A DNA stretch of 64,000 nucleotides from Chitinophagaceae bacterium (GTDB lineage: Bacteria; Bacteroidota; Bacteroidia; Chitinophagales; UBA10324). The position numbers were made by a program, and so were the translations under genes. The notes beneath the pieces were generated by a model, which searched no databases, was not told the origin of the DNA, and was given only the letters and a program-made list of their open reading frames with translations. Location: contig CANJII010000004.1 of the NCBI GenBank assembly GCA_947474435.1, positions 1 through 64,000 of the forward strand, read 5' to 3'. Positions 1-64,000 of the stretch are shown in pieces (the first letter of the stretch is position 1; each line of letters opens with the position of its first letter).

Positions 1-221
1 GGTATTCCATTCGCTCTTACATAAACCCAGCTTGATGAATACAATACAGTTTTCACATTTGCGGAATCATTATCCTGAATAACAGTTGAATTGCCACTCA
101 CATAATGTTGACCTTTTATTCCGGTAGTGTTTTGAATCCATGAACTGATGGCAGGATTTGTTTGTGCAAACACCAGTTGAGTACTTGCAATAAACAGGAG
201 CGTTACTAATTGTTTTTTCAT
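1..221 (-). CDS. YHYH-type secreted protein, N-terminal part (runs off the window)
   Basis: Reading leftward from an ATG at 221, the frame stays open to the window edge (73 codons). It encodes a signal peptide (MKKQLVTLL start, hydrophobic core, cut near FAQ) followed by a mature start with the pattern SWIQNTTG, HYVSGNST and VYVRANGIP. These resemble the N-termini of Bacteroidota proteins annotated as YHYH domain proteins; the YHYH motif itself would lie beyond the edge, so the name is a family-level guess. The gene starts only 7 nt after the stop of the arylsulfotransferase-like gene and is the fifth cistron of the redox operon. The C-terminus is missing, so a sorting domain cannot be checked. 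Confidence 0.65.
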   Translation of the reverse strand, partial: MKKQLVTLLFIASTQLVFAQTNPAISSWIQNTTGIKGQHYVSGNSTVIQDNDSANVKTVLYSSSWVYVRANGI

Positions 222-228
222 TGGGGAA

Positions 229-1866
229 TTATTGTTGGTGAATTAATTTGATGATTGAAATTTTTGATGCTGAATTTATTTTGAGGAAATAAATTCCGTT
301 GAGTAAAAGTGAAAAATCATTTGATGCTATTTCAATACCTGAAAATATTATTTGCCCCATGGAATTACTTAGTTGGTAATTTTCTTTTTCAGTTTTGGAT
401 ACAACTTTAATAGTTGATGAAAAAGGATTGGGAAATACTTCATCATTATCAGTTGATACAATTGCAGGAACATTCGTTTCAGGAAGCATGGTACAACTGT
501 ACGACAATGGATTCAATTCAATCGGATCGCCAGGTGTTAATGTCAATCCGTTGAATCCCGGATAGGTTGTTTCGTAAAATGTGCATCTGAAAACTGAATT
601 ATTAGTAGGAGTTGTTCCTTGTGAAATTATTGAACCTGCTTGTCCGACAGGGCTTACATATTTCCACACAATATTTTCAGCGGTATCAATTTCAAAAAAA
701 TTTCCTTTCGGACCTTCACAAATTAATGTATGCCCATTTGTTAATCGTTGAGCCCCTGAAATATTCATTGCATAAAAACTGGTTGGAGTTGTTGCCTGAT
801 ATGACCAATAAGCTGAAGAAGGTAAGTAGGATTGACCTACGCTTAATGAATAATCGCCATTACCATTAACAGGAGGCGCAATAATATCGATAGTAGAAAA
901 ATTTCCTGCGGGCCGACCAATACCATTATTGAATATCATAATGTTTCCTGCATCATTCAATCCACTCTCAATCCACTGAGGGTTGTGTTGGCCGAACAGT
1001 TTTTGATCTGTTGCAAGACCTCTGCCGTATGCTTCCGGATTTCCCCATCGATATAAAAAATCACCTCCCTTGTTGTGGGTGCCACCTGTGTGAGATACAG
1101 CTTGTGAAGTAGTGGTGCTATGATCAATGATGTAAAATTCATTTTGATTGTGTGCACTCAAAATAATCTGATCCAATGCAGCATTGTAATCAAGACCGTT
1201 ACAGTGAAGCCAATCAGCTTGAGTGCCAAGATTGTAATTAAGATTTATTAATTCCGGATGATCAGCAACCACACCATAGTTTGGTTTTGTCTGATCGAAA
1301 TCCTGAATCAAATGATCCCATGCATACCATTCCCAAACCACATTTCCTCCGGATGCACCTACAGGTTGTATTTCAACAATTTTATCACTCCATACAACTG
1401 TTCCAATATTTGCAGGATTAGCACCAGCGGCAATTGCTTCGGCAGCAGTTTTTAAATCATACGAAATGGCTAATACATTTCCGTTTGGTAAAATTCTTAT
1501 ATCGTGATGCTGACATTCTGTAGAATTTGAAATGGTGTAGGTCCATGTAATATTTCCGGCCCAATCAAATCTTTCTATAATACCCCCTAAACCACCTGCA
1601 TTGAATGTTGCATTATTAAGCTTCCCAGTTCTCAATAAAGATCCATCTTCCAGAAAATAACACGATTGCCCCGGTTGATGATTGCTGGTCCATGAATGAA
1701 CCTGGTAGCCACATTTATCAATGAGATAAGTAGTATTTCCAAAATTCGGGGCGAACAAAACATATCCAATCTGTGAGCCGGAAGTTTGTGGGAATAACCC
1801 AACTGTTTGTGCATTTGAAAATTGAATTGCAATAAGAAGAAATAAGATTGAAATTAATTTTTTCAT
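229..1866 (-). CDS. Arylsulfotransferase-like secreted protein with T9SS type A sorting domain
   Basis: A 545-residue protein with a signal peptide (about 1-19) and a long beta-propeller-like body with repeats such as LIDKCGYQVHSW, ILPNGNVLAISYD and LTNGHTLICEG. Together with HHDIRILPNGN this matches the ASST (aryl-sulfate sulfotransferase / arylsulfotransferase) family, in which histidines carry the sulfuryl group. Whether this member is catalytic is not known; many Bacteroidota members are just called aryl-sulfate sulfotransferase. From about residue 475 (VFPNPFSS, then GIYFLKI) it has a type A sorting domain, so it is probably exported by T9SS to the cell surface. It lies 22 nt after the thioredoxin-like gene and 7 nt before the YHYH-type gene, hence co-transcribed. 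Confidence 0.82.
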   Translation of the reverse strand: MKKLISILFLLIAIQFSNAQTVGLFPQTSGSQIGYVLFAPNFGNTTYLIDKCGYQVHSWTSNHQPGQSCYFLEDGSLLRTGKLNNATFNAGGLGGIIERFDWAGNITWTYTISNSTECQHHDIRILPNGNVLAISYDLKTAAEAIAAGANPANIGTVVWSDKIVEIQPVGASGGNVVWEWYAWDHLIQDFDQTKPNYGVVADHPELINLNYNLGTQADWLHCNGLDYNAALDQIILSAHNQNEFYIIDHSTTTSQAVSHTGGTHNKGGDFLYRWGNPEAYGRGLATDQKLFGQHNPQWIESGLNDAGNIMIFNNGIGRPAGNFSTIDIIAPPVNGNGDYSLSVGQSYLPSSAYWSYQATTPTSFYAMNISGAQRLTNGHTLICEGPKGNFFEIDTAENIVWKYVSPVGQAGSIISQGTTPTNNSVFRCTFYETTYPGFNGLTLTPGDPIELNPLSYSCTMLPETNVPAIVSTDNDEVFPNPFSSTIKVVSKTEKENYQLSNSMGQIIFSGIEIASNDFSLLLNGIYFLKINSASKISIIKLIHQQ

Positions 1867-1888
1867 TGAATTAGAATGTGAAGGGAAT

Positions 1889-2491
1889 TTATTTTCGGAA
1901 ATGAATTTGACAGCCGATTGATTTTGTTTCAGGAATAGAAACTTTTTTACTTTTTAATAATTCATCAACCGCGTCAGAAACATAATGATGTTGCACTTTA
2001 TCCGGTTCTGCACCATTATCATCAATTGCTCCGCTGTATTTAATGGTCCAATTGTTTTTTTCTTTCCATAGAATAAATGCGTGTGGAGTTTTTTGCGCGC
2101 CGAAATTTTTTGCAGCCAATTGCTCTCCATCACATAGATAAGGAAAATTGAAATTTTCATTCTTGGCCTTTTCAATCATCTTTAAAAAGGAATCTTCGGC
2201 GTATGTAATGGTATCACTTGAACATATTGCAATTAGCGGTACGCCAAGGTTTTTATATTTTGAATTTAACCCGTTCAATCTTTCAGGATACAATTTTGCA
2301 AACGGACAATGATTGCAGGTAAAAACAATTATGAAACCTTTAGCGCTCGGATAATCTTTTAACGAAACAAAATTTCCACCTACATTTTTTAAATGAAAAT
2401 CATAACTTGATTTATTGCCTTTGATACTGAATCCCAGGGACAAAACGCAAATGGCAACAAGGAGTGAAAAATCGAAAATATTTTTAATCAT
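1889..2491 (-). CDS. Thioredoxin-fold (AhpC/TSA-redoxin type) exported protein
   Basis: A 200-residue protein with an N-terminal hydrophobic segment (about 8-22) that can act as signal or anchor, then a thioredoxin fold. The active-site-like motif is Cys59-Asn-His-Cys62 followed by PFAK; downstream FGAQKTPHAFILW holds the cis-proline (TP) of the fold. This CNHCPFAK pattern is typical of the stand-alone thioredoxin family / redoxin proteins of Bacteroidota. A disulfide reductase or peroxide-detoxifying role in the periplasm is likely. Its ATG overlaps the stop of the upstream TlpA-like gene by 4 nt (ATGA), a sign of translational coupling. Two different thioredoxins next to a multicopper oxidase suggest thiol or copper handling. 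Confidence 0.85.
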   Translation of the reverse strand: MIKNIFDFSLLVAICVLSLGFSIKGNKSSYDFHLKNVGGNFVSLKDYPSAKGFIIVFTCNHCPFAKLYPERLNGLNSKYKNLGVPLIAICSSDTITYAEDSFLKMIEKAKNENFNFPYLCDGEQLAAKNFGAQKTPHAFILWKEKNNWTIKYSGAIDDNGAEPDKVQHHYVSDAVDELLKSKKVSIPETKSIGCQIHFRK

Positions 2492-2985
2492 TTAACCAGT
2501 TTATTTAGTATTTCAAGTGACATTGGTTCGATGAAAAATTTTTTATATTTTTTTTCATTGTTAAGAATCATTGTTGCGGGTATTGAACCACTCCATTTTT
2601 TATCAACCATGTTTATCCATTTATCAGCATTAGTTTCGTTCAGTAAAAAAACCGTTTCATTGATTTTAAATTTTTCAATTAGTTGCGGCAATGTCTTTAT
2701 GGAATCTTTTTTCATATCCAAACTCACAAAAATCATTTTAACCTTTTCATTCTTGTGCTGATCTGAGAAGGAAACAAAATCAGGCAACTCATTCAGGCAA
2801 GGCAAACACCATGATGCAAAAAAGTGGATGAAGTATGTTGTGTCACTTTTATTTGAATATATTTTTTGCAACGAATTAAAATTTATTACTTGAACATTTT
2901 GTGCATGAATTTTTTCAAAAGATGAAATAATCAGTATGAAAAAAAGACAAATTAAATTTCTATTCAACAACAATTTTTTTAACAA
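2488..2985 (-). CDS. TlpA-like periplasmic thioredoxin
   Basis: A 165-residue protein with a signal/anchor segment (about 11-28) and the motif Trp59-Cys-Leu-Pro-Cys63 after FIHFFAS, diagnostic of TlpA/ResA-like disulfide oxidoreductases. The cis-proline region is SIPATMILN. The frame opens at a TTG at 2985, 26 nt inside the end of the multicopper oxidase gene; a second TTG at 2967 (giving a start at NRNLICLFF) would cut that overlap to 8 nt, and no ATG is available. It overlaps the next gene by 4 nt. ResA/TlpA relatives reduce disulfides for cytochrome c or copper-centre maturation; the link here to a copper oxidase is inference. Confidence 0.85.
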   Translation of the reverse strand: MLKKLLLNRNLICLFFILIISSFEKIHAQNVQVINFNSLQKIYSNKSDTTYFIHFFASWCLPCLNELPDFVSFSDQHKNEKVKMIFVSLDMKKDSIKTLPQLIEKFKINETVFLLNETNADKWINMVDKKWSGSIPATMILNNEKKYKKFFIEPMSLEILNKLVK

Positions 2986-4687
2986 TTGTTTGTTTTGATT
3001 TTTCGTCAGTCAGTTGTAAAAAATAATTTCCCGAAATCAAATGACTGATATCAATTCCATTTTGAATTTTTGGCTGAGGAAGCATGTAAATTGTTCTTCC
3101 AATCGCATCGCAGATATTTATGTAATAAACTTTTGTGGTTGGGTCATTTAATGCAATGAATAATTTATTAGTTGCCGGATTTGGAAATAAGGTAAAATCA
3201 AAAGAACCTGAAGAAAGATTATTCTCTGATGTCGAGGAAAAATCTTTAACAACAAATTGTCCCATCATTCCTTCATCTTCATGCAATGAAATATGGCAAT
3301 GAAACATAAAGGGATGAAGGCTGTCAGCATAATCTTCAAACTTCGCTATGAATTTCACAACTGAAGGAGTGTTTCCTGTTTTGCCCGGAATAAAAACAAC
3401 ATCTTTCCATCCTGCTTGCGCTGCTGCAGGAGCCGCACCGTTGACAGAAATAATATTGAATTCAACATCATGAATATGAAACGGATGCCCGAATACAGAT
3501 GAGCTTGTTATTTGCCATATCTCAGTATTATTTAACGGCACTTCATATTCAATGTGATTAAGGTCAAATAATTTATGATTAAGTATAAATGCATTTGGCC
3601 CAAGAATCGGGGGATTGGTGACACCGGTACTATCACTAATCGTAAGTAGCCGGGTAATATTTGCGTCAGCAACATTTAATAAAACATTTGTATTTAGTGT
3701 TGTTGGTATTGTAGTGATAGGAGCCCCTGTTTGTGCTGTAATATTTAAATGAAGCATATTAAAATCTGCATGACCAAGTGCATTTGCGAATGGTCCGTTC
3801 GGAAAATTTTCGCCGCCCGCAATAAATCCGCTCAGTGAAGAATTATATGCTTTCAAATCAACAGAAGTTCCGGACTGACCGTTACAGTCTACCAGAATTT
3901 CAATTCTCTCCCCGGCATGTAATAAATATCTGTTCACTGAAACAGGCGCATCAAGTAAACCACCATCAGAACATATAACAGAGAAATTTCTGTTATCGCT
4001 GAAACCAATATTGTATGAGCGTTCAATGGCTGCATCTAAAATCCGAAAGCGAATAATTTGCTCCGGTACCGAATATTGCGGACGAAGAGTTCCATTTACA
4101 ATCATACTGTCACCATATGGAACGATGGTAAATTGATTAGATGTATTGATATCGCGATCTGTTAAAACCAAGGGAATATCATCAACACCATATGTTCGTG
4201 GCAAAGCCAATGCTGATTCAATATCATCCCTGACAATGATTAAACCACCTAAACCTTTTGTGATTTGTTCTTCAGTCATCATATGCAGATGAGGGTGATA
4301 CCAGTATGTTGCTGCATTATTAGTTACTTTCCAGTATGGTTGCCAAACGGTTCCCGGTGGAATTACCTGGTGAGGTCCGCCATCCATTACTGCGGGCAAG
4401 TGCATTCCATGCCAATGAACAGTAGTTGAATCATTCAGATAACTATGAATGTTCATGTGAACAGTATCTCCTTTATGAAATATTAAAGTTGGTCCCCAGA
4501 AATTTCCATTTACTCCTGCAGTAATAGTTTGCTGACCGGGTAAAAGCTGTTTGAATGTATCCCTTAAAGCCAGATTGAAAGTTGTTCCTGATAATGTATC
4601 AGGTATCCAAAGGGTATTGTAAGATTGAGCAAAAGAATAATTTATTAGAGTTGAGGTTAGAATGATGAATAAATAAATTTTTTTCAT
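2960..4687 (-). CDS. Secreted multicopper oxidase with T9SS type A sorting domain
   Basis: A 575-residue, three-cupredoxin-domain oxidase. A signal peptide spans about 1-20. Copper-binding motifs are all present: His91-Trp-His93, His131-Pro-His133, HPFHIH near 405, and the C-terminal HCHISLHEDEGM (463-474), which gives the type 1 ligands Cys464, His469 and Met474 and the type 3 histidines. Such enzymes oxidise phenols, bilirubin, Cu(I) or Mn(II) while reducing O2 to water; the substrate cannot be read from the sequence. Residues from about 499 (FPNPATN, then GNYFLQL) form a T9SS type A domain, so it should be surface-bound or released rather than periplasmic like CueO. It is the first gene of the operon and diverges from the outer-membrane barrel gene. 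Confidence 0.93.
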   Translation of the reverse strand: MKKIYLFIILTSTLINYSFAQSYNTLWIPDTLSGTTFNLALRDTFKQLLPGQQTITAGVNGNFWGPTLIFHKGDTVHMNIHSYLNDSTTVHWHGMHLPAVMDGGPHQVIPPGTVWQPYWKVTNNAATYWYHPHLHMMTEEQITKGLGGLIIVRDDIESALALPRTYGVDDIPLVLTDRDINTSNQFTIVPYGDSMIVNGTLRPQYSVPEQIIRFRILDAAIERSYNIGFSDNRNFSVICSDGGLLDAPVSVNRYLLHAGERIEILVDCNGQSGTSVDLKAYNSSLSGFIAGGENFPNGPFANALGHADFNMLHLNITAQTGAPITTIPTTLNTNVLLNVADANITRLLTISDSTGVTNPPILGPNAFILNHKLFDLNHIEYEVPLNNTEIWQITSSSVFGHPFHIHDVEFNIISVNGAAPAAAQAGWKDVVFIPGKTGNTPSVVKFIAKFEDYADSLHPFMFHCHISLHEDEGMMGQFVVKDFSSTSENNLSSGSFDFTLFPNPATNKLFIALNDPTTKVYYINICDAIGRTIYMLPQPKIQNGIDISHLISGNYFLQLTDEKSKQTIVKKIVVE

Positions 4688-4720
4688 GGCACTATTTTAA
4701 AATTTGGAAACTTGAAATTG

Positions 4721-4758
4721 CTTGATCAATATCGATTAATTAACCGTAATTAATCAAG
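4721..4758. promoter_or_regulatory. Perfect inverted repeat in divergent promoter region (candidate operator)
   Basis: Arms gattaatta (4734-4742) and taattaatc (4747-4755) are exact reverse complements separated by 4 nt. Outside them, cttgat at 4721-4726 and atcaag at 4753-4758 add a second, overlapping inverted pair. It sits between the multicopper oxidase operon (start 4687) and the barrel gene (start 4892), with no coding sequence, where a dimeric regulator of both could bind. No regulator is encoded nearby, so the binder is unknown. Confidence 0.45.
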
Positions 4759-4836
4759 GATTAAAGCAATAGTATTTCTCAAATTAAATTTGTCAAAATA
4801 GAGTAGGTAAAACGAACAGATGTGTCGGAGTTTCTA

Positions 4837-4869
4837 TTGAAACCGCTATTTCTTCAAAGGCTATATTTG
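4837..4869 (+). promoter_or_regulatory. Candidate Bacteroidota-type promoter of the TonB-type barrel gene
   Basis: A full TAnnTTTG -7 box (TATATTTG, 4862-4869) lies 22 nt before the ATG. A TTG at 4837-4839 is 22 nt upstream of the box, near the usual 19-21 nt spacing for the -33 element. Such motifs also occur by chance in AT-rich DNA. Confidence 0.5.
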
Positions 4870-4891
4870 GCAACTCATTTTATTCAGCGGC

Positions 4892-7522
4892 ATGATGAAA
4901 CAATTTTTTTTCTTTTTCTCCCTCTCTTTTTTAATCATTAATAATTCATTCGCACAAATGCCCAAGGGTGGATTTGGCAAGCAAATGAATGTCGGGCATT
5001 TTTATGGAAGAGTGATTGATGCCACTACAAAAAAAGGAATTGAATTCGCCACCGTTCAGTTAACTCAAAGCAGAATGGATAGTGTTACACAGCAACCAAA
5101 AGATGTGGTGATTGCCGGTCAGTTGTCAAAAACAAATGGTGATTTCAGTCTGGAAAATTTATCGGTAATGGGCGAATACAAATTACAGATCACAGCGATG
5201 GGATATGGTTTGTATGAAAAAAAATTATCGTTCAATGTAAAAATGGGCCAGGGTGGAATGCAGCAAATGATGAATGCGGTTGATAAAGACCTCGGGAATA
5301 TTTCACTGGAAATTACTGCTGTTAATTTGAATGAAGTAGTAGTGACCAACGAAACCGGAATGTTCGAAATGAAAATTGACAAGAAGGTTTACAATGTTGG
5401 AAAAGATGCTTCCAATGCAGGAGGAACCGCTGAAGATGTTTTGAAAAAAGTGCCTTCGGTAAATGTGGATATTGACGGAAATGTAACCATGCGAAATGCA
5501 GCACCGCAAATTATGGTGGATGGAAGGCCTTCAACTTTATCAGTTGACCAGATTCCGGCCGACGCAATAGAAACCATTGAAGTGATTTCAAACCCTTCTG
5601 CAAAGTTTGATGCGAGTGGTGGTGGCGGAGGTATTTTAAATATTGTTTTGAAGAAAAACAGAAAGCCCGGTTACAACGGAAACATTCGCGCCGGCATTGA
5701 TTCAAGATTAAAGTTTAATTCAGGAGGAGAACTGAACAACCGACAGGGAAAAGTAAATATGTTTTTAAGCGGTATGTTCAATCAACGCAAATCAATTGTG
5801 GAGGGACAAACAGAGCGCTCGTATAAATTATTGATTCCCGGAATTGATTTATTGCAGACCGATACTTCCATCACAAAAGGATTTATGGGATTTGGTCGTG
5901 GAGGGTTTGACTGGTTCGTGAATAACCGAAACACACTCACCGTTTTTGGAATGTATAACCGCGGCTCATTTCATCCAACCGGCGAATTATTTTCTGAAAC
6001 CGATACTGTTTATTCTGATTCAACAGTTACCACTTCATCCGTTCGAAACACAAGTACCGCCCGCGATTTTCAAAACATCGGAACCGGAATTTCTTTCAAG
6101 CACATTTATCCGAAGGAAGGAAAATACTGGTCGGCAGATGTTAATTATAACAAAAGCAATTCGGCAAACGCAGGCGATTATCAAACTCAATATTATGGAG
6201 TTGATGGAAATGCATTTGGAAATTCGGTTCTGCAAAAAATAAAAGGCAGTGGCGATATTCAATTTCTCACCGCGCAAACCGATTATGTAAATCCAATTTC
6301 GGAAAAAATAAAAATTGAAACAGGATTGCGCTGCGCGGTGAGACAGTACAACAGTTCATCAACCAATTCAATCTTTAATTACGATAGCAGCGAGTATCAA
6401 ATCATTCCATCTGATGTAAGTGATTATAAATATACCGACCAGATTTATGCCGCCTACTTTACTTTCACTCAGCAATTAAAAAAGTTTGGATACCAGTTAG
6501 GTTTGCGCGGTGAAAGTTCTTTTTACACCGGAGAAATTATCAGCAACCAGGTTAAATACGACCACACTTATCCGGTGAGTTTATTTCCAAGCGGGTTCAT
6601 GAGTTACAAGGTTAATGATGATAATAGTTTTCAGTTTAACTATTCGCGCAAGATTAATCGCCCTACTTTTTTTCAGTTGCTTCCTTATACCGATTATACC
6701 GATTCACTCAATCTAACCCGTGGAAATGCTGATTTGATGCCTGAGTTTGTGAATTCACTCGAAGTCAATTTTCAAAAAATATTTGATCGCAAAAACAACA
6801 TGTTGGTTTCGGTGTATTATAAAAACACAACTGGCATTATTACCAACTACCAGGTTTTTGAATTCGATTCGGTGTTAAATCATGGCGCAATCATTTCAAC
6901 TTATGCCAATGCAAATTCAAGTTATGCCTATGGCGTGGAACTAACCACGCAAAATGCCATTACCAAGTGGTTCGATTTATCGTTCAATGCAAACGCTTAC
7001 AATTCGTATATCAACGGAACAAACCTTGTTGAGAATTTGAGTAACAAGCAATTCAGTTGGGTCACAAAAGTGAATACGACTTTTAAAATCCCCAAGAATT
7101 TTACCTTACAAATCTCAGGCGACTATCGTTCTAAAACAGCTTTGCAGGTTGGCGGAAACAGTCAAGGAAGAATGGGAGGTGGAATGGGTGGAGGAGGCGG
7201 AATGGGCGGTGGCGGCTACTTTGGTGGAACCACAACTACTGCTCAGGGTTATACTAAACCAACCTACGGAATTGATGCTTCTGTAAAATATGAATTCATG
7301 AAAAACAAAGCGGCCTCACTTTCATTCAGTATTTCCGATATTTTTAAAACCAAGAAAAATATAACTTACTCCTCTTCTGAATTTTTTACGCAGACAGTTG
7401 ACCGCCGCCGCGATGCGCAGGTATTTAAACTCAATTTCAATTACCGATTCGGAAAATTTGATGTCTCACTCTTCAAGCGCAAGAACATGAACATGGATAT
7501 GCCTGATGTTCCAATGCAATAG
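4892..7522 (+). CDS. TonB-dependent-receptor-like outer-membrane barrel (carboxypeptidase-regulatory N-domain, OMP_b-brl_3 type)
   Basis: An 876-residue protein: signal peptide about 1-21, a carboxypeptidase-regulatory-like domain (about 36-150, GRVIDATTKKGIEFATV), the linker LNEVVVT, a plug-like domain (about 155-255, with VPSVNVDIDGNV and MVDGRPSTL), and a large barrel of alternating aromatic strands. The plug and barrel fit the outer membrane beta-barrel family common in Bacteroidota, which sits beside classical TonB receptors. Substrate is unknown. Around residues 758-780 there is a Gly/Met-rich stretch with four methionines, and the tail ends with Met-rich KNMNMDM. Its divergent pairing with a multicopper oxidase makes metal or small-molecule uptake an attractive guess only. 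Its stop codon directly abuts the stop of the convergent sigma gene. Confidence 0.87.
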   Translation: MMKQFFFFFSLSFLIINNSFAQMPKGGFGKQMNVGHFYGRVIDATTKKGIEFATVQLTQSRMDSVTQQPKDVVIAGQLSKTNGDFSLENLSVMGEYKLQITAMGYGLYEKKLSFNVKMGQGGMQQMMNAVDKDLGNISLEITAVNLNEVVVTNETGMFEMKIDKKVYNVGKDASNAGGTAEDVLKKVPSVNVDIDGNVTMRNAAPQIMVDGRPSTLSVDQIPADAIETIEVISNPSAKFDASGGGGGILNIVLKKNRKPGYNGNIRAGIDSRLKFNSGGELNNRQGKVNMFLSGMFNQRKSIVEGQTERSYKLLIPGIDLLQTDTSITKGFMGFGRGGFDWFVNNRNTLTVFGMYNRGSFHPTGELFSETDTVYSDSTVTTSSVRNTSTARDFQNIGTGISFKHIYPKEGKYWSADVNYNKSNSANAGDYQTQYYGVDGNAFGNSVLQKIKGSGDIQFLTAQTDYVNPISEKIKIETGLRCAVRQYNSSSTNSIFNYDSSEYQIIPSDVSDYKYTDQIYAAYFTFTQQLKKFGYQLGLRGESSFYTGEIISNQVKYDHTYPVSLFPSGFMSYKVNDDNSFQFNYSRKINRPTFFQLLPYTDYTDSLNLTRGNADLMPEFVNSLEVNFQKIFDRKNNMLVSVYYKNTTGIITNYQVFEFDSVLNHGAIISTYANANSSYAYGVELTTQNAITKWFDLSFNANAYNSYINGTNLVENLSNKQFSWVTKVNTTFKIPKNFTLQISGDYRSKTALQVGGNSQGRMGGGMGGGGGMGGGGYFGGTTTTAQGYTKPTYGIDASVKYEFMKNKAASLSFSISDIFKTKKNITYSSSEFFTQTVDRRRDAQVFKLNFNYRFGKFDVSLFKRKNMNMDMPDVPMQ

Positions 7523-8836
7523 TTAGTTCAGCAGCGAAATAATTTTTTCCTTCAGAATTTTTTTCTCCGCATCAGATTGTGTTAGTCGCGCTGCATTTTC
7601 AAAATATTTTTTTGCCTCAACCGAATGATGCAATCGGGAATGAATTTCGCCAAGCAAACTGTGATAGAGATAAAATGTTTCCATTTTCTTTTTATCTGAA
7701 ATGTTTTCGAGTGAGGCAAGCGCTTCTGCTGCTCCATGAACTTCCATTACTGCAACTGCTTTATTTAATTCTGTTACAGGTGACGAAGAAATCCGGCAAA
7801 GCAATTCGTACAACTCTAATATTTTCTGCCAGTTTGTTTTACTGAAACTTTCTGCCTTGCAATGTTCGAATGCAATGGCTGCTTCAATATGGTAAGTGCT
7901 GAGTTCATTTCCGAAAGCAGCTTTGTTTAGGTATTCGCTTCCTAAAAAAATCAAATCAAAATTCCATTTACTTCTATCCTGATAAGGGAGTAAAATAATT
8001 TCTCCTTCTGATGTTAACCGGCTTTCACTTCTTGCTGCATGAAAACACATCAATGCCATTAACGCAAAAACTTCGGGTAATTGTGTGTGCTGATTTTCAG
8101 TGAGGAGTTTACAAAGCATCATGGCTTCGTCAATCAAATCTTCGCGAATGAGTTGCTCTGCATTTGTTGAATTGTATCCTTCATTGAATAGTAGATAAAT
8201 GGAATTGAGCACTGCATCGGTTCTGCTTTTTAATTCTTCAGTTGATGGAATGGCAAGTTTTATTTTTTTCTCTCTGAAAAACTCCTTGGTGCGATACAAT
8301 CTTTTTGAAACAGTATCTTCAGAAGTGAGAAATGATTTTGCAATTTCGGCGGTACTGAAACCGCAAAGTGTTTTTAAGATGAGCGTGATTTGATTCTCTT
8401 CCGAAATTTCCGGATGACAACAAGCGAACATCATTCTGAGTAAATCATCTTTTACAATTTCATCTTTCCAGAGAGTTTCCATTGTTGTGGCAAGTGTATA
8501 TTCTGATGTCAGCAGTTTGCGTTCATTGTCGCTGAAATCATATTGCAGTGAATGTTTGTTTCTGCGGATAATATCTATCGCTTTATTTTTTGCTACCCGA
8601 AACAACCAAGCCGAAGGATTATCTGGAATGCCCTTCAGTTTCCAAATACTGATTGCATCAATGAAGGTTTGCTGCACCACATCTTCGGCGGTTTCTAAAT
8701 TTTCTGTTCCGAATATTTTTGTTAAAACAGAAACCATCTTCCCCGAATCATGACGGAAAAGATGGTCTGTTAATTTATTAATGTTGTAAGATGTGTTCAA
8801 ATTATTTAGCTCGCAATCGGTTGTTCTTCGCCTCAT
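7523..8836 (-). CDS. ECF42-type RNA polymerase sigma factor with DUF6596/TPR-like C-terminal extension
   Basis: A 437-residue protein. The N-terminal 190 residues contain sigma-70 region 2 (DVVQQTFIDAISIWK; SAWLFRVAKNKAIDIIRR) and region 4 (TLCGFSTAEIAKSFLTSEDTVSKRLYRTKEF). The remaining about 240 residues form an all-helical extension (LLFNEGYNST, LIREDLIDEAMMLCKLL) like the DUF6596 domain that defines ECF42 sigma factors. ECF42 proteins have no anti-sigma factor; they are typically linked to DGPF/YCII proteins, as here (9803-10153). The ATG at 8836 overlaps the previous gene by 35 nt; a TTG 12 codons further in is an alternative. Stop TAA abuts the barrel gene's stop with no spacer. Confidence 0.9.
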   Translation of the reverse strand: MRRRTTDCELNNLNTSYNINKLTDHLFRHDSGKMVSVLTKIFGTENLETAEDVVQQTFIDAISIWKLKGIPDNPSAWLFRVAKNKAIDIIRRNKHSLQYDFSDNERKLLTSEYTLATTMETLWKDEIVKDDLLRMMFACCHPEISEENQITLILKTLCGFSTAEIAKSFLTSEDTVSKRLYRTKEFFREKKIKLAIPSTEELKSRTDAVLNSIYLLFNEGYNSTNAEQLIREDLIDEAMMLCKLLTENQHTQLPEVFALMALMCFHAARSESRLTSEGEIILLPYQDRSKWNFDLIFLGSEYLNKAAFGNELSTYHIEAAIAFEHCKAESFSKTNWQKILELYELLCRISSSPVTELNKAVAVMEVHGAAEALASLENISDKKKMETFYLYHSLLGEIHSRLHHSVEAKKYFENAARLTQSDAEKKILKEKIISLLN

Positions 8837-9203
8837 GCGTCAACTCGGCTAAACCAAGTTCTTCCATGAGCGGCGGAATATATACTCCGAATCGTCCACG
8901 CAATCCTTTCTTCAAACCATACCAACCTCCATTCGGATTTTTTGGTGAGCGCCCCCAATCTTCCACGGTTCCTTCCTTCGTTGGCTTCTGTTCGTCTGCA
9001 CCGCCCAGGTCCATCCAGTCTTTATGTTTCTTTAACATGGTGTGCAAGTCGTTCAAACATTTTGCATCATAGATCAAAACAGTTTTACCCACTGTGCAAA
9101 CAATAACTTCTTTTTCGTCTTTCACATCTTTATACATTTCGTATTCCGATGTGCAGGGTGGAGTTTTCAATTTCCACGGATTTTCTTTTGTGCCTTTTGC
9201 CAT
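8802..9203 (-). CDS. Conserved small cytoplasmic protein, function unknown
   Basis: A 133-residue protein starting at an ATG (MAKGTKENPWKLKTPP). The open frame extends 22 codons further upstream, but that part overlaps the DUF1761 gene and does not look conserved. No signal peptide or membrane span. Conspicuous blocks are VCTVGKTVLIYDAKC, ADEQKPTKEGTVEDWGRSP and GGWYGLKKGLRGRFGVY. I recognise the blocks from proteins found beside YCII/ECF42 genes (I recall a family number DUF6855, unverified). No catalytic motif is evident. It lies between DUF1761 and the sigma gene, overlapping the latter by 35 nt. Confidence 0.75.
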   Translation of the reverse strand: MAKGTKENPWKLKTPPCTSEYEMYKDVKDEKEVIVCTVGKTVLIYDAKCLNDLHTMLKKHKDWMDLGGADEQKPTKEGTVEDWGRSPKNPNGGWYGLKKGLRGRFGVYIPPLMEELGLAELTHEAKNNRLRAK

Positions 9204-9217
9204 AATAAATTTCTTTT

Positions 9218-9646
9218 TTATCTCCACATACTCAATATTCCAAAAGCAGCTACGGCGCGCAAGCCCCAATATCCAATATGAATTAAAAACCAGTTGCGGC
9301 CTTTGTTTTCAAAAAGTGCGGGAGTTCCGAACACAGGAATTAAAACCATAAATAAAAATATCATGGCGTGAACTAAGCCATGTCCGAAAGTATGATAGCT
9401 GTGTCCATCTGGTGTAGCATCCTGGCCAGGGCCAGTAACATTGGCCATCAGAAATAGGGTGAAAAGCAAAGTCATCAATATGGTGAGGCCATAAGTCAAT
9501 CCCGGATTTTTTGGTTTCAATTCCTCAATTGAAATTCCGCGGGCCTTTGCGTACACAGAACCCATTACTGATGGATGAAACCATACAAATCCAATTACTA
9601 TTTGTGCGACTACTGCCGCTGCGAATGCTAACCAGTTAATTTCCAT
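9218..9646 (-). CDS. DUF1761 family small membrane protein
   Basis: A 142-residue protein with four predicted membrane segments (about 5-25, 51-71, 88-108, 118-138). The N-terminus has the DUF1761 pattern NWLAFAAAVVAQIVIGFVWFHP followed by a charged loop and NPGLTYG. The HTFGHGLVHA block precedes the third span. Function of DUF1761 is unknown; members are common in ECF-sigma/YCII neighbourhoods. It is probably first in a three-gene unit with the next protein (15 nt gap) and the sigma gene, because a strong hairpin separates it from the YCII gene upstream. Confidence 0.85.
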   Translation of the reverse strand: MEINWLAFAAAVVAQIVIGFVWFHPSVMGSVYAKARGISIEELKPKNPGLTYGLTILMTLLFTLFLMANVTGPGQDATPDGHSYHTFGHGLVHAMIFLFMVLIPVFGTPALFENKGRNWFLIHIGYWGLRAVAAFGILSMWR

Positions 9647-9735
9647 TTTTTAAATTTTTGTTTTTTTGGGGGTGAATGAATTTGTTAAATGTAATTTTTA
9701 TGATTGAATCAATTATTTTACTCTGATATTAATTA

Positions 9736-9783
9736 ACAATAATGAAAATCAGAATTGAAGATAAATCAGATTTTCATTATTGT
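9736..9783 (-). terminator. 15-bp perfect hairpin after the YCII gene
   Basis: Positions 9736-9750 and 9769-9783 are exact reverse complements (core caataatgaaaatc / gattttcattattg) around an 18-nt loop. It begins 19 nt past the YCII stop in the direction of transcription. The stem is AT-rich and lacks a clean T-run, so it may end or stabilise the upstream transcript, or be an operator of the DUF1761-sigma unit. Confidence 0.5.
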
Positions 9784-9802
9784 ATAAAACAGCTAAGGCG
9801 AA

Positions 9803-10153
9803 TTACATAGTCATTTCCTGAATCTCGCGAACTTCTACAGTGCCGTTATCGAATTCAAGAATCGGACAACCATTGGCAATCCCGGTTGCTTCATCAATGG
9901 AAGATGCTTTGCAAATCAGGTAACCGCCCACCATTTCTTTTCCTTCAATGAACGGACCATCAGTCACAGTTTTTTTAGTTCCGGTAATTTGTTTGCCGTC
10001 GTTGCTTAACGGTTGAGCGCCAACAAATTTTCCCTGTTGCGTCATTTCGCCCATCCATGTTGCCCAGCGGTGCATGTGCTGCTGCCATTTCTCCGGCGAT
10101 TGTCGAAGATTTTTTCCGTCGCCTCCTCTGAATAGTAATAAGTATTCCTTCAT
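9803..10153 (-). CDS. YCII-related (DGPF) domain protein
   Basis: A 116-residue protein of the YCII/YciI-like fold. It has EYLLLFRGGDG at the start, WATWMGEM, and the VTDGPFIEGKEMVGGYLI block containing the DGPF signature. YciI-like proteins have a dimeric alpha/beta fold with a conserved His/Asp; specific reactions are mostly unknown, although a few relatives are dehydratases or dehalogenase-like. DGPF proteins are the known genomic partners and likely targets of ECF42 sigma factors, which supports assigning this whole minus-strand stretch to one regulon. No signal peptide; cytoplasmic. Confidence 0.92.
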   Translation of the reverse strand: MKEYLLLFRGGDGKNLRQSPEKWQQHMHRWATWMGEMTQQGKFVGAQPLSNDGKQITGTKKTVTDGPFIEGKEMVGGYLICKASSIDEATGIANGCPILEFDNGTVEVREIQEMTM

Positions 10154-10198
10154 TTTGAATTTGTTTTTGTTTGTGATTATGTGAATTGATTTAATTAT

Positions 10199-10498
10199 TT
10201 AGATGCCGTAGGAACCAATAACGCTAACTTCTGTCGTAACCGGAGGTTCATCGCACCGGTCTTTAAGGTCTTTCGTAAATTCCTTAAAAGCCGGTGAAGA
10301 ATTGAGCGGATTGGTTCCATCATTCGTTTCAATGGAGGCGATATGTATAAATGAAACGCCATCGGCCATTACATAACTTGTATATCGCAACCCGTCTGGT
10401 GTGTTTAACTTTAATTCATCAAAAACTTTGCTGACAAGCTGCTTGTTTTCTTCCGTTCTTTCCGGTTTTACTTTGTAACGAACAATTACTTTTTTCAT
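10199..10498 (-). CDS. Small ABM-like (dimeric alpha/beta barrel) protein
   Basis: A 99-residue protein starting MKKVIVRYKVKPERTEEN, followed by VFDELK, GLRYTSYVMADGVSFIHIAS and PAFKEFTKDL. The beta-alpha-beta-beta pattern with a first strand of VIVRYKV type is like antibiotic-biosynthesis-monooxygenase (ABM) folds. The catalytic or heme residues are not identifiable, so the fold is an inference. It sits between the VOC and YCII genes (21 and 45 nt gaps) and belongs to the same likely ECF42 regulon. No signal peptide. Confidence 0.65.
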   Translation of the reverse strand: MKKVIVRYKVKPERTEENKQLVSKVFDELKLNTPDGLRYTSYVMADGVSFIHIASIETNDGTNPLNSSPAFKEFTKDLKDRCDEPPVTTEVSVIGSYGI

Positions 10499-10519
10499 TT
10501 TGATTTTATAGTTGATGAA

Positions 10520-10900
10520 TTATTTGTTTGAATGAAGTGCTACCGAATTTCCTTCTGTATCGGTGAAGAAAGCCATTTGTCCGAATTCGCCAACAGGTGT
10601 TTTAGGCAGAGTGATTTTTCCTCCCGCTTTTTCAACCTTGGCCAGCGCTTTTTTTAAATCAGGGTTTCCGTTCAGATAAATTTTTGCGCCGTCCTTACTT
10701 GGCTTGTGCATTTTACTTTGCACCAATCCGCCCGAAGCTTTTCCGTTTCCAGGTTCACTTGGAAAGAAAGCCATTTGCATTCCCATCATTTCCATCTGTT
10801 CCATTTTAATTCCGAAAATTGTTTCGTAAAATTTTTTGGCGCGCTTAATATCCTTCACAGATATTTCAAACCAATTGAGTGAATTTTCTTTTGCTGTCAT
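10520..10900 (-). CDS. VOC family (glyoxalase/bleomycin-resistance-like) protein
   Basis: A 126-residue single VOC domain made of two beta-alpha-beta-beta-beta modules: NSLNWFEISVKDIKRAKKFYE at the start and GKITLPKTPVGEFGQMAFFTDTEGNSVAL at the end. The latter matches the end of many small VOC proteins of the YCII/ECF neighbourhoods. A conserved metal pair cannot be placed with certainty (Glu near the end of the domain is present in TEGN). Substrate unknown. It is the first gene of the cluster, 22 nt before the ABM-like gene. Confidence 0.9.
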   Translation of the reverse strand: MTAKENSLNWFEISVKDIKRAKKFYETIFGIKMEQMEMMGMQMAFFPSEPGNGKASGGLVQSKMHKPSKDGAKIYLNGNPDLKKALAKVEKAGGKITLPKTPVGEFGQMAFFTDTEGNSVALHSNK

Positions 10901-11036
10901 TTTGTTTTTGATTTAAAAGAGTTAAAAAATTTTATTTTCATACCAATGACGAATTCGATTTATGAATTTGGACAAAACAAGAAAAAATAATTTTATTAAA
11001 GTAAACCCGTCGATGCTTTAACCTTTATTTGCCGCA

Positions 11037-12248
11037 ATGCAGATAAAAATAATTTTCATTTCGCTTTTACTTTTTTCAGGAATATGTGCCGCACAGGATA
11101 CGCTGCATTTCATGAGTTACAATCTGCTTAACTATTATGGCAGTGCTCAGGATTCAGCCACGCGAAATCCATATTTCAGAACAACAATGAGCGCAACTCA
11201 TCCTGATATTATTACAACTCTTGAAATTGCAACCGAAAGCAGTTCGCTTGGTTTTTTAAATGGTGTATTGAAAAAAGTTGACACCACTTATCACAGTGCA
11301 CCATTTGTTCCGGGACCGGACACCAACAGTTCGCTTTATTTTTTATCGAACAAGTATAGTTGTAATAGTAATGCTGCTATTCATACTGCTCTTCGCGATA
11401 TCAATCATTACACCGTTGTGCAGTTACAAACCAATGATACGGTTCATGTTTTTGTTGTGCACCTGAAAGCAAGTTCGGGTACCATTGAAGAAGCAGATAG
11501 ATTAGCTGAGGTGAATGAATTGCGACTAATTACCGATGCATTTCCAATCGGAACTTCATTTATTGTTTGTGGCGATTTTAATTTTTACAATTCAACTGAA
11601 TCCGGCTATCAGAGATTGAAGGAAAATACAGGCGCAAATGAAGGGTATGTTATTGACCCGATTGTAATGAACGGAACATGGAACAATTCAAGTTTCGCTC
11701 AATACCATACACAATCACCACGCACACGAAGTTTCGGTGGAGGAATTACCGGAGGATTAGATGATCGTTTTGATTTGATTTTGTTTTCTAACAGCATCAA
11801 TACAAATGGTCCTTTGCGCTATATTCCGAACAGCACAATCGCTTATGGTAACGATGGTAATCATTTTAACGATTCAATCAATCATCAGCCAAACACAGCG
11901 GTTTCATTTGCAGTTGCCAATGCGCTGCACTATGGTGCTGACCATTTACCTGTGATGGCAAAATTTGTTTTTGTGAATGGATGGGCGAATAGTGTCAGTA
12001 ATGAATTTGAGGTTTCAGACTCTAGATTTCAGATTTACCCAAATCCAGCCAGTTTGCAGTTTACAGTTGACAGTAAGCAGTTAACAGAAACTACAATTGT
12101 GATTTATGATTTGATTGGACGGAAAATTTTATCGGAACAATTCGTTGGGAAGAAAACATTTTTGCTTCAAAATATTTCGCCGGGAATTTATTTTGTGCAG
12201 GTAAGCGATGGAGAAAAAACGAATACTGAAAAATTAGTGGTGGATTAA
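11037..12248 (+). CDS. Secreted endonuclease/exonuclease/phosphatase-family protein with T9SS type A domain
   Basis: A 403-residue protein. Signal peptide about 1-19, then the EEP nuclease/phosphatase fold: MSYNLLNYYG (the metal-site Asn), VVHLKASSG, IVCGDFNFYNS (the catalytic GDFN), DDRFDLIL and the terminal GADHLPVMAKF (the catalytic Asp-His). These are the hallmarks of DNase I-like phosphodiesterases. From about residue 330 (YPNPASLQF, then GIYFVQV) it has a type A sorting domain. A surface or secreted nuclease for nutrient scavenging is plausible; the substrate could also be a phosphoester. The coding DNA at the start of the sorting domain is made of near-repeats (see 12050-12087). Divergent from the VOC gene. 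Confidence 0.9.
   Translation: MQIKIIFISLLLFSGICAAQDTLHFMSYNLLNYYGSAQDSATRNPYFRTTMSATHPDIITTLEIATESSSLGFLNGVLKKVDTTYHSAPFVPGPDTNSSLYFLSNKYSCNSNAAIHTALRDINHYTVVQLQTNDTVHVFVVHLKASSGTIEEADRLAEVNELRLITDAFPIGTSFIVCGDFNFYNSTESGYQRLKENTGANEGYVIDPIVMNGTWNNSSFAQYHTQSPRTRSFGGGITGGLDDRFDLILFSNSINTNGPLRYIPNSTIAYGNDGNHFNDSINHQPNTAVSFAVANALHYGADHLPVMAKFVFVNGWANSVSNEFEVSDSRFQIYPNPASLQFTVDSKQLTETTIVIYDLIGRKILSEQFVGKKTFLLQNISPGIYFVQVSDGEKTNTEKLVVD
12050..12087. repeat. Short near-tandem cagttTacagttGacag repeat inside the sorting domain
   Basis: The run cagtttgcag, tttacagttgacag, taagcagttaacag is a set of degenerate 7-8 nt units that encode the start of the sorting domain (LQFTVDSKQLTE). The same style of DNA occurs at 29019-29053, 56297-56329 and 58311-58342. 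Confidence 0.5.
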
Positions 12249-12317
12249 TTTAAATTGAAACCATAGATTGGCTAACAATAATAATTGACCCAAATTTATT
12301 TTAGCAAGGAAAATATT

Positions 12318-13409
12318 TTAAGGGAATCTTTTCCTGATTATTTTTTCCATCAACCACATCGCTAAAAAATAAACCACCGCAATTACAGGGTAAAAAATAA
12401 AATTCAGAAAAACATATCCGTGGTATCTTCCGGCTTCGGCGCCAATCAGGTTATCAATTATTCCGAATGAATTCATATAAAAAAGCAGGGCAAGAAATGG
12501 AATAATCAAGCTACCGATAATAAGTGCCCACGAAAATTTTTTATGCAAATTATTTTTTCTGAATTTATAAATGAAAAACAAATGAAACAGTGTAAGCAGA
12601 AAAGTAAAAATGTACGCGAGGTTATCAGGCCCAATCAGAATTAATGTTTTTGCCAATGAACTGACTGGTGGCACATAATTGATTTGAAAATAATTTGCCG
12701 GAAGCTCGTTGAATCTCCAGGTAGCAACAGCATCCAATTTGCCTGAAGCCGGCTGGCTAAAGTTGGTGGTAATTGATTGATGAAATTGCGATGCATCAAC
12801 CACCACTTCCAATGAACCAAACGACTTCCAGAATTTTGCGGGTGAAAGGGAGTAGCGAAAACTATATTCCTTTATCCACTCAGATACATCGGTCCATACG
12901 CTTGCTTCGTACGCTACTTTAATAATGTGTTCGCCTTTTGATAAATTGGCTTCAAAATATTTTAAGTTGTTCAGCTGATAAACGAATCCCTGGTTTTCGC
13001 TCCAGTAAATAGTTACTGTTTCTGATTGTTCGTATTGCGATGGCGGCGAAAATATATTGGTGAATTTTTCAAATGGAGAATTAGCGATTGCCAGATATTT
13101 CGGTGGAACAGCAGAAACGATTATTTCACTATCATCAACCCAAACTTTAAAATCTCCTTTGTAATCCATTGCAAAAAACAACAGAGGAATCTGATTGCCT
13201 TCAGATTCTGCATTTATAAAATATTCAATTTTATAAACTGCAGTTTTGAAATCCCTATCAATTGTTACATGAATTTTTTCTTTCAGAATATTAATATCTC
13301 TGCTTGAAAATGCTTCACTCGAAAATGTTCCCTGAGTAACAGGAGATGCCATATTAGCGAAACATAAATTTTCAACAAATAAAAAAACAAGAATGAAAAA
13401 TGATTTCAT
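12318..13409 (-). CDS. Membrane-anchored extracytoplasmic protein of unknown function
   Basis: A 363-residue protein from the ATG at 13409 (an upstream TTG would add six residues). It has a signal peptide (about 1-19), a large exported domain of roughly 240 residues rich in beta-strand patterns and aromatic residues, and three C-terminal membrane segments (about 255-275, 290-312, 335-355) with a basic end KIIRKRF. I do not recognise the family. The exported part contains EVVVDASQFHQSI and YWSENQGFVYQL and may bind a ligand or partner outside the membrane. It converges on the nuclease gene and is followed by another unknown exported protein. Confidence 0.7.
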   Translation of the reverse strand: MKSFFILVFLFVENLCFANMASPVTQGTFSSEAFSSRDINILKEKIHVTIDRDFKTAVYKIEYFINAESEGNQIPLLFFAMDYKGDFKVWVDDSEIIVSAVPPKYLAIANSPFEKFTNIFSPPSQYEQSETVTIYWSENQGFVYQLNNLKYFEANLSKGEHIIKVAYEASVWTDVSEWIKEYSFRYSLSPAKFWKSFGSLEVVVDASQFHQSITTNFSQPASGKLDAVATWRFNELPANYFQINYVPPVSSLAKTLILIGPDNLAYIFTFLLTLFHLFFIYKFRKNNLHKKFSWALIIGSLIIPFLALLFYMNSFGIIDNLIGAEAGRYHGYVFLNFIFYPVIAVVYFLAMWLMEKIIRKRFP

Positions 13410-13482
13410 TTTATTTTTCACATCCAAATTCTGAAAGCGACGAATAGATAAAAAATATTCGGTTTAGAAAAGAATAAAAAAA

Positions 13483-14205
13483 CTATTTGAATTTTATAAT
13501 CTGAATTTCTTTTCCGAAGTCGTTTGCATCAGCACCCAAATCACCACTTTGTTTTACAATAATTCCATCAAAGTCAAGCGATTTATCTTTTGCAATGTTC
13601 ACTGCTTTTTCACAAAATGAATTGATGCGCACTTTGTACGGATCGCCGGCATTGTTTGCCACACCTATTCCTGTTTGTCCCAGAGCACTCTTCTCATAAG
13701 TATCGAGCACATTGTAAGGTTTGTTTGGAATCGATGCGAAGTACACATACTTAGGACCTGTTTTTTTTGTGTTGTAGATATATGGATAAGAGGCTCCATT
13801 TAATACCGCACTTCCTAATCCGTTATTAAATTTTATAAATTCCATTTGTTTATACTGACCATAAACAATTACTCCATCAAACTTTCCAATCTTGCCCTTA
13901 GCTTCCTTCTTTATCATATCGTCAATTGTAATTGTAATCTCAGCAGTCATCACAAATACTTTGTCATCAGGTTTTGCTTCTTCTATTACTGTATATGCCT
14001 GAACAGGGGTGGTCATCACGAATACAATTTTATTCTGATATAGACTTGTAGTGCCCTCAGGGCCGTTCGGTAAATCGTCGCCGGGCTTCGAAATAGAATT
14101 AATAAATGAGGTGGAGAAAAACACTATTGCTATTAATGCAAATTGAAGGAGAATATTTTTTTTATGATTGTTTTTTTTGTGAGTGTAATGTAAATGAATA
14201 TTCAA
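13483..14205 (-). CDS. Exported protein with two copies of an unnamed domain
   Basis: About 240 residues with an N-terminal hydrophobic segment (about 20-40). The start is a TTG; no ATG is available upstream of the signal region. The mature part is an internal duplication: copy one (about 58-130) runs from IVFVMTTPVQAYTVIEE to KFDGVIVYGQYKQMEFIKF; copy two (about 152-240) runs from YVYFASIPNKPYNVLDT to DFDGIIVKQSGDLG and EIQIIKF. Both copies end in a FDGhIV...(E/Q)hIKF strand pair. No family name is known to me. Possible roles are ligand binding or envelope stress sensing, without direct evidence. Confidence 0.72.
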   Translation of the reverse strand: MNIHLHYTHKKNNHKKNILLQFALIAIVFFSTSFINSISKPGDDLPNGPEGTTSLYQNKIVFVMTTPVQAYTVIEEAKPDDKVFVMTAEITITIDDMIKKEAKGKIGKFDGVIVYGQYKQMEFIKFNNGLGSAVLNGASYPYIYNTKKTGPKYVYFASIPNKPYNVLDTYEKSALGQTGIGVANNAGDPYKVRINSFCEKAVNIAKDKSLDFDGIIVKQSGDLGADANDFGKEIQIIKFK

Positions 14206-14325
14206 CGATATAAAAAGAAAAACCCTTTTTGATTGTCAATTCAGGTTCAATAATCACATACTGAGTAAGCACAATTAGTGTTTAGAACAATTTATATTTT
14301 AAAAAAAACTTTATTCAATACAAAA

Positions 14326-14778
14326 CTAAGCACCAAACTGTCGCAGGTGATGGTCAGTATGATTGTAATTCAGTTTTCCCCAATCTGCTTTCGAAAATTT
14401 TCCGCCTAATTTATTTTCCGGAAGTAATGAAGCGGCATTGATAAATGCATGCAGTTTGTTTTTCAGATTTGTTTTCTCTGCTTCAAAATCAGTTGGGTTA
14501 ATATTGTTTGCCACCATATTTATTTCTACAAAAGTTTCTGCTCCTCCTTTCGGTGGTTTTGTATTCAGTAAAAAAAATTTCATCAACCACTTTGGCATTG
14601 GCGGCACTCTTGAAATGGTCGGGTCCAATTGGCCTGTCGGAATCATGAACGCCATTGATATATGTCGCATTCCTTGCATCACATTCATTTTTCCCCACAC
14701 TGCTTTTGTTTGCGGAGTTAATGAATCTATTCGCTTTAAAATTTCATTGGTTGCTTCCAGTTGAAAAAGATTTTTCAT
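14326..14778 (-). CDS. DinB-like protein (DUF1569 family)
   Basis: A 150-residue helical protein: LEATNEILKRIDSLTPQTKAVWGKMNVMQGMRHISMAF gives a first helix pair with the DinB-type His (MRHI), and the C-terminal helix has NYNHTDHHLRQFG with the second histidine cluster. This is the DUF1569 pattern of the DinB/YfiT metal-binding superfamily, whose members are often bacillithiol or mycothiol transferases but mostly have unknown substrates. Cytoplasmic. Followed by a gap of about 120 nt that separates it from the previous operon. Confidence 0.88.
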   Translation of the reverse strand: MKNLFQLEATNEILKRIDSLTPQTKAVWGKMNVMQGMRHISMAFMIPTGQLDPTISRVPPMPKWLMKFFLLNTKPPKGGAETFVEINMVANNINPTDFEAEKTNLKNKLHAFINAASLLPENKLGGKFSKADWGKLNYNHTDHHLRQFGA

Positions 14779-14901
14779 GATTGGGGAAATTTATTTCCGC
14801 ATAAATAATAAAAGAAACTTGTTCAGTCAATCAACATAATAGAAGCAATATGTACAAGAGATGAAGTGAGCAAAAAAAATATTCGATTTATAACAAGAAT
14901 G

Positions 14902-15318
14902 CTACAAAAATTTCCGCCCAACTTCAGTAATTGGTAAATCGTTTATACTGGCAAATCGTTTTGCCATTAATCCGTTTTCGTCAAATTCCCAGTTCTCATT
15001 TCCATACGCTCTGAACCATTGTCCTTCTGAACTCTGATATTCATATTCGAACCGAACAGCAATTCTGTTATCCTGAAATGCCCACAATTCTTTTTTCAAC
15101 CTGTAGTTTAATTCCTTATCCCACTTTCGTTTTAAAAATTCTTTTACAGCCTCTCTTCCATTTATAAACTCTGTGCGGTTGCGCCATTCGGTATCTATAG
15201 TATAAGCAAGACACACTCGCTCAGGTTCCTTGCTGTTCCATGCGTCTTCGGCCATTTGTATTTTTTGTTTTGCCGTTTCCAAAGTAAATGGTGGAAGTGG
15301 TGGTCGTGGATTTTCCAT
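14902..15318 (-). CDS. DUF1348 / nuclear transport factor 2-like protein
   Basis: A 138-residue protein of the SnoaL/NTF2-like cone fold: [79 protein letters not shown] and SINDLPI. The block order and conserved aromatic residues match DUF1348. NTF2-like proteins bind small hydrophobic ligands or act as isomerases and hydrolases; the reaction is unknown. No signal peptide. Single gene, divergent from the MuiA-like gene 125 nt away. Confidence 0.9.
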
Positions 15319-15463
15319 GCTAATTATTTTATTTAAGAGTGTAAATGTGCAAATAAACTATAGTTGAAAATAAATAGTTGCCGAGAATTTTTCTTCTCTT
15401 TTAAAAATCATTTTATGGAATTGAATGAAAAAATGAATCTCATTGGAAATAAAATTCAGGAAG

Positions 15464-17140
15464 ATGAAAACTAAAATCGTAGTACTGCTTGTGATGTGTG
15501 GCAACTTTTCGTTCGCGCAAACTCCAAAAACAATTTCGTGTAAGCCCGAAAAAGCAACCGTGTATTTTACCGGCGCACAGATTTATTATTCTGAAAATGT
15601 AACGATACCGGCTGGAACCACTGAGCTTGCGTTTCAGGGTGTATCGCCATTCATTGACCCCGCAACAATTATTACATCGGGCAAGGGCGACTTCACCATT
15701 TTGGATGCGCAGTTCAACACACGCTATCCTGAAAACATAGAAACCAAACCCGATAATCCTTTATTGATGAAGTATAAAAAAGCAATTAAAATGAAGCAAG
15801 ACAGTTCATATGAATTGTATTATCAGTTGATGCTCATACAGGCAAATAAAGAAGCATTGATTATTGAAAAAGGTTTTCTGCAAAGCAATCCGATTATACG
15901 CGGAACATCAAAGCGGGATAGTTTGGTGTTAATGAAAGATGCCATTGAATATTACAGACAGCGACAAGGAAACATTGATGCTGAATGGGTGAAGCTCACT
16001 CGCGAACAAGATAAGCTCACTGCCATAAAAACAGATTTGGAATCTGGCATTGCAGAAATTAACGAACTCATAAACAAGGTGAACCAAGGTACTCCCGTTG
16101 ATAATGCACAACCAATATATGAAATACTGATTACCGTTTCTGCTGATGTAGCAACAGCTGCAAGCATTCAGTTTAATTATTACACCGCAAGCGCATCGTG
16201 GGCGCCGGAGTATGATTTGAAAGCAACATCAACCGACAACTCACTCACATTAATTCAAAAAGCAAAACTAATTCAGAATACTGCTGTTGATTGGAAAAAT
16301 GTTAGGCTGACTCTCTCCACCGGAAATCCATCGTTGAGAAATACACGACCAACACTCAATCCGTTATTTGTTCAATTGATAAATTATATGCGCGATGATT
16401 TACAAACAAAAAAATCCGAATCACTGAATGAAATTACAACCGCCTCTGCCGGCACAACTTTCAGCAATGATGAATTAAAAGATATGGATGCAAAATATAG
16501 TTTCGATTATTCAACTGTTAAAACCAACATGGTGCAGGTTGAATATGCCATTGCGCTTTCGTATTCTATACCATCTGACGGGAAGCCGCACACCATAGCC
16601 ATTCAGAAAAAAGAATTGAATGCGTCATTTGAATATTACTGTGTTCCGAAATTACACAAGGATGCCTTTTTACAGGCGCGCATTGTTGATTGGGAAGATA
16701 TGAATCTGGTTTATGGTGAAGCGAAAATTTATTTCGATAATTCGTATGTTGGAAAATCAACCATCAATCCAACTGATATGGACGATACATTGAACATTGA
16801 TTTAGGTCGCGATAAAACAATTTTGGTTGAACGCAAACTGATTAAAGAAAAAAGCAAAACCGGGTTTGTTGATGGAATGAAAACAGTAACACGCAGTTTC
16901 ACCATCACTGTTCGAAACACAAAAGCGAATGCAATAAATTTTGTTTTGCTCGACCAGATTCCACTTTCAAATCAAAAAGACATTACAGTTACAGCTGAAG
17001 AAACCAGTGGAGCAAAACTGGAGGAACAAACAGGTTCTCTCACCTGGAACATGAATCTGAAATCGAAAGAAACAAAAACTTTTAAATTCACTTACACGGT
17101 TAAATACCCCGGAAGTCAGCAAATAAATCCGCTGATATAA
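15464..17140 (+). CDS. Exported DUF4139/DUF4140 protein (mucoidy-inhibitor-A-like)
   Basis: A 558-residue protein from the ATG at 15464, preceded by a good Shine-Dalgarno-like aggaag; the TTG at 15443 would add seven residues. A signal peptide spans about 1-19. The N-terminal domain (CKPEKATVYFTGAQIYYSENVTIPAGTTELAF) is DUF4140, followed by a coiled-coil (about 95-210, KKAIKMKQDSSYELYYQ to DLESGIAEINELINKVNQ) and the beta-rich DUF4139 domain (SWAPEYDLKA onwards). Members are called MuiA family or hypothetical; they are extracytoplasmic and of unknown function, possibly linked to surface polysaccharides. Ends 19 nt before a strong terminator. No T9SS domain. Confidence 0.9.
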   Translation: MKTKIVVLLVMCGNFSFAQTPKTISCKPEKATVYFTGAQIYYSENVTIPAGTTELAFQGVSPFIDPATIITSGKGDFTILDAQFNTRYPENIETKPDNPLLMKYKKAIKMKQDSSYELYYQLMLIQANKEALIIEKGFLQSNPIIRGTSKRDSLVLMKDAIEYYRQRQGNIDAEWVKLTREQDKLTAIKTDLESGIAEINELINKVNQGTPVDNAQPIYEILITVSADVATAASIQFNYYTASASWAPEYDLKATSTDNSLTLIQKAKLIQNTAVDWKNVRLTLSTGNPSLRNTRPTLNPLFVQLINYMRDDLQTKKSESLNEITTASAGTTFSNDELKDMDAKYSFDYSTVKTNMVQVEYAIALSYSIPSDGKPHTIAIQKKELNASFEYYCVPKLHKDAFLQARIVDWEDMNLVYGEAKIYFDNSYVGKSTINPTDMDDTLNIDLGRDKTILVERKLIKEKSKTGFVDGMKTVTRSFTITVRNTKANAINFVLLDQIPLSNQKDITVTAEETSGAKLEEQTGSLTWNMNLKSKETKTFKFTYTVKYPGSQQINPLI

Positions 17141-17158
17141 AAAAAATGGAAATACAGG

Positions 17159-17200
17159 CAAGCGTCGGCTATTTTTAAAATAGCCGGCGCTTGTTTTTTA
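17159..17200 (+). terminator. Strong rho-independent terminator after the DUF4139 gene
   Basis: caagcg-t-cggctatt (17159-17173) pairs with aatagccg-g-cgcttg (17179-17193), then TTTTTTA. The two odd bases form a U-G wobble. Clear hairpin plus T-tract 19 nt after the stop. Confidence 0.9.
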
Positions 17201-17310
17201 TTTTACTGATTCCTGATTTATCGAAATTGTTTGTCATGCGATTGTAATTCTATCGTAAATTATTTTTCATTTTCAATTCAGGTGGTATCATTACAAAAAC
17301 ACTTTCAATT

Positions 17311-18606
17311 ATGAAAAAACACTTACACTCATTTTCACTTTTAATTCTTGCCCTCACATTTATTTATTCAGAAGCAAGTGCAACCACGCAAATTGTAACA
17401 ATTGCAAACTCTCAGTTTACCCCCGGCAATTTCACCATAAATCTTGGCGATACCATTTTGTTTACATGGATAAATGGAAGCCACACCACCGCAAGCACCA
17501 CTATACCGGGCGGAGCAGCTTCCTGGAATCAATCAATGAATTCATCAGCCACTTCTTTTATTTATGTGCCAACTGTTCTTGGAGTTTATAATTACCACTG
17601 CACCATTCACACCAGCATGGTTGGGCAATTTACTGTTGCCGCTTGTGTGCCGCCTGACTATTCAAATGCCATTGCATTAAATATCAGCGCATGTGATAGT
17701 CCACTTCTGATGGATGCAACAAACGCAATTGCAACAAACTATCAATGGATTTTTAATAATAACCAGATAGCCGGCGCAACCAATGCAACTTATCTGGCCG
17801 CAAATCCCGGCAGCTATTCAACCATTGTTTCTAACAGCTGTGGATCCGATACAACACCAACAAATGGATTAACATTTATTGCCGGCCCAACAATAGTAAT
17901 TGAAGCTTCGAACGATACAATTTGCGTTGGGCAAACCGTAATATTGATTGGAACCGGAGGGTTGACCTACACATGGTCGCCTAATGTTGATCCAATAAAT
18001 TTCAACGGAGATACTGCAAAAGCTACTCCTACAACTTCATTTGAAGCAATATTAATTGGCACCAGTTTTAGCGGGTGCAGTAATTCTGATTCAATAAACA
18101 TTACAGTGCTTTCAATTCCTATGGCTGATTTTTCATTTACACAAAACGGAAATTCTGTTGTAACTATTAATACTTCTTCCGGAGCAACGATTTATGATTG
18201 GGATTTTGGTGATGGGTTCACCACTAATAATGCAACTCCGTCGCACACTTATGCAGATGCAGGAGTGTTCACCATTCAATTAATAGCCACAAACGCAGAA
18301 GGATGTACAGATACTTTTGAAATGGTCGTTGACCTTACTTCCGGAATTTCTGATTCAGAAATTGAACAATCAATTTCACTTTCATTTAATGATGCAACCA
18401 ATAAAATTAATCTGAGCTCAAATGGAAAAATTAATTCAGCATCGGTAAAGCTGTATGATATTTCAGGAAGAACAATAAATGTAACTACTGATCAAATTTC
18501 TTTCAATACTATTTCCATTTCAACACAAAACTTATCGGGCGGAATTTATTTTGTTGAAGTTGTTTCAGCTGAAAACAGATTTATTCAAAAAGTTTTTGTG
18601 CAATAA
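17311..18606 (+). CDS. Secreted cupredoxin-PKD protein with T9SS type A domain
   Basis: A 431-residue protein: signal peptide about 1-24, a plastocyanin/cupredoxin domain (about 26-110) with all type 1 copper ligands (His58; Cys97, His100, Met103 in YHCTIHTSM), an Ig-like segment, a PKD domain (about 270-345, IYDWDFGDGFTTNNATPSHTY) and a T9SS type A domain from about 350 (KLYDISGRT, GGIYFVEV; no clear NP signature). It is predicted to be a blue-copper protein exported to the cell surface. Its partner could be the multicopper oxidase at 2960-4687, though it is 12 kb away and on the other strand. Flanked by terminators on both sides, so probably monocistronic. Confidence 0.9.
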   Translation: MKKHLHSFSLLILALTFIYSEASATTQIVTIANSQFTPGNFTINLGDTILFTWINGSHTTASTTIPGGAASWNQSMNSSATSFIYVPTVLGVYNYHCTIHTSMVGQFTVAACVPPDYSNAIALNISACDSPLLMDATNAIATNYQWIFNNNQIAGATNATYLAANPGSYSTIVSNSCGSDTTPTNGLTFIAGPTIVIEASNDTICVGQTVILIGTGGLTYTWSPNVDPINFNGDTAKATPTTSFEAILIGTSFSGCSNSDSINITVLSIPMADFSFTQNGNSVVTINTSSGATIYDWDFGDGFTTNNATPSHTYADAGVFTIQLIATNAEGCTDTFEMVVDLTSGISDSEIEQSISLSFNDATNKINLSSNGKINSASVKLYDISGRTINVTTDQISFNTISISTQNLSGGIYFVEVVSAENRFIQKVFVQ

Positions 18607-18656
18607 AAAAATTTCTGAACTGTTTCAGAAACAGATTAGGTGCTTATTCTTTCATC

Positions 18657-18700
18657 AAAAAATTCCCTGAGAAATAACATTCACAGGGAATTTTTTTGTT
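18657..18700 (+). terminator. Rho-independent terminator after the cupredoxin gene
   Basis: 13-bp arms aaaaaattccctg-type (18657-18669) and cagggaatttttt (18684-18696) enclose a 14-nt loop, followed by further T. About 50 nt past the stop. Confidence 0.88.
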
Positions 18701-18783
18701 AGTCAATTTCAGTTAATTGAAAAATGCACTGAATATTTCAGGTGAAATTTATAATGATATTTTCGCATGCACTAAAAATCAAT

Positions 18784-19464
18784 ATGAAGAATTTTTTTAT
18801 CACACTAATTTTGCTCACTGGCATAAGCACAAGTAAAGTTTTTTCGCAAGCAGATTTTTCTGCTATAACTATTGGGCCTGTTTATTCAATTCATAACCGA
18901 CCGGGGCTTGCTAAGTACTTGCATGCAATTTCTGATACCACGCATTTAAAAAACGATTTGCAATACAATCCAAATCCCGGATTACAGATTGGGTTTTTAT
19001 CGCGAGCCAATAAAGGTGAATTTGAAGTTGAGGCTTCTTATTCATATAACCGAAACGAGGTAAATTCCGACAGTGGGTATATTTTAATTTCGAATACACA
19101 CGATTTTGGAATGTGCTTCGGAGGGAATTTTGTTCCCGTAAAATTTTTCTTTATTGGTGGGCAACTTGTTATAAATTCTTTTGGTGGAAACACAAAGGGT
19201 GGAGATGCTAACAAGTTTCAGTTGCCTGCCGACACCGATTTTAATATTTTCAGAGGATACTCAATTGTATTGCGCGCACAAGCAGGGTTTAACATTCCGC
19301 TTAAATCAGATTGGTCAGCAGGAATGCGCCCGTTCGCTTTTTACGATTACGGATTAACCACCTTTAATTTTTATACCTCTTTCGACCATCAATTAGTTGC
19401 TTACCCCGGCAGCAAGCGAACAGGTTCAGCCGGTTATGGAATAGGGCTGATGTTTTATTTGTAG
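18784..19464 (+). CDS. Outer-membrane beta-barrel protein (porin-like), unknown ligand
   Basis: A 226-residue protein from the ATG at 18784, the start of a clear signal peptide (KNFFITLILLTGISTSKVFSQ); a GTG at 18742 would add 14 poorly hydrophobic residues. The mature part alternates polar/apolar strands with aromatic girdles (GLQIGFLSRANKGEFEVEASYSYNRN; FAFYDYGLTTFNFYT) and ends in the aromatic-Leu GLMFYL, typical of small outer-membrane barrels. The exact family is not recognised. Function may be structural or transport. Lies alone between two unrelated genes. Confidence 0.72.
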   Translation: MKNFFITLILLTGISTSKVFSQADFSAITIGPVYSIHNRPGLAKYLHAISDTTHLKNDLQYNPNPGLQIGFLSRANKGEFEVEASYSYNRNEVNSDSGYILISNTHDFGMCFGGNFVPVKFFFIGGQLVINSFGGNTKGGDANKFQLPADTDFNIFRGYSIVLRAQAGFNIPLKSDWSAGMRPFAFYDYGLTTFNFYTSFDHQLVAYPGSKRTGSAGYGIGLMFYL

Positions 19465-19543
19465 CAGTTTTTTATGGGTTAAATTTTTCTATCACTTTAC
19501 TGTTTTAATTATTTTATTATTGTGAGAACTAAAAAAAACAATC

Positions 19544-19792
19544 ATGAGCGCGAGAGAAGAAATATTGAATGGCAAACACGACATTTTAAAAAATCTAGCC
19601 GACAAAAAACCGAATATTGTTGAGCAGCTTTATGAAAACTACCTTGATTTTGCAAAAGCAAACTGGAATTATGCAGCACAATCAGGCAAACAAACGGCTG
19701 ATGATTTGTTGAATGGCACTGGTAGAAAAAATGTTGCCTGTGGCACCATAAGAGAGGGTTTGAAGATGATGATACGCACCGACTTAAAATGA
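19544..19792 (+). CDS. Upstream half of a split protein (candidate catalytic Cys)
   Basis: An 82-residue cytoplasmic ORF with good start (aacaatcATG). It is helical and ends KNVACGTIREGLKMMIRTDLK. The ACGTIREGL block puts a Cys at a helix start, as in papain-like and transglutaminase-like folds. Its stop (TGA 19790-19792) overlaps the ATG of the next ORF by 4 nt, in the -1 frame. The reading continues naturally into the next frame (RTDLK then MIAADANLYDRF), so these two ORFs may be one gene broken by a 1-nt change, or expressed by slippage at the aaaa run. Confidence 0.6.
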   Translation: MSAREEILNGKHDILKNLADKKPNIVEQLYENYLDFAKANWNYAAQSGKQTADDLLNGTGRKNVACGTIREGLKMMIRTDLK

Positions 19793-20229
19793 TAGCTGCT
19801 GATGCAAACCTATATGATCGTTTTATTTCGAAGCCGAATTATAAATGTTTCGATACAAAGGTGGTTGGCAACATGGCCAATCCGGGCTCCACAAATTTTA
19901 ATCTCGGATGTTTTTTTAGTGGACATTTTTTTGTTGAATGCGAGAATAATTTTTATGACCCTTGTTTATCTACCATTTACAATTCTAAGGAAGAACCTAT
20001 ACTTTATAAGGCGAGTACAATTAATACTGGTGCAGTTCCAATGTATGCTTTTGGCAGCGGTCGTGCAGTTATTATTCTCCGGCAATTATTGGGTACTGTG
20101 GTGCCCGGCTTCGAAACCACCTTTGAAGTGCTTTCACCTTTTAAAGATGATTTAAAGAAAAAATTAACAGCGCAACAATATGCCGGAGCATTACAAAACA
20201 GGGTGTTAATGGCGGCCGGAATAAAATAA
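19789..20229 (+). CDS. Downstream half of a split protein (candidate catalytic His/Asp)
   Basis: A 146-residue cytoplasmic ORF starting inside the end of the previous one. It contains GCFFSGHFFVECENNFYDP; a His on a beta-strand followed by FYDP is the pattern of papain-like/Nlp-type or transglutaminase-like cysteine enzymes, complementing the Cys in the preceding ORF. The rest (PMYAFGSGRAVIILRQLLG; LKKKLTAQQYAGAL) is unrecognised. Family not known to me. If the two halves are one protein it would be about 228 residues with a Cys-His-Asp order. No signal peptide. If real and separate, coupling through ATGA would keep them stoichiometric. Confidence 0.6.
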   Translation: MIAADANLYDRFISKPNYKCFDTKVVGNMANPGSTNFNLGCFFSGHFFVECENNFYDPCLSTIYNSKEEPILYKASTINTGAVPMYAFGSGRAVIILRQLLGTVVPGFETTFEVLSPFKDDLKKKLTAQQYAGALQNRVLMAAGIK

Positions 20230-20383
20230 CTCAGCCGTATTTTTTTATTCTGCTTTTTCTAAGCGAGCATTAAATTTTTTTTTGGAAAAAACACTTTTGT
20301 TTTATTCAAGTTGAAACAATTTTTATGAAGCAGATTTTTTTTTTATTAAAAAACAGTTATTTCAAAAGCGATAGATTTACTCA

Positions 20384-20761
20384 ATGAAGATAAAATTTAT
20401 AAAACATTTATTGATTGTATGTATGTTGAATGTATTTACAACTGCTGTATCAGCACAGCAATCGCATACCGAAACAACTTCAAACAAACCAAATCCCGAT
20501 AAAAAAATTATTGTTGTTGAAACTGCATGCGGCCAATGTCTGTTTGGTTTACCGGGCAAGGGTTGCAATCTTGCTGTGCGTATTGACAGCATCGCATACT
20601 TTGTTGATGGAACCGATATTGATTCACACGGAGATGCACATGCTAAAGATGGTTTTTGTGAAGCCATAAGAACCGCGGAAATTCAGGGCGAACTGGTCGA
20701 TAACCGATTTAAAGTTTCGTACTTCAGGCTTTTAAAAAATTCGGGTAAAAACGAAAAATAA
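20384..20761 (+). CDS. DUF6370-like exported small protein
   Basis: A 125-residue protein with a signal peptide (about 1-24) and a conserved core: VVETACGQCLFGLPGKGC (Cys49, Cys52, Cys61), YFVDGTDIDSHGDAHAKDGFCEAIR (His82, His86, Cys92) and VSYFRLL. This matches the DUF6370 family. The four cysteines and two histidines could form a metal site or disulfides in the periplasm; the role of the family is unknown. Preceded by a 150-nt gap with T-rich runs and no clear promoter. Convergent with the FG-GAP gene 31 nt on. Confidence 0.85.
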   Translation: MKIKFIKHLLIVCMLNVFTTAVSAQQSHTETTSNKPNPDKKIIVVETACGQCLFGLPGKGCNLAVRIDSIAYFVDGTDIDSHGDAHAKDGFCEAIRTAEIQGELVDNRFKVSYFRLLKNSGKNEK

Positions 20762-20792
20762 AATTTAGCTGATTAACAGAATTTGATTCGTG

Positions 20793-22169
20793 TTATTGAA
20801 TCACAATTTTTTTTGTATAAATTTTTTCTTCGTCAAAAATTTTAACAAAATAAATTCCCACAGAAAGTTTTTCAAGATTTATTTTTTCGGAACCTGAATG
20901 ACTTTGTGAATCAGAATAAACATTTTCACCAAGTGTATTATAAATTTTCAACCCACAATTTACTGCGTGGTTTGAATTGAATTCAATTGTAATTATTCCT
21001 TTTCCGGGGTTAGGGAAAATTTGTACTTCGTTATTGTCATTTGCAATTTGATTTGTTGTAACAGTGTTGCAGTTTAATAAGACAGCCACTTTTCCGGTAT
21101 CATTATTTGAGTAAACACATAAAACAGCTAAATCCATTTTTCCATCTCCGTTATAATCTTCAATTGAAATTGAATTCGGAAATGAATCAACTGCAAAATT
21201 TTGTGCCCCTGAAAAACTTCCCAAACCATTGCCTTCTAAAACTGAAACAGTACATGAAGCACTATTAACAACTGCTAAATCTTTTTTTCCATCATTGTTA
21301 AAATCAGCGCTTGCAATGGATAAGGGATTTGATCCAACTGCAAAGTTTGTTGCCGATGAAAAATTTCCAACACCATCTCCGATTATAATTGAAATATCAT
21401 TTGTAAAACGATTGGCAGTTGCCAGATCAATTTTGTTATCATTATTAAAATCGGCACAAACCACAGATTCGACATAACTACCCGCGGAGAAACTTGTAAC
21501 AACACTGAAGTTTCCGTTGCCATCACCAACTAAAATCCAAACACCATTTGATCCACCACCAGCCATTGCAAGATCGGCAGCGCTGTCGCCATTAAAATCG
21601 GCAGCTGATATTGAATGATAAGCATGTCCGCTTCCGAAAATTGTAGTGGCACTAAATCCACCTATACCATTTCCTAAAGCAATTAAAACTTTGTAGGCAG
21701 TTGCCACGGCTATATCAGCGTTACCATCCGAATTAAAATCAGCGCTTACGACAGAGTACGGAGTGTTTGCTGAGATTGCCGAATCGATTCCGAAATTTCC
21801 GTTGCCATCTCCAAAAATGATTGACACATTCCACGGGCCGGCATTGGCAGTTGCCAGATCGGGAACACTATCATTATTAAAATCAGCAGTGCACACGGAA
21901 ACCGGAAGATAACCAACCATAAAAGCAGAGTCGTTTGTAAAACCACCTGAACCGTTTCCCAGTAAGATGGATACAGTACCTGATTTATTTGCAACAGCCA
22001 AATCCATTTTTCCATCATTGTTAAAATCGGCATGGCATATTGATGATGGATTTATTCCCGAAGCGAAATCTGTTTTTGGGCTGAAACAAATTTGTGCATT
22101 TACTTGCCTTGTGCTTATCAATAAAATGACGAACAGAATCTTTACAGAAAAATATAAATGTGATTTCAT
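20793..22169 (-). CDS. FG-GAP/VCBS repeat surface protein with T9SS type A domain
   Basis: A 458-residue protein. Signal peptide about 1-26, then seven calcium-loop repeats with the consensus DFN-DG-DLA-A-, e.g. DFNNDGKMDLAVANKSG and DFNNDNKIDLATAN, each about 50 residues and ending in a GDGNGNF-type strand, building a seven-bladed propeller. From about residue 383 (IFPNPGKGI, SVGIYFVKIF) comes a type A sorting domain. Such proteins bind carbohydrates or partners at the cell surface and use Ca2+. Candidate promoter TAATTTTG (22192-22199, minus) lies 22 nt upstream. Confidence 0.9.
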   Translation of the reverse strand: MKSHLYFSVKILFVILLISTRQVNAQICFSPKTDFASGINPSSICHADFNNDGKMDLAVANKSGTVSILLGNGSGGFTNDSAFMVGYLPVSVCTADFNNDSVPDLATANAGPWNVSIIFGDGNGNFGIDSAISANTPYSVVSADFNSDGNADIAVATAYKVLIALGNGIGGFSATTIFGSGHAYHSISAADFNGDSAADLAMAGGGSNGVWILVGDGNGNFSVVTSFSAGSYVESVVCADFNNDNKIDLATANRFTNDISIIIGDGVGNFSSATNFAVGSNPLSIASADFNNDGKKDLAVVNSASCTVSVLEGNGLGSFSGAQNFAVDSFPNSISIEDYNGDGKMDLAVLCVYSNNDTGKVAVLLNCNTVTTNQIANDNNEVQIFPNPGKGIITIEFNSNHAVNCGLKIYNTLGENVYSDSQSHSGSEKINLEKLSVGIYFVKIFDEEKIYTKKIVIQ

Positions 22170-22342
22170 GGGGATTAGTTTAACAGAAATTCAAAATTAA
22201 TTGTTTGTTCATTTCAACCGCTATTAGCCGAGGCAGAACAAATTTTATTTCTTACTGAATCAATATTAAAACAGAAAAATAAATCGCGACTACATTATTT
22301 ATTTAACATCGTTCATTAATAATTTCAGTTGTAAGAAAAAAA

Positions 22343-22969
22343 TTATCCAACCGGAAGTTCCATCACAAAAATAGAACCTTGAACGGCAGCAGGTTGATAG
22401 AATAAATTTCCGTCGTGACCTTTCACTACAATCTCGTGCGCAATAGATAATCCCAAGCCGGTTCCTTCTAGTGTTGGCTTCGTGGTGAAGAATGGTTCGA
22501 AAATTTTAGAGCGAATGGAAACGGGAATTCCAACTCCATTGTCTTCCACTTTGATTTGAACTTTGTTTCCTGCAAGCTTTGTACTCACAATCACTTTTTT
22601 ATTTTCCTGATCTTTCACCGCATCAAATGCATTAATCATAATGTTGTTCAATGCACGGGCAATTTCTTCCGGAATATATTTTACAGTAGTGACCGCCGGA
22701 TCTGTTTCTATTAACAACTCGCATTTATAACCCATGTGCGATTGCACATAACTGTGGTAAACCACATTGCAAAGTGTTTGCACTGTGCGGTTCACTTGAT
22801 CCGGTCGCTTTTCTGATTGTTCTGAATATCCAAATTGCATCATGCCGCTAACAATTCGCTCGGCGCGCTTTCCGTGTTCATTAATTTTTTCTGCATTAAA
22901 AATCAGCAACTCAATTTCTTCCCTTATTGGAACAGGATTGGTTCCATCTTCCTTCATCAGTTCTTTCAA
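22343..22969 (-). pseudogene. Truncated sensor histidine kinase, C-terminal ATPase half
   Basis: About 208 residues equal to the end of a Bacteroidota sensor kinase: NAEKINEHGKRAERIVSGMM (end of the dimerisation helix), the N-box IPEEIARALNNIMINAFDAV, G1 (VEDNGVGIP), F-box (IFEPFFTTKP) and G2 (TGLGLSIAHEIV). The phospho-acceptor histidine (HEIQNPL in relatives) and every sensor or membrane part are missing. The frame opens at TTG 22969, directly after a TAA, so no proper start exists. It begins within 3 nt of the stop of the upstream oxidoreductase fragment and is most likely a remnant. It could also be a functional ATPase-only protein read through the upstream promoter. Confidence 0.8.
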
Positions 22970-23136
22970 TTACAGTTTCCGTTTTTTGCCTTGTCAGGAA
23001 CATTTACACTTCGGGCTTTTCCGCCAACATACTTGTGCTTGTGTTCATATACTTCAACCTGAAAACCTCGTTCGGCCAATTCATGTGCAGCCGACATTCC
23101 AGCCACTCCTCCTCCGAGGATAATTACTTTAGGCAT
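22966..23136 (-). pseudogene. Truncated flavin/NAD-dependent oxidoreductase, first 56 residues
   Basis: From the ATG at 23136 the frame reads MPKVIILGGGVAGMSAAHEL, then ERGFQVEVYEHKHKYVGGKARSV and stops at 22966. The GxGxxG-type GGGVAG motif and GGKARS block are the start of the FAD-dependent oxidoreductases (hydroxysqualene-dehydroxylase-like) that normally run for 500-650 residues with PLPGEHGFRFFPG next. Here the sequence diverges after KNGN and ends. It is a 5' stub that keeps its promoter, joined to a 3' kinase stub. An assembly join is an alternative. Confidence 0.72.
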
Positions 23137-23173
23137 TGTAAAATTTTATTTATTGGGGAATAAACAGATGGAA

Positions 23174-23203
23174 CAAATTTATTCAGAAGAAATTGGTGTG
23201 CAA
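23174..23203 (-). promoter_or_regulatory. Promoter of the truncated oxidoreductase
   Basis: On the minus strand, a -7 box TAAATTTG (23181-23174) and a -33 TTG (23203-23201) with a spacer of exactly 19 nt fit the Bacteroidota consensus. The box is 37 nt from the ATG. It is among the best promoters in the window. Confidence 0.6.
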
Positions 23204-23491
23204 CTGTTGCGTTTTATTCTATATATCTATTAAAATCAGATTGACAGTTTAGGTGATGAATTGCGTTAAACCAGATTTTCTTTTAAAGAGTGTTTTCAAC
23301 CTATGAGTTAGAGAAAATATTCTGATTTCATTCGTGAAATATTTTTTATTTATTCATTAATAAATAATCCGAATGAAATTTCTATTTCATATTGCCGGAG
23401 ATTCGGCAATTCCAAGTTGCTAAAGATATTCTGACATCCAGTCTTGTTTATCAAAACCAGAATTATAAATAAAAAAATTTATTGTTCGCTA
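23204..23491. other. Intergenic stretch, no gene
   Basis: About 290 nt of AT-rich DNA between the oxidoreductase stub and the DUF4476 gene. It holds a small inverted repeat attgccg/cggcaat (23391-23397 and 23404-23410) that could terminate the DUF4476 transcript. No ORF of interest, no RNA motif recognised. Confidence 0.5.
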
Positions 23492-24469
23492 TTAGTGTCC
23501 TCCGATGTAACTGTTCAAATCTGAAACTGAAGATTCAAATTCAAACGCATCGTTCACCTTAAAATAATTTCCTTTATCGTATGTATGACCATAAGCAAAC
23601 TTCGCGAAATCTAATTTCGAGGCTTCAAAATCGAACAACTGCATAATCTGTTTCACTTGTTCAGCAACCACGCAATTAGACCCGATAATCTGTTTGGCTA
23701 TTTCCAGTTTAGTGCTTTCAAATGATTTACTTGCAATAGAAGATTTTGCAGATTCAAAATCACCAGGCGCCATAGGCATCGGACATCCAATTGGTCCACC
23801 ATAACCCGGAACATAAACAATGGTAGTAGGAGCAGGTTCGGTATAAACAACTCCTCCACCGGTAGTTGTAGTAGTTGTGCTATATGTTGTTGTTGAAGTT
23901 GATTGAGTCGTTCCACCCATTCCATCGTTCACATTTACATTCATTCCAACTCCTATTCCACCGAGGTTCATTCCAACATTCATATTTACATTATCATTTG
24001 GATTGCCGGTTGTTGTTGTCGTGGTAGTTGTTTGCTGCACAACACCTCCGGTTGGTGCTGTTGTAACAACAGTGGTTTGCTGCGGCACAGGAGAACCATA
24101 AACAACAACATATTGATTCGGAACCATTACAGGCTGAGGTGCAATTGGAACCATTGTTAATCCACGCAATACAATTTCGCCTTTGTTGTTGTGGGTGATG
24201 TTGTAAGTGTATTCACCGGGTTCATTAAAATAAATTGTTTTATCAATGTCCGGTAAGTTATTGTCTTCGAAAATTATTTTGGTTTTAAAAGTCGGAGCGT
24301 TCAATCCCTGAACTTTTACATTAGTTTGTGCATCGGGATTTTGTTTAACGCCATTGAGCACCACCCAGAATTTTTCTCCGCCTTCAGAAAAAAAGATGCA
24401 GTTGCTTTGAGCGGTTACATTGAGCATAAAGCTCATCAGCATTACGGTAAAGGGAGTAAAGTATTTCAT
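23492..24469 (-). CDS. DUF4476 domain protein with long Thr/Gly/Asn linker
   Basis: A 325-residue exported protein: signal peptide about 1-20, an N-terminal beta-rich region (VVLNGVKQNPDAQTNVKVQGL), a low-complexity linker of about 110 residues (poly-Thr, NVNMNVGMNLGG), and a C-terminal DUF4476 domain (about 235-325; FESAKSSIASKSFESTKLEIAKQ and DFEASKLDFAKFAYGHTYD). DUF4476 occurs only in secreted Bacteroidota proteins; its function is unknown. The Thr-rich linker suggests O-glycosylation at the surface, but T9SS sorting is not visible. Not in an operon. Confidence 0.9.
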   Translation of the reverse strand: MKYFTPFTVMLMSFMLNVTAQSNCIFFSEGGEKFWVVLNGVKQNPDAQTNVKVQGLNAPTFKTKIIFEDNNLPDIDKTIYFNEPGEYTYNITHNNKGEIVLRGLTMVPIAPQPVMVPNQYVVVYGSPVPQQTTVVTTAPTGGVVQQTTTTTTTTGNPNDNVNMNVGMNLGGIGVGMNVNVNDGMGGTTQSTSTTTYSTTTTTTGGGVVYTEPAPTTIVYVPGYGGPIGCPMPMAPGDFESAKSSIASKSFESTKLEIAKQIIGSNCVVAEQVKQIMQLFDFEASKLDFAKFAYGHTYDKGNYFKVNDAFEFESSVSDLNSYIGGH

Positions 24470-24544
24470 GAGTTTAAAAAATTTTGAAATCGTGATTAGC
24501 CAACGACTGTGCCAAAGTCGGTAATTATTTTGAGTTGTAAAAAT

Positions 24545-25699
24545 CTACTTCAACACTGCGCGTGATATTACAATTCGTTGAACTTCTGATGTGCCTTCAT
24601 ATATCTGAGTAATTTTTGCATCGCGCATCAATCGCTCCACATGGTATTCTTTCACATAACCATAACCGCCATGAACCTGCACTGCCTCAATGGTTGTGCG
24701 CATAGCCATTTCAGAAGCAAAAACTTTTGCAATGGAACCTGATAAAGTGTAATCCAGGTGCTGGTCTTTTTCCCAGGCAGCTTTCATGCACAATAATCTT
24801 GCGGCTTCAATTTCAGTTGCCATATCGGCCAGCTTAAATTGAATGGCCTGATGATGCATAATTTCTTTTCCGAAAGCTTTGCGTTCTTTTGAATAGGCAA
24901 GGGCTAATTCATAAGCACCTGAACCAATTCCCAATGCCTGTGATGCAATTCCGATTCTTCCCCCAGCTAATGTTTTCATAGCGAAAGTGAATCCAAAACC
25001 ATCGGCACCAATTCTGTTTTCTTTCGGAACAATCACATCCTGAAACATGATGCTGTGCGTATCGCTTCCACGAATTCCTAATTTGTTTTCCTTTCCGCCC
25101 ACAACAACTCCCTTCAGGTTTTTATCAACTATAAAAGCATTGATACCACGACTTCCTTTTGAAACATCGGTTTGTGCAATCACTAAATATACCGAACAGG
25201 AGTTACCGTTTGTAATCCAGTTTTTTGTTCCGTTCAAAATGTAATGGTCGCCATTGTCAATGGCTGTTGTTCGTTGCGATGTGGCATCAGAGCCCGCTTC
25301 AGGTTCCGATAAACAAAAGGCACCGGTGTATAAAACACCATCCTTCATTCCTTGCGCAAGCGGAGTTAAATATTTTCTTTTCTGTTCTTCAGTTCCGAAT
25401 GTTTCCAATCCCCAGCACACCAATGAATTATTTACACTCATGCATACCGAAACCGATGCGTCAATTTTACTAATCTCCTCCATTGCTAATACATATGAAA
25501 CGGTATCCATTCCGCTTCCGCCATATTCAGGCGAAACCATCATCCCTAAAAATCCAAGCTCTGCTAATTTTATAATCTGCTCTTTTGGAAATTTTTGATG
25601 TTCATCTCTTTCAATTACTCCAGGTAATAATTCGGTCTTCGCAAAATTCCGTGCTGCATCGCGTACTGCAATTTGTTCTTCTGATAATTGAAAATTCAT
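24545..25699 (-). CDS. Acyl-CoA dehydrogenase
   Basis: A 384-residue full-length short/medium-chain acyl-CoA dehydrogenase: YVLAMEEISKIDASVSVCMSV, CLSEPEAGSDATSQRT (the substrate/FAD segment), GNSCSVYLVIAQTD, GGRIGIASQALGIG, the R(K)AFGKEIMHHQAIQFKLADM segment, and QIYEGTSEVQR near the end with catalytic base Glu368. It catalyses FAD-dependent alpha,beta-dehydrogenation of acyl-CoA in beta-oxidation or branched amino-acid breakdown; chain length cannot be assigned. No electron-transfer flavoprotein gene nearby. Cytoplasmic, apparently a single gene; the 220-nt gap to uvrA has no ORF. Confidence 0.96.
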   Translation of the reverse strand: MNFQLSEEQIAVRDAARNFAKTELLPGVIERDEHQKFPKEQIIKLAELGFLGMMVSPEYGGSGMDTVSYVLAMEEISKIDASVSVCMSVNNSLVCWGLETFGTEEQKRKYLTPLAQGMKDGVLYTGAFCLSEPEAGSDATSQRTTAIDNGDHYILNGTKNWITNGNSCSVYLVIAQTDVSKGSRGINAFIVDKNLKGVVVGGKENKLGIRGSDTHSIMFQDVIVPKENRIGADGFGFTFAMKTLAGGRIGIASQALGIGSGAYELALAYSKERKAFGKEIMHHQAIQFKLADMATEIEAARLLCMKAAWEKDQHLDYTLSGSIAKVFASEMAMRTTIEAVQVHGGYGYVKEYHVERLMRDAKITQIYEGTSEVQRIVISRAVLK

Positions 25700-25919
25700 G
25701 TGTCTTATTTTTTCGGGCGGCTAAAATAAGAATTGAAGATTGTTCTTACTCAATCCTTTATGGAAAAAGATTTATGCTTGAAAAAAATCGTGAACCGGAA
25801 AAATACTTCATTCGGCTAAAGACGATAAACCATTTTATCTGGCAGAACGATTCTGAATCTGATTTTATAATTCAGTTAAAGTAAAAAGTTAAAATGAAAA
25901 TATTTATCTCTAATTCATT

Positions 25920-28781
25920 TTACGATTCGACAAATAATTCCCGCTTCAAAAATTTTCCTGTAAAGCTTTCCTTTCTTTTTGCTACCACTTCAGGTGAACC
26001 TTCGCAAACAATATTGCCACCGCGATGACCACCTTCAGGACCGAGATCAATAATGTGGTCGGCCAGTTTTATTACATCCATGTTGTGTTCAATAACTAAA
26101 ACGGTGTTGCCTTTATCGGTGAGTTTATTTAATACATCCATCAGCACTCGCACATCTTCAAAATGCAAACCTGTGGTGGGTTCATCTAAAATATAAAATG
26201 TGTTGCCGGTGTCTTTGCGCGAAAGTTCGGTGCTGAGTTTCACGCGCTGTGCTTCGCCACCGCTTAAAGTTGTTGCCTGTTGTCCGAGGTGAATGTATCC
26301 GAGTCCAACATCCTGCATGGTTTTTATTTTGCGATGTATGCGCGGCATGTTTTCAAAAAATGCTACTGCTTCATCCACTGTCATTTCCAATACATCGCTG
26401 ATAGATTTTCCTCTGTATCGTACCTCCAGTGTTTCACGGTTATATCTTTTTCCCAAACATTTTTCACAGGGTACATATACATCGGGGAGAAAATTCATTT
26501 CAATGGTTCGCATGCCTGCACCTTCGCACACCTCACATCGTCCGCCTTTTACATTGAAAGAAAATCGTCCGGGTTTGTATCCGCGGATTTTTGCTTCGGG
26601 CAGCATGGTAAACAAATCGCGAATATCACTGAACACTGAAATGTAAGTTGCGGGATTGCTCCGGGGTGTTCTTCCAATGGGCGATTGGTCAATCTCAATA
26701 ACCTTATCAATGTTTTTGAGCCCATCCACCTTTTCATAAGGCAGGGGCTTCATGTGGGAGTGATAAGAATAATTACTGAGAATTGGATACAGCGTTTCGT
26801 TTATGAGTGTGCTCTTGCCGCTACCGCTCACTCCCGTAACGCCAATTAATTTTCCTAACGGAAATTTAATCGAGATGTTTTTCAGGTTATTTCCGGTAAC
26901 TCCGGTGAGTGAAATAAATTTTCCGTTTCCTTTTCTTCTTTCTTTCGGAATGGCGATTGTTTTTTTTCCGCTTAAAAAATCAGCCGTCTCAGATCCTTGT
27001 TTTAAAAATTCTTTCACTGTACCCTGCGCAACAATTTTTCCGCCATGTACTCCAGCACGCGGCCCAATATCAATGAGGTGATCAGCAGCAAGCATTATGT
27101 CCTTATCGTGCTCAACTACTATCACCGTATTATCCAATTGCGATAAATGTTTTAATGCGCTGATGAGTCTTTCGTTATCGCACTGATGCAAACCAATACT
27201 TGGTTCATCTAAAATATAAGTGATGCCGCTGAGTTGCGAACCGATTTGTGTTGCCAACCGAATGCGCTGCGATTCTCCCCCGCTCATGCTTCGTGCAGGT
27301 CGGTCAAGTGATAAATAATCCAAACCAACATCCAATAAAAAAGTTAATCGCTCACGAATTTCTTTCAGCACATCGCGCGCAATTGTTTTTTGTTTTTCGC
27401 TGATACGGTCTTCCAAACCCTCCATCCAATTTCGCAGCGCACCAATATCCATTGCTGATAGTTGAGCAATATTTTTTTCATCAATTCGAAAGAAGAGCGC
27501 TTCTTTTTTTAACCGTGCGCCGTTGCAGTCGGGGCACGAAGTTGTTTCCATAAATTCTTCGGCCCACTTGCGCAATGTATCTGATGAGGTATCGCGGAAC
27601 AATCGCTTGATCATGTTTATCACACCTTCAAATCCGGTGTTGTAGTTCCATGATTGCACATCGTCGAAGTTCAGATTCACCTCAACTTTTTCTTCTTCCG
27701 ATCCATACAAAATAGTATTGAGTGCCGGTTTCGGAATTTCATTGATGGGAGTGGAAAAAGAAAATTTATGTTTCTGTGCCAACGCGCGCAACTGATCGAA
27801 CATAAAATTTTCGCGCACTTCACCCATTGGTTTTATAGCTCCCTGATTGATGCTTTTTGTTTCATCGGGAATAACTTCTTTCCAGTTAACCTGATAAATA
27901 AACCCGAGCCCCTTGCATTGCTGGCAGGCACCGTAAGGTGAGTTGAATGAAAATGAATTAGGTGAAGGATCTTCATAGCTCACACCCGTTGTGGGATCCA
28001 TAAATGCACGACTGAAAAAATGAACACGATTGGTTTCGTGCTCGAGAATCATAATTAATTCTTTCCCCAACTTCAGTGCAAGTTCTATTGATTTTTTTAA
28101 TCGCTCGGCTGATTCATCGTCCATTGAGATGCGGTCAATCACCAACTCAATGTCGTGAACTTTGTAACGGTCTACCTGCATTTTATCTTTCAGGTCAAGC
28201 AACTCACCATCCACCCGAACTTTAGAGTAGCCTTGTTTGCGCACCTGTTCAAACAATTCGCGGTAGTGACCTTTGCGACCACGCACCAATGGAGCAAGTA
28301 TGATTATTTTTTGTTCGGCGAAATTCTTTTTTACCTGTTCAATAATCTGTTCTTCACTGAAGCGCTGCATTTTTTCACCGCTTGAAAAAGAAAATGCTTC
28401 GGAAGCGCGCGCAAATAACAAGCGCAGAAAATCATAAATCTCAGTAACAGTGCCAACAGTTGAGCGCGGATTTTTGCTGGTAGTTTTTTGTTCAATGGAT
28501 ATTACAGGACTGAGTCCGGTGATTTTATCTACATCGGGCCGCTCCATATCGCCGATGAACTGACGCGCGTAAGCCGAAAAACTTTCCATGTAGCGCCGCT
28601 GACCTTCAGCATAAATGGTATCGAATGCAAGCGATGATTTTCCGCTGCCGCTGATGCCGGTGATGACCACTAATTTATTTCTTGGAATGCTGATGTCAAT
28701 GTTCTTGAGGTTATGAACGCGCGCGCCATATACATTCAGCGCTTCCAAATCAAAATCAACTTCGTTTAATACTTCGCTCAT
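25920..28781 (-). CDS. uvrA: UvrA, excinuclease ABC subunit A
   Basis: A 953-residue protein of the usual UvrA length. It has two ABC ATPase modules with Walker A motifs GISGSGKS (42-49) and GVSGSGKST in the second half, signature motifs SMSGGESQRIRLA and TLSGGEAQRVKL, Walker B LDEPSIGLH and LDEPTTGLHF, and zinc-finger cysteines CQQC, CPDC and CEVC/CEKC. It recognises DNA lesions, then loads UvrB in nucleotide excision repair. Lone gene here, without uvrB or uvrC. The 279 nt upstream hold no ORF. Confidence 0.98.
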   Translation of the reverse strand: MSEVLNEVDFDLEALNVYGARVHNLKNIDISIPRNKLVVITGISGSGKSSLAFDTIYAEGQRRYMESFSAYARQFIGDMERPDVDKITGLSPVISIEQKTTSKNPRSTVGTVTEIYDFLRLLFARASEAFSFSSGEKMQRFSEEQIIEQVKKNFAEQKIIILAPLVRGRKGHYRELFEQVRKQGYSKVRVDGELLDLKDKMQVDRYKVHDIELVIDRISMDDESAERLKKSIELALKLGKELIMILEHETNRVHFFSRAFMDPTTGVSYEDPSPNSFSFNSPYGACQQCKGLGFIYQVNWKEVIPDETKSINQGAIKPMGEVRENFMFDQLRALAQKHKFSFSTPINEIPKPALNTILYGSEEEKVEVNLNFDDVQSWNYNTGFEGVINMIKRLFRDTSSDTLRKWAEEFMETTSCPDCNGARLKKEALFFRIDEKNIAQLSAMDIGALRNWMEGLEDRISEKQKTIARDVLKEIRERLTFLLDVGLDYLSLDRPARSMSGGESQRIRLATQIGSQLSGITYILDEPSIGLHQCDNERLISALKHLSQLDNTVIVVEHDKDIMLAADHLIDIGPRAGVHGGKIVAQGTVKEFLKQGSETADFLSGKKTIAIPKERRKGNGKFISLTGVTGNNLKNISIKFPLGKLIGVTGVSGSGKSTLINETLYPILSNYSYHSHMKPLPYEKVDGLKNIDKVIEIDQSPIGRTPRSNPATYISVFSDIRDLFTMLPEAKIRGYKPGRFSFNVKGGRCEVCEGAGMRTIEMNFLPDVYVPCEKCLGKRYNRETLEVRYRGKSISDVLEMTVDEAVAFFENMPRIHRKIKTMQDVGLGYIHLGQQATTLSGGEAQRVKLSTELSRKDTGNTFYILDEPTTGLHFEDVRVLMDVLNKLTDKGNTVLVIEHNMDVIKLADHIIDLGPEGGHRGGNIVCEGSPEVVAKRKESFTGKFLKRELFVES

Positions 28782-29018
28782 AATTGGGGGCGCAAAGAAA
28801 GGATAAGCGAATGAGAAGTGAAGTAATTTTTCACCTTTTGTTTTAATGTTTTTGAAATTATTGATAGATTCATAGTACTAAAAACCAACATACAGTTTTG
28901 TTCTATTTATTCTCAGAGTTGTATTTCTCAGTTGTTCTCAGTATGAAATCTTTAGCATCAATATCAATGAATAAAATCTAATCGGCTTTGCTCCTTGTTT
29001 TACCTTACGCGAAATATT

Positions 29019-29053
29019 AATCTGCAATCTGTATTTTGCAATCAGTAATTCTG
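29019..29053. repeat. Near-tandem aatctg/aatcag repeat before the Crp gene
   Basis: attaatctgcaatctg, then gtattttgcaatcagtaa and ttctg: degenerate units of about 8 nt just upstream of the ATG at 29061. Same style as 12050, 56297 and 58311. Confidence 0.4.
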
Positions 29054-29060
29054 TCTTCAA

Positions 29061-29627
29061 ATGGGAAAACTGAAAAAATTTATTTCGCAATTTGTAACCC
29101 TCACACCTGATGAGTTTCTGGAGGTTTACAAATTTTTTTCGCTGCTTGAATTAAAGCACGGCGAATACTTTGTGAAGGAAGGAAAAGTTGGAAGGCAACT
29201 TGCGTTCATACAAAGCGGATACATGCGCAAGTACATCAACGCATATGAAGGTGAAGAAACCATTCACCTTTCACCGCCGGGCGAATTCATCATTCCGTTT
29301 TACAGTTTTTTTTCGCAACAACCTTCGCACGAAAATCTGCAGGCGGTTACTGATTGCGAGTTGCTGGTTATTCCGTATCAGTCGGTTGAAAATCTGTATT
29401 CGCAACATCCGAAACTCGAACGGCTGGGAAGATTAATTATGCAGCATCATGTTTTATTGAAAGAGGAAAGAGTGATTTCGTTTGTGCGACAGACAACTGA
29501 AGAGCGTTACACTACTTTAATGGAAAAACACGCCGACTATTTTCATTTCATTCCGCTGCAATACATCGCATCTTATCTTGGAATGACTCCTGAAACTTTG
29601 AGCAGGATTAGGGCAAAGAAAAAATAG
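29061..29627 (+). CDS. Crp/Fnr family transcription regulator
   Basis: A 188-residue protein with an N-terminal cyclic-nucleotide-binding jelly roll (about 15-125, LKHGEYFVKEGKVGRQLAFIQSGYMRKY, CELLVIPY) and a C-terminal helix-turn-helix (FIPLQYIASYLGMTPETLSRIR). The Bacteroidota-type Crp/Fnr has no FeS cysteines or strict cAMP-contact residues, so the effector is unknown. Short stop-to-start distance to the next hydrolase (98 nt) makes co-regulation possible but unproven. Immediately preceded by the repeat at 29019. Confidence 0.93.
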   Translation: MGKLKKFISQFVTLTPDEFLEVYKFFSLLELKHGEYFVKEGKVGRQLAFIQSGYMRKYINAYEGEETIHLSPPGEFIIPFYSFFSQQPSHENLQAVTDCELLVIPYQSVENLYSQHPKLERLGRLIMQHHVLLKEERVISFVRQTTEERYTTLMEKHADYFHFIPLQYIASYLGMTPETLSRIRAKKK

Positions 29628-29724
29628 AATATTACATGTGATTACATTTTCTTAATACCAGAATTTTCAATTTCCTCCTTTGCTATCTTAAAAAATATAT
29701 TTTAGCACCTCTAAGTTTCAAGCT

Positions 29725-30492
29725 ATGGAATACCAGATAAAGGAAGAAGGCGATTTTAAATACATTGAAGAGGGCGAAGGCGAAACACTGATGCTGCTGC
29801 ACGGGCTGTTTGGCGCGCTTAGTAATTTTCAATTTATACTCGACGAATTTAAGGGGAAGTACAAGGTGGTGATTCCAATTATTCCTATCACAGAGATAGA
29901 AATTTTCAGTGCGACTGTAAAAGGACTAGAGCGATATGTTCATCAGTTTGTGCAGGCGCGCAAGTACGATACTTTTATTCTGCTTGGCAATTCGCTTGGC
30001 GGTCACATTGCGCAATTGTATTGTCTGGCTCATCCTGAAAAAGTGAAGGCAATGATTTTGACCGGTGCGAGTGGTTTGTTTGAAAGCTCAATGGGCAGCA
30101 CTTTTCCGAAGCGTGGTGATTATGAATACATGAAGCAGCGCACTGAATATACTTTCTATGACCCGAAGACGGCGACCAAGGAATTAGTAGATGAAGTTTT
30201 TGAAATGGTGAACAATCGCGGTAAAGCATTCCGGATTATTTCGGTTGCAAAATCTGCCATGCGCGAAAATCTTGCATCTGATTTACATAATATCAAGTGT
30301 CCTGTTTGTTTAATCTGGGGTAAGCAGGATACCATTACTCCGCCATTTGTGGCTGAGGAATTCAAGCATTTAATTACTCACGCCGATTTATATTGGATGG
30401 ATAAATGTGGTCACGCGCCGATGATGGAAAAGCCCGAAGAATTTAATATACTCTTGCACCAATTTCTTGATAAAATTTCCGTTACGGCCTAA
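29725..30492 (+). CDS. Alpha/beta-hydrolase
   Basis: A 255-residue alpha/beta-hydrolase fold: MLLHGLFG (oxyanion region), LLGNSLGGH with nucleophile Ser90 in GNSLGG, WGKQDTITPP with Asp202, and KCGHAPMMEKPEEF with His230. All three catalytic residues are present. Substrate unknown; esterase, thioesterase or C-C hydrolase are all possible. Conserved neighbour of CBS-domain, NAD-kinase and BamA-like genes in Bacteroidota. The next gene starts 8 nt later. Confidence 0.93.
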   Translation: MEYQIKEEGDFKYIEEGEGETLMLLHGLFGALSNFQFILDEFKGKYKVVIPIIPITEIEIFSATVKGLERYVHQFVQARKYDTFILLGNSLGGHIAQLYCLAHPEKVKAMILTGASGLFESSMGSTFPKRGDYEYMKQRTEYTFYDPKTATKELVDEVFEMVNNRGKAFRIISVAKSAMRENLASDLHNIKCPVCLIWGKQDTITPPFVAEEFKHLITHADLYWMDKCGHAPMMEKPEEFNILLHQFLDKISVTA

Positions 30493-30500
30493 ACACATTC

Positions 30501-31163
30501 ATGAGAGCTGCTGATTTAATAACGCACTCGGTGCCTGTTCTGAAAAAAACTGACACCGGTTCATTCGCTTTACAAACCATGGCTGACCATCATCTTTCGC
30601 AATTGCCCATTGTGCAAAACGAAAAATTGCTGGGGCTGGTGCGCGAAGAAGATATTCTGAATCATCACAACAACGAAGCGAAGTTGCAGGAGATGAAACT
30701 GAAATTGCTGAAGCCATTCATTCACGACTACGAACATATTTTTGAAGTGCTGAAAGTTTCGAGCGAGTTGAAACTGAAAGTAATTCCGGTGGTGGATAAG
30801 GATGAAATTTATTTGGGTGCCATTACACTCGAAGACCTGATGAATTATTTCGCGCGCGATACGGATATACTGGAGCCGGGCGCAATTGTGGTTCTGGAAA
30901 TTGCAGTGGGTGATTATTCGCTCGCTGATATTGCACGAATCATAGAACAGGAGAGCGCGAAAATTTTATGTGTGTTTGCCGGCACCGATAAGGAGAAAAC
31001 AAAAATTGAACTGACACTGAAACTGAATGTATCGGATATTCAGGGAATTATTCAATCACTGCAGCGACACAGTTATGTGATTAAGGATTCGTACCAGGAA
31101 CCGGAATATTTCGAAGACCTGAAAGACCGCTATGATTCACTCATGGATTACCTGGATGTTTAA
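30501..31163 (+). CDS. CBS-domain protein
   Basis: A 220-residue protein with two CBS motifs (SVPVLKKTDTGSFALQTMADHHLSQLPIV and LKVSSELKLKVIPVVDKDEIYLGAITLEDLM) and a C-terminal ACT/GAD-like region (ALVVLEIAVGDYSLADIARIIEQESAKILCV). CBS pairs bind adenine nucleotides and sense energy state. Commonly located just before NAD kinase in Bacteroidota, as here, so it may regulate that enzyme (inference). Overlaps the next ORF by 32 nt. Confidence 0.9.
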   Translation: MRAADLITHSVPVLKKTDTGSFALQTMADHHLSQLPIVQNEKLLGLVREEDILNHHNNEAKLQEMKLKLLKPFIHDYEHIFEVLKVSSELKLKVIPVVDKDEIYLGAITLEDLMNYFARDTDILEPGAIVVLEIAVGDYSLADIARIIEQESAKILCVFAGTDKEKTKIELTLKLNVSDIQGIIQSLQRHSYVIKDSYQEPEYFEDLKDRYDSLMDYLDV

Positions 31164-32649
31164 TTTTTGCTCTATATTTTTTTTACCGCAGAGCCGCAAA
31201 GGCGTAGAGTTTCTTAGAAATAAAATTTTATCCGCAAGAAATATTTTTTTACTCATTCTCTTTTTCTCTGCAACTCAAAATTCGCAAGCACAGGTTTTAA
31301 TTGATTCGATTTATAAAAAGGATTTTAATGTATTCATTCACGATATTGTGATTGAAGGAAATAAAAAAACGAAGGAGCAGATTATTTTTCGTCAGCTTAC
31401 ATTTAAAAAAGGTGACTCGATTCCGTTTTACAGTTTGCAAACTATTCTGAATGAAAGCAAGCAGTATATCATCAACACGGGTTTGTTTTATAATGTATCA
31501 CTCAACATACGCAATTGGGAAGGCAGCAACATGGATATATTTATTTCGCTGGAAGAACGGCTTTACACTTACCCGATTCCGACGGTTGATATTTTTGACC
31601 GGAATTTTAATGCGTGGTTTGTAGAACATCATCACGATGGAAAAAGATTGCAATACGGAATTCGTTTTCTGCAAATGAATATGCGGGGCAGAAATGAAAG
31701 TATGCGCATCAATGCTATGTTCGGGTTCTCGCAAAAGTTTGAATTATCATACACCATTCCGTTCATCAATCAAAAACAGAAAGTTGGATTGCAATTCAAA
31801 TCATCATACACGCGAAGCAAGTTTGCCACTTACGAAACACTCGACAATCACGAGCAGTTTTATTTTAATGCTGATTCTTTTGTAAGAAGAACTTTTTTAA
31901 CGCAACTGGATTTCACTGTGAAGCCCGGCTTCGAAGACAAGCATATTTTCTCTGTCGGATTTTTACATTCGGAAGTGTATGACACTGTTACACATCTCAA
32001 TCCTGATTTTTATCTGAACGGAAAAGTGTTACAGGAATACTTTGCGCTCGGTTACACTTTCGTTCACGACCGCCGCGATATTGTTGGCTTTCCGCTGCAT
32101 GGAAGTTATTTTGATATTGGGGTTTCTGCTTTCGGAATTCTGCCGACTGATAACACGCATCTTTATTCGCTGCAAATCAATCACGCGAAATATTTTCAGG
32201 CAGGAAAAAATTTATACTTCGCCATCCGCAACAAACTGAAATTTTCTTCTCCTGTAAAACAACCTTACTACACGCAAAAGGGATTCGGTTACAAACTCGA
32301 TTATGTAAGCGGCTACGAATATTATGTGGTGGATGGGCAAAGTTTCTGGTTGGGAAAACTGGTTTCGCGCTATCGCATTTTAAAATTCGCGCTGCCGAAT
32401 AATTTTCAAAACAATGTGGTGAAGGCAAGTAAATTTCCATTCAATGTTTTTTTAGTCGGTCAATTGGATGCAGGTTATGTGAAGGATGATTATTACAACA
32501 AAGGAAATCCGCTCAACAATTCACTGCTCATTGGCGGCGGACCAGGAATTGATGTGGTGATGTTTTACGATGTAGATTTTCAGTTGCAGTATTCTTTCAA
32601 CCTTCGGGGAGAAAATGGGTTATTTTTACACTTCAGTTCGTTCTTCTAA
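31132..32649 (+). CDS. BamA/TamA-like outer-membrane protein with POTRA domain
   Basis: A 505-residue protein: signal sequence near residues 30-52 (FLLILFFSATQNSQAQ), a POTRA domain (about 67-145, HDIVIEGNKKTKEQIIFRQL ... GLFYNVSLNI), and a C-terminal 16-strand Omp85-type barrel (YTFVHDRRDIVGFPLHGSYF ... VQYSFNLRGENGLFLHFSSFF). The single visible POTRA is shorter than the five of BamA, so it is closer to TamA or patatin-associated types. The start is uncertain: both possible ATGs (31132, 31156) lie inside or at the end of the CBS gene, and the leader contains a CCGCAGAG-type repeat (31186-31209) that looks like inserted DNA. Confidence 0.85.
   Translation: MIHSWITWMFNFCSIFFLPQSRKGVEFLRNKILSARNIFLLILFFSATQNSQAQVLIDSIYKKDFNVFIHDIVIEGNKKTKEQIIFRQLTFKKGDSIPFYSLQTILNESKQYIINTGLFYNVSLNIRNWEGSNMDIFISLEERLYTYPIPTVDIFDRNFNAWFVEHHHDGKRLQYGIRFLQMNMRGRNESMRINAMFGFSQKFELSYTIPFINQKQKVGLQFKSSYTRSKFATYETLDNHEQFYFNADSFVRRTFLTQLDFTVKPGFEDKHIFSVGFLHSEVYDTVTHLNPDFYLNGKVLQEYFALGYTFVHDRRDIVGFPLHGSYFDIGVSAFGILPTDNTHLYSLQINHAKYFQAGKNLYFAIRNKLKFSSPVKQPYYTQKGFGYKLDYVSGYEYYVVDGQSFWLGKLVSRYRILKFALPNNFQNNVVKASKFPFNVFLVGQLDAGYVKDDYYNKGNPLNNSLLIGGGPGIDVVMFYDVDFQLQYSFNLRGENGLFLHFSSFF
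31186..31209. repeat. Degenerate octamer repeat ccgcagag / ccgcaaag / gcgtagag
   Basis: Three tandem 8-nt units with the pattern of a widely scattered cgcagaga-type intergenic repeat. Here it is read through as leader coding sequence of the BamA-like ORF. Confidence 0.5.
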
Positions 32650-32664
32650 CTAAATAAAAATATT

Positions 32665-33543
32665 TTGACAGTAGCGCTTTACAGCAGGCAATTAAATGTG
32701 CGACATGCTGTTTTTATTCAGAAGTTATTGCACACTTTGCACGATCGCGGATTTCAAACGCTCGTTCATGCACCTTACTACCAACAGTTGCGCGAGCATC
32801 TTGAGGTGCCAAATTCTTTCCGCACTTTCAGCAATCATAAAGATTTGCATCAGCACATTGAGTGCATGTTTTCATTGGGTGGCGATGGCACCTTGCTCGA
32901 CACACTCAGCTTTGTGCGCGATTATAAAATTCCGGTGCTCGGCATCAACATCGGTCGCCTTGGATTTTTAGCAAACATTGGCAAGGAAGAAATTGATTCC
33001 GCACTTGAAGCTTTGCAGAAAGGAAGTTATGTGCACGACCGCCGCTCACTCATTGAACTCGACAGTAACAAACCACTTTTCGGAAATGTGAATTATGCGC
33101 TCAACGAATTTGCGATTCACAAAAAAGATACTTCTGCCATGATTACTATTCACGCTTATATCAATGGCGAATTTTTAAACTCCTACTGGGCTGATGGATT
33201 AATTGTGAGCACTCCTACCGGTTCCACAGGTTATAGTTTGAGTTGCGGTGGACCTATTCTTACTCCGCAGTCGGCGAGTTTTGTTGTTACACCAATTGCG
33301 CCACACAACTTAAATGTGCGACCAATAGTTGTTCCGGATGATTCTGTTATTTCATTCGAGATAGAAGGTCGCGGCGATAATTATCTGTGTACTCTGGATT
33401 CGCGCTACGAAACCATTGACAATTCATTTCACATTGCTGTAAAAAAATGCGCCTTCAATATTGACCTCGTGCGCCTTGCCGACCACAACTTTTTGAATAC
33501 ACTTACCAAGAAATTACATTGGGGGAGTGATAGTCGGAATTGA
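32665..33543 (+). CDS. nadK: NAD kinase
   Basis: A 292-residue NAD kinase: LGGDGTLLDT (Asp74 catalytic), GINIGRLGFLA, NEFAIHKKDTSAMI and WADGLIVSTPTGSTGYSLSCGGPI, all as in PpnK/NadK. It phosphorylates NAD to NADP. Start is TTG at 32665, 15 nt after the stop of the BamA-like gene; no ATG is near. The cluster hydrolase-CBS-Omp85-nadK is a conserved Bacteroidota neighbourhood. Confidence 0.97.
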   Translation: MTVALYSRQLNVRHAVFIQKLLHTLHDRGFQTLVHAPYYQQLREHLEVPNSFRTFSNHKDLHQHIECMFSLGGDGTLLDTLSFVRDYKIPVLGINIGRLGFLANIGKEEIDSALEALQKGSYVHDRRSLIELDSNKPLFGNVNYALNEFAIHKKDTSAMITIHAYINGEFLNSYWADGLIVSTPTGSTGYSLSCGGPILTPQSASFVVTPIAPHNLNVRPIVVPDDSVISFEIEGRGDNYLCTLDSRYETIDNSFHIAVKKCAFNIDLVRLADHNFLNTLTKKLHWGSDSRN

Positions 33544-33576
33544 ATTTAGCTTATTGCAATTATTTTTAACCCGAGT

Positions 33577-34347
33577 TCATTTTTCATAAATAAATACTGT
33601 AGTATTATATTTTACAAATTGCTTTTTATAATTGATGGTCAGGTTATCAAGCAAACAAAAAACAGGTAGTGCAAATTTTCCAAAAAACAGTTTCTTATTC
33701 CATAAACTCATACCCCTTGACGGAACGCGCATAACCGGTTTAACCGCAATTTTCTTAAATCCGGTAACCGATTCAATTAATCGCATGTAGTTTTCTTCGG
33801 TTCTGTATATGTGTTTTTCATTTGACTGTGTTTTACGCATGGTTTGTTCAAATAGAAATATGCGCCCTCCTTTTTTAAGCACACGATAAAATTCTTTCAA
33901 ATACAAAACCAACATTTCATCAGAGATGTGTTGTAAAACCCAGTGCGAAAAAATTTTATTGAATGAATTATCCTGGTTTGGAATTAATGTTCCGGACAAA
34001 TGTTCGAATGAAACATTTGTGAAGTTTCGCGTTTCGTTATTCGCAATTTCTAACATGTTTTTTGAAATGTCAATTCCTGAAATATTCTTTACATGCGGGG
34101 CTAAAAAAAAAGTAACCCTTCCTACACCACAACCAAAATCAAGAACCGAATCATTTTTTTGTGGGTTAATATTTTTATATAAATATTTTTTGGTGAAATA
34201 ATCGCGATAAACATTTGCGTGAACAGCTTCTTTTGTTTGGCTCACATCTAATACGGCATTAATATTTTTATGCGAATTTGCGGTACTATCAAAAAAAGAT
34301 TCTACTTCCCTGCTGTCAATCCCCCCATCCTTTTCATGATTTCCCAT
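33577..34347 (-). CDS. SAM-dependent methyltransferase (paralogue of 36493-37263)
   Basis: A 256-residue class I methyltransferase with motif I VLDFGCGVGRVTFF, motif post-I GIDISKNMLEIA and ISFEHLSG; the C-terminal half has IFLFEQTMR and KPVMRVPSRGMSLWNKKL. The end shows the same order and residues as the methyltransferase at 36493. Substrate may be a sugar or lipid acceptor of the surface glycan. The ATG at 34347 lies 46 nt inside the preceding FemAB-like gene, so the two are coupled. Confidence 0.9.
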   Translation of the reverse strand: MGNHEKDGGIDSREVESFFDSTANSHKNINAVLDVSQTKEAVHANVYRDYFTKKYLYKNINPQKNDSVLDFGCGVGRVTFFLAPHVKNISGIDISKNMLEIANNETRNFTNVSFEHLSGTLIPNQDNSFNKIFSHWVLQHISDEMLVLYLKEFYRVLKKGGRIFLFEQTMRKTQSNEKHIYRTEENYMRLIESVTGFKKIAVKPVMRVPSRGMSLWNKKLFFGKFALPVFCLLDNLTINYKKQFVKYNTTVFIYEK

Positions 34348-35348
34348 AGTGTATTTTTTATCGGGTTAAAAATATATGTTTTTTTATAGGAAGGTAGTTC
34401 AGTTAATCCAAACCCTTTTTTAAATCCGGTAATTCCAATCGAAAATTTTTTGTTGTCTTCATTTCCTTCTTGTGCAACTTGTCCGAAATAAAATTTACAT
34501 ATTTTTTGTTGTCTAAATAATTTCATTAATTCATAATATAAATAATGTCCTGCGCCGATGTCATTTTTTATGCTTCCGCCAAATAATGAATATGCATTTG
34601 TTCCGTATTTAACAAAAAGCGAAACAGCTAATATTTCGTTTCCTCTTTTTACCTGATGAGTTGAAAGTTCAAACTTTCCAGATAACAGGTTAAAATACTG
34701 ATCGGTTAATTTTTTGTGCGGGGGTGGTTTTACAGGAATCTGCTGACTAAATATTTTTTTAAGTGTTTCATGAAATAAATCTGAATCATTTAATTCTGAA
34801 AATTCTAAATTATTATCGAGTGCTTTCTTTAAATTCCGTTTAGTGTTTCGGTTAAACTTATTATAAAATTGGTCTCCATTATCTTCACATAAATCCACAT
34901 AGGCTGAATTAAAATGAAAATCATCCTTGCTTTTGAAATTAAATTTTAATAACAATTCAGGGTTACCATAAACGCCATAAATCTGTGCAGAAACTATTTG
35001 TTCATCTTTAATAAATTGGTCAACTGCGGTCTGAAGTTTTAAAATTCTTTTTGCAATTTCCGTTTGGTCTGTAATTAAGGGATCACAAATCAATTCGCCA
35101 TATTGAAAAATAAATTTTGAAACTGCTTTCGAAATATTTCCGAGCTTAATGCTCTCCCAATAATAAATTTTTACTCCGGCAATTAATTTTTCAGCCTCCC
35201 ATAATTCAAAATATATCGGTTTGTTCTTGTATAAAGATTGAATTTGATCGTATATGGTGTTTTGAAAAAAATTAGAATTGAGTTCAGCAAGTTCATTCCA
35301 TAAAAGTTTATTACTCGATTCCTGTTTTGAAACAATTATTGAAGACAT
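34302..35348 (-). CDS. FemAB-like acyl/aminoacyl transferase (GNAT fold), paralogue of 40172-41221
   Basis: A 348-residue protein of the FemAB/GNAT type used in cell-surface glycan modification: NELAELNSNFFQNTIYDQIQ, WEAEKLIAGVKIYYWES, FNRNTKRNLKKALDNN, VKYGTNAYSLFGGSIKNDIGAGHYLYYELMKLF and FSIGITGFKKGFG. The order matches the BioF2-like/peptidoglycan bridge family. Substrate not known: an N-acyl group or amino acid for a sugar is likely. No signal peptide; probably acts on the cytoplasmic face. Overlaps the next gene by 46 nt. Confidence 0.8.
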   Translation of the reverse strand: MSSIIVSKQESSNKLLWNELAELNSNFFQNTIYDQIQSLYKNKPIYFELWEAEKLIAGVKIYYWESIKLGNISKAVSKFIFQYGELICDPLITDQTEIAKRILKLQTAVDQFIKDEQIVSAQIYGVYGNPELLLKFNFKSKDDFHFNSAYVDLCEDNGDQFYNKFNRNTKRNLKKALDNNLEFSELNDSDLFHETLKKIFSQQIPVKPPPHKKLTDQYFNLLSGKFELSTHQVKRGNEILAVSLFVKYGTNAYSLFGGSIKNDIGAGHYLYYELMKLFRQQKICKFYFGQVAQEGNEDNKKFSIGITGFKKGFGLTELPSYKKTYIFNPIKNTLWEIMKRMGGLTAGK

Positions 35349-35491
35349 TTTAATATAAACGGGTTAACTGATTTGTTGGAGGTAAAACTAATTTAGAAAT
35401 GAATTAAGAAAATCAAACAGGCATTTTTGTTTTAACTGCACAAAATCTAATTCATTATTAAAATGCTGTTAATATTGTGTTTTTAAAAATC

Positions 35492-36394
35492 ATGAGACCA
35501 ACAACTGTAATTTATAAAATTTTTAAAAAGGCAATTCGGGTTACCCTATTTAAAAAAAGTTTGTTTTCTGTAATTAAATTATTGGGAATTCCTCCAAAAA
35601 AAATACGTAGAGAATTAAAATTCAATGGCGCTTTTAAAGTTGATGTTGGAAAATCTTCTTTTCAATTAATGAATTATGATTATGATAAATTTTCGCTTGA
35701 AAATGATGTGTTTTGGTTTGGGTTAAAAGGATGGGAACCTGAAAGCATTAATCTCTGGGTTCAATTAAGTGGTGATTGCAAAACAATTTTAGATATTGGT
35801 GCAAACACCGGAATCTATTCGTTGATTTCTGCAGCTATTGCACCCACAGCTGTTATCTATTCTTTTGAACCGGTTGACAGGATTTATGATAAATTTCAAA
35901 AGAATATTTTGATAAATAAATTTTCAACTATTCATCCTGAAAAAATTGCACTGTCTGATAAAAATGACTTCACGATACTATATGATTTTGTAGGAGACAT
36001 TCCACTGAATGCAACATTAAACAGCAGTTGGCACGGTGACAGTGCAGCACGGGTTGAAAAAAAAATTGAAACTAAAAGACTTGATTTATTCATTGAAGAA
36101 AACCATATTTTAAATATTGATTTAATGAAGATTGATGTGGAATTACATGAGCCACAGGTATTAAGAGGTATGGGAAAATATTTAGAGAAATTCAAGCCAA
36201 GTATCTTAATTGAAATTTTCAATGAAGATATGTGGAATCAACTTCAGGATATTATTAAGGATTTAAATTATCAGGTTTTTTACATTGATGATTTGAAAGG
36301 TGCGAGAAGAATCAGTAGATTTGAAAATTTTGATGGTTATAATTTCCTTTTTTGTAAAGAGGAAACAGCTAAAAAAATATTTTCAACCAAGTAA
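35492..36394 (+). CDS. FkbM family methyltransferase
   Basis: A 300-residue protein starting from ATG 35492 (a GTG at 35477 would add five residues). It has the FkbM block TILDIGANTGIYSLISAAIAP with YSFEPVDRIYDKF, then KRLDLFIEENHILNIDLMKIDVELHEPQVLRGM and LIEIFNED. FkbM enzymes methylate hydroxyls, here most likely of a sugar in the surface polysaccharide. It is the only plus-strand gene in this island; the minus-strand methyltransferase genes flank it. No signal peptide. Confidence 0.9.
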   Translation: MRPTTVIYKIFKKAIRVTLFKKSLFSVIKLLGIPPKKIRRELKFNGAFKVDVGKSSFQLMNYDYDKFSLENDVFWFGLKGWEPESINLWVQLSGDCKTILDIGANTGIYSLISAAIAPTAVIYSFEPVDRIYDKFQKNILINKFSTIHPEKIALSDKNDFTILYDFVGDIPLNATLNSSWHGDSAARVEKKIETKRLDLFIEENHILNIDLMKIDVELHEPQVLRGMGKYLEKFKPSILIEIFNEDMWNQLQDIIKDLNYQVFYIDDLKGARRISRFENFDGYNFLFCKEETAKKIFSTK

Positions 36395-36492
36395 TTTTTG
36401 ATATGTAAGAATTAACAGCTCTTGCTTTGTTGCTCGATAATATCTTGCTGATTAATTTTACTATAAAGAAATTTTATTAATTCGATTACTTA

Positions 36493-37263
36493 TCAGGCCT
36501 TTTTAATTTCAACTGCATAATAATAATAATCAACAAATTGAGGTTTTCTTTTCAGTGTTGCCTTTTCTAATAAGTACAAAAACGGCAGTAAAAAAGAAAA
36601 ACGAGCGCTCATTTTTTTCCAAATCATAATTGAATAAGAAGGCATTCGAATGGCAGGCTTTAAAACAGAAATTTTGAACCCGTGTTTTTCAAAAATATTT
36701 TTCAGGTGCTCATGTGAACGCATAATTACCTCATTATTTTGCGAAAGGCTTTTATCGGTTTTGAGGTATTCAATTAAAGTTATTTTTCCATTTGGTTTTA
36801 ATCCGGCAAAAATTTTTGGTAAAATAATATCAAGCAATTCATCGCCTATATGCACTAGCGTACCAACAAAAAACAGTTTATCAAATTGTACCGATGGCAA
36901 ATCAAATTTTTCAGAATTAAGTTGAAGAAATTCAATGTTGTTGGCGTTACTTTTTTGTTGCCTTTTTTTTGCAATAGCCAATAATTCAGGTGTAATATCC
37001 AATCCATATATTTTTTTTACCAATGGCGCTACTATATAAGTTAACCGACCAACTCCACAGCCAAAATCAATAACAACATCGTTTTTATCTGGCTTCATAT
37101 ATTCAAGAAGTGCTTGGCGCGTGAGGTAGTCAATTATAATGTTTATGTGTCGCGGATCAAATGTTATTGAACCATTGAGCACGGCATTTTCATCACCGTG
37201 AAAATCGGCTCGCGTTTTATATAGTTTCAGAACTTTCTCTACTGATGGTTGAATGTTTTCCAT
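36493..37263 (-). CDS. SAM-dependent methyltransferase (paralogue of 33577-34347)
   Basis: A 256-residue class I methyltransferase: VVIDFGCGVGRLTYIVAPL (motif I), GLDITPELLAIA, VGTLVHIGDELLDIILP, GKITLIEYLK and the tail KPAIRMPSYSIMIWKKMSARF followed by LLEKATLKRKPQFVDYYYY. The tail matches the paralogue at 33577, pointing to duplication within the island. Start ATG. No signal peptide. Probably modifies a glycan precursor. Confidence 0.9.
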   Translation of the reverse strand: MENIQPSVEKVLKLYKTRADFHGDENAVLNGSITFDPRHINIIIDYLTRQALLEYMKPDKNDVVIDFGCGVGRLTYIVAPLVKKIYGLDITPELLAIAKKRQQKSNANNIEFLQLNSEKFDLPSVQFDKLFFVGTLVHIGDELLDIILPKIFAGLKPNGKITLIEYLKTDKSLSQNNEVIMRSHEHLKNIFEKHGFKISVLKPAIRMPSYSIMIWKKMSARFSFLLPFLYLLEKATLKRKPQFVDYYYYAVEIKKA

Positions 37264-37474
37264 TTATTTTCAGAACTATTTATGATCAGGTATTAATGAA
37301 TTCCATCCCGGTAAATTTTTTAAATCGCTTCTTCATAATGCTGCTTTTTCGTGTGTATACTGTTTTTTTCTAACTTCAAATGTAGGAGTTGCTGCTTCCA
37401 AAAAGAAGTTGATTATTTTAGTGCGCGCGTTATTGATATTCGGGTTTTTTAGTTCTCCTTTATTTTTTTCACTG

Positions 37475-38620
37475 CTAATTTCCAAAAACATCAAAGTTCC
37501 CTTTTGCTGAATCAAGTTTTGCTCTTAGAAAAGTGGAGTCGGAATATTGATTCAAATAAGCATCTTTTCGTAGCAAATGGAGGTAAAGTTTCAGATATGA
37601 TTTTTCACTACCGTGCACTGCATCAATCATTTCAATGGTACTGCTTCCATAATTTTCAGCGTTCAGAAAATCATAAACACGAAAACCATAATCGCGAAAT
37701 ACAGGAGAAATTTGTTCTTGCAATTTAAAAAAGTGGGAATAATCACTATCGTTTTTTTTCATTTCAAACAATACCAATTCATCAACTGGAGGCAGAAATC
37801 CGGTAACGCTTATTTTATGTTTTTTACAAAATCGTAATAGCATTCGCAGTTCATTTAAAGCATTTCTATCAATGGTTATGCTTTTTCTGAAAATTCCATA
37901 GTCAGCTTTCACACTATCAACCGAATTTAAAATTTTGTTTTTTATTGTTTTTCCATTCGCAATAATATTTCCATATGCCCGGCTTCCGTCTTTTCTATAC
38001 CCGAATGCAGCCATTCGCCCGCTTATTCCAAACCATTCAACATCGCCATCAGACTCTTGCCATATTTTTTTCAAAATTATTTTTCCATTCCACCAATCAT
38101 AATAAAAGTTTTGCCACGATTGCATTCCATTCCAATTGTCGGCCCACGAAAACTGATTGTAAACCAAATCGTTTTTTGTTTTCATTGCCGAATCATACCG
38201 TGCATTGAACCACCACTGATCTAACCCTACAATTATTGTTTGCGGCAAATTTTCTTCGGGTATCGATTCTAAAAAGGCGCGCAATTGTTGCAGTCGTTTA
38301 AATACTCCACCTGCTGTATAAAACGGAATTGAGTCTTTAAAAAATGAAGCCCGGAATTGCAGCATTCGAGAAGCCCCTAATGCCATAACTTTTGGCGAAA
38401 TATTTTCAACCGCCAACAATCTGAATTTATGTGGGAGGTTTGAATAAGCTGCACCAAAAATAAAATTCCGCCTTTCTACTGTTTGTGCTTTAACGGTTTT
38501 GTTGAACCAGAATATTTCTCCACTCTTATAAAATACCACAATGGTGAAGATTGTTAAAATAGTATAAGGCAAAATAAAACTAACAAATCTTGGAATAAAT
38601 TTTTTTATTTCTCTGTTCAT
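37475..38620 (-). CDS. Membrane-anchored SGNH/GDSL-like acyl-transfer partner (AlgX/DltD-like)
   Basis: A 381-residue protein with one N-terminal membrane segment (about 12-30) and a periplasmic SGNH-type domain: MALGASRMLQF with Ser84 as the likely nucleophile, IIVGLDQWWFNARY, and a C-terminal DAVH (Asp333, His336) dyad. It follows the MBOAT gene by a 1-nt stop/start overlap (TGATG). MBOAT-SGNH pairs transfer acetyl or other acyl groups to exopolysaccharide or LPS (AlgI/AlgX, DltB/DltD style). Low overall similarity to any named family, so the class is an inference. Confidence 0.72.
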   Translation of the reverse strand: MNREIKKFIPRFVSFILPYTILTIFTIVVFYKSGEIFWFNKTVKAQTVERRNFIFGAAYSNLPHKFRLLAVENISPKVMALGASRMLQFRASFFKDSIPFYTAGGVFKRLQQLRAFLESIPEENLPQTIIVGLDQWWFNARYDSAMKTKNDLVYNQFSWADNWNGMQSWQNFYYDWWNGKIILKKIWQESDGDVEWFGISGRMAAFGYRKDGSRAYGNIIANGKTIKNKILNSVDSVKADYGIFRKSITIDRNALNELRMLLRFCKKHKISVTGFLPPVDELVLFEMKKNDSDYSHFFKLQEQISPVFRDYGFRVYDFLNAENYGSSTIEMIDAVHGSEKSYLKLYLHLLRKDAYLNQYSDSTFLRAKLDSAKGNFDVFGN

Positions 38621-40047
38621 CAGAATTGAAAGTAGATGAATTGTGTATTATTAAAATTGCCGAATGCAAGAATTGCGATGATTAATAAATGATAGGCAGA
38701 AATGCGCAGCCACCTTGGCTGGTTTTTTAACAGGCTGTAAAACTCATTGTTCTTAATAAACCACTGCACAATTTCTAAAACAATTATACCGGCAAAAAGA
38801 AAATATAGACTGTTAGCTCCGGCGATGTTGATCTGTGGATTTGAAAAGTTTAAATGACCTAAGGAAGAAATTATACTGAATGCATCATGCATTGAAACGG
38901 AGCGGAAAAAAATCCATGTAAAGCAAAGAAATGAAAAGGTGAGTATTGTACTTAACATGCCATAGAGCTGACCTGGAATTTTTTTTGCCCACCTGCGTCG
39001 TGCCCTTCGGGAAGAATATTCATAAATCATTGCCACTCCATGCATCATTCCAAAAACAATAAAAGTCCAACGGGCACCGTGCCATAATCCGGCAAGTAAA
39101 AAAACTACTGTTAAAGAAAACACGGCTCCTGACTTCCAGTTTCTGGTACTTGTCATTAGTGGCTGAAACAAATAATCGTTAAACCACGACGAAAGCGATA
39201 TGTGCCAACGGCGCCAAAACTCAGTTATGTTATGGCTTATAAATGGCCGATCAAAATTTTTCATTAACCGAAACCCCATTACTCTGGCTGCACCAATGGC
39301 AATGTCGCTGTATCCGCTGAAGTCGCAGTAAACCTGATAGGCAAAAAACACAGTGGCCACTATCACTGAAAAACCTTCGTGTTTTCCCGGATTATTAAAA
39401 ACTTCATTAACATAAACAGCAAGACGATCGGCTAATACTAATTTTTTAAAAAACCCCCAGGCCATTTGTTTCAACCCATCAGTTACCTGATTATAATTAA
39501 AGTTATGCGATTCATAAAACTGATGAATCAGATTTTGTGGCCGTTCTATTGGTCCGGCAACTAATTGAGGATAAAACATAACATATAATGAATAGATGCC
39601 GAAATTTTTTTCAGCTTTCTGGTTGCCTCTGTAAACTTCAATAACATAAGCCATACTTTGAAAAGTGTGAAACGAAAGCCCGACCGGCAGAATTATTTGA
39701 TAGACATAGGATGGAACATTATAATTAAATTGATGGGCCACAACAGAAAATGTTTCTGAAAAAAAATTGAGGTATTTAAAAACAATAAGTATTAATAAGG
39801 TTGAAATTAAACTTGCCACAAATAAAAGCTTTCGCTTAAATCCGGTTTGCCGCTCCATTAAAAGTGCGGCGAGGTAATCAACAACGATGGTTAGTCCGAG
39901 AATAAAAATATAAACCGGAACAAATGCCATGTAAAAACAACAACTGGCAAGCAATAACCAAAACCACCTGAAGCGATGTGGCAACAGAAAATAAATGATT
40001 GATACTAAAGGAAAAAAGAAAAGAAAAGAAAAGGAGTTAAAAAGCAT
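38620..40047 (-). CDS. MBOAT family O-acyltransferase (AlgI/DltB-like)
   Basis: A 475-residue polytopic membrane protein with around ten hydrophobic spans. Signatures: AGPIERPQNL, DFSGYSDIAIGAARVMGF (242-261), FWRRWHISLSSWFNDYLFQPL (277-297) and LLAGLWHGARW with catalytic His323. This is a full AlgI/DltB-type MBOAT. It passes acyl groups across the membrane to the SGNH-like partner encoded directly downstream. A 124-nt gap separates it from the FemAB-like gene. Substrate is a surface glycan or lipid, not known. Confidence 0.96.
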   Translation of the reverse strand: MLFNSFSFLFFFPLVSIIYFLLPHRFRWFWLLLASCCFYMAFVPVYIFILGLTIVVDYLAALLMERQTGFKRKLLFVASLISTLLILIVFKYLNFFSETFSVVAHQFNYNVPSYVYQIILPVGLSFHTFQSMAYVIEVYRGNQKAEKNFGIYSLYVMFYPQLVAGPIERPQNLIHQFYESHNFNYNQVTDGLKQMAWGFFKKLVLADRLAVYVNEVFNNPGKHEGFSVIVATVFFAYQVYCDFSGYSDIAIGAARVMGFRLMKNFDRPFISHNITEFWRRWHISLSSWFNDYLFQPLMTSTRNWKSGAVFSLTVVFLLAGLWHGARWTFIVFGMMHGVAMIYEYSSRRARRRWAKKIPGQLYGMLSTILTFSFLCFTWIFFRSVSMHDAFSIISSLGHLNFSNPQINIAGANSLYFLFAGIIVLEIVQWFIKNNEFYSLLKNQPRWLRISAYHLLIIAILAFGNFNNTQFIYFQF

Positions 40048-40171
40048 TCGACTGAAAGTGCGCGGTTAAATTTAACAAGAATACTTTTTATCCTGTACAA
40101 CGACTATTTCATGAGCCCTTATAAATTGTTAGGTAAGTTGAGTTCAATTTTAAAAACTCCGATGCTGATTA

Positions 40172-41221
40172 CTAAGCCTGCGATTTGACAAATATTTTTT
40201 TTAAAATATTCCACATCTTTTCCTGAGTTGGTTTCAGTGCGTATCCCATGTGGTGCGTATTATATTGTTGTGCTCCGAATCGTAATTTGAATTTTGTAAT
40301 TCCATCACTGAATTTCAAATTTGATTCTGTTTTTTTAAGCGCTGTTTCGCCTAATAAATAGTTCTTGAACCCTTTTGCTTTCAGGTATTTAATAATTTCC
40401 CAATGAAGAAACTGGCCTGCTCCAATGCTGTTTTTAAAAGTACCCCCGAAATTATAAAGCGAATTTTTTCCGTAATTATATAATAACGCACTACATAAAT
40501 ATTTTCCGTTGTGTTTTGCAAAAACCAATTGAGCTGAATTATTGGCCATTAAAATTTCATATTCTTTCCTGATAACTTTTTTATTAGGTGCATGTACACT
40601 TTGATTTTTATAGGTTTCATCCATCAGTAAAAAAAAAGAATCAATGTCATTAACAAATTCAATGGTCACTCCGTTTTTTTCAGCTTTAACTATTTCGCTC
40701 CGGTGTTTTGGGTGAATTGCTTGCCAAAGTGTTTCGGTGTTTTTTGTTAAATCAATTTTCGCAATTGCAATGTTGCTTTGCCTAATTATTTTTTTTCTAG
40801 TTAACGCAAGAAGTTTTTCAGGTTCGCCAAAAAAGCTATAGGAATAAAATGCGGTTGTTTTTTTTTCAGCCAGCCAATTTTCAAACTCTTGAGTCAATGC
40901 ATCAATGATTTGTTTTAAATCAAAATTTGCTGATTCGTTAAATAAAATTTCGCTTCCCTGTGTTGCCAATGAACTTATGCTCCTGATTATTGCAGGAAGT
41001 TTTTTTGATTCATAGTAATATATTTTAACTCCGGCAATAAGGACTTCCTTACTATAACATTGAAAATACCATGGGCGATTATTAAAATTTAATTGTACTT
41101 CATCAGTAAAATCAGCCTGCCATATATTACCACACAGTTCCGCCAGTTTGTTCCACTCTATTATGTTCTGTGGTTTGTTTTCAGAAATAACAATCTGTAA
41201 ATTAAGTTCAGTGTCTGTCAT
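40172..41221 (-). CDS. FemAB-like acyl/aminoacyl transferase, second copy
   Basis: A 349-residue protein of the same family as 34302-35348: EWNKLAELCGNIWQADFTDEV, CYSKEVLIAGVKIYYYESK, IHPKHRSEIVKAEKNGV, LYNYGKNSLYNFGGTFKNSIGAGQFLHWEIIKYL and SDGITKFKLRFGAQ. The shared blocks AGVKIYY, FGG, and NSIGAGQFL / NDIGAGHYL show common ancestry. It overlaps the fusion gene by 14 nt and is likely co-translated. Probably adds an acyl or amino acid to an amidated sugar made by its neighbour (inference). Confidence 0.8.
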   Translation of the reverse strand: MTDTELNLQIVISENKPQNIIEWNKLAELCGNIWQADFTDEVQLNFNNRPWYFQCYSKEVLIAGVKIYYYESKKLPAIIRSISSLATQGSEILFNESANFDLKQIIDALTQEFENWLAEKKTTAFYSYSFFGEPEKLLALTRKKIIRQSNIAIAKIDLTKNTETLWQAIHPKHRSEIVKAEKNGVTIEFVNDIDSFFLLMDETYKNQSVHAPNKKVIRKEYEILMANNSAQLVFAKHNGKYLCSALLYNYGKNSLYNFGGTFKNSIGAGQFLHWEIIKYLKAKGFKNYLLGETALKKTESNLKFSDGITKFKLRFGAQQYNTHHMGYALKPTQEKMWNILKKIFVKSQA

Positions 41222-44200
41222 AAATTTCCTGCTTCAATTCACTATAAAGCTCCAGCAATTTATGCTGTTCGTTTTCCCAGTTTAAAATGCGCCGGGCATC
41301 TGTTACATTTCGTTTATATGCTTCCTTGTTTTTTTCTAATTCTAAAAACCCATTGTAATATGCATTGGGTTCATCGGCATTGACACAAACGCCAATTTTA
41401 TATTGTTCAATTATTTCGCGATGTTCCGGTTGTGCCGATGCAAGTATTGGCAACTCAGCCATTACATAATGAAAAAGTTTATTTTCCAACCCAAGCCAGT
41501 AACTCATAAACTGTTTGTTCCAGGTGCTCAGTAATCCATAATCGGCCTGACATAAAACGGCTACAATTTCATTCGGCTGAATGGCTTTGTGAAAATAAAT
41601 ATTCTTATATCCGGCATCGTTCACCCATTGCATAATTTCTTTTTTGTTTCCTCCTTCATCGCAAATGAAAACTAAAGCTACGCCGGGTTTATTTGCAAAT
41701 TCTCTTATGGCGGCTTCAATATTTCTCGACCTCCAGTAAATGTTCAAAGAAAAATTCAGCACCATTCTGGTTTCTTTTTCAATGCCTAATTCTTCTCTTA
41801 AAAATGTTTTTCCGATTGTGGCCTCTTCATATTCAGCCATGTTTCTCACAATTACAGGAACATTTTTTAATTGCAGGTATTTTGATAAATCATTGCCAAG
41901 AGATTTTGAAACGGTAATTAACCGGTCAATTGTTGCGGCTGATTTTTTTTCGCGCAATACTTCCATTTTTCTTACTACATCGGTTTTTAACCGAACCCAC
42001 GCCGATGCATGGTTGCCATAATTAATTGGCCACGAATGAAACAATTCGTGCGAATCATAAATCAATTTTATTTCGGGTCTCTTTTCTTTCACTTTTGATC
42101 CGATGAATAGCATTAATTGATCGTGACAGTGAAGTATATCAAATTGTTCACGACTTATGATTTCTGCACTTCTGATTCGCATGCCATAATTTTTGAAGTC
42201 GGAAACCGATTTTTCAAAAACTCTTTTTATAACAATTCCATCCAGTACATCGTGAATGGGCAAGTCGTCGCGCTTAACGGCATAAATTGTTAATGGATAA
42301 CCAGCATGAACAAGTGTAAGAGCTTCGCGATATACTCTACTATCCATGGTGAAAGCATTATCGAGCAGCATGGCAATTCGCGGAAACACAAATGATGATT
42401 GTATAATATTTGTTGATTTCCGCTGTACAATCCCATCATAAAAATCAATCAGAATTTTGCTTTCGTTTTCCCAATTCAATTCCTTTTTTGCCTCCTCAAA
42501 ATTTTGCAGGTACTGATTTTTATTTTGTATTAATTTTTGCCATCCGCTATAGTATGCTCCCGGGTCATCGGGATTTATACAAACGCCTAACTCATATTTT
42601 TCTACAATGGCTTTGTATTCCGGTTGCGCGGTTGACAGCATGGGAATTTCCGCCATCAGGTAACTGAAAAGTTTATTGTCGAGTGCGTACCAATAACTTA
42701 AATCGCGTTTATTCCATGTAGGAATTAATCCGGCATCGCACCCCGATAAATAGTTGGTAATTTCCTTATAGGCAATTACATCGTTGTAAAAAATATTCGA
42801 ATATTTTTTTGATTTTGCGTATTCTTCAATTTCCCTTCTGTGCTCATCGGGTGAACTGATAATAACAAATGCCAGATCCGGTTTATTGCCGATTTCATCC
42901 AGCACTTGTTTCATGTTCAATGTTTTGAGGTAGATGTGTTCCCCAATGAAAACAAGAATTTTTTGGTGCTCAGGAATAGAAAATTTTTTGCGAAGAATAT
43001 TTTTTCTTTCCTCCATTACATCATGGTCAGGAACATTTCTGATGACCAGTGCATTGGTTTTTAATTTGAAATATTTTTTCAATACATCGGCCAGCGATTG
43101 GTTTACGGTTATTAAATAATCAATGCCTTTTGTGCCTAATTTTTTTTCTCTGAAAATCTGAATTCTTCTTACAATAAATGATTTCAGTATGATGCTGAAA
43201 CTTTTTCCGCTGAAATTTAATGGCCAAGAATGAAACAACTCGTGTGAATCATAAATTAAAATGGTTTGCGGATTTATTTTTTTCACCATTGCTCCAAGGT
43301 TCAGCATCAGGTGGTCATGACAATGTATAATATCAAAATTTCCTGATGCAATGTGCTGCGCTATACTCCGGAGTTTTTTATAAGATTGAATCTTGAAAAT
43401 ATCGCGTGGAATAACCCGTTCAATTTTTACTTCATTCACAATTTCGCGAAAAGGTAAATCCGGATGCTTCATGCAAAACAGTGTTAAATCAAAATGTTTT
43501 GCAATGGCGTATGCTTCTCTTTTCACCCGGTTATCGTTAATTAACGGATTATCGAGAAGCATGGCAACTCGCTTACTTTTTTTAATATCTTTTGTTGAAA
43601 TAAATTTTTCTTCGAGAAATATTTTTTTAACAATTCTTGTTAATGGCCTTATTTTTTTAAACAGATTTAAAATAGATGGATAACTGGTGTGCGCAACTTG
43701 GGGGAGTGCAATAATTTTATCAAATTCAGATTCAGTGAGTCCGAATTTTTTTAGCACATACACTTTATCTTCTTCTAACTTTTTTTCATCAATGGGTGAT
43801 TTGCTTATTTCAATCAATGCATCTTCACGGGATAGCTGACCGGAACAAATCATGGTTGAGAGGTGTGAGCGTCTTTTATCTACATGAAATTTTACAGGTA
43901 AAATGTACGATTGAAAAAAACGAGTGATGATTGATTCGTAGTGCTTGCCTTCGTAATCGCGCCAACTTAATTTTTCACTAATAATTTTTTTTGCTTCCTT
44001 TTTATTGTAGTTCACATGATCCAGAATCCGGATGTATTGAATGCCTTGGATTCTTTCGTAGTATTCTTTTTTCAAAAACCCGAGTGTAGGAAATGTTTTA
44101 ATTTTTCCATTACCAAATTTTCTAAAAATTGCCTTGATGTTTACCAAATCATTTTTATTGTGAATCCATTGTTCCGGCAAAATTCCTTCGGTGGCCAAAT

Positions 44201-44738
44201 TTTCGCCACTTAAAATGTACTTAATATTAAACTTGTTTGCAGTTTTATAAAGTGTGGCAAAAATGGCGTGGTCTGATGTTGCTTCAATATCAATAACCGA
44301 CGCTTTTAAATAGGCCAATTGTAAGTCCCTGAACTCGTCCCAGTTAATTACATGTGTATATAAATCAATGCCGAGTTTGAGCAGAATATTTGAAATGTTG
44401 CTTACCGCCAATTCTGAATTCCAACCGTTATCGCAATGTACAGCCAGTGGTCGAAGTCCTAATTCTTTAACGAGAAAGGCTACATAAGTGCTGTCTACTC
44501 CGCCGCTTACACCTATTATGCAATCGTATTTTTTTCCTGCGCCTCTTCTTTTTATTTCGGTTACAAGTTGAGTTAAATTCTTTTCAAGTTCATCTGGCAA
44601 TGAAATTCTTTCACTTACAACTTTATCGTATAAATGGCAGTGATTACAAACTCCTGATTCATCAAAATAGATTGCAGGATCGTCAATGGTAGATAGTATG
44701 CAGCGGGTGCAAATCTGGAATGCTCGGTTCGATTGCAT
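41208..44738 (-). CDS. Three-domain fusion: sugar amidotransferase (WbpG/PseA-like) + two GT4 glycosyltransferases
   Basis: A 1176-residue protein from the ATG at 44738 (a TTG at 44750 would add four). Domain 1 (about 1-376) is an N-acetyl sugar amidotransferase: Cys10-x-x-Cys13 and Cys31-x-x-Cys34 zinc pairs, PP-loop VSGGVDSTYV (Ser78-Ser83), HCDNGWNSE, then YILSGENLATEG and WRDYEGKHYES. Such WbpG/PseA-type enzymes use ATP and an amide donor to install an amidine-type group on a sugar. Domains 2 (about 389-771) and 3 (about 785-1176) are tandem GT4-like glycosyltransferases, each with VAMLLDN, (I/L)HCHD(H/Q)LML, YDSHELFHSWP and a C-terminal QPE acidic motif. A single protein holding all three is unusual. 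No HisH/HisF-type partner is in the window. Confidence 0.92.
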   Translation of the reverse strand: MQSNRAFQICTRCILSTIDDPAIYFDESGVCNHCHLYDKVVSERISLPDELEKNLTQLVTEIKRRGAGKKYDCIIGVSGGVDSTYVAFLVKELGLRPLAVHCDNGWNSELAVSNISNILLKLGIDLYTHVINWDEFRDLQLAYLKASVIDIEATSDHAIFATLYKTANKFNIKYILSGENLATEGILPEQWIHNKNDLVNIKAIFRKFGNGKIKTFPTLGFLKKEYYERIQGIQYIRILDHVNYNKKEAKKIISEKLSWRDYEGKHYESIITRFFQSYILPVKFHVDKRRSHLSTMICSGQLSREDALIEISKSPIDEKKLEEDKVYVLKKFGLTESEFDKIIALPQVAHTSYPSILNLFKKIRPLTRIVKKIFLEEKFISTKDIKKSKRVAMLLDNPLINDNRVKREAYAIAKHFDLTLFCMKHPDLPFREIVNEVKIERVIPRDIFKIQSYKKLRSIAQHIASGNFDIIHCHDHLMLNLGAMVKKINPQTILIYDSHELFHSWPLNFSGKSFSIILKSFIVRRIQIFREKKLGTKGIDYLITVNQSLADVLKKYFKLKTNALVIRNVPDHDVMEERKNILRKKFSIPEHQKILVFIGEHIYLKTLNMKQVLDEIGNKPDLAFVIISSPDEHRREIEEYAKSKKYSNIFYNDVIAYKEITNYLSGCDAGLIPTWNKRDLSYWYALDNKLFSYLMAEIPMLSTAQPEYKAIVEKYELGVCINPDDPGAYYSGWQKLIQNKNQYLQNFEEAKKELNWENESKILIDFYDGIVQRKSTNIIQSSFVFPRIAMLLDNAFTMDSRVYREALTLVHAGYPLTIYAVKRDDLPIHDVLDGIVIKRVFEKSVSDFKNYGMRIRSAEIISREQFDILHCHDQLMLFIGSKVKEKRPEIKLIYDSHELFHSWPINYGNHASAWVRLKTDVVRKMEVLREKKSAATIDRLITVSKSLGNDLSKYLQLKNVPVIVRNMAEYEEATIGKTFLREELGIEKETRMVLNFSLNIYWRSRNIEAAIREFANKPGVALVFICDEGGNKKEIMQWVNDAGYKNIYFHKAIQPNEIVAVLCQADYGLLSTWNKQFMSYWLGLENKLFHYVMAELPILASAQPEHREIIEQYKIGVCVNADEPNAYYNGFLELEKNKEAYKRNVTDARRILNWENEQHKLLELYSELKQEIYDRH

Positions 44739-44870
44739 TTGATTGCGCAAACTTAATTAGCCCGAGCGCGAAATTCATTTTTTTTTAAAGTTGACATCAA
44801 CAACGGGGATTGTGGTTTTGGGGTTTTACCGGCGAAATTTTTTATACTGGTGAATATTTTATTTCATGTT

Positions 44871-46409
44871 TTACTCCTTAACAATTTTAACCCCTTGTGA
44901 GTTTTTACCATTGCCAATACTTAAAATATAACTACCTGCTGGCAACAACTCATTTAAGTGCAACACTTCTTCATGCTTGCCTGTTGCTCGTGTTTCGTTA
45001 GTAATAAATTGCTGCACCAATTTACCCTGCATCTCAAATAACTCAATACTTATTTTCTCTTCTTGTGTGAGTGTATATTGCAGTGATGCTTGTGATTGTA
45101 TTGGATTTGGGTAAATTAATAATGGATTATCTGATACAGATAAATCAACCGTGCCTAAGTCCGGATCATTTAAAAATCTATATACATATCCTGTTGTTGA
45201 AATTATTTTCCCTGTTGATTGAAGTGCAACCGACCAAAGTGCTCCTCCTCCATCGTAAATAACAACTCTACCATTTAAACCAAAGGTAGTATCAATACTT
45301 CCATTGTTATTATATCTTGCCATTGCCATACAGGTGCTATCATTAAAATTATAATGAAGCATTCCAACAGTAATTATTTTATTATCCGGTTGAAGAATGA
45401 GGTCTGCAAAGGAACTACCCGAACCAATAAAAGCAGTATCAAAATCTTCTAAAACCAATCCATTAACCCCAAAGGAACTATCAATTGTTCCATGGGTTTT
45501 AAATCGAATTATACAGGCAAACCCTTCATAGGCAAAATCTGGATCAAAATAATCAGCCGCTGCAACAATTTTGCCGTCCGGCTGAATTAATACTGAATAT
45601 AAAATTCCTTCAGGATAATAAGTTGATGAAAAAGGTTCAACTAACCCCCCGGTTCCAAATGAATTATCTAAAGTTCCATCGGTATTATATCGTGCCATCG
45701 CATATTTCCAATGATATGAACTGCCTATTGTATCTGATAAGCCCACAACAACAATTTTGCCATCAGGTTGAACTTTTATAGATGCGCAATCTGCAATAGG
45801 TCTTGTTAAGGGAGTATTAACTTTTCCTCCATTTCCAAAACTATTGTCGAGTGATCCATCTGTATTATACCGAATAAGAATAATATCTCGCGTGCTCCCG
45901 CTTATGAATCCTCTCCCTCCAGCAATAATTTTTCCATCTGATTGAATGGCAAGTCTTGGATATTGGATAAAACTACCCCAACCGGTTTTTGAAAGCCCGT
46001 TTGTGCCAAATGAATGATCTAACTGACCATTTGAATTATATCTTGCCAAAACAAATTGATCGGCATTTACTCCTGATGATGAAACTACAATTTTACCATC
46101 TTGTTGTAAAACCATTCCGGAACTTTCTTTACCATCCGGATCCGAATTGCCAGTTGCTCTGCCATTATTTCCAAACGAACTATCAACTTTACCATTTGAT
46201 TTGAATCGACATAATCCAAAATTGATTCCTGTTCCGCCAACAATTAATATTCTATCATTTGGTTGTACAATAACCATCCCAGCCCACGGAAAACTATTTG
46301 TATGTCCATTGATTCCAAAAGAAGAATCAATTAATCCGGGCTGTGCAATAACATTGAAAGAACAAGAGTGTAAAAAAATTAAGAATAAAAACAAGTTTAG
46401 CTGTTTCAT
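44871..46409 (-). CDS. Delta-60-repeat surface protein with T9SS type A domain
   Basis: A 512-residue exported protein: signal peptide about 1-22, then repeated blocks of about 50-60 residues of the type RYNTDGSLDNSFGNGGKV, VQPDGKIVVVG (at least six), the delta-60 repeats (TIGR02608-like). From about residue 425 (YPNPIQSQAS; LPAGSYILSIGNGK) comes a type A sorting domain. A beta-propeller of unknown ligand, exported through T9SS. Preceded by a 476-nt gap without genes. Confidence 0.92.
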   Translation of the reverse strand: MKQLNLFLFLIFLHSCSFNVIAQPGLIDSSFGINGHTNSFPWAGMVIVQPNDRILIVGGTGINFGLCRFKSNGKVDSSFGNNGRATGNSDPDGKESSGMVLQQDGKIVVSSSGVNADQFVLARYNSNGQLDHSFGTNGLSKTGWGSFIQYPRLAIQSDGKIIAGGRGFISGSTRDIILIRYNTDGSLDNSFGNGGKVNTPLTRPIADCASIKVQPDGKIVVVGLSDTIGSSYHWKYAMARYNTDGTLDNSFGTGGLVEPFSSTYYPEGILYSVLIQPDGKIVAAADYFDPDFAYEGFACIIRFKTHGTIDSSFGVNGLVLEDFDTAFIGSGSSFADLILQPDNKIITVGMLHYNFNDSTCMAMARYNNNGSIDTTFGLNGRVVIYDGGGALWSVALQSTGKIISTTGYVYRFLNDPDLGTVDLSVSDNPLLIYPNPIQSQASLQYTLTQEEKISIELFEMQGKLVQQFITNETRATGKHEEVLHLNELLPAGSYILSIGNGKNSQGVKIVKE

Positions 46410-46885
46410 AAAAATCAGTTTGTGTGAATAACCGGAATTAATTTATGCTCAATAACAGTTCTGTCAATCGAATCAATTACAAATTTAACATTCCACACCA
46501 CACGCATTGTTTACCAATTTATTATTCAAAGCATGAGATTTTAATTGACCTTTATTCTTATTAATATCATGAAGCAGAAAAATAATTTTTTCAATAAAAA
46601 CAGATTCACTTTCCATTGGTTTTATTTTTCATTCATAGAATTTGCTTTGATAGGATGTGTAAATAATTTCAATCAAAAAAATTCATTTTACATTCAGGAA
46701 TTTTCAATTCATTAAGTAAACTGACCTGCACTGAAAAAAATCAGTTTAACAATCCTGATAAAGCTGCTGCAGTCATTCACTTACCTATACAAACCGCCTC
46801 TTCTCCTCCTTTAATATAAAAGGTTTCGTAAACTGGTTTTATTTTTCAACTTTGCCATTACGCACAAAAAATTAATTCTTCCTCC
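46410..46885. other. 476-nt intergenic stretch without a gene
   Basis: AT-rich region between the divergent delta-60 and M43 genes, presumably both promoters. It contains a weak 8-bp inverted repeat (46717-46724/46741-46748) and CAACTTTG at 46847-46854, one base off the -7 consensus for the M43 gene. No ORF, RNA or repeat recognised. Confidence 0.45.
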
Positions 46886-49768
46886 GTGAAAAAAACCTTA
46901 ATACTTCTTCCATTTATCTTTTTAAATTTTATACCTGCGTTTGCTCAACGCACATGCGGTTCCTATACACACCTTCTTGATCAGATGGCTGCTGATCCAA
47001 CCATTGCTGTTAATCGGCAGCAAATTGAACAGCAAACCAGTGCTTATGTTGCTGCAAATCAAAACTCAAACACACGGACGGTTATTACCATACCCGTTGT
47101 GTTTCATGTTTTGTGGAATACGGCAGCCGAAAATATTCCGGATGCATTGCTTATAGCGCAAATAGATCAGTTGAATCTTGATTATGCTTTACTGAATTCT
47201 GATGCATCCAGTATTCCTTCGGCCTGGAGCAGCGTTGCCGCCAATACAAACATTCAGTTTTGTTTAGCTGTTCGTGATCCATCAGGAAATACCACAACAG
47301 GAATTGAGCGCAGGCAAACAACAGTTACATCATGGAGTACAAATAATAACATTAAACATTTTGTAAATGGTGGATTAGATGCGTGGTCTTCCTCTTCGTA
47401 CTTAAATCTGTGGGTCGGAAGTCTTGGCAGTAACCTACTTGGATATGCCCAGTTTCCGGGCGGATCTGCAGCCACCGATGGTGTGGTTGTTCTGAACACT
47501 TCTGTCGGAAGCATGGCGAATCCAAATCCGGATGGTGGCTCATACAATTTTGGCCGCACTGCCACACACGAAGTAGGGCATTGGTTAAACATGAATCACA
47601 TTTGGGGAGATGATGGAGGTGGTTGCGGCGGATCTGATAATGTTGGTGATACACCAAATCAAGGAGGCGAAAATTATGGTTGTCCATCTTATCCGCTTAC
47701 TGATAATTGTACTGCAAGTTCTCCAGGAGTTATGTTCATGGATTACATGGATTATACCGAAGATGCCTGTATGTATATGTTTACAAGCGGGCAAGCCACC
47801 CGCATGAATGCACTCTTTGCAACAGGTGGCCAAAGAATTTCGATTCTTAATTCACTTGGTTGCACACCACTCACTCTTCCTGTTTGTACTTCAGTAACCG
47901 CAGGAACAATTTCAGCTGGTGCAACTACTCTTTGTGGCGGCTCTACCACTACACTTTCACTTACAGGTAACACCGTAGGCGTAAGTGGTCTTACTTATTT
48001 ATGGGAACAATCATCAAACGGAACTTCAGGTTGGATTCCCGCAACCGGAACAAATTCCAATGTCACCTATACCACTCCGGTTCTTGCAGGGGTTATCTGG
48101 TATCGTTGTTCAATATCATGCAGCACTGCAGGTGTAAGTGATATGACTCCGACCATTATGATTTCTGCAGTAGGCATTGCATCGGTTTCAAATGATTCGG
48201 TTTGCGTTGCCGGCAATTATAATTTAATAGCCAATGGGTTTGGAAATATTTCGTGGTATTCCGATGCAGCAGGTACAAACAATATTCAAAATGGAAACAC
48301 ACTGAATGTAACGGTTTTGGGCGATACTATCTTTTGGGTACGGGCAACAAGCGGCGGTGCAAATTATAATACCACCCCTGTAAACAACTCAATCGGAACA
48401 TCAAGTCTTAATACAACATTTACCAATGGCGAAGTATTCGATGCATTAACTAATTTAACAATCGATACTGTTTTCGCTTATCCGGGCAGCACAGGTATCG
48501 TTCATGTAAATCTGATCAATGCAGCATCAGGTGCTATAATAGCTACAGCTACAAAAACCATTACCTCGGGTATGGTTGGACAAAAAACACCAATACCTAC
48601 TTCGTTTAATTGTGTGGCCGGAACTACTTATCATATGGATGCTTCCGGATCAACCATTAACAGTGGCCTGCAACGAAATTCAAATGGCGCAGTATATCCT
48701 TATACTGTTGCCGGAATCATCTCTATTACAGACAATATTGTAAACAGTAATGGTCGTTATTATTTTTTCTATGACTGGCAAATTCATACCGGATGCAGTT
48801 CAGAATTAATACCAGTAAACATGCATATTGGTCCACTCGCTATTTCTTCATCCGCTTCGCAATTGACTATCTGTACCGGAAATTCAACAACCTTAATTTC
48901 AACCGGTGGATCAACTTATACCTGGCTTCCTGGTAATCTTACCGGAAGTTCAGTTAGTGTGTCGCCCCCCACCACTACAACATACACAGTTACCGGCACC
49001 ATTGGTTCAGGTTGTTCTGGTTCATCAACAGTTGTAATAAATGTGGTTCCAGTACCTGTTGTTTCAATCACAACAGCTGATGATAGTATTTGTGTTGGAA
49101 CACAAACCACACTTGCCGGAACCGGTGCCTCAACTTATACATGGATGCCTGGTTCATTAAATGGGAGTTCGGTAAATGTTATGCCGACAGCCACTACAAC
49201 CTATACATTATCCGGATCAAATGGAGGTTGCAGTGCTTCTGCCACACAAATAATAAATGTTCAATCAGCAGTTGTTTCGGCCGCTGTACAGGGAACATCG
49301 AGTACAATATGCAAGGGAACTTCCATTACTATTAATGCCACCGGCTTATTGAATTATACATGGACACCGGGCGGAATGAATACCGCATCAATTACTGTGT
49401 CGCCGATTGTCAGTACCACCTATCATGTCTCAGGTACAAATGCTTTTGGATGCAGTGCACAGACCAATGTGCCGGTTACTGTGGTTAATTGCGATGGACT
49501 CAGTGAAGCTATTGAAACAAATAATATCTTGTTTTACCCGAATCCTGTTTTAGAAAATGTAACTATTGAAATGAATAATTTAATGCCGGGTGAGTATCAT
49601 TTAACACTGACAAATGCAATTGGTCAATTACTGATAAGTGAAAATTTTACATTAAATACAATTCAGTTTTCAAAAAATATTTCGATGAAAGAATTTCCAA
49701 AAGGAGTTTATTTTATCAGAGCAACCGGCGCAAGCGAATCCCGAATTCAGAAATTAATGAAAGATTGA
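46886..49768 (+). CDS. Secreted M43 (pappalysin-type) zinc metalloprotease with T9SS type A domain
   Basis: A 960-residue protease starting at GTG 46886. Signal peptide about 1-20, propeptide to about 65, the M43 domain with the metzincin motif HEVGHWLNMNH (His228, Glu229, His232, His238), the Met-turn MDYMDYTEDACMYMFT, then Ig/PKD-like repeats with alternating Cys and CxGSST-type blocks, and a type A sorting domain from about 885 (FYPNPVLEN, KGVYFIRATG). It should be a secreted or surface endopeptidase in nutrient degradation. No close partner gene. Followed by a clear terminator. Confidence 0.96.
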   Translation: MKKTLILLPFIFLNFIPAFAQRTCGSYTHLLDQMAADPTIAVNRQQIEQQTSAYVAANQNSNTRTVITIPVVFHVLWNTAAENIPDALLIAQIDQLNLDYALLNSDASSIPSAWSSVAANTNIQFCLAVRDPSGNTTTGIERRQTTVTSWSTNNNIKHFVNGGLDAWSSSSYLNLWVGSLGSNLLGYAQFPGGSAATDGVVVLNTSVGSMANPNPDGGSYNFGRTATHEVGHWLNMNHIWGDDGGGCGGSDNVGDTPNQGGENYGCPSYPLTDNCTASSPGVMFMDYMDYTEDACMYMFTSGQATRMNALFATGGQRISILNSLGCTPLTLPVCTSVTAGTISAGATTLCGGSTTTLSLTGNTVGVSGLTYLWEQSSNGTSGWIPATGTNSNVTYTTPVLAGVIWYRCSISCSTAGVSDMTPTIMISAVGIASVSNDSVCVAGNYNLIANGFGNISWYSDAAGTNNIQNGNTLNVTVLGDTIFWVRATSGGANYNTTPVNNSIGTSSLNTTFTNGEVFDALTNLTIDTVFAYPGSTGIVHVNLINAASGAIIATATKTITSGMVGQKTPIPTSFNCVAGTTYHMDASGSTINSGLQRNSNGAVYPYTVAGIISITDNIVNSNGRYYFFYDWQIHTGCSSELIPVNMHIGPLAISSSASQLTICTGNSTTLISTGGSTYTWLPGNLTGSSVSVSPPTTTTYTVTGTIGSGCSGSSTVVINVVPVPVVSITTADDSICVGTQTTLAGTGASTYTWMPGSLNGSSVNVMPTATTTYTLSGSNGGCSASATQIINVQSAVVSAAVQGTSSTICKGTSITINATGLLNYTWTPGGMNTASITVSPIVSTTYHVSGTNAFGCSAQTNVPVTVVNCDGLSEAIETNNILFYPNPVLENVTIEMNNLMPGEYHLTLTNAIGQLLISENFTLNTIQFSKNISMKEFPKGVYFIRATGASESRIQKLMKD

Positions 49769-49787
49769 TATTAAAGCATAAAAAAAA

Positions 49788-49818
49788 ACCACTCAATTTT
49801 GAGTGGTCTTTTTTTTAT
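49788..49818 (+). terminator. Rho-independent terminator after the M43 protease
   Basis: accactca (49788-49795), loop attt, tgagtggt (49800-49807), then ctttttttttatt. An A-run on the other side makes it work in both directions, suiting the convergent anmK. Confidence 0.92.
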
Positions 49819-49855
49819 TCGGATAGTTGATGAATTCATCAACTGAAAATTTAAT

Positions 49856-50971
49856 TTATACTGAAATCATTTGCTTGGTTCCCTGAAAAACCTCGCCACC
49901 ACAACTGTCGGCTGTTGCGCCGGTTGCTGAAGCAAGTACATTCATTTCACCGCGCAAACGAAGCACCCCCATTAATGCAATGATTAATGCTTCTTTAAAT
50001 TTAATGGTTGCAGCATCAGGGACAACCAGTTGAACCGGACAATGTGCTTTGATTCTTTCTATTAAAAATTTATTGAAAGCACCACCCCCTGATACCAACA
50101 TCTGGTGTCCGGCATCTTTTGAAATATTTTCATTGGCCATAACAGTATTCAAATCTTTTCCGATTTGCATAGCAATGTGTTCAACAGCAGTACATAATTT
50201 ATCTTCAGTGCTCATGCGATACTTACGGAACATCGGCATAAATACTTTGGTTACCCATCCGCCACCTAATGATTTCGGATAAGCTTTTTCGTAGTACCAC
50301 TGCGTATTTAAATCGTTCAGTAATTCTTCATGAACTTTTCCTTCTCGTGCAATCACACCATCCTTATCAACTTCCAAATCAATTTCACCAGCAAGGAAAT
50401 TTAATACCATGTTGCAACCTGATACATCCCAACCCAACATTCTACCATCATCCAGCTTGGCTGAAAGATTTGAAATGCCACCAAGGTTCAAGCAGAATTT
50501 AAAATTGCCATAAAATAATTTATCACCAATAGGGGCAATCGGAGTTCCTTGTCCATTGAGTGCAACATCTGTTGTGCGGAAATTACAAACAACAGGGTAT
50601 CCGGTTTCAGCAGCAATAGCAGCACCATCACCAATCTGACTCGTCATTTGATTTTCAGGTTGATGAAAAACAGTTTGACCGTGCGAAGCGATGAAGTCAA
50701 TTTTTCCAGCCAGTTGTTTTTCTTCAATGAAGTTGCGTGCAACTTCACCAAGATAGTGACCGAAGAATGCATCGGTTTTTAAATAAGTTACTGCATTTTG
50801 AAGTACTAAACTTTGCAAACGCAATTTCCATTTTTGTGGAAATGGAATGCAATCTGCCACTTCAATTTTGTAAGTGTACTTACCATCATTTTCTTCAATG
50901 ATGCAATACGCCAAATCAACTCCGTCCATGGAGGTTCCGGTCATCATGCTGACCACTCGATACTGTTTCAT
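49856..50971 (-). CDS. anmK: Anhydro-N-acetylmuramic acid kinase
   Basis: A 371-residue kinase: MTGTSMDGVDLAYC (ATP phosphate motif, residues 10-19 core), IASHGQTVFHQP, NLGGISNLSA, GWDVSGCNMVLN, MLVSGGGAFNKFLIERI. These match AnmK, which phosphorylates and hydrolyses 1,6-anhydroMurNAc to MurNAc-6-P in peptidoglycan recycling. Length normal. Single gene with its own promoter (51046-51075). Convergent with the M43 gene. Confidence 0.97.
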   Translation of the reverse strand: MKQYRVVSMMTGTSMDGVDLAYCIIEENDGKYTYKIEVADCIPFPQKWKLRLQSLVLQNAVTYLKTDAFFGHYLGEVARNFIEEKQLAGKIDFIASHGQTVFHQPENQMTSQIGDGAAIAAETGYPVVCNFRTTDVALNGQGTPIAPIGDKLFYGNFKFCLNLGGISNLSAKLDDGRMLGWDVSGCNMVLNFLAGEIDLEVDKDGVIAREGKVHEELLNDLNTQWYYEKAYPKSLGGGWVTKVFMPMFRKYRMSTEDKLCTAVEHIAMQIGKDLNTVMANENISKDAGHQMLVSGGGAFNKFLIERIKAHCPVQLVVPDAATIKFKEALIIALMGVLRLRGEMNVLASATGATADSCGGEVFQGTKQMISV

Positions 50972-51013
50972 AATAAATTTGTTTAAGGTTTAAAATTCAG
51001 TTTATGTGTTACA

Positions 51014-51030
51014 CCAATATCAAATATTGG
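51014..51030. promoter_or_regulatory. 7-3-7 perfect inverted repeat upstream of anmK
   Basis: ccaatat (51014-51020), caa, atattgg (51024-51030). It lies between the candidate promoter and the anmK start (50971). Possible operator or leader hairpin; the transcript would carry it in the 5' UTR. Confidence 0.4.
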
Positions 51031-51045
51031 AATTTTAAGTGAGGA

Positions 51046-51075
51046 CAAATCTAAAGTGTTGGATTAAGCAATCAA
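51046..51075 (-). promoter_or_regulatory. Candidate promoter of anmK
   Basis: On the minus strand: -7 box TAGATTTG (51053-51046) and -33 TTG (51075-51073), 19 nt apart, matching the Bacteroidota consensus spacing. About 75 nt before the ATG. Confidence 0.55.
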
Positions 51076-51115
51076 TATATTTTTTTATTAAAGGCTTCCT
51101 AAAAATTAAAAATTA

Positions 51116-53458
51116 TTACCTTAACAAGGTGGTGTTACCTTTTTTGGTAATCAAATCTCCGTCGTATGTTTCAGCAACTATATAATATACATACACTCCC
51201 ATTGGAGAAACAAGGCCTTTTGGTGAAGTGCCTTCCCACGGTGTTTCGTCGTATCCATTGCTTGAATAAACAATTTGCCCCCAGCGATTATAAATTTTCA
51301 GTTCATTTATTTTTCTGATTCCTTTTGTGAAATAAATAAAGAAATCATTAGTACCATCGCCATTTGGTGTAAATGCATTGGGAACATACAACTCATGTAT
51401 ATGAGTGACAATTATTACTAATGTATCCTGGGATGAACAACCGAATTCATTGGTTATTGTTAATGTGTATGTTGTTGTGTTAAGCGGAAATGCCTGAGTC
51501 CAGTCAGAGGCAGGGTTACTTAAATCTGCTGATGGTGCCCATAAATAAATTCCGCCACCTGAACCTTGCAGTTGAATTTTTTCTCCCTGATTTATTGTTC
51601 CTCCCTGACCTGCATTTGCTACCGGAATTGGATTAACAAAAACAATTACAGTATCAATATCGAAACATGAACCGATAAATGAAGTAACTGTAAATGTGGT
51701 ATTCACTTGCGGGTAAACAAACGGCGCAACCACATCCGGATTTGAAGTGAGTGAAGCTGGTTCCCATTGATAATAAACTGCATTGCTTGAAAATAATTGC
51801 AATGGTTGATCCAAGCAAATAGTAGTATCAGGACCCGCAACCGAAATAACAGTATCAACAACAAGAATTATTGCTGAATCAATATTCACACAATTATGAG
51901 CGTCAGTTACTGTTACAATATAGGTGGTGTTAAAATCGGGCTGAGCCAGTGGATTTGCAATACTAGAATTACTTAGATTATAATTCGGACTCCATGAATA
52001 ATTAATTCCGTTTTCAGCAAAGAGATGCAAACTGTCAATATCACAAATCATGGTATCAGGTCCTGCATTTGGAACGGGTAATGAATAAACCAAAACTGAT
52101 TTTGATATGGTGTCTTTACACCCAAAGTTGTTTGCAGAAATTAATGTAACAGTATAGCTTCCCCCCTGATCAAAAATGTGTGGAGGATTTTGAACCAATG
52201 AGGTGCTTCCATCATTAAAAATCCATTTCCATGCACTCATAATTCCTTCAAGAGTTATCGATTCATCCTGAAAACCTGTTGAAGATAATGCACAGACTGT
52301 ATCAAATGTATAATCAGTTTGTATCGGGAAATGTATACTCACCACTCTTGTGGCAGTATCACTGCATGGTAGTCCCTGATTCACAATAAGAGTAACAGTA
52401 TAATTTCCAATACCCGGATAAGTATAGCTTGGTTGGGCAGCAGTTGATTGATCAAGGGTAGTTGACAAATCACCAAAATCCCAATTTAAATTTTGGGCTC
52501 CTATGCTGTTATCATTAAACGATATTGAATATTGTCCACATGCTAAAACAGTATCCTGATTTCCAATTGAGGTATTAAATTTTGCATCAACCACCGGATT
52601 ACAGGGCGTTACATTAAATTGAAAATCTCTGCGGTCTTCACCCAACAGTACACCGTTTCGATATTCTTTCACGCAAACTCCAACAACATACTGACCAATT
52701 GCATTTGGAAATGCAGTTAGCAAACCTGTTGTAGCATTAATTGCCATTTGAGGTGTACTGCTTACCTGATTACTGACACTGAATGGAGGAAGCCAGATCA
52801 CCGTTCCGTATGGCGGAGGATTAGGCGGCTGAGGCATGGGGTTAAGAGCGTCTGCTCCTTCATAAGGAGTACAAAAAGAATAAACTAAAACATCACCATC
52901 CGGATCGGTTGCTGAATGATCAAATGATAATTGCATGCCTTCACAAACTGCAATGGGCGGATAATTATTAAAGTATGGACTGCTGTTAATTCCAAATACA
53001 CTCACATCCGGAATTTTTGCAATATAGGTTGAGCCTACATTTCCAGGATCAAGAATATTTAAGATTGTTCCATTGCGACAACAGCGCTGATACACGACTT
53101 GGTAACCTCCACTTAATGCTGGAAGGTTTTCTATTGATGTATAAATTGCCTGCTCTACACAAATATCAGGGGGAGTTGTAATGCATGGATTGTTCAGATT
53201 TGGTTGAACTAGGGTAACTGAAGGATTTCCTAAATTCAATGTTGAAATCAATGCTCCTTGTCCGTTAAAAACTCCAAGTACGGCAGGGTCATCAAATGGT
53301 GCCTGACCTGTATTGCAATCGCGATAAACTTTCAATGTAATTTTATAATTATTGTTGCCAAGATATTTATAAGTGATTTCGCCGCCGATAATGTGTGTGG
53401 CAAAAACTCCGGATGAAAAGAGCAGATTAACAAATAATAAAAAATACTTCAATCGCAT
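51116..53458 (-). CDS. PKD-domain surface protein with gliding-motility-type (T9SS type B) C-terminus
   Basis: A 780-residue protein: signal peptide about 1-20, an N-terminal SprB-like beta-domain (GGEITYKYLGNNNYKITLKVYRDCN), at least two PKD modules (SFNDNSIGAQNLNWDFGDLSTT; GIMSAWKWIFNDGSTS), a run of YSW/YQW-type Ig repeats (PDTMICDID, AGPDTTICLDQPLQL), and the C-terminal gliding motility domain (VPNAFTPNGDGTNDFF, ELKIYNRWGQIVY, GVYVYYIVAETYDG). This is T9SS type B export. Such proteins are adhesins or surface filaments. Candidate -7 box TAGTTTTG at 53502-53509 (minus) lies 44 nt upstream. Confidence 0.94.
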   Translation of the reverse strand: MRLKYFLLFVNLLFSSGVFATHIIGGEITYKYLGNNNYKITLKVYRDCNTGQAPFDDPAVLGVFNGQGALISTLNLGNPSVTLVQPNLNNPCITTPPDICVEQAIYTSIENLPALSGGYQVVYQRCCRNGTILNILDPGNVGSTYIAKIPDVSVFGINSSPYFNNYPPIAVCEGMQLSFDHSATDPDGDVLVYSFCTPYEGADALNPMPQPPNPPPYGTVIWLPPFSVSNQVSSTPQMAINATTGLLTAFPNAIGQYVVGVCVKEYRNGVLLGEDRRDFQFNVTPCNPVVDAKFNTSIGNQDTVLACGQYSISFNDNSIGAQNLNWDFGDLSTTLDQSTAAQPSYTYPGIGNYTVTLIVNQGLPCSDTATRVVSIHFPIQTDYTFDTVCALSSTGFQDESITLEGIMSAWKWIFNDGSTSLVQNPPHIFDQGGSYTVTLISANNFGCKDTISKSVLVYSLPVPNAGPDTMICDIDSLHLFAENGINYSWSPNYNLSNSSIANPLAQPDFNTTYIVTVTDAHNCVNIDSAIILVVDTVISVAGPDTTICLDQPLQLFSSNAVYYQWEPASLTSNPDVVAPFVYPQVNTTFTVTSFIGSCFDIDTVIVFVNPIPVANAGQGGTINQGEKIQLQGSGGGIYLWAPSADLSNPASDWTQAFPLNTTTYTLTITNEFGCSSQDTLVIIVTHIHELYVPNAFTPNGDGTNDFFIYFTKGIRKINELKIYNRWGQIVYSSNGYDETPWEGTSPKGLVSPMGVYVYYIVAETYDGDLITKKGNTTLLR

Positions 53459-53687
53459 CTCATTTTTTACAATGGAAAAATAATAATTACAGCCTTCAAA
53501 GCAAAACTATTTGTGTTACATAATTGTCATAATTGACTAACGAATGCTATGTAAGATTACTTATTCAGAAGTATATTTTATGTTCGTTACAATATATTTT
53601 CATTCTGCTCATTTAACCGATTGGAAAAAAACAGGTGACGAATTTCACGCGTAAGTTCTTTCTGCTTTCTATAAACATTTATTCATT

Positions 53688-53695
53688 TACTTTTG
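53688..53695 (+). promoter_or_regulatory. Candidate -7 box of dxs
   Basis: TACTTTTG matches TAnnTTTG, 27 nt before the dxs ATG. No convincing -33 TTG at the right distance. Confidence 0.35.
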
Positions 53696-53722
53696 TTTTT
53701 CTCAGTCACCCTCATTCATTAA

Positions 53723-55645
53723 ATGGAAATACAAGCCGGACCACTTCTCGATAAAATTGATTTCCCTTCTGATCTTCGTAAACTTCCGAAAGATAAACTG
53801 GTTGAAGTTTGTAAAGAGCTTCGTCAATATATAATTGATTCGGTATCGGTTTATGGCGGACACTTCGGTGCGAGTTTGGGTGTGGTTGAATTAACTGTTG
53901 CATTGCATTATGCTTTTAATACTCCGTACGATCAATTGGTTTGGGATGTAGGGCATCAGGCATATGGGCACAAAATTTTAACAGGAAGAAGAAAAAATTT
54001 TCAAACCAATCGTAAGTGGAAAGGACTTGCAGGTTTTCCAACACGGAGCGAAAGTGAGTACGATACATTTGGGGTTGGTCATTCTTCTACTTCTATTTCT
54101 GCGGCGCTTGGTATGGCCGTGGCATCGCAATATCAAAACATAAAAGACAAGCAGCACATTGCTGTGATTGGCGATGGTTCAATGACCGCAGGTCTTGCAT
54201 TTGAAGGAATGAATCAGGCAGGTGTATTGAACAGCAATCTCTTGATTGTGCTTAATGATAATTGTATGAGCATTGACCCGAATGTGGGCGCATTGAAAGA
54301 ATACCTGACCGACATCACAACTTCAAAAACATATAACCGAACACGCAATGAAATATGGGATATTCTCGGCAAGATAGGTGGTAAAAGTGCACAGGCGCGC
54401 ATCAGTAAAGTTGAAGCATCATTGAAAGGAATTCTATCGAAGAGCTCAAATATTTTCGAAGCGTTGAATCTCCGTTACTTCGGTCCGGTTGATGGTCATG
54501 ATGTGAATCACCTTGCTGAAATTTTTGATGACCTGAAAAAAATTCCCGGTCCGAAACTGTTACACATTGTTACGGTGAAAGGAAAAGGATATGATTTAGC
54601 AGAGCTCGATCAAACCAAGTGGCACGCACCGGGTTTGTTTGATGCCGCAACCGGAGAAATAAAAAAGAAAATTTCTGTTGAACTCACTCCGCCAAAATAT
54701 CAGGATGTTTTTGGAAACACGATGGTGGAACTTGCGGAGCAAAACGAAAAGATTGTCGGCATTACTCCCGCCATGCCTTCGGGTTCATCATTAAATATTA
54801 TGATGAAGGCGATGCCGCACCGCGCATTTGATGTGGGTATTGCGGAGCAACACGCTGTAACATTCAGTGCCGGACTGGCTACTCAGGGACTCATTCCGTT
54901 CTGCAATATTTATTCGTCGTTTATGCAGCGCGGCTACGACCAATTGATACACGATGTGGTGCTGCAAAAACTACATGTGGTTTTTTGTTTGGACCGCGGC
55001 GGTTTAGTTGGAGAAGACGGTGCAACACATCAGGGAGAATTTGACATTGCATTTCTGCGCTGCCTGCCAAATATTGTGGTGAGCGCTCCCATGAATGAAG
55101 AAGAGTTGCGCAACCTGATGTACACCGCGCAGTTGGCGAAAAATAATTTTCCCTTCAGCATACGCTACCCGCGCGGCGAAGGCGTGATGCCTGACTGGCG
55201 CAAACCGTTTACTGAACTGGAGATAGGCAAGGGCAGAATGATTACTGACGGAGAAGAAGTTTGCATTCTCTCCATCGGGCACCCGGGAAATTTTGTGGTG
55301 AATGCCTGCCGCGAATTAATGACCGACGGAATACAGCCGGCGCATTACGACATGCGATTTGTGAAACCGCTCGATGCCGAACTGTTACACACCGTGTTTG
55401 CGCGCTTCAAAAAAATAATTACCGTGGAAGATGGCGTGAAGATGGGCGGCTTCGGCAGCGCGGTGCTCGAGTTTATGAGCGACCACCACTACCATGCGGA
55501 GGTGCGCCGCCTCGGCATACCCGATAAATTTATTGAGCACGGCTCGCCGGCGCAGCAATATGAATACTGCGGCTTTAGCGCCACCAACATTGCCGATGCA
55601 GTGCGGGAGATGGTGAAGGAGAAAGTGCAGGTGATGGTGAAATAA
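53723..55645 (+). CDS. dxs: 1-deoxy-D-xylulose-5-phosphate synthase
   Basis: A 640-residue enzyme: FGASLGVVELTVALHYAF, WDVGHQAYGHKILTGRR, GVGHSSTSISAALGMA, the thiamine-diphosphate motif GDGSMTAGLAFEG ... VLNDN (150-180), DVGIAEQHAVTFSAGLA and FCLDRGGLVGEDGATHQGEFDIAF. It makes DXP from pyruvate and glyceraldehyde-3-phosphate, the first step of the MEP isoprenoid route (also thiamine and pyridoxal). The last about 500 nt are far more GC-rich than the first part (see findings). Translation reading is intact throughout. The next gene starts 6 nt later but looks unrelated. Confidence 0.98.
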   Translation: MEIQAGPLLDKIDFPSDLRKLPKDKLVEVCKELRQYIIDSVSVYGGHFGASLGVVELTVALHYAFNTPYDQLVWDVGHQAYGHKILTGRRKNFQTNRKWKGLAGFPTRSESEYDTFGVGHSSTSISAALGMAVASQYQNIKDKQHIAVIGDGSMTAGLAFEGMNQAGVLNSNLLIVLNDNCMSIDPNVGALKEYLTDITTSKTYNRTRNEIWDILGKIGGKSAQARISKVEASLKGILSKSSNIFEALNLRYFGPVDGHDVNHLAEIFDDLKKIPGPKLLHIVTVKGKGYDLAELDQTKWHAPGLFDAATGEIKKKISVELTPPKYQDVFGNTMVELAEQNEKIVGITPAMPSGSSLNIMMKAMPHRAFDVGIAEQHAVTFSAGLATQGLIPFCNIYSSFMQRGYDQLIHDVVLQKLHVVFCLDRGGLVGEDGATHQGEFDIAFLRCLPNIVVSAPMNEEELRNLMYTAQLAKNNFPFSIRYPRGEGVMPDWRKPFTELEIGKGRMITDGEEVCILSIGHPGNFVVNACRELMTDGIQPAHYDMRFVKPLDAELLHTVFARFKKIITVEDGVKMGGFGSAVLEFMSDHHYHAEVRRLGIPDKFIEHGSPAQQYEYCGFSATNIADAVREMVKEKVQVMVK

Positions 55646-55651
55646 AAAACC

Positions 55652-56506
55652 ATGAAAAAGATTTTACTGCTTATTGTTGTTTCTTTTTTTGTGGGGAAGA
55701 ATTGTGAGGCGCAGAACACTTTTCCTTTTTTGGGGTTAGAACTTTCTAATTATGAAGTGGGAGATTCACTCGAATATCATTTTACATCTACAAATTTTAA
55801 CATCGTCGTAAATGATTATGATTTTGGAATTGTAATTATTTCAAAAGATTCTATCAGCCCTGATTCGATGAGTTATCAAATAAAAGGATTTGGTATATCC
55901 GATACTACTCAACTTGGAATCAGCAATGATTCTATTTATGGAAACAACAATAATTTTCTTTTTGTTGAACTAACGAAATTCGATACTTCGATGTGGCCTG
56001 GGCTTGGTGATTCTGCATTTATTTCTTTTGATACTTTGAGTGGAAACAAGAGATTAAAGAAACATATTATAGGAGGTTTTATTGATGATGAATATCTCGC
56101 AATTCAAAACCTCGGTATTGTTTATCACTATTTCGCAACTGAGAATCCTTCAGATTGGGATTATACATATGATTTACTATTCGCTCACTTGAATCATTAT
56201 GGAACTTACGGAACATATGTTGAGATTCCTTCTTTGATTGAAATTCTTTCTATCCCAACTATAAATTTCTCCCTCTACCCCAACCCCGCCACGGAGCAAT
56301 TGACAATTGATAATGGACGATTGATAATTAATGAAATTGAAATCAGTGATGCTTTGGGGAGAGTTCAAAGTTGTGAGTTCATCCGCCAAGACGGACAAAG
56401 ACCTTCTACCCAAATTGATATTCATTCGCTGCCTTCCGGTCTTTATTTCATCAAGGTTTATTTTGTAGATGGAAGTTTTGTTGTGAGAAAATTTGTGAAA
56501 GAATAG
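55652..56506 (+). CDS. Unknown secreted protein with T9SS type A domain
   Basis: A 284-residue protein with a signal peptide (about 1-20), a body of about 180 residues that I do not recognise (GLELSNYEVGDSLEYHF; DFGIVIISKDSI; ILSIPTINFSLYPNP) and a type A sorting domain from about residue 205 (YPNPATEQL, GLYFIKV). The linker at the start of the sorting domain is coded by a near-repeat (56297-56329). Lies 6 nt after dxs and probably shares its transcript, although no functional link is seen. Confidence 0.85.
   Translation: MKKILLLIVVSFFVGKNCEAQNTFPFLGLELSNYEVGDSLEYHFTSTNFNIVVNDYDFGIVIISKDSISPDSMSYQIKGFGISDTTQLGISNDSIYGNNNNFLFVELTKFDTSMWPGLGDSAFISFDTLSGNKRLKKHIIGGFIDDEYLAIQNLGIVYHYFATENPSDWDYTYDLLFAHLNHYGTYGTYVEIPSLIEILSIPTINFSLYPNPATEQLTIDNGRLIINEIEISDALGRVQSCEFIRQDGQRPSTQIDIHSLPSGLYFIKVYFVDGSFVVRKFVKE
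56297..56329. repeat. Near-tandem caattga / ttgataatt repeat within the sorting domain
   Basis: caattgacaattga, taatgg, acgattgataatt: units of about 7-9 nt coding the residues QLTIDNGRLIIN. Resembles 58311-58342. Confidence 0.45.
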
Positions 56507-56663
56507 GAATTTAATAATCGCTTTTTTAACAAGGTATCTCTGAATCAGTACTTGAATTAACAGCGGGTTTTAAAAGTAATTCAGCACAGTATTTTATAAA
56601 TTAACAAAAGCTTTGTTTCAATAGAAGTTGTTGATCATTCTGAAATAAATTGCTACGAAAATT

Positions 56664-58304
56664 TCACGACAAATATTTCCCTACAATCGGCAATCTTCTT
56701 CCCGAACCAAATGCTTTTGCTGATACGCGAAGAATAGGTGGTGTCTGGTATCGTTTGTATTCACTGATGTTCACGAGTTTTAAAACCCGGTCAACTAAAT
56801 TTTTTTCAAAACCCATTTCAATCAGCTCGCGTGGTCCTTTTCTTTTTTCGATGTACTGAAATAAAATTTTATCGAGCACATCATATTCAGGCAACGAATC
56901 ACTGTCTTTTTGATTAGGTCGTAACTCAGCCGATGGTGGTTTTGAAATAATGTTTGCGGGAATGATTTCTTTGTTGCGGTTGATGTAGTGTGCGAGTTCA
57001 TACACTTCTGTTTTATATACATCGCCAATTACTGAAATACCGCCGCACATATCGCCATACAATGTTCCGTAGCCAACAGCCGCTTCACTTTTATTGGAAG
57101 TATTGAGCAGAATGTATTGATGTTTATTTGAAAGGGCCATTAAAATTCCGGCACGAATGCGTGCCTGCAAATTTTCTTCAGTCAGGTCAAATGGTTTTCC
57201 ATCAAAAGCCGGTTGTACTATTTTTAAATATTCCTGATAAACAGATTTGATTGGAATGGTTTCATACTTCACTCCGAGGTTTTTACAAAGTGAAATGGAA
57301 TCATCAATGGAGTGTGAGGATGAAAATTCAGAAGGCAACAAAACCGGAAATACATTTTCTTTTCCTAACGCTTCTACTGCAAGTACAAGTACAATTGCCG
57401 AATCAATTCCTCCGCTTAATCCGAGAATTGCTTTTTTAAAATTCAGCTTGCTGAAGTAATCGCGAATAGCCATTACCAATGCATCGTGAATCAATTCTGC
57501 TTTTTGTTTTGCTGAAAATTTATCTGAATCAATTTCATTCAACAACACTTCATTGTGATTGAAAATGGAAATCTGTTCTTCAAAAAAATTCATCTCCTCC
57601 ATCATTTTTCCATTCGGCGAAACCACTAACGAACCACCATCAAAAATTAATTCGGTTTGAGCGCCAACGGTGTTGCAGTAGTAAACCGGCAGATGATAAC
57701 GAAGCGAAATTTCTTTCAGTAAAAAAACACGATCCAACTGATGCCCGTAATCAAACGGCGATGCCGAAAGATTAATCATGAAATCAGGATTCAGCTTTAC
57801 TAATTCATCCATCGGTGTTTTTACATACAACGGATTTGCACTCACATTCCAAATGTCTTCGCAAATAGTAACAGCAATTTTATATCCGTTGAATTCAATG
57901 AGCTTCCATTCTGTATTCGATTCAAAGTATCGCACCTCATCAAAAATATCGTAAGTCGGAAGCAGTGTTTTATGAATCACCTGTTTCACTTTCCCATCGG
58001 CCAAAAAATAAGCGGAGTTAAATAAATCTTTTCCTTTCACAACTGGATTTCGCGATGGTGCTCCTACAAGTGCTGCAATTCCTTCACACTCTTTTGCAAT
58101 CAACTCCACGCTTTCTTCGCAACGAAAAATAAAATCATCGAACTCTAAAAAATCACGAGGCGGATAACCACACACACACAACTCTGAAAAAACAATTAAG
58201 TCAGCACCATTTGTTTTTGCATCGCGAATGGCAGAAATAATTTTTGTCCGATTCCCTTCGAAATCGCCAATCATGTAATTCTGTTGTGCAAGAGCAATGC
58301 GCAT
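56664..58304 (-). CDS. nadE: Glutamine-dependent NAD+ synthetase
   Basis: A 546-residue protein from ATG 58304 (the frame's TTG at 58319 would add five residues coded by a repeat). The N-terminal nitrilase domain has the Glu-Lys-Cys triad (VFSELCVCGYPPRD, IHKTLLPTYDIF, ICEDIWNVS); the C-terminal synthetase has the PP-loop LGLSGGIDSAIVLVLA and LNTSNKSEAAVGYGTLYGDMCGG. It uses glutamine and ATP to amidate deamido-NAD. Length is normal. Convergent with the T9SS gene at 55652. Confidence 0.97.
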   Translation of the reverse strand: MRIALAQQNYMIGDFEGNRTKIISAIRDAKTNGADLIVFSELCVCGYPPRDFLEFDDFIFRCEESVELIAKECEGIAALVGAPSRNPVVKGKDLFNSAYFLADGKVKQVIHKTLLPTYDIFDEVRYFESNTEWKLIEFNGYKIAVTICEDIWNVSANPLYVKTPMDELVKLNPDFMINLSASPFDYGHQLDRVFLLKEISLRYHLPVYYCNTVGAQTELIFDGGSLVVSPNGKMMEEMNFFEEQISIFNHNEVLLNEIDSDKFSAKQKAELIHDALVMAIRDYFSKLNFKKAILGLSGGIDSAIVLVLAVEALGKENVFPVLLPSEFSSSHSIDDSISLCKNLGVKYETIPIKSVYQEYLKIVQPAFDGKPFDLTEENLQARIRAGILMALSNKHQYILLNTSNKSEAAVGYGTLYGDMCGGISVIGDVYKTEVYELAHYINRNKEIIPANIISKPPSAELRPNQKDSDSLPEYDVLDKILFQYIEKRKGPRELIEMGFEKNLVDRVLKLVNISEYKRYQTPPILRVSAKAFGSGRRLPIVGKYLS

Positions 58305-58310
58305 GTTTTG

Positions 58311-58342
58311 AATAGTCAATGGTGAATTGTGAATTGTAAATT
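58311..58342. repeat. Near-tandem gaattgt repeat upstream of nadE
   Basis: aatagtcaatggtgaattgtgaattgtaaatt: degenerate gaattgt units directly before the nadE ATG. A familiar type of Bacteroidota intergenic microrepeat. Confidence 0.5.
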
Positions 58343-58363
58343 TTTTCGCATCGAATTTTTTCT

Positions 58364-58397
58364 AAAAAAAATGTCCCGAAGAAATTTCTCCGGGACA
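58364..58397 (-). terminator. Rho-independent terminator after the PorT-like gene
   Basis: On the minus strand: tgtcccg (58397-58391), loop, cgggaca (58378-58372), then a run of eight T (58371-58364). 29 nt past the stop of the barrel gene. Confidence 0.88.
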
Positions 58398-58425
58398 CAA
58401 AAGTAATTTGTAAATGATTGTTTGT

Positions 58426-59142
58426 TTAAAACAGAATTCCTAAGCGCAATTCAATTTGGTTCAATATAGATTTTGATTTAAAATTTTTGGGACTATCAGA
58501 AATATCGAGAAAGCCATTGTGAAAACTAATGGATGTAACAAACGCTGTGCTTTTCGAAAGTGAATATTCAATACCGGCACCAATGTTCAACGATAAATTA
58601 AATGGAGAAATATCAGGACCTAAATTTTCATCCACTTTATTATGAGTTGAATTTAAAGGGTCAGAAATACTTCCCTTCACTCCGGTACAAACTCCAAGAT
58701 TAAAACCAAATTGTCCGAAGTATGTAAGGTAACCAATTTCGTTTGTTTTTAATTTCAACACCAATGGAATTTCGATGTATTGAATTTTAGCGTAGTTAAC
58801 TTTTGTACCGATAAGAAATGTATCCTTATTAAAACTATTGAACATTACAGTATCGTTGTGTTGAATAGTTCCTGAATTCTGACTGATATTGATTCCGGTG
58901 GCGAAAGCATATCGTTGAGCTAACGAAAAATCAGCAATCAATCCGTAGTTGAATCCAAATTTCACACCTGATGCATTTGTCAATTTATCTTGATTTTTTA
59001 ACCAGCACAATTGCGGACTGAACTGCAAGCCAAAACGAAAACCCTTTGATTCCTTTTCGGTCTTAGGTTCAGGTTCTGTTTGTGCAAATGCATTGACAGA
59101 AATGAAAAAGATGAAGGCAAGTGTTGCTATTTTTTTACTCAT
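58426..59142 (-). CDS. PorT-like outer-membrane beta-barrel protein
   Basis: A 238-residue protein: signal peptide about 1-20 and a barrel of about eight strands with GLQFSPQLCW, GLIADFSLAQRYAFATGINIS, YIEIPLVLKLKTNEIGYLTYFGQFGFNLGV, LSLNIGAGIEYSL and the end IELRLGILF. The IEIPLxLK and YFGQFG blocks are typical of PorT/OMP_b-brl_2 proteins. PorT itself is part of the T9SS apparatus, but many relatives are not, so the specific function is open. Candidate -7 box TACTTTTG at 59205-59212 (minus). Confidence 0.82.
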   Translation of the reverse strand: MSKKIATLAFIFFISVNAFAQTEPEPKTEKESKGFRFGLQFSPQLCWLKNQDKLTNASGVKFGFNYGLIADFSLAQRYAFATGINISQNSGTIQHNDTVMFNSFNKDTFLIGTKVNYAKIQYIEIPLVLKLKTNEIGYLTYFGQFGFNLGVCTGVKGSISDPLNSTHNKVDENLGPDISPFNLSLNIGAGIEYSLSKSTAFVTSISFHNGFLDISDSPKNFKSKSILNQIELRLGILF

Positions 59143-59383
59143 AGAATTTATTTTATTTAATGGAGATTAGTTGTTTAACGGAACTCTGAAATTTTTATTG
59201 AGTTCAAAAGTATAGGAAGACATTCAATCAAAATCATTTGATTTATTAATCATTCAACAACATGAAATTAATTGTTTGAAATGATGGAATACCAGAGATA
59301 AGTCAGCAGTGATTTCACTAATAATTATCAGTTGAATTGCGAAGGCGCTATTTATTTTTATTTTTGGCGCTCTGAAAATTTCA

Positions 59384-59457
<74 letters not shown>

Positions 59458-59471
59458 CTTCCGTTTCCCCC

Positions 59472-59500
59472 AAAGCCTTGCACTACAAGGCTTTCGTGTT
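59472..59500 (+). terminator. Hairpin 15 nt after the tRNA
   Basis: aaagccttg (59472-59480), loop cacta, caaggcttt (59486-59494), then cgtgtttta. A 9-bp perfect stem directly downstream of the tRNA; terminator of the tRNA transcript, possibly also a remnant of a tRNA-targeted insertion. Confidence 0.65.
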
Positions 59501-59698
59501 TTAGTATTACAATAGGTAAGACATAGGTAAAGTCAATCTAAAAAAACTAAAGAATTTAAAACATTCATGGGATTCAGAATGGGTAGATGGAGAATATAAA
59601 TTCAAACAATCCACAATTTCGTTCGTAAAGTAGTATGGCTCTGCAACTTTGAGAATTCAATCTGAGTCTTACATTCATCACCGAAAAAAATAAACACT

Positions 59699-60346
59699 GT
59701 GGCAATTAAAAATATCATTTTCGATTACGGTAAGGTTATCATCAATCTTGATTTTGATTTAACCCGCATTGCTTTTGAAAAAGAAGGAGTGAATAATTTC
59801 AACAGCATGTTCACTGAATTCAGCCATCAACCATTTTTTCATTTGTTCGATTGCGGATTAATAAGTGAAGAAGAATTTCGAATGCACTTACGCACAGCCG
59901 CCAATTTAAATTTAAGTGATTCTGTTATTGATAGTTGCTGGAATGCCATGTTGCTCGATATTCCTAAAGAAAGAATGAAGTACATTGAAGGCATAAAAAA
60001 TAAATTCAATACTTTTTTACTTTCAAACACCAACAGTATTCATTTGAATTTTATCAGTAACTATCTGCAAAAAGAATTTGGAATAAAAGATATCAGCGAA
60101 AAATTTAAGAAAGCTTATTACAGTTGCCAGGTTGGAATGCGCAAACCCGACGAAAAAATTTATCAGTTGGTGCTTGAAGAAAATAAATTATTACCTGACG
60201 AAACTTTGTTTATTGATGACTCAGCAGTGAATGTTGAAACTGCCGATAAACTCGGATTGAATGTTATTTTATTAATGGAGAATGAAAATGTTGAAGCTAA
60301 AATCAACGAATATCTTTTATCGCACAAAGAAACTGTGCTGCATTAA
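59699..60346 (+). CDS. HAD-family hydrolase (phosphatase)
   Basis: A 215-residue HAD protein from GTG 59699: motif I IIFDYGKVI (Asp nucleophile), motif II LLSNTNSIH, motif III region QVGMRKPDEKIYQLV and motif IV LFIDDSAVNVETADKLG. Like YihX-type sugar-phosphate phosphatases, the second Asp of motif I is replaced by Gly/Lys (DYGKV). Substrate unknown, possibly a sugar phosphate of the neighbouring glycosylation genes. Ends 4 nt into the next gene on the other strand. Confidence 0.9.
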   Translation: MAIKNIIFDYGKVIINLDFDLTRIAFEKEGVNNFNSMFTEFSHQPFFHLFDCGLISEEEFRMHLRTAANLNLSDSVIDSCWNAMLLDIPKERMKYIEGIKNKFNTFLLSNTNSIHLNFISNYLQKEFGIKDISEKFKKAYYSCQVGMRKPDEKIYQLVLEENKLLPDETLFIDDSAVNVETADKLGLNVILLMENENVEAKINEYLLSHKETVLH

Positions 60347-61425
60347 TTATTTCCTGTTGCCTGATTCAACATCAATAAATATTTATCCTTCGTAGCATTA
60401 ACAGAATAATTCTTTTCAATGTGACAGCTTGCTTTATCAATCACACTTTTTCTTGCTTCGCTATTTTTAAGTAAGAAAGAAATTTTTTCGAACCATTCAT
60501 TTTCTGTTTTTGCAATCCAACCGGTTTCATTATCAATAATAATATCTGTATTCACGCCAACAGGGGATGCAATGCTCGGAACACCAACGGCCATGTACTG
60601 CAATAATTTAAATCCGCATTTTCCTTTACTCCAATCATCATCGGGCAAGGGCATTATTCCAATGTCGAACGATTGCAGGTCAGCAATTTCAGTTTCTTTA
60701 TTCCAATGAATGTATCGGTATGATTTTAAGGGGAGTTGTAAATCTTTATTTGAAATAATGCGCAACTCAAATTCAAATTGCTGTTCCAGTTTTTTAAAAA
60801 CCGGAATTAAAAAGTTTAAATAGTAAGTGGTAGAATGCGAACCCGTCCAACCAATAATAGGAATTTTATTTTCTGTTTTCTGATTCTGCAAATGATAATC
60901 AGTATCAATTGTTGTTGGAATCAATAGCACATCGTTATTAAATTGTTTTGCATACTCACACAAATAATTGCTTCCACACGAAACCACTGTTGCCCACTTG
61001 CAAATGTGCTTCACCTTGCCATACCACTTTAACTTGTTTGCAAAACTATTGGTGACCGACACATTCGGTTTCCAGATGGCATCGTCAAAATCATAAATAA
61101 TTTTCTTGCGTAAAATTTTTGCAATCACCCATTCAAATATCGGTGGGCCAATCGGTGATGCTTCGCGATGGATGAATACCACATCAACTCCCGATAATTT
61201 AAAAAGTAAAAAAAAGCGGCGCAGAAATCCGGAAAGCAATCCGATGGTTTTTTGAAACTGCATTCCGGGTTTGTACAAAATTTTCCAGGTGTGCATGTTC
61301 CAGAACGATTCGAGTTTCCAGTTCCAGTTATTTTTTTCGAAGTAAGATAAATATTGTTCGAACCTGAAACGCTGACTCGGCGCTTCCTGATAAGGATAAG
61401 GAGCAAGTATGACTATCCTCTTCAA
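60343..61425 (-). CDS. GT4-like glycosyltransferase
   Basis: A 360-residue protein: LAPYPYQEAPSQRFRFEQYL at the start, IYDFDDAIWKPNVSV, IGWTGSHSTTYYLN, and the donor-binding part GKCGFKLLQYMAVGVPSIASPVGVNTDII with DNETGWIA. These are GT-B, GT4-type motifs (nucleotide-sugar dependent). The start is TTG (61425), which overlaps the stop of the preceding gene by 4 nt (TTGA). Cytoplasmic side of the membrane. Acceptor unknown. Confidence 0.92.
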   Translation of the reverse strand: MKRIVILAPYPYQEAPSQRFRFEQYLSYFEKNNWNWKLESFWNMHTWKILYKPGMQFQKTIGLLSGFLRRFFLLFKLSGVDVVFIHREASPIGPPIFEWVIAKILRKKIIYDFDDAIWKPNVSVTNSFANKLKWYGKVKHICKWATVVSCGSNYLCEYAKQFNNDVLLIPTTIDTDYHLQNQKTENKIPIIGWTGSHSTTYYLNFLIPVFKKLEQQFEFELRIISNKDLQLPLKSYRYIHWNKETEIADLQSFDIGIMPLPDDDWSKGKCGFKLLQYMAVGVPSIASPVGVNTDIIIDNETGWIAKTENEWFEKISFLLKNSEARKSVIDKASCHIEKNYSVNATKDKYLLMLNQATGNN

Positions 61426-62645
61426 TTTTCTAATCTTTTATAAACTTCATTGTAAGCAGCAATTCCTTTTTCCAGGGAATAAAATTTTTCGGCGCCTCTT
61501 CTTATTTCATGAGTATTCAGTTGTTGAAGTTTTGACAGTTGCGAAATGGTGTGGTCAAAAGTTTCGTTGTTCAATTCATTCAATACAAAACCTGCATGGC
61601 TTTCCAATATAATTTTATCGGTGTCGCCGATTTTACTGTTGCAGATGATTGGAATTCCCAGGCTCATAATTTCTCCTTGTTTCACGGGCGAAGATGCTTT
61701 TTTTGAAAATGTCGGAGTAATAAAAAAGATGGAAACATCGGCACACTTAATTAATAAAGGCATTTCATTTCGAGCTCCTTTTAGTATTACTAAACTATCG
61801 GCAGGTATGTTTTGCCCTGAAGCCATTTTCAAAACCACTTCGCTGCTTTCAGGTGTAATGAACAAAAATTTTGCATCCGGAATTTTTATCAGCAATCGCG
61901 AAAAGAACTGAAGCATTTCGTTACCCAAGTACCAGGTACCAATAGACCCGACATAGGAAAGAATGAATGAAGATTTATGCAATCCAAGTTCTGTTTTTTT
62001 AGATAAAATTTTATCAGCAGAAATTTTGTTTGAGTCAAATAAATTTAAATCAACACAACAGGGAATTACATCTATGATTAATGGTTTACCAGAATTGATT
62101 TTCCAGGTTAGAATTTCTTGCTTCGCATTTTCGGTCAATGAAATAATACTATCCGCCTCAGCTAAAAAATGTTTTTCTTTTTTCTTGAAGTAGTTAAAAA
62201 TTATTTTGAACAACGGATTTTTCAAATTCCATAATCCGCCTTCCACCCGTTCATCAGCCCAAAATCCTCGCATGTCGAAAATGAATTTCAGTCCGAATTT
62301 TTTTTTCAACCGCAATCCAACTAAAGCCGGTATGTAACTACGGCAATGAACTGCTTCAATTTTTCTTTCTTTCAATACGCGAACAGAAAGTTTATAAATT
62401 GTACGGATATCCTGAATGGTAGATAATACAGGAGGCTTTTTTGTATAACTGACCGGGTACCAATCGATGCCCGATTCACTCAAGATATTTTGAATTTTGG
62501 ATTGATCGTTTTTCCGTTCCGGTTTTTCACAACTGATAATTGAAATGCTGTGACCAAGTTTTGATAATCCCTGTAAATATGGAATCACCTGACTTTGCCC
62601 GAGCGGGTCGGTCATTCCATCATATGATATATACAGAACATTCAA
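61422..62645 (-). CDS. GT4 family glycosyltransferase
   Basis: A 407-residue GT-B enzyme: NVLYISYDGMTDPLGQSQVIPYL (N-terminal glycine-rich opening), VHCRSYIPALVGLRL, FDMRGFWADERVEGG, YVGSIGTWYLGNEMLQFF and the donor part SSPVKQGEIMSLGIPIICNSKIGDTD. Start TTG at 62645; no ATG is near. It overlaps the next gene by 4 nt and so forms a two-gene unit with it. Probably acts in assembly of the same surface oligosaccharide. Specificity unknown. Confidence 0.93.
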   Translation of the reverse strand: MNVLYISYDGMTDPLGQSQVIPYLQGLSKLGHSISIISCEKPERKNDQSKIQNILSESGIDWYPVSYTKKPPVLSTIQDIRTIYKLSVRVLKERKIEAVHCRSYIPALVGLRLKKKFGLKFIFDMRGFWADERVEGGLWNLKNPLFKIIFNYFKKKEKHFLAEADSIISLTENAKQEILTWKINSGKPLIIDVIPCCVDLNLFDSNKISADKILSKKTELGLHKSSFILSYVGSIGTWYLGNEMLQFFSRLLIKIPDAKFLFITPESSEVVLKMASGQNIPADSLVILKGARNEMPLLIKCADVSIFFITPTFSKKASSPVKQGEIMSLGIPIICNSKIGDTDKIILESHAGFVLNELNNETFDHTISQLSKLQQLNTHEIRRGAEKFYSLEKGIAAYNEVYKRLEN

Positions 62646-62765
62646 GGTTGTAGTGAATTAGTTTTTGCATTATGGAACAGGAAAAAACAAACGGAGGATA
62701 AACAGGAAAATGAATAAAGGACAATAAAAAATGTTTTTTGATTTTTCTGAAACATTAATTTATAG

Positions 62766-64000
62766 TTAAACAAGATTCCTTTTAAGCAAATATTTTTCAA
62801 TCAGAAAACTTAAAAAATAAGCTGCCGGAATCAGCAATAAAATATCCGCGGGTAATAAAAATCGCATCTCAATATTTCTATAAACAAAAGACAGCGATAA
62901 ATAAGAAAAAATAAAATAGAAAAGAATCAGGTTAAACAGAACTGGAATTTTTTTATTTCTTTGAAAATACAGCAACACTCCCGCAAACCCAATTAAAATA
63001 AGTATTGATCGATAACCAAATAATAAAGTAGAAAACAGATTTACCAATCTGCTGGATGGATTATATAAACCACTTTTAAATAAACATTTTTTTAGATTGC
63101 TTAATGGAACCCACACATAAAAATTCAGTTGATTATATTGTTTTTGGTTTTGAGTAAGCTCATTAAATAAAATTGAAATTTCTTGTGAGCAACTGCTGTC
63201 TTCAGGTAAATAACCGTTTCTGTAGCCAGCATTTTTCATAAAGGCATTAAACCCGAATCCACAATCATGACACATTTGTGCGACTTTATTCAACTTGACT
63301 GAATCTTCAGGTATTAAAAATGATGCTTTTGGCCACTCTGCTTTTTCCCCTTTCATTATTTGTGTCATCTGCGGATCCCAGTCGGTTTTAACTGAAAAAA
63401 TATAATCCCGAAATCCCATAATATCCTTATCCCAACAACCAACAGCGCTTAAATCCTGAGAAAACATTATAGTATCATGTAAAACAAAATTTCTTACTGG
63501 CCATAATCCATAAGAAAGAATAAAGGCAAAAGAAAATGGAAGGGCAAATTTTATAAACGCATAAACCGAGTTTCGATAATGAAATAACATGGCCAGTAAG
63601 GCTGCCGGAAAAAAGAAAATAATTTGCAATCTGGTAAGCGTTGCAATACCTATGAATAATCCGCTAAAAAAATAATGTGCTTTTAATTTATCGTTTACAA
63701 AAAACCAGGTACCCGCTAACAAGAAAAAAACACTGGTTGTTTCGGCATAAATTATTGGAGCCCAAACTATGCTGAATGGATAAAAGGTATAAAGAATTGC
63801 TGCGCTGATTGAAAAAATTTTATTAAAGAAAACGCGGTTAACAATTTTATAAATAAGATAAATGCTTGCTGTATCTAATAATAATTGTGCCCAGACAATT
63901 AACTTATAGGCAAGCAAAATATTTTTTCCTGAAAGCAAATAAAACAATCCAATAAAAAATGAGTAACCCGGCGGTCGGAAAAAATATCCGGTTGGTTCAT
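62766..64000 (-). CDS. GT39-like (ArnT/PMT-type) membrane glycosyltransferase, 5' end beyond the window
   Basis: The frame is open to the window edge, giving at least 411 residues with no proper start; the visible TTG at 63947 is internal. Just inside the edge it reads TGYFFRPPGYSFFIG, the loop seen in PMT_2/ArnT-type enzymes. About nine membrane segments follow, with the periplasmic loop GCWDKDIMGFRDYIF and WDPQMTQIMKG in the middle. Such enzymes transfer sugars from a polyprenyl-phosphate carrier to a glycan or protein outside the membrane. A 120-nt gap separates it from the GT4 gene. The complete N-terminus lies outside. Confidence 0.85.
   Translation of the reverse strand, partial: EPTGYFFRPPGYSFFIGLFYLLSGKNILLAYKLIVWAQLLLDTASIYLIYKIVNRVFFNKIFSISAAILYTFYPFSIVWAPIIYAETTSVFFLLAGTWFFVNDKLKAHYFFSGLFIGIATLTRLQIIFFFPAALLAMLFHYRNSVYAFIKFALPFSFAFILSYGLWPVRNFVLHDTIMFSQDLSAVGCWDKDIMGFRDYIFSVKTDWDPQMTQIMKGEKAEWPKASFLIPEDSVKLNKVAQMCHDCGFGFNAFMKNAGYRNGYLPEDSSCSQEISILFNELTQNQKQYNQLNFYVWVPLSNLKKCLFKSGLYNPSSRLVNLFSTLLFGYRSILILIGFAGVLLYFQRNKKIPVLFNLILFYFIFSYLSLSFVYRNIEMRFLLPADILLLIPAAYFLSFLIEKYLLKRNLV

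Follow-up and report, generated by a model that had tools for sequence, protein, structure and literature searches.

A putative N-acetyl sugar amidotransferase fused to two tandem GT4 glycosyltransferase domains in a small group of Bacteroidota

The window, a 64,000-nucleotide stretch of a Chitinophagaceae genome, encodes a protein in which a WbuX-type amidotransferase is joined to two GT4 glycosyltransferase domains. This three-domain enzyme probably makes an acetamidino sugar and builds it into a cell-surface glycan with HisH and HisF2, encoded on another contig, as ammonia donor in trans, and the coupling of amidation to glycosyl transfer is a plausible role for the fusion. WbuX-type amidotransferases and their HisH/HisF2 partners are already known; the fusion of WbuX to two GT4 domains bears on when the acetamidino group arises during glycan assembly.

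41208-44738, minus strand: fusion ORF, WbuX-GT4(A)-GT4(B), 1176 aa (ORF reading, Pfam, NCBIfam, orthologues)
43710-44717, minus strand: WbuX/WbpG/PseA-like N-acetyl sugar amidotransferase domain, residues 8-343 (TIGR03573)
44700-44711, minus strand: first zinc pair, C10-x-x-C13 (cysteines invariant in seven orthologues)
44637-44648, minus strand: second zinc pair, C31-x-x-C34 (invariant in seven orthologues)
44490-44507, minus strand: PP-loop SGGVDS, residues 78-83 (conserved in seven orthologues, V/I at position 4)
42417-43583, minus strand: GT4 domain A, residues 386-774 (Pfam GT4 and group 1 models; clade A 100/99)
42663-42665, minus strand: Ser692 in KLFSY of GT-A, at the second-Glu position of EX7E (S/N/A in orthologues)
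41232-42386, minus strand: GT4 domain B, residues 785-1169 (Pfam Glyco_transf_4 and Glyco_trans_1_4; clade B 100/99)
41469-41471, minus strand: His1090 in KLFHY of GT-B, at the second-Glu position of EX7E (H in all seven orthologues)

The reading frame runs from an ATG at 44738, coding down to 41211, to a stop codon at 41208-41210 without any internal stop, as the earlier note had described for a single 1176-residue ORF. A missed stop or a fusion made by the assembly, which that note had named as a possible refutation, is ruled out by six stop-free, full-length orthologues in other genomes, namely all five other genus members examined (G001-G005) and one member of a different genus (G010), which are 65-79% identical to the fusion; because these copies are uninterrupted, the fusion is not an assembly error. 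Across seven orthologues, 50% of positions are invariant in WbuX, 41% in GT-A and 52% in GT-B, as are 1 of 25 and 1 of 12 positions in the two short linkers. Where estimable, dN/dS was 0.04-0.15 for all three domains, values that are rough because synonymous sites are near saturation, and by this measure all three domains are under purifying selection. AlphaFold2, run on the fusion as a single sequence, gave a mean pLDDT of 34, too low to use. A search for related loci among genome contigs returned two weak GT matches and nothing else.

The amidotransferase domain is the sole WbuX copy in the window's genome and scored 305.6 bits against TIGR03573 (curated cut-off 203.2), covering model positions 2-343 of 344. 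N-acetyl sugar amidotransferases (NASATs) are defined by an SGGXDS PP-loop and a tetracysteine motif (PMC10607449), and both are present: the cysteines C10, C13, C31 and C34, together with G29, fit the pattern CXXC-Xn-[GN]XCXXC (G29-V-C31xxC34), and the PP-loop reads SGG[VI]DS in the seven orthologues. The earlier claim that the zinc cysteines and PP-loop are intact thus stands, with near-invariance across the orthologues. In WbuX enzymes, ammonia is used to turn the N-acetyl group of a sugar into an acetamidino group, a reaction that probably consumes ATP and yields AMP and PPi (PMC10607449), and the NASAT family has a single crystal structure and sparse biochemistry (PMC10607449). In a PDB search, LpNASAT (8wex) was the only match for the WbuX part. 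On this evidence the domain is a NASAT-family enzyme, for which amidination of an N-acetyl sugar is predicted from the family. Phylogenetically, the fused WbuX domains of the window's family cluster (92/73) beside G078.

The C-terminal two-thirds matched PF13439, PF13692 and PF00534 above cut-offs in two stretches each (approximately residues 386-774 and 785-1169), giving both lobes expected from the Pfam GT4 and group 1 models; together with the TIGR03573 match, this bears out the description of an amidotransferase followed by two tandem GT4 enzymes. Neither domain reached the WcaI equivalog level (43 versus 800 bits), and a PDB search with GT-B found no match. The second Glu of the EX7E motif has a role in donor binding in GT4 enzymes. 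It is kept in the standalone GT relatives G056 and G030, but is replaced by S, N or A in GT-A and by H in GT-B, so the claim that the GT motifs are all intact was not fully right. Since this residue is replaced, sugar-nucleotide binding by GT-A and GT-B may be altered or lost, and their donor binding may differ from that of the standalone relatives. The first Glu is missing even from the standalone relatives, and the separately encoded glycosyltransferase GT-C has Ser at the second-Glu position, as does GT-A. The other GT4 blocks (HCHD, DSHELF, TWNK..SYW and NKLF) are near-invariant in the GT domains, which probably add the amidated sugar and its neighbour to a surface glycan.

Both GT halves share the block YDSHELFHSWP (residues 496 and 894; near-invariant in seven orthologues), as previously noted, but the internal duplication that had been read from it is not supported. 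The block also occurs, with small changes, in standalone GT relatives and is subfamily-wide. In addition, GT-A is no more similar to GT-B than to GT-C (pairwise identities of 42% for A/B, 44% for A/C and 39% for B/C), and the tree, which recovers each of A, B and C as a clade (100/99), weakly prefers to join B and C (88/85). The evidence for internal duplication as the sole origin thus falls short, with an A+B clade that is not rejected (AU p 0.118) leaving room for it. In the sister genus (G007), the domain order is not the same: a permuted protein of approximately 1008 aa (L034 1156-4182) reads GT(B)-WbuX-GT remnant. Its N-terminal GT is a fully supported member of clade B; at the C-terminus stands a short degenerate N-lobe, for which GT-A is the best BLAST match, although phmmer does not distinguish GT-A from GT-B there. 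From these arrangements, the WbuX-GT-A order seems to be the older, with GT-B joined at different ends in different lines, and the decay of the C-terminal GT to an N-lobe remnant in G007 implies that one GT is dispensable.

The most likely ammonia source for the fusion is HisH/HisF2 acting in trans. The earlier observation that no HisH/HisF-type donor lies nearby holds for the window but not for the genome, where hisH and hisF sit with a PIG-L deacetylase gene and GT-C on contig C61, and the suggestion that the donor is open is accordingly not borne out. The genes of G001-G005 run as PIG-L deacetylase, GT-C, hisH, hisF, fusion, FemAB-like gene, methyltransferase, MBOAT and partner gene, the last of which is truncated in G002 where the contig ends. 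In G010 the hisH-hisF-fusion segment is followed by the downstream block, which lacks the methyltransferase there, and a PIG-L-sized gene and GT-C stand on another contig. In all six of these relatives hisH-hisF thus lies directly upstream of the fusion, as it does upstream of the permuted protein in G007. Standalone WbuX loci also usually have hisH and hisF adjoining or close by, and Pseudomonas aeruginosa PAO1 carries the GT gene wbpH, wbpG, hisF2 and hisH2 one after another (PMC4783410). In a transposon study of Sphingomonas, the genes that affected an exopolysaccharide phenotype included members of all three families, WbuX, HisF2 and HisH (PMC11340318). The HisF on C61 (5678-6412) scored 347.8 bits against NF038364 (AglZ/HisF2 acetamidino; cut-off 310), fell below the cut-off for the histidine-pathway HisF and is the only full HisF-like gene in the window's genome. 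Because it is of AglZ/HisF2 type, is the only full HisF-like gene and belongs to a genome that gave no match to hisD at an estimated completeness of 99.9%, this HisF is unlikely to serve histidine synthesis. Within the family, all 10 genomes with WbuX also had HisF2 and none of the 6 lacking WbuX did, genomes being counted without kinship correction and the ten including the G007 HisF2, which at 286 bits is below the curated cut-off. As a separate observation, the lack of a hisD match suggests histidine auxotrophy of the window's organism.

The window retains the fusion, the FemAB-like gene, the MBOAT gene and the partner gene.

40172-41221, minus strand: FemAB/GNAT-like acyltransferase, its start overlapping the fusion stop (PF13480; TIGR03019 below cut-off)
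38620-40047, minus strand: MBOAT O-acyltransferase, the next gene of the syntenic block (PF03062; syntenic in relatives)
37475-38620, minus strand: MBOAT partner gene, AlgX/J-like by position only (syntenic in relatives)
36493-37263, minus strand: SAM-dependent methyltransferase (domain search, synteny)

The FemAB-like gene keeps its syntenic place in every relative that carries the fusion, and the MBOAT partner gene had no Pfam or NCBIfam match. The methyltransferase that stands between the FemAB-like and MBOAT genes in the genus relatives is closer to the window gene at 33577-34347 than to that at 36493-37263. The window thus holds two related methyltransferase genes (33577-34347 and 36493-37263), two FemAB-like genes (34302-35348 and 40172-41221) and an FkbM methyltransferase gene (35477-36394), and these FemAB-like/methyltransferase pairs and the FkbM gene look like a local duplication. 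No nucleotide-sugar genes were found in the cluster; searches with PF01041 and PF02719 located aminotransferase and epimerase/dehydratase genes on other contigs, which did not identify the substrate.

In the proposed mechanism, HisH would hydrolyse glutamine, as expected from its family, and the ammonia would pass through the HisF2 barrel to a WbuX domain docked in a presumed physical complex. WbuX would activate the N-acetyl group of the sugar with ATP, releasing AMP and PPi, and ammonia would take the place of the oxygen, yielding the acetamidino group. GT-A and GT-B, tethered to WbuX, would then extend the growing chain with the amidated sugar and a neighbouring one; GT-C, a third paralogous GT encoded just upstream of hisH, could add another, and the glycan product may be decorated by the FemAB-like acyltransferase, the methyltransferase and the MBOAT encoded in the operon. 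In the window's genome, where the operon is split between hisF and the fusion, HisH and HisF2 would act in trans from C61. A stronger version, at present improbable, is an assembly line of four active sites in which amidation occurs during or after glycosyl transfer, the intermediate is passed from WbuX to both GT sites and ammonia comes from docked HisH/HisF2. If this were true, the reason why WbuX has repeatedly been joined to enzymes of glycan assembly would be that amidation takes place at the assembly stage and not on the free nucleotide sugar.

Several other explanations bear on this scheme. The separation of hisH/hisF from the fusion could be an assembly error in a genome whose operon is intact, a view favoured by the six of six relatives with hisF directly upstream and by the draft state of the window's genome (98 contigs). 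However, both breakpoints lie inside contigs and not at contig ends; colinearity with the relatives ends precisely at the hisF stop codon, where the last HisF codons differ from those of the relatives and run into unrelated sequence, and on the fusion's upstream side only the leader TTAAGTTTGCG is kept before unrelated sequence begins. An error is therefore unlikely, and a rearrangement is the likelier cause of the split, which placed hisH/hisF on C61 and thereby hid the donor from a reading of the window alone. The case illustrates how an operon split can conceal such a donor.

The fusion itself might serve a simpler purpose than coupling. It is possible, if on the doubtful side, that WbuX acts on a free nucleotide sugar, that the GTs play no part in this amidation and that the fusion merely fixes the ratio of co-expression without channelling. 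Most bacteria, and most of the loci read, have WbuX as a gene of its own, and no conserved interface is visible in the linkers because they are short and hardly conserved, whereas the apparently independent WbuX/glycan-assembly fusions in several families of the class suggest a benefit from proximity, with which co-expression is also compatible. Less probable still is an active WbuX with one or both GT domains catalytically dead or scaffolding, holding the amidotransferase to a glycan-assembly complex. The replacement of the second EX7E Glu in all orthologues of both domains, its retention in G056 and G030, and the degenerate C-terminal GT of G007 would fit such a loss, but the near-invariant remaining blocks and low dN/dS in both GT domains argue against it, as does the presence of the same Ser in the separately encoded GT-C. 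An active fusion supplied with ammonia in trans by HisH/HisF2 remains the preferred reading.

Among order, class and phylum samples (handles up to G1108; best two candidates per genome scored in the wide samples), WbuX-GT4-GT4 was not found beyond the window's family. As sampled, the architecture is clade-restricted within a small group of Bacteroidota and the fusion is not widespread, and a literature search of openly licensed papers, with subscription papers outside its scope, found no account of it. The statement that the three activities are normally separate genes was nevertheless incomplete, as fusions of WbuX to one other domain (X-WbuX) turn up repeatedly across several families of the class, with the partner N-terminal to WbuX (L092-L095, L096-L104). 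These comprise GT4-WbuX proteins of approximately 797 aa in g322 (four loci read) and g410 (two), an N-terminal domain of approximately 370 residues in proteins of 736 aa (G897, G919 and G923; no Pfam match in the one of three tested), an N-terminal domain of approximately 290 residues (G1012 and G958; no Pfam match in the one of two tested), a hexapeptide acyltransferase-WbuX (G1076) and a half GT4-WbuX (G1070). No full HisF2- or HisF-like match was found in the genomes of the last two (fusions at L096 5946-7730 and L103 6502-8280, respectively). A PIG-L de-N-acetylase (L026 3253-3885, L093 6322-6954 and L097 4497-5135) also recurs next to WbuX fusions outside the family, where it shows identities of 63% and 49% to the G001 copy, and this recurrence suggests a role in the pathway. 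Together with the fusion described here, the several apparently independent amidotransferase-GT fusions are ready-made natural constructs for studying the coupling of amidation to sugar transfer.

WbpG (P. aeruginosa O5), WbuX (E. coli O145) and LpNASAT share with the fusion the tetracysteine motif, the SGGXDS PP-loop and the TIGR03573 match, and WbpG has HisH2/HisF2 neighbours, like the operon of the fusion's relatives. In contrast, these three enzymes stand alone, whereas the fusion carries two C-terminal GT4 domains. The AglZ/HisF2 (NF038364) system with HisH is represented by the above-cut-off hisF on C61 and by the order hisH-hisF-WbuX in the relatives, but in the window's genome it is on a different contig from the amidotransferase. 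WcaI-like GT4 enzymes (NF007640, TIGR04007) are the best sub-cut-off matches of GT-A, GT-B and the separate GT-C, although the scores are far below the cut-offs (75 of 276 and 43 of 800 bits) and the second EX7E Glu is replaced here. Finally, the g322 and g410 proteins also join a GT4 to WbuX in Bacteroidota, but they have one N-terminal GT, apparently of another GT4 subfamily and with EX7E intact, and probably represent an independent fusion event.
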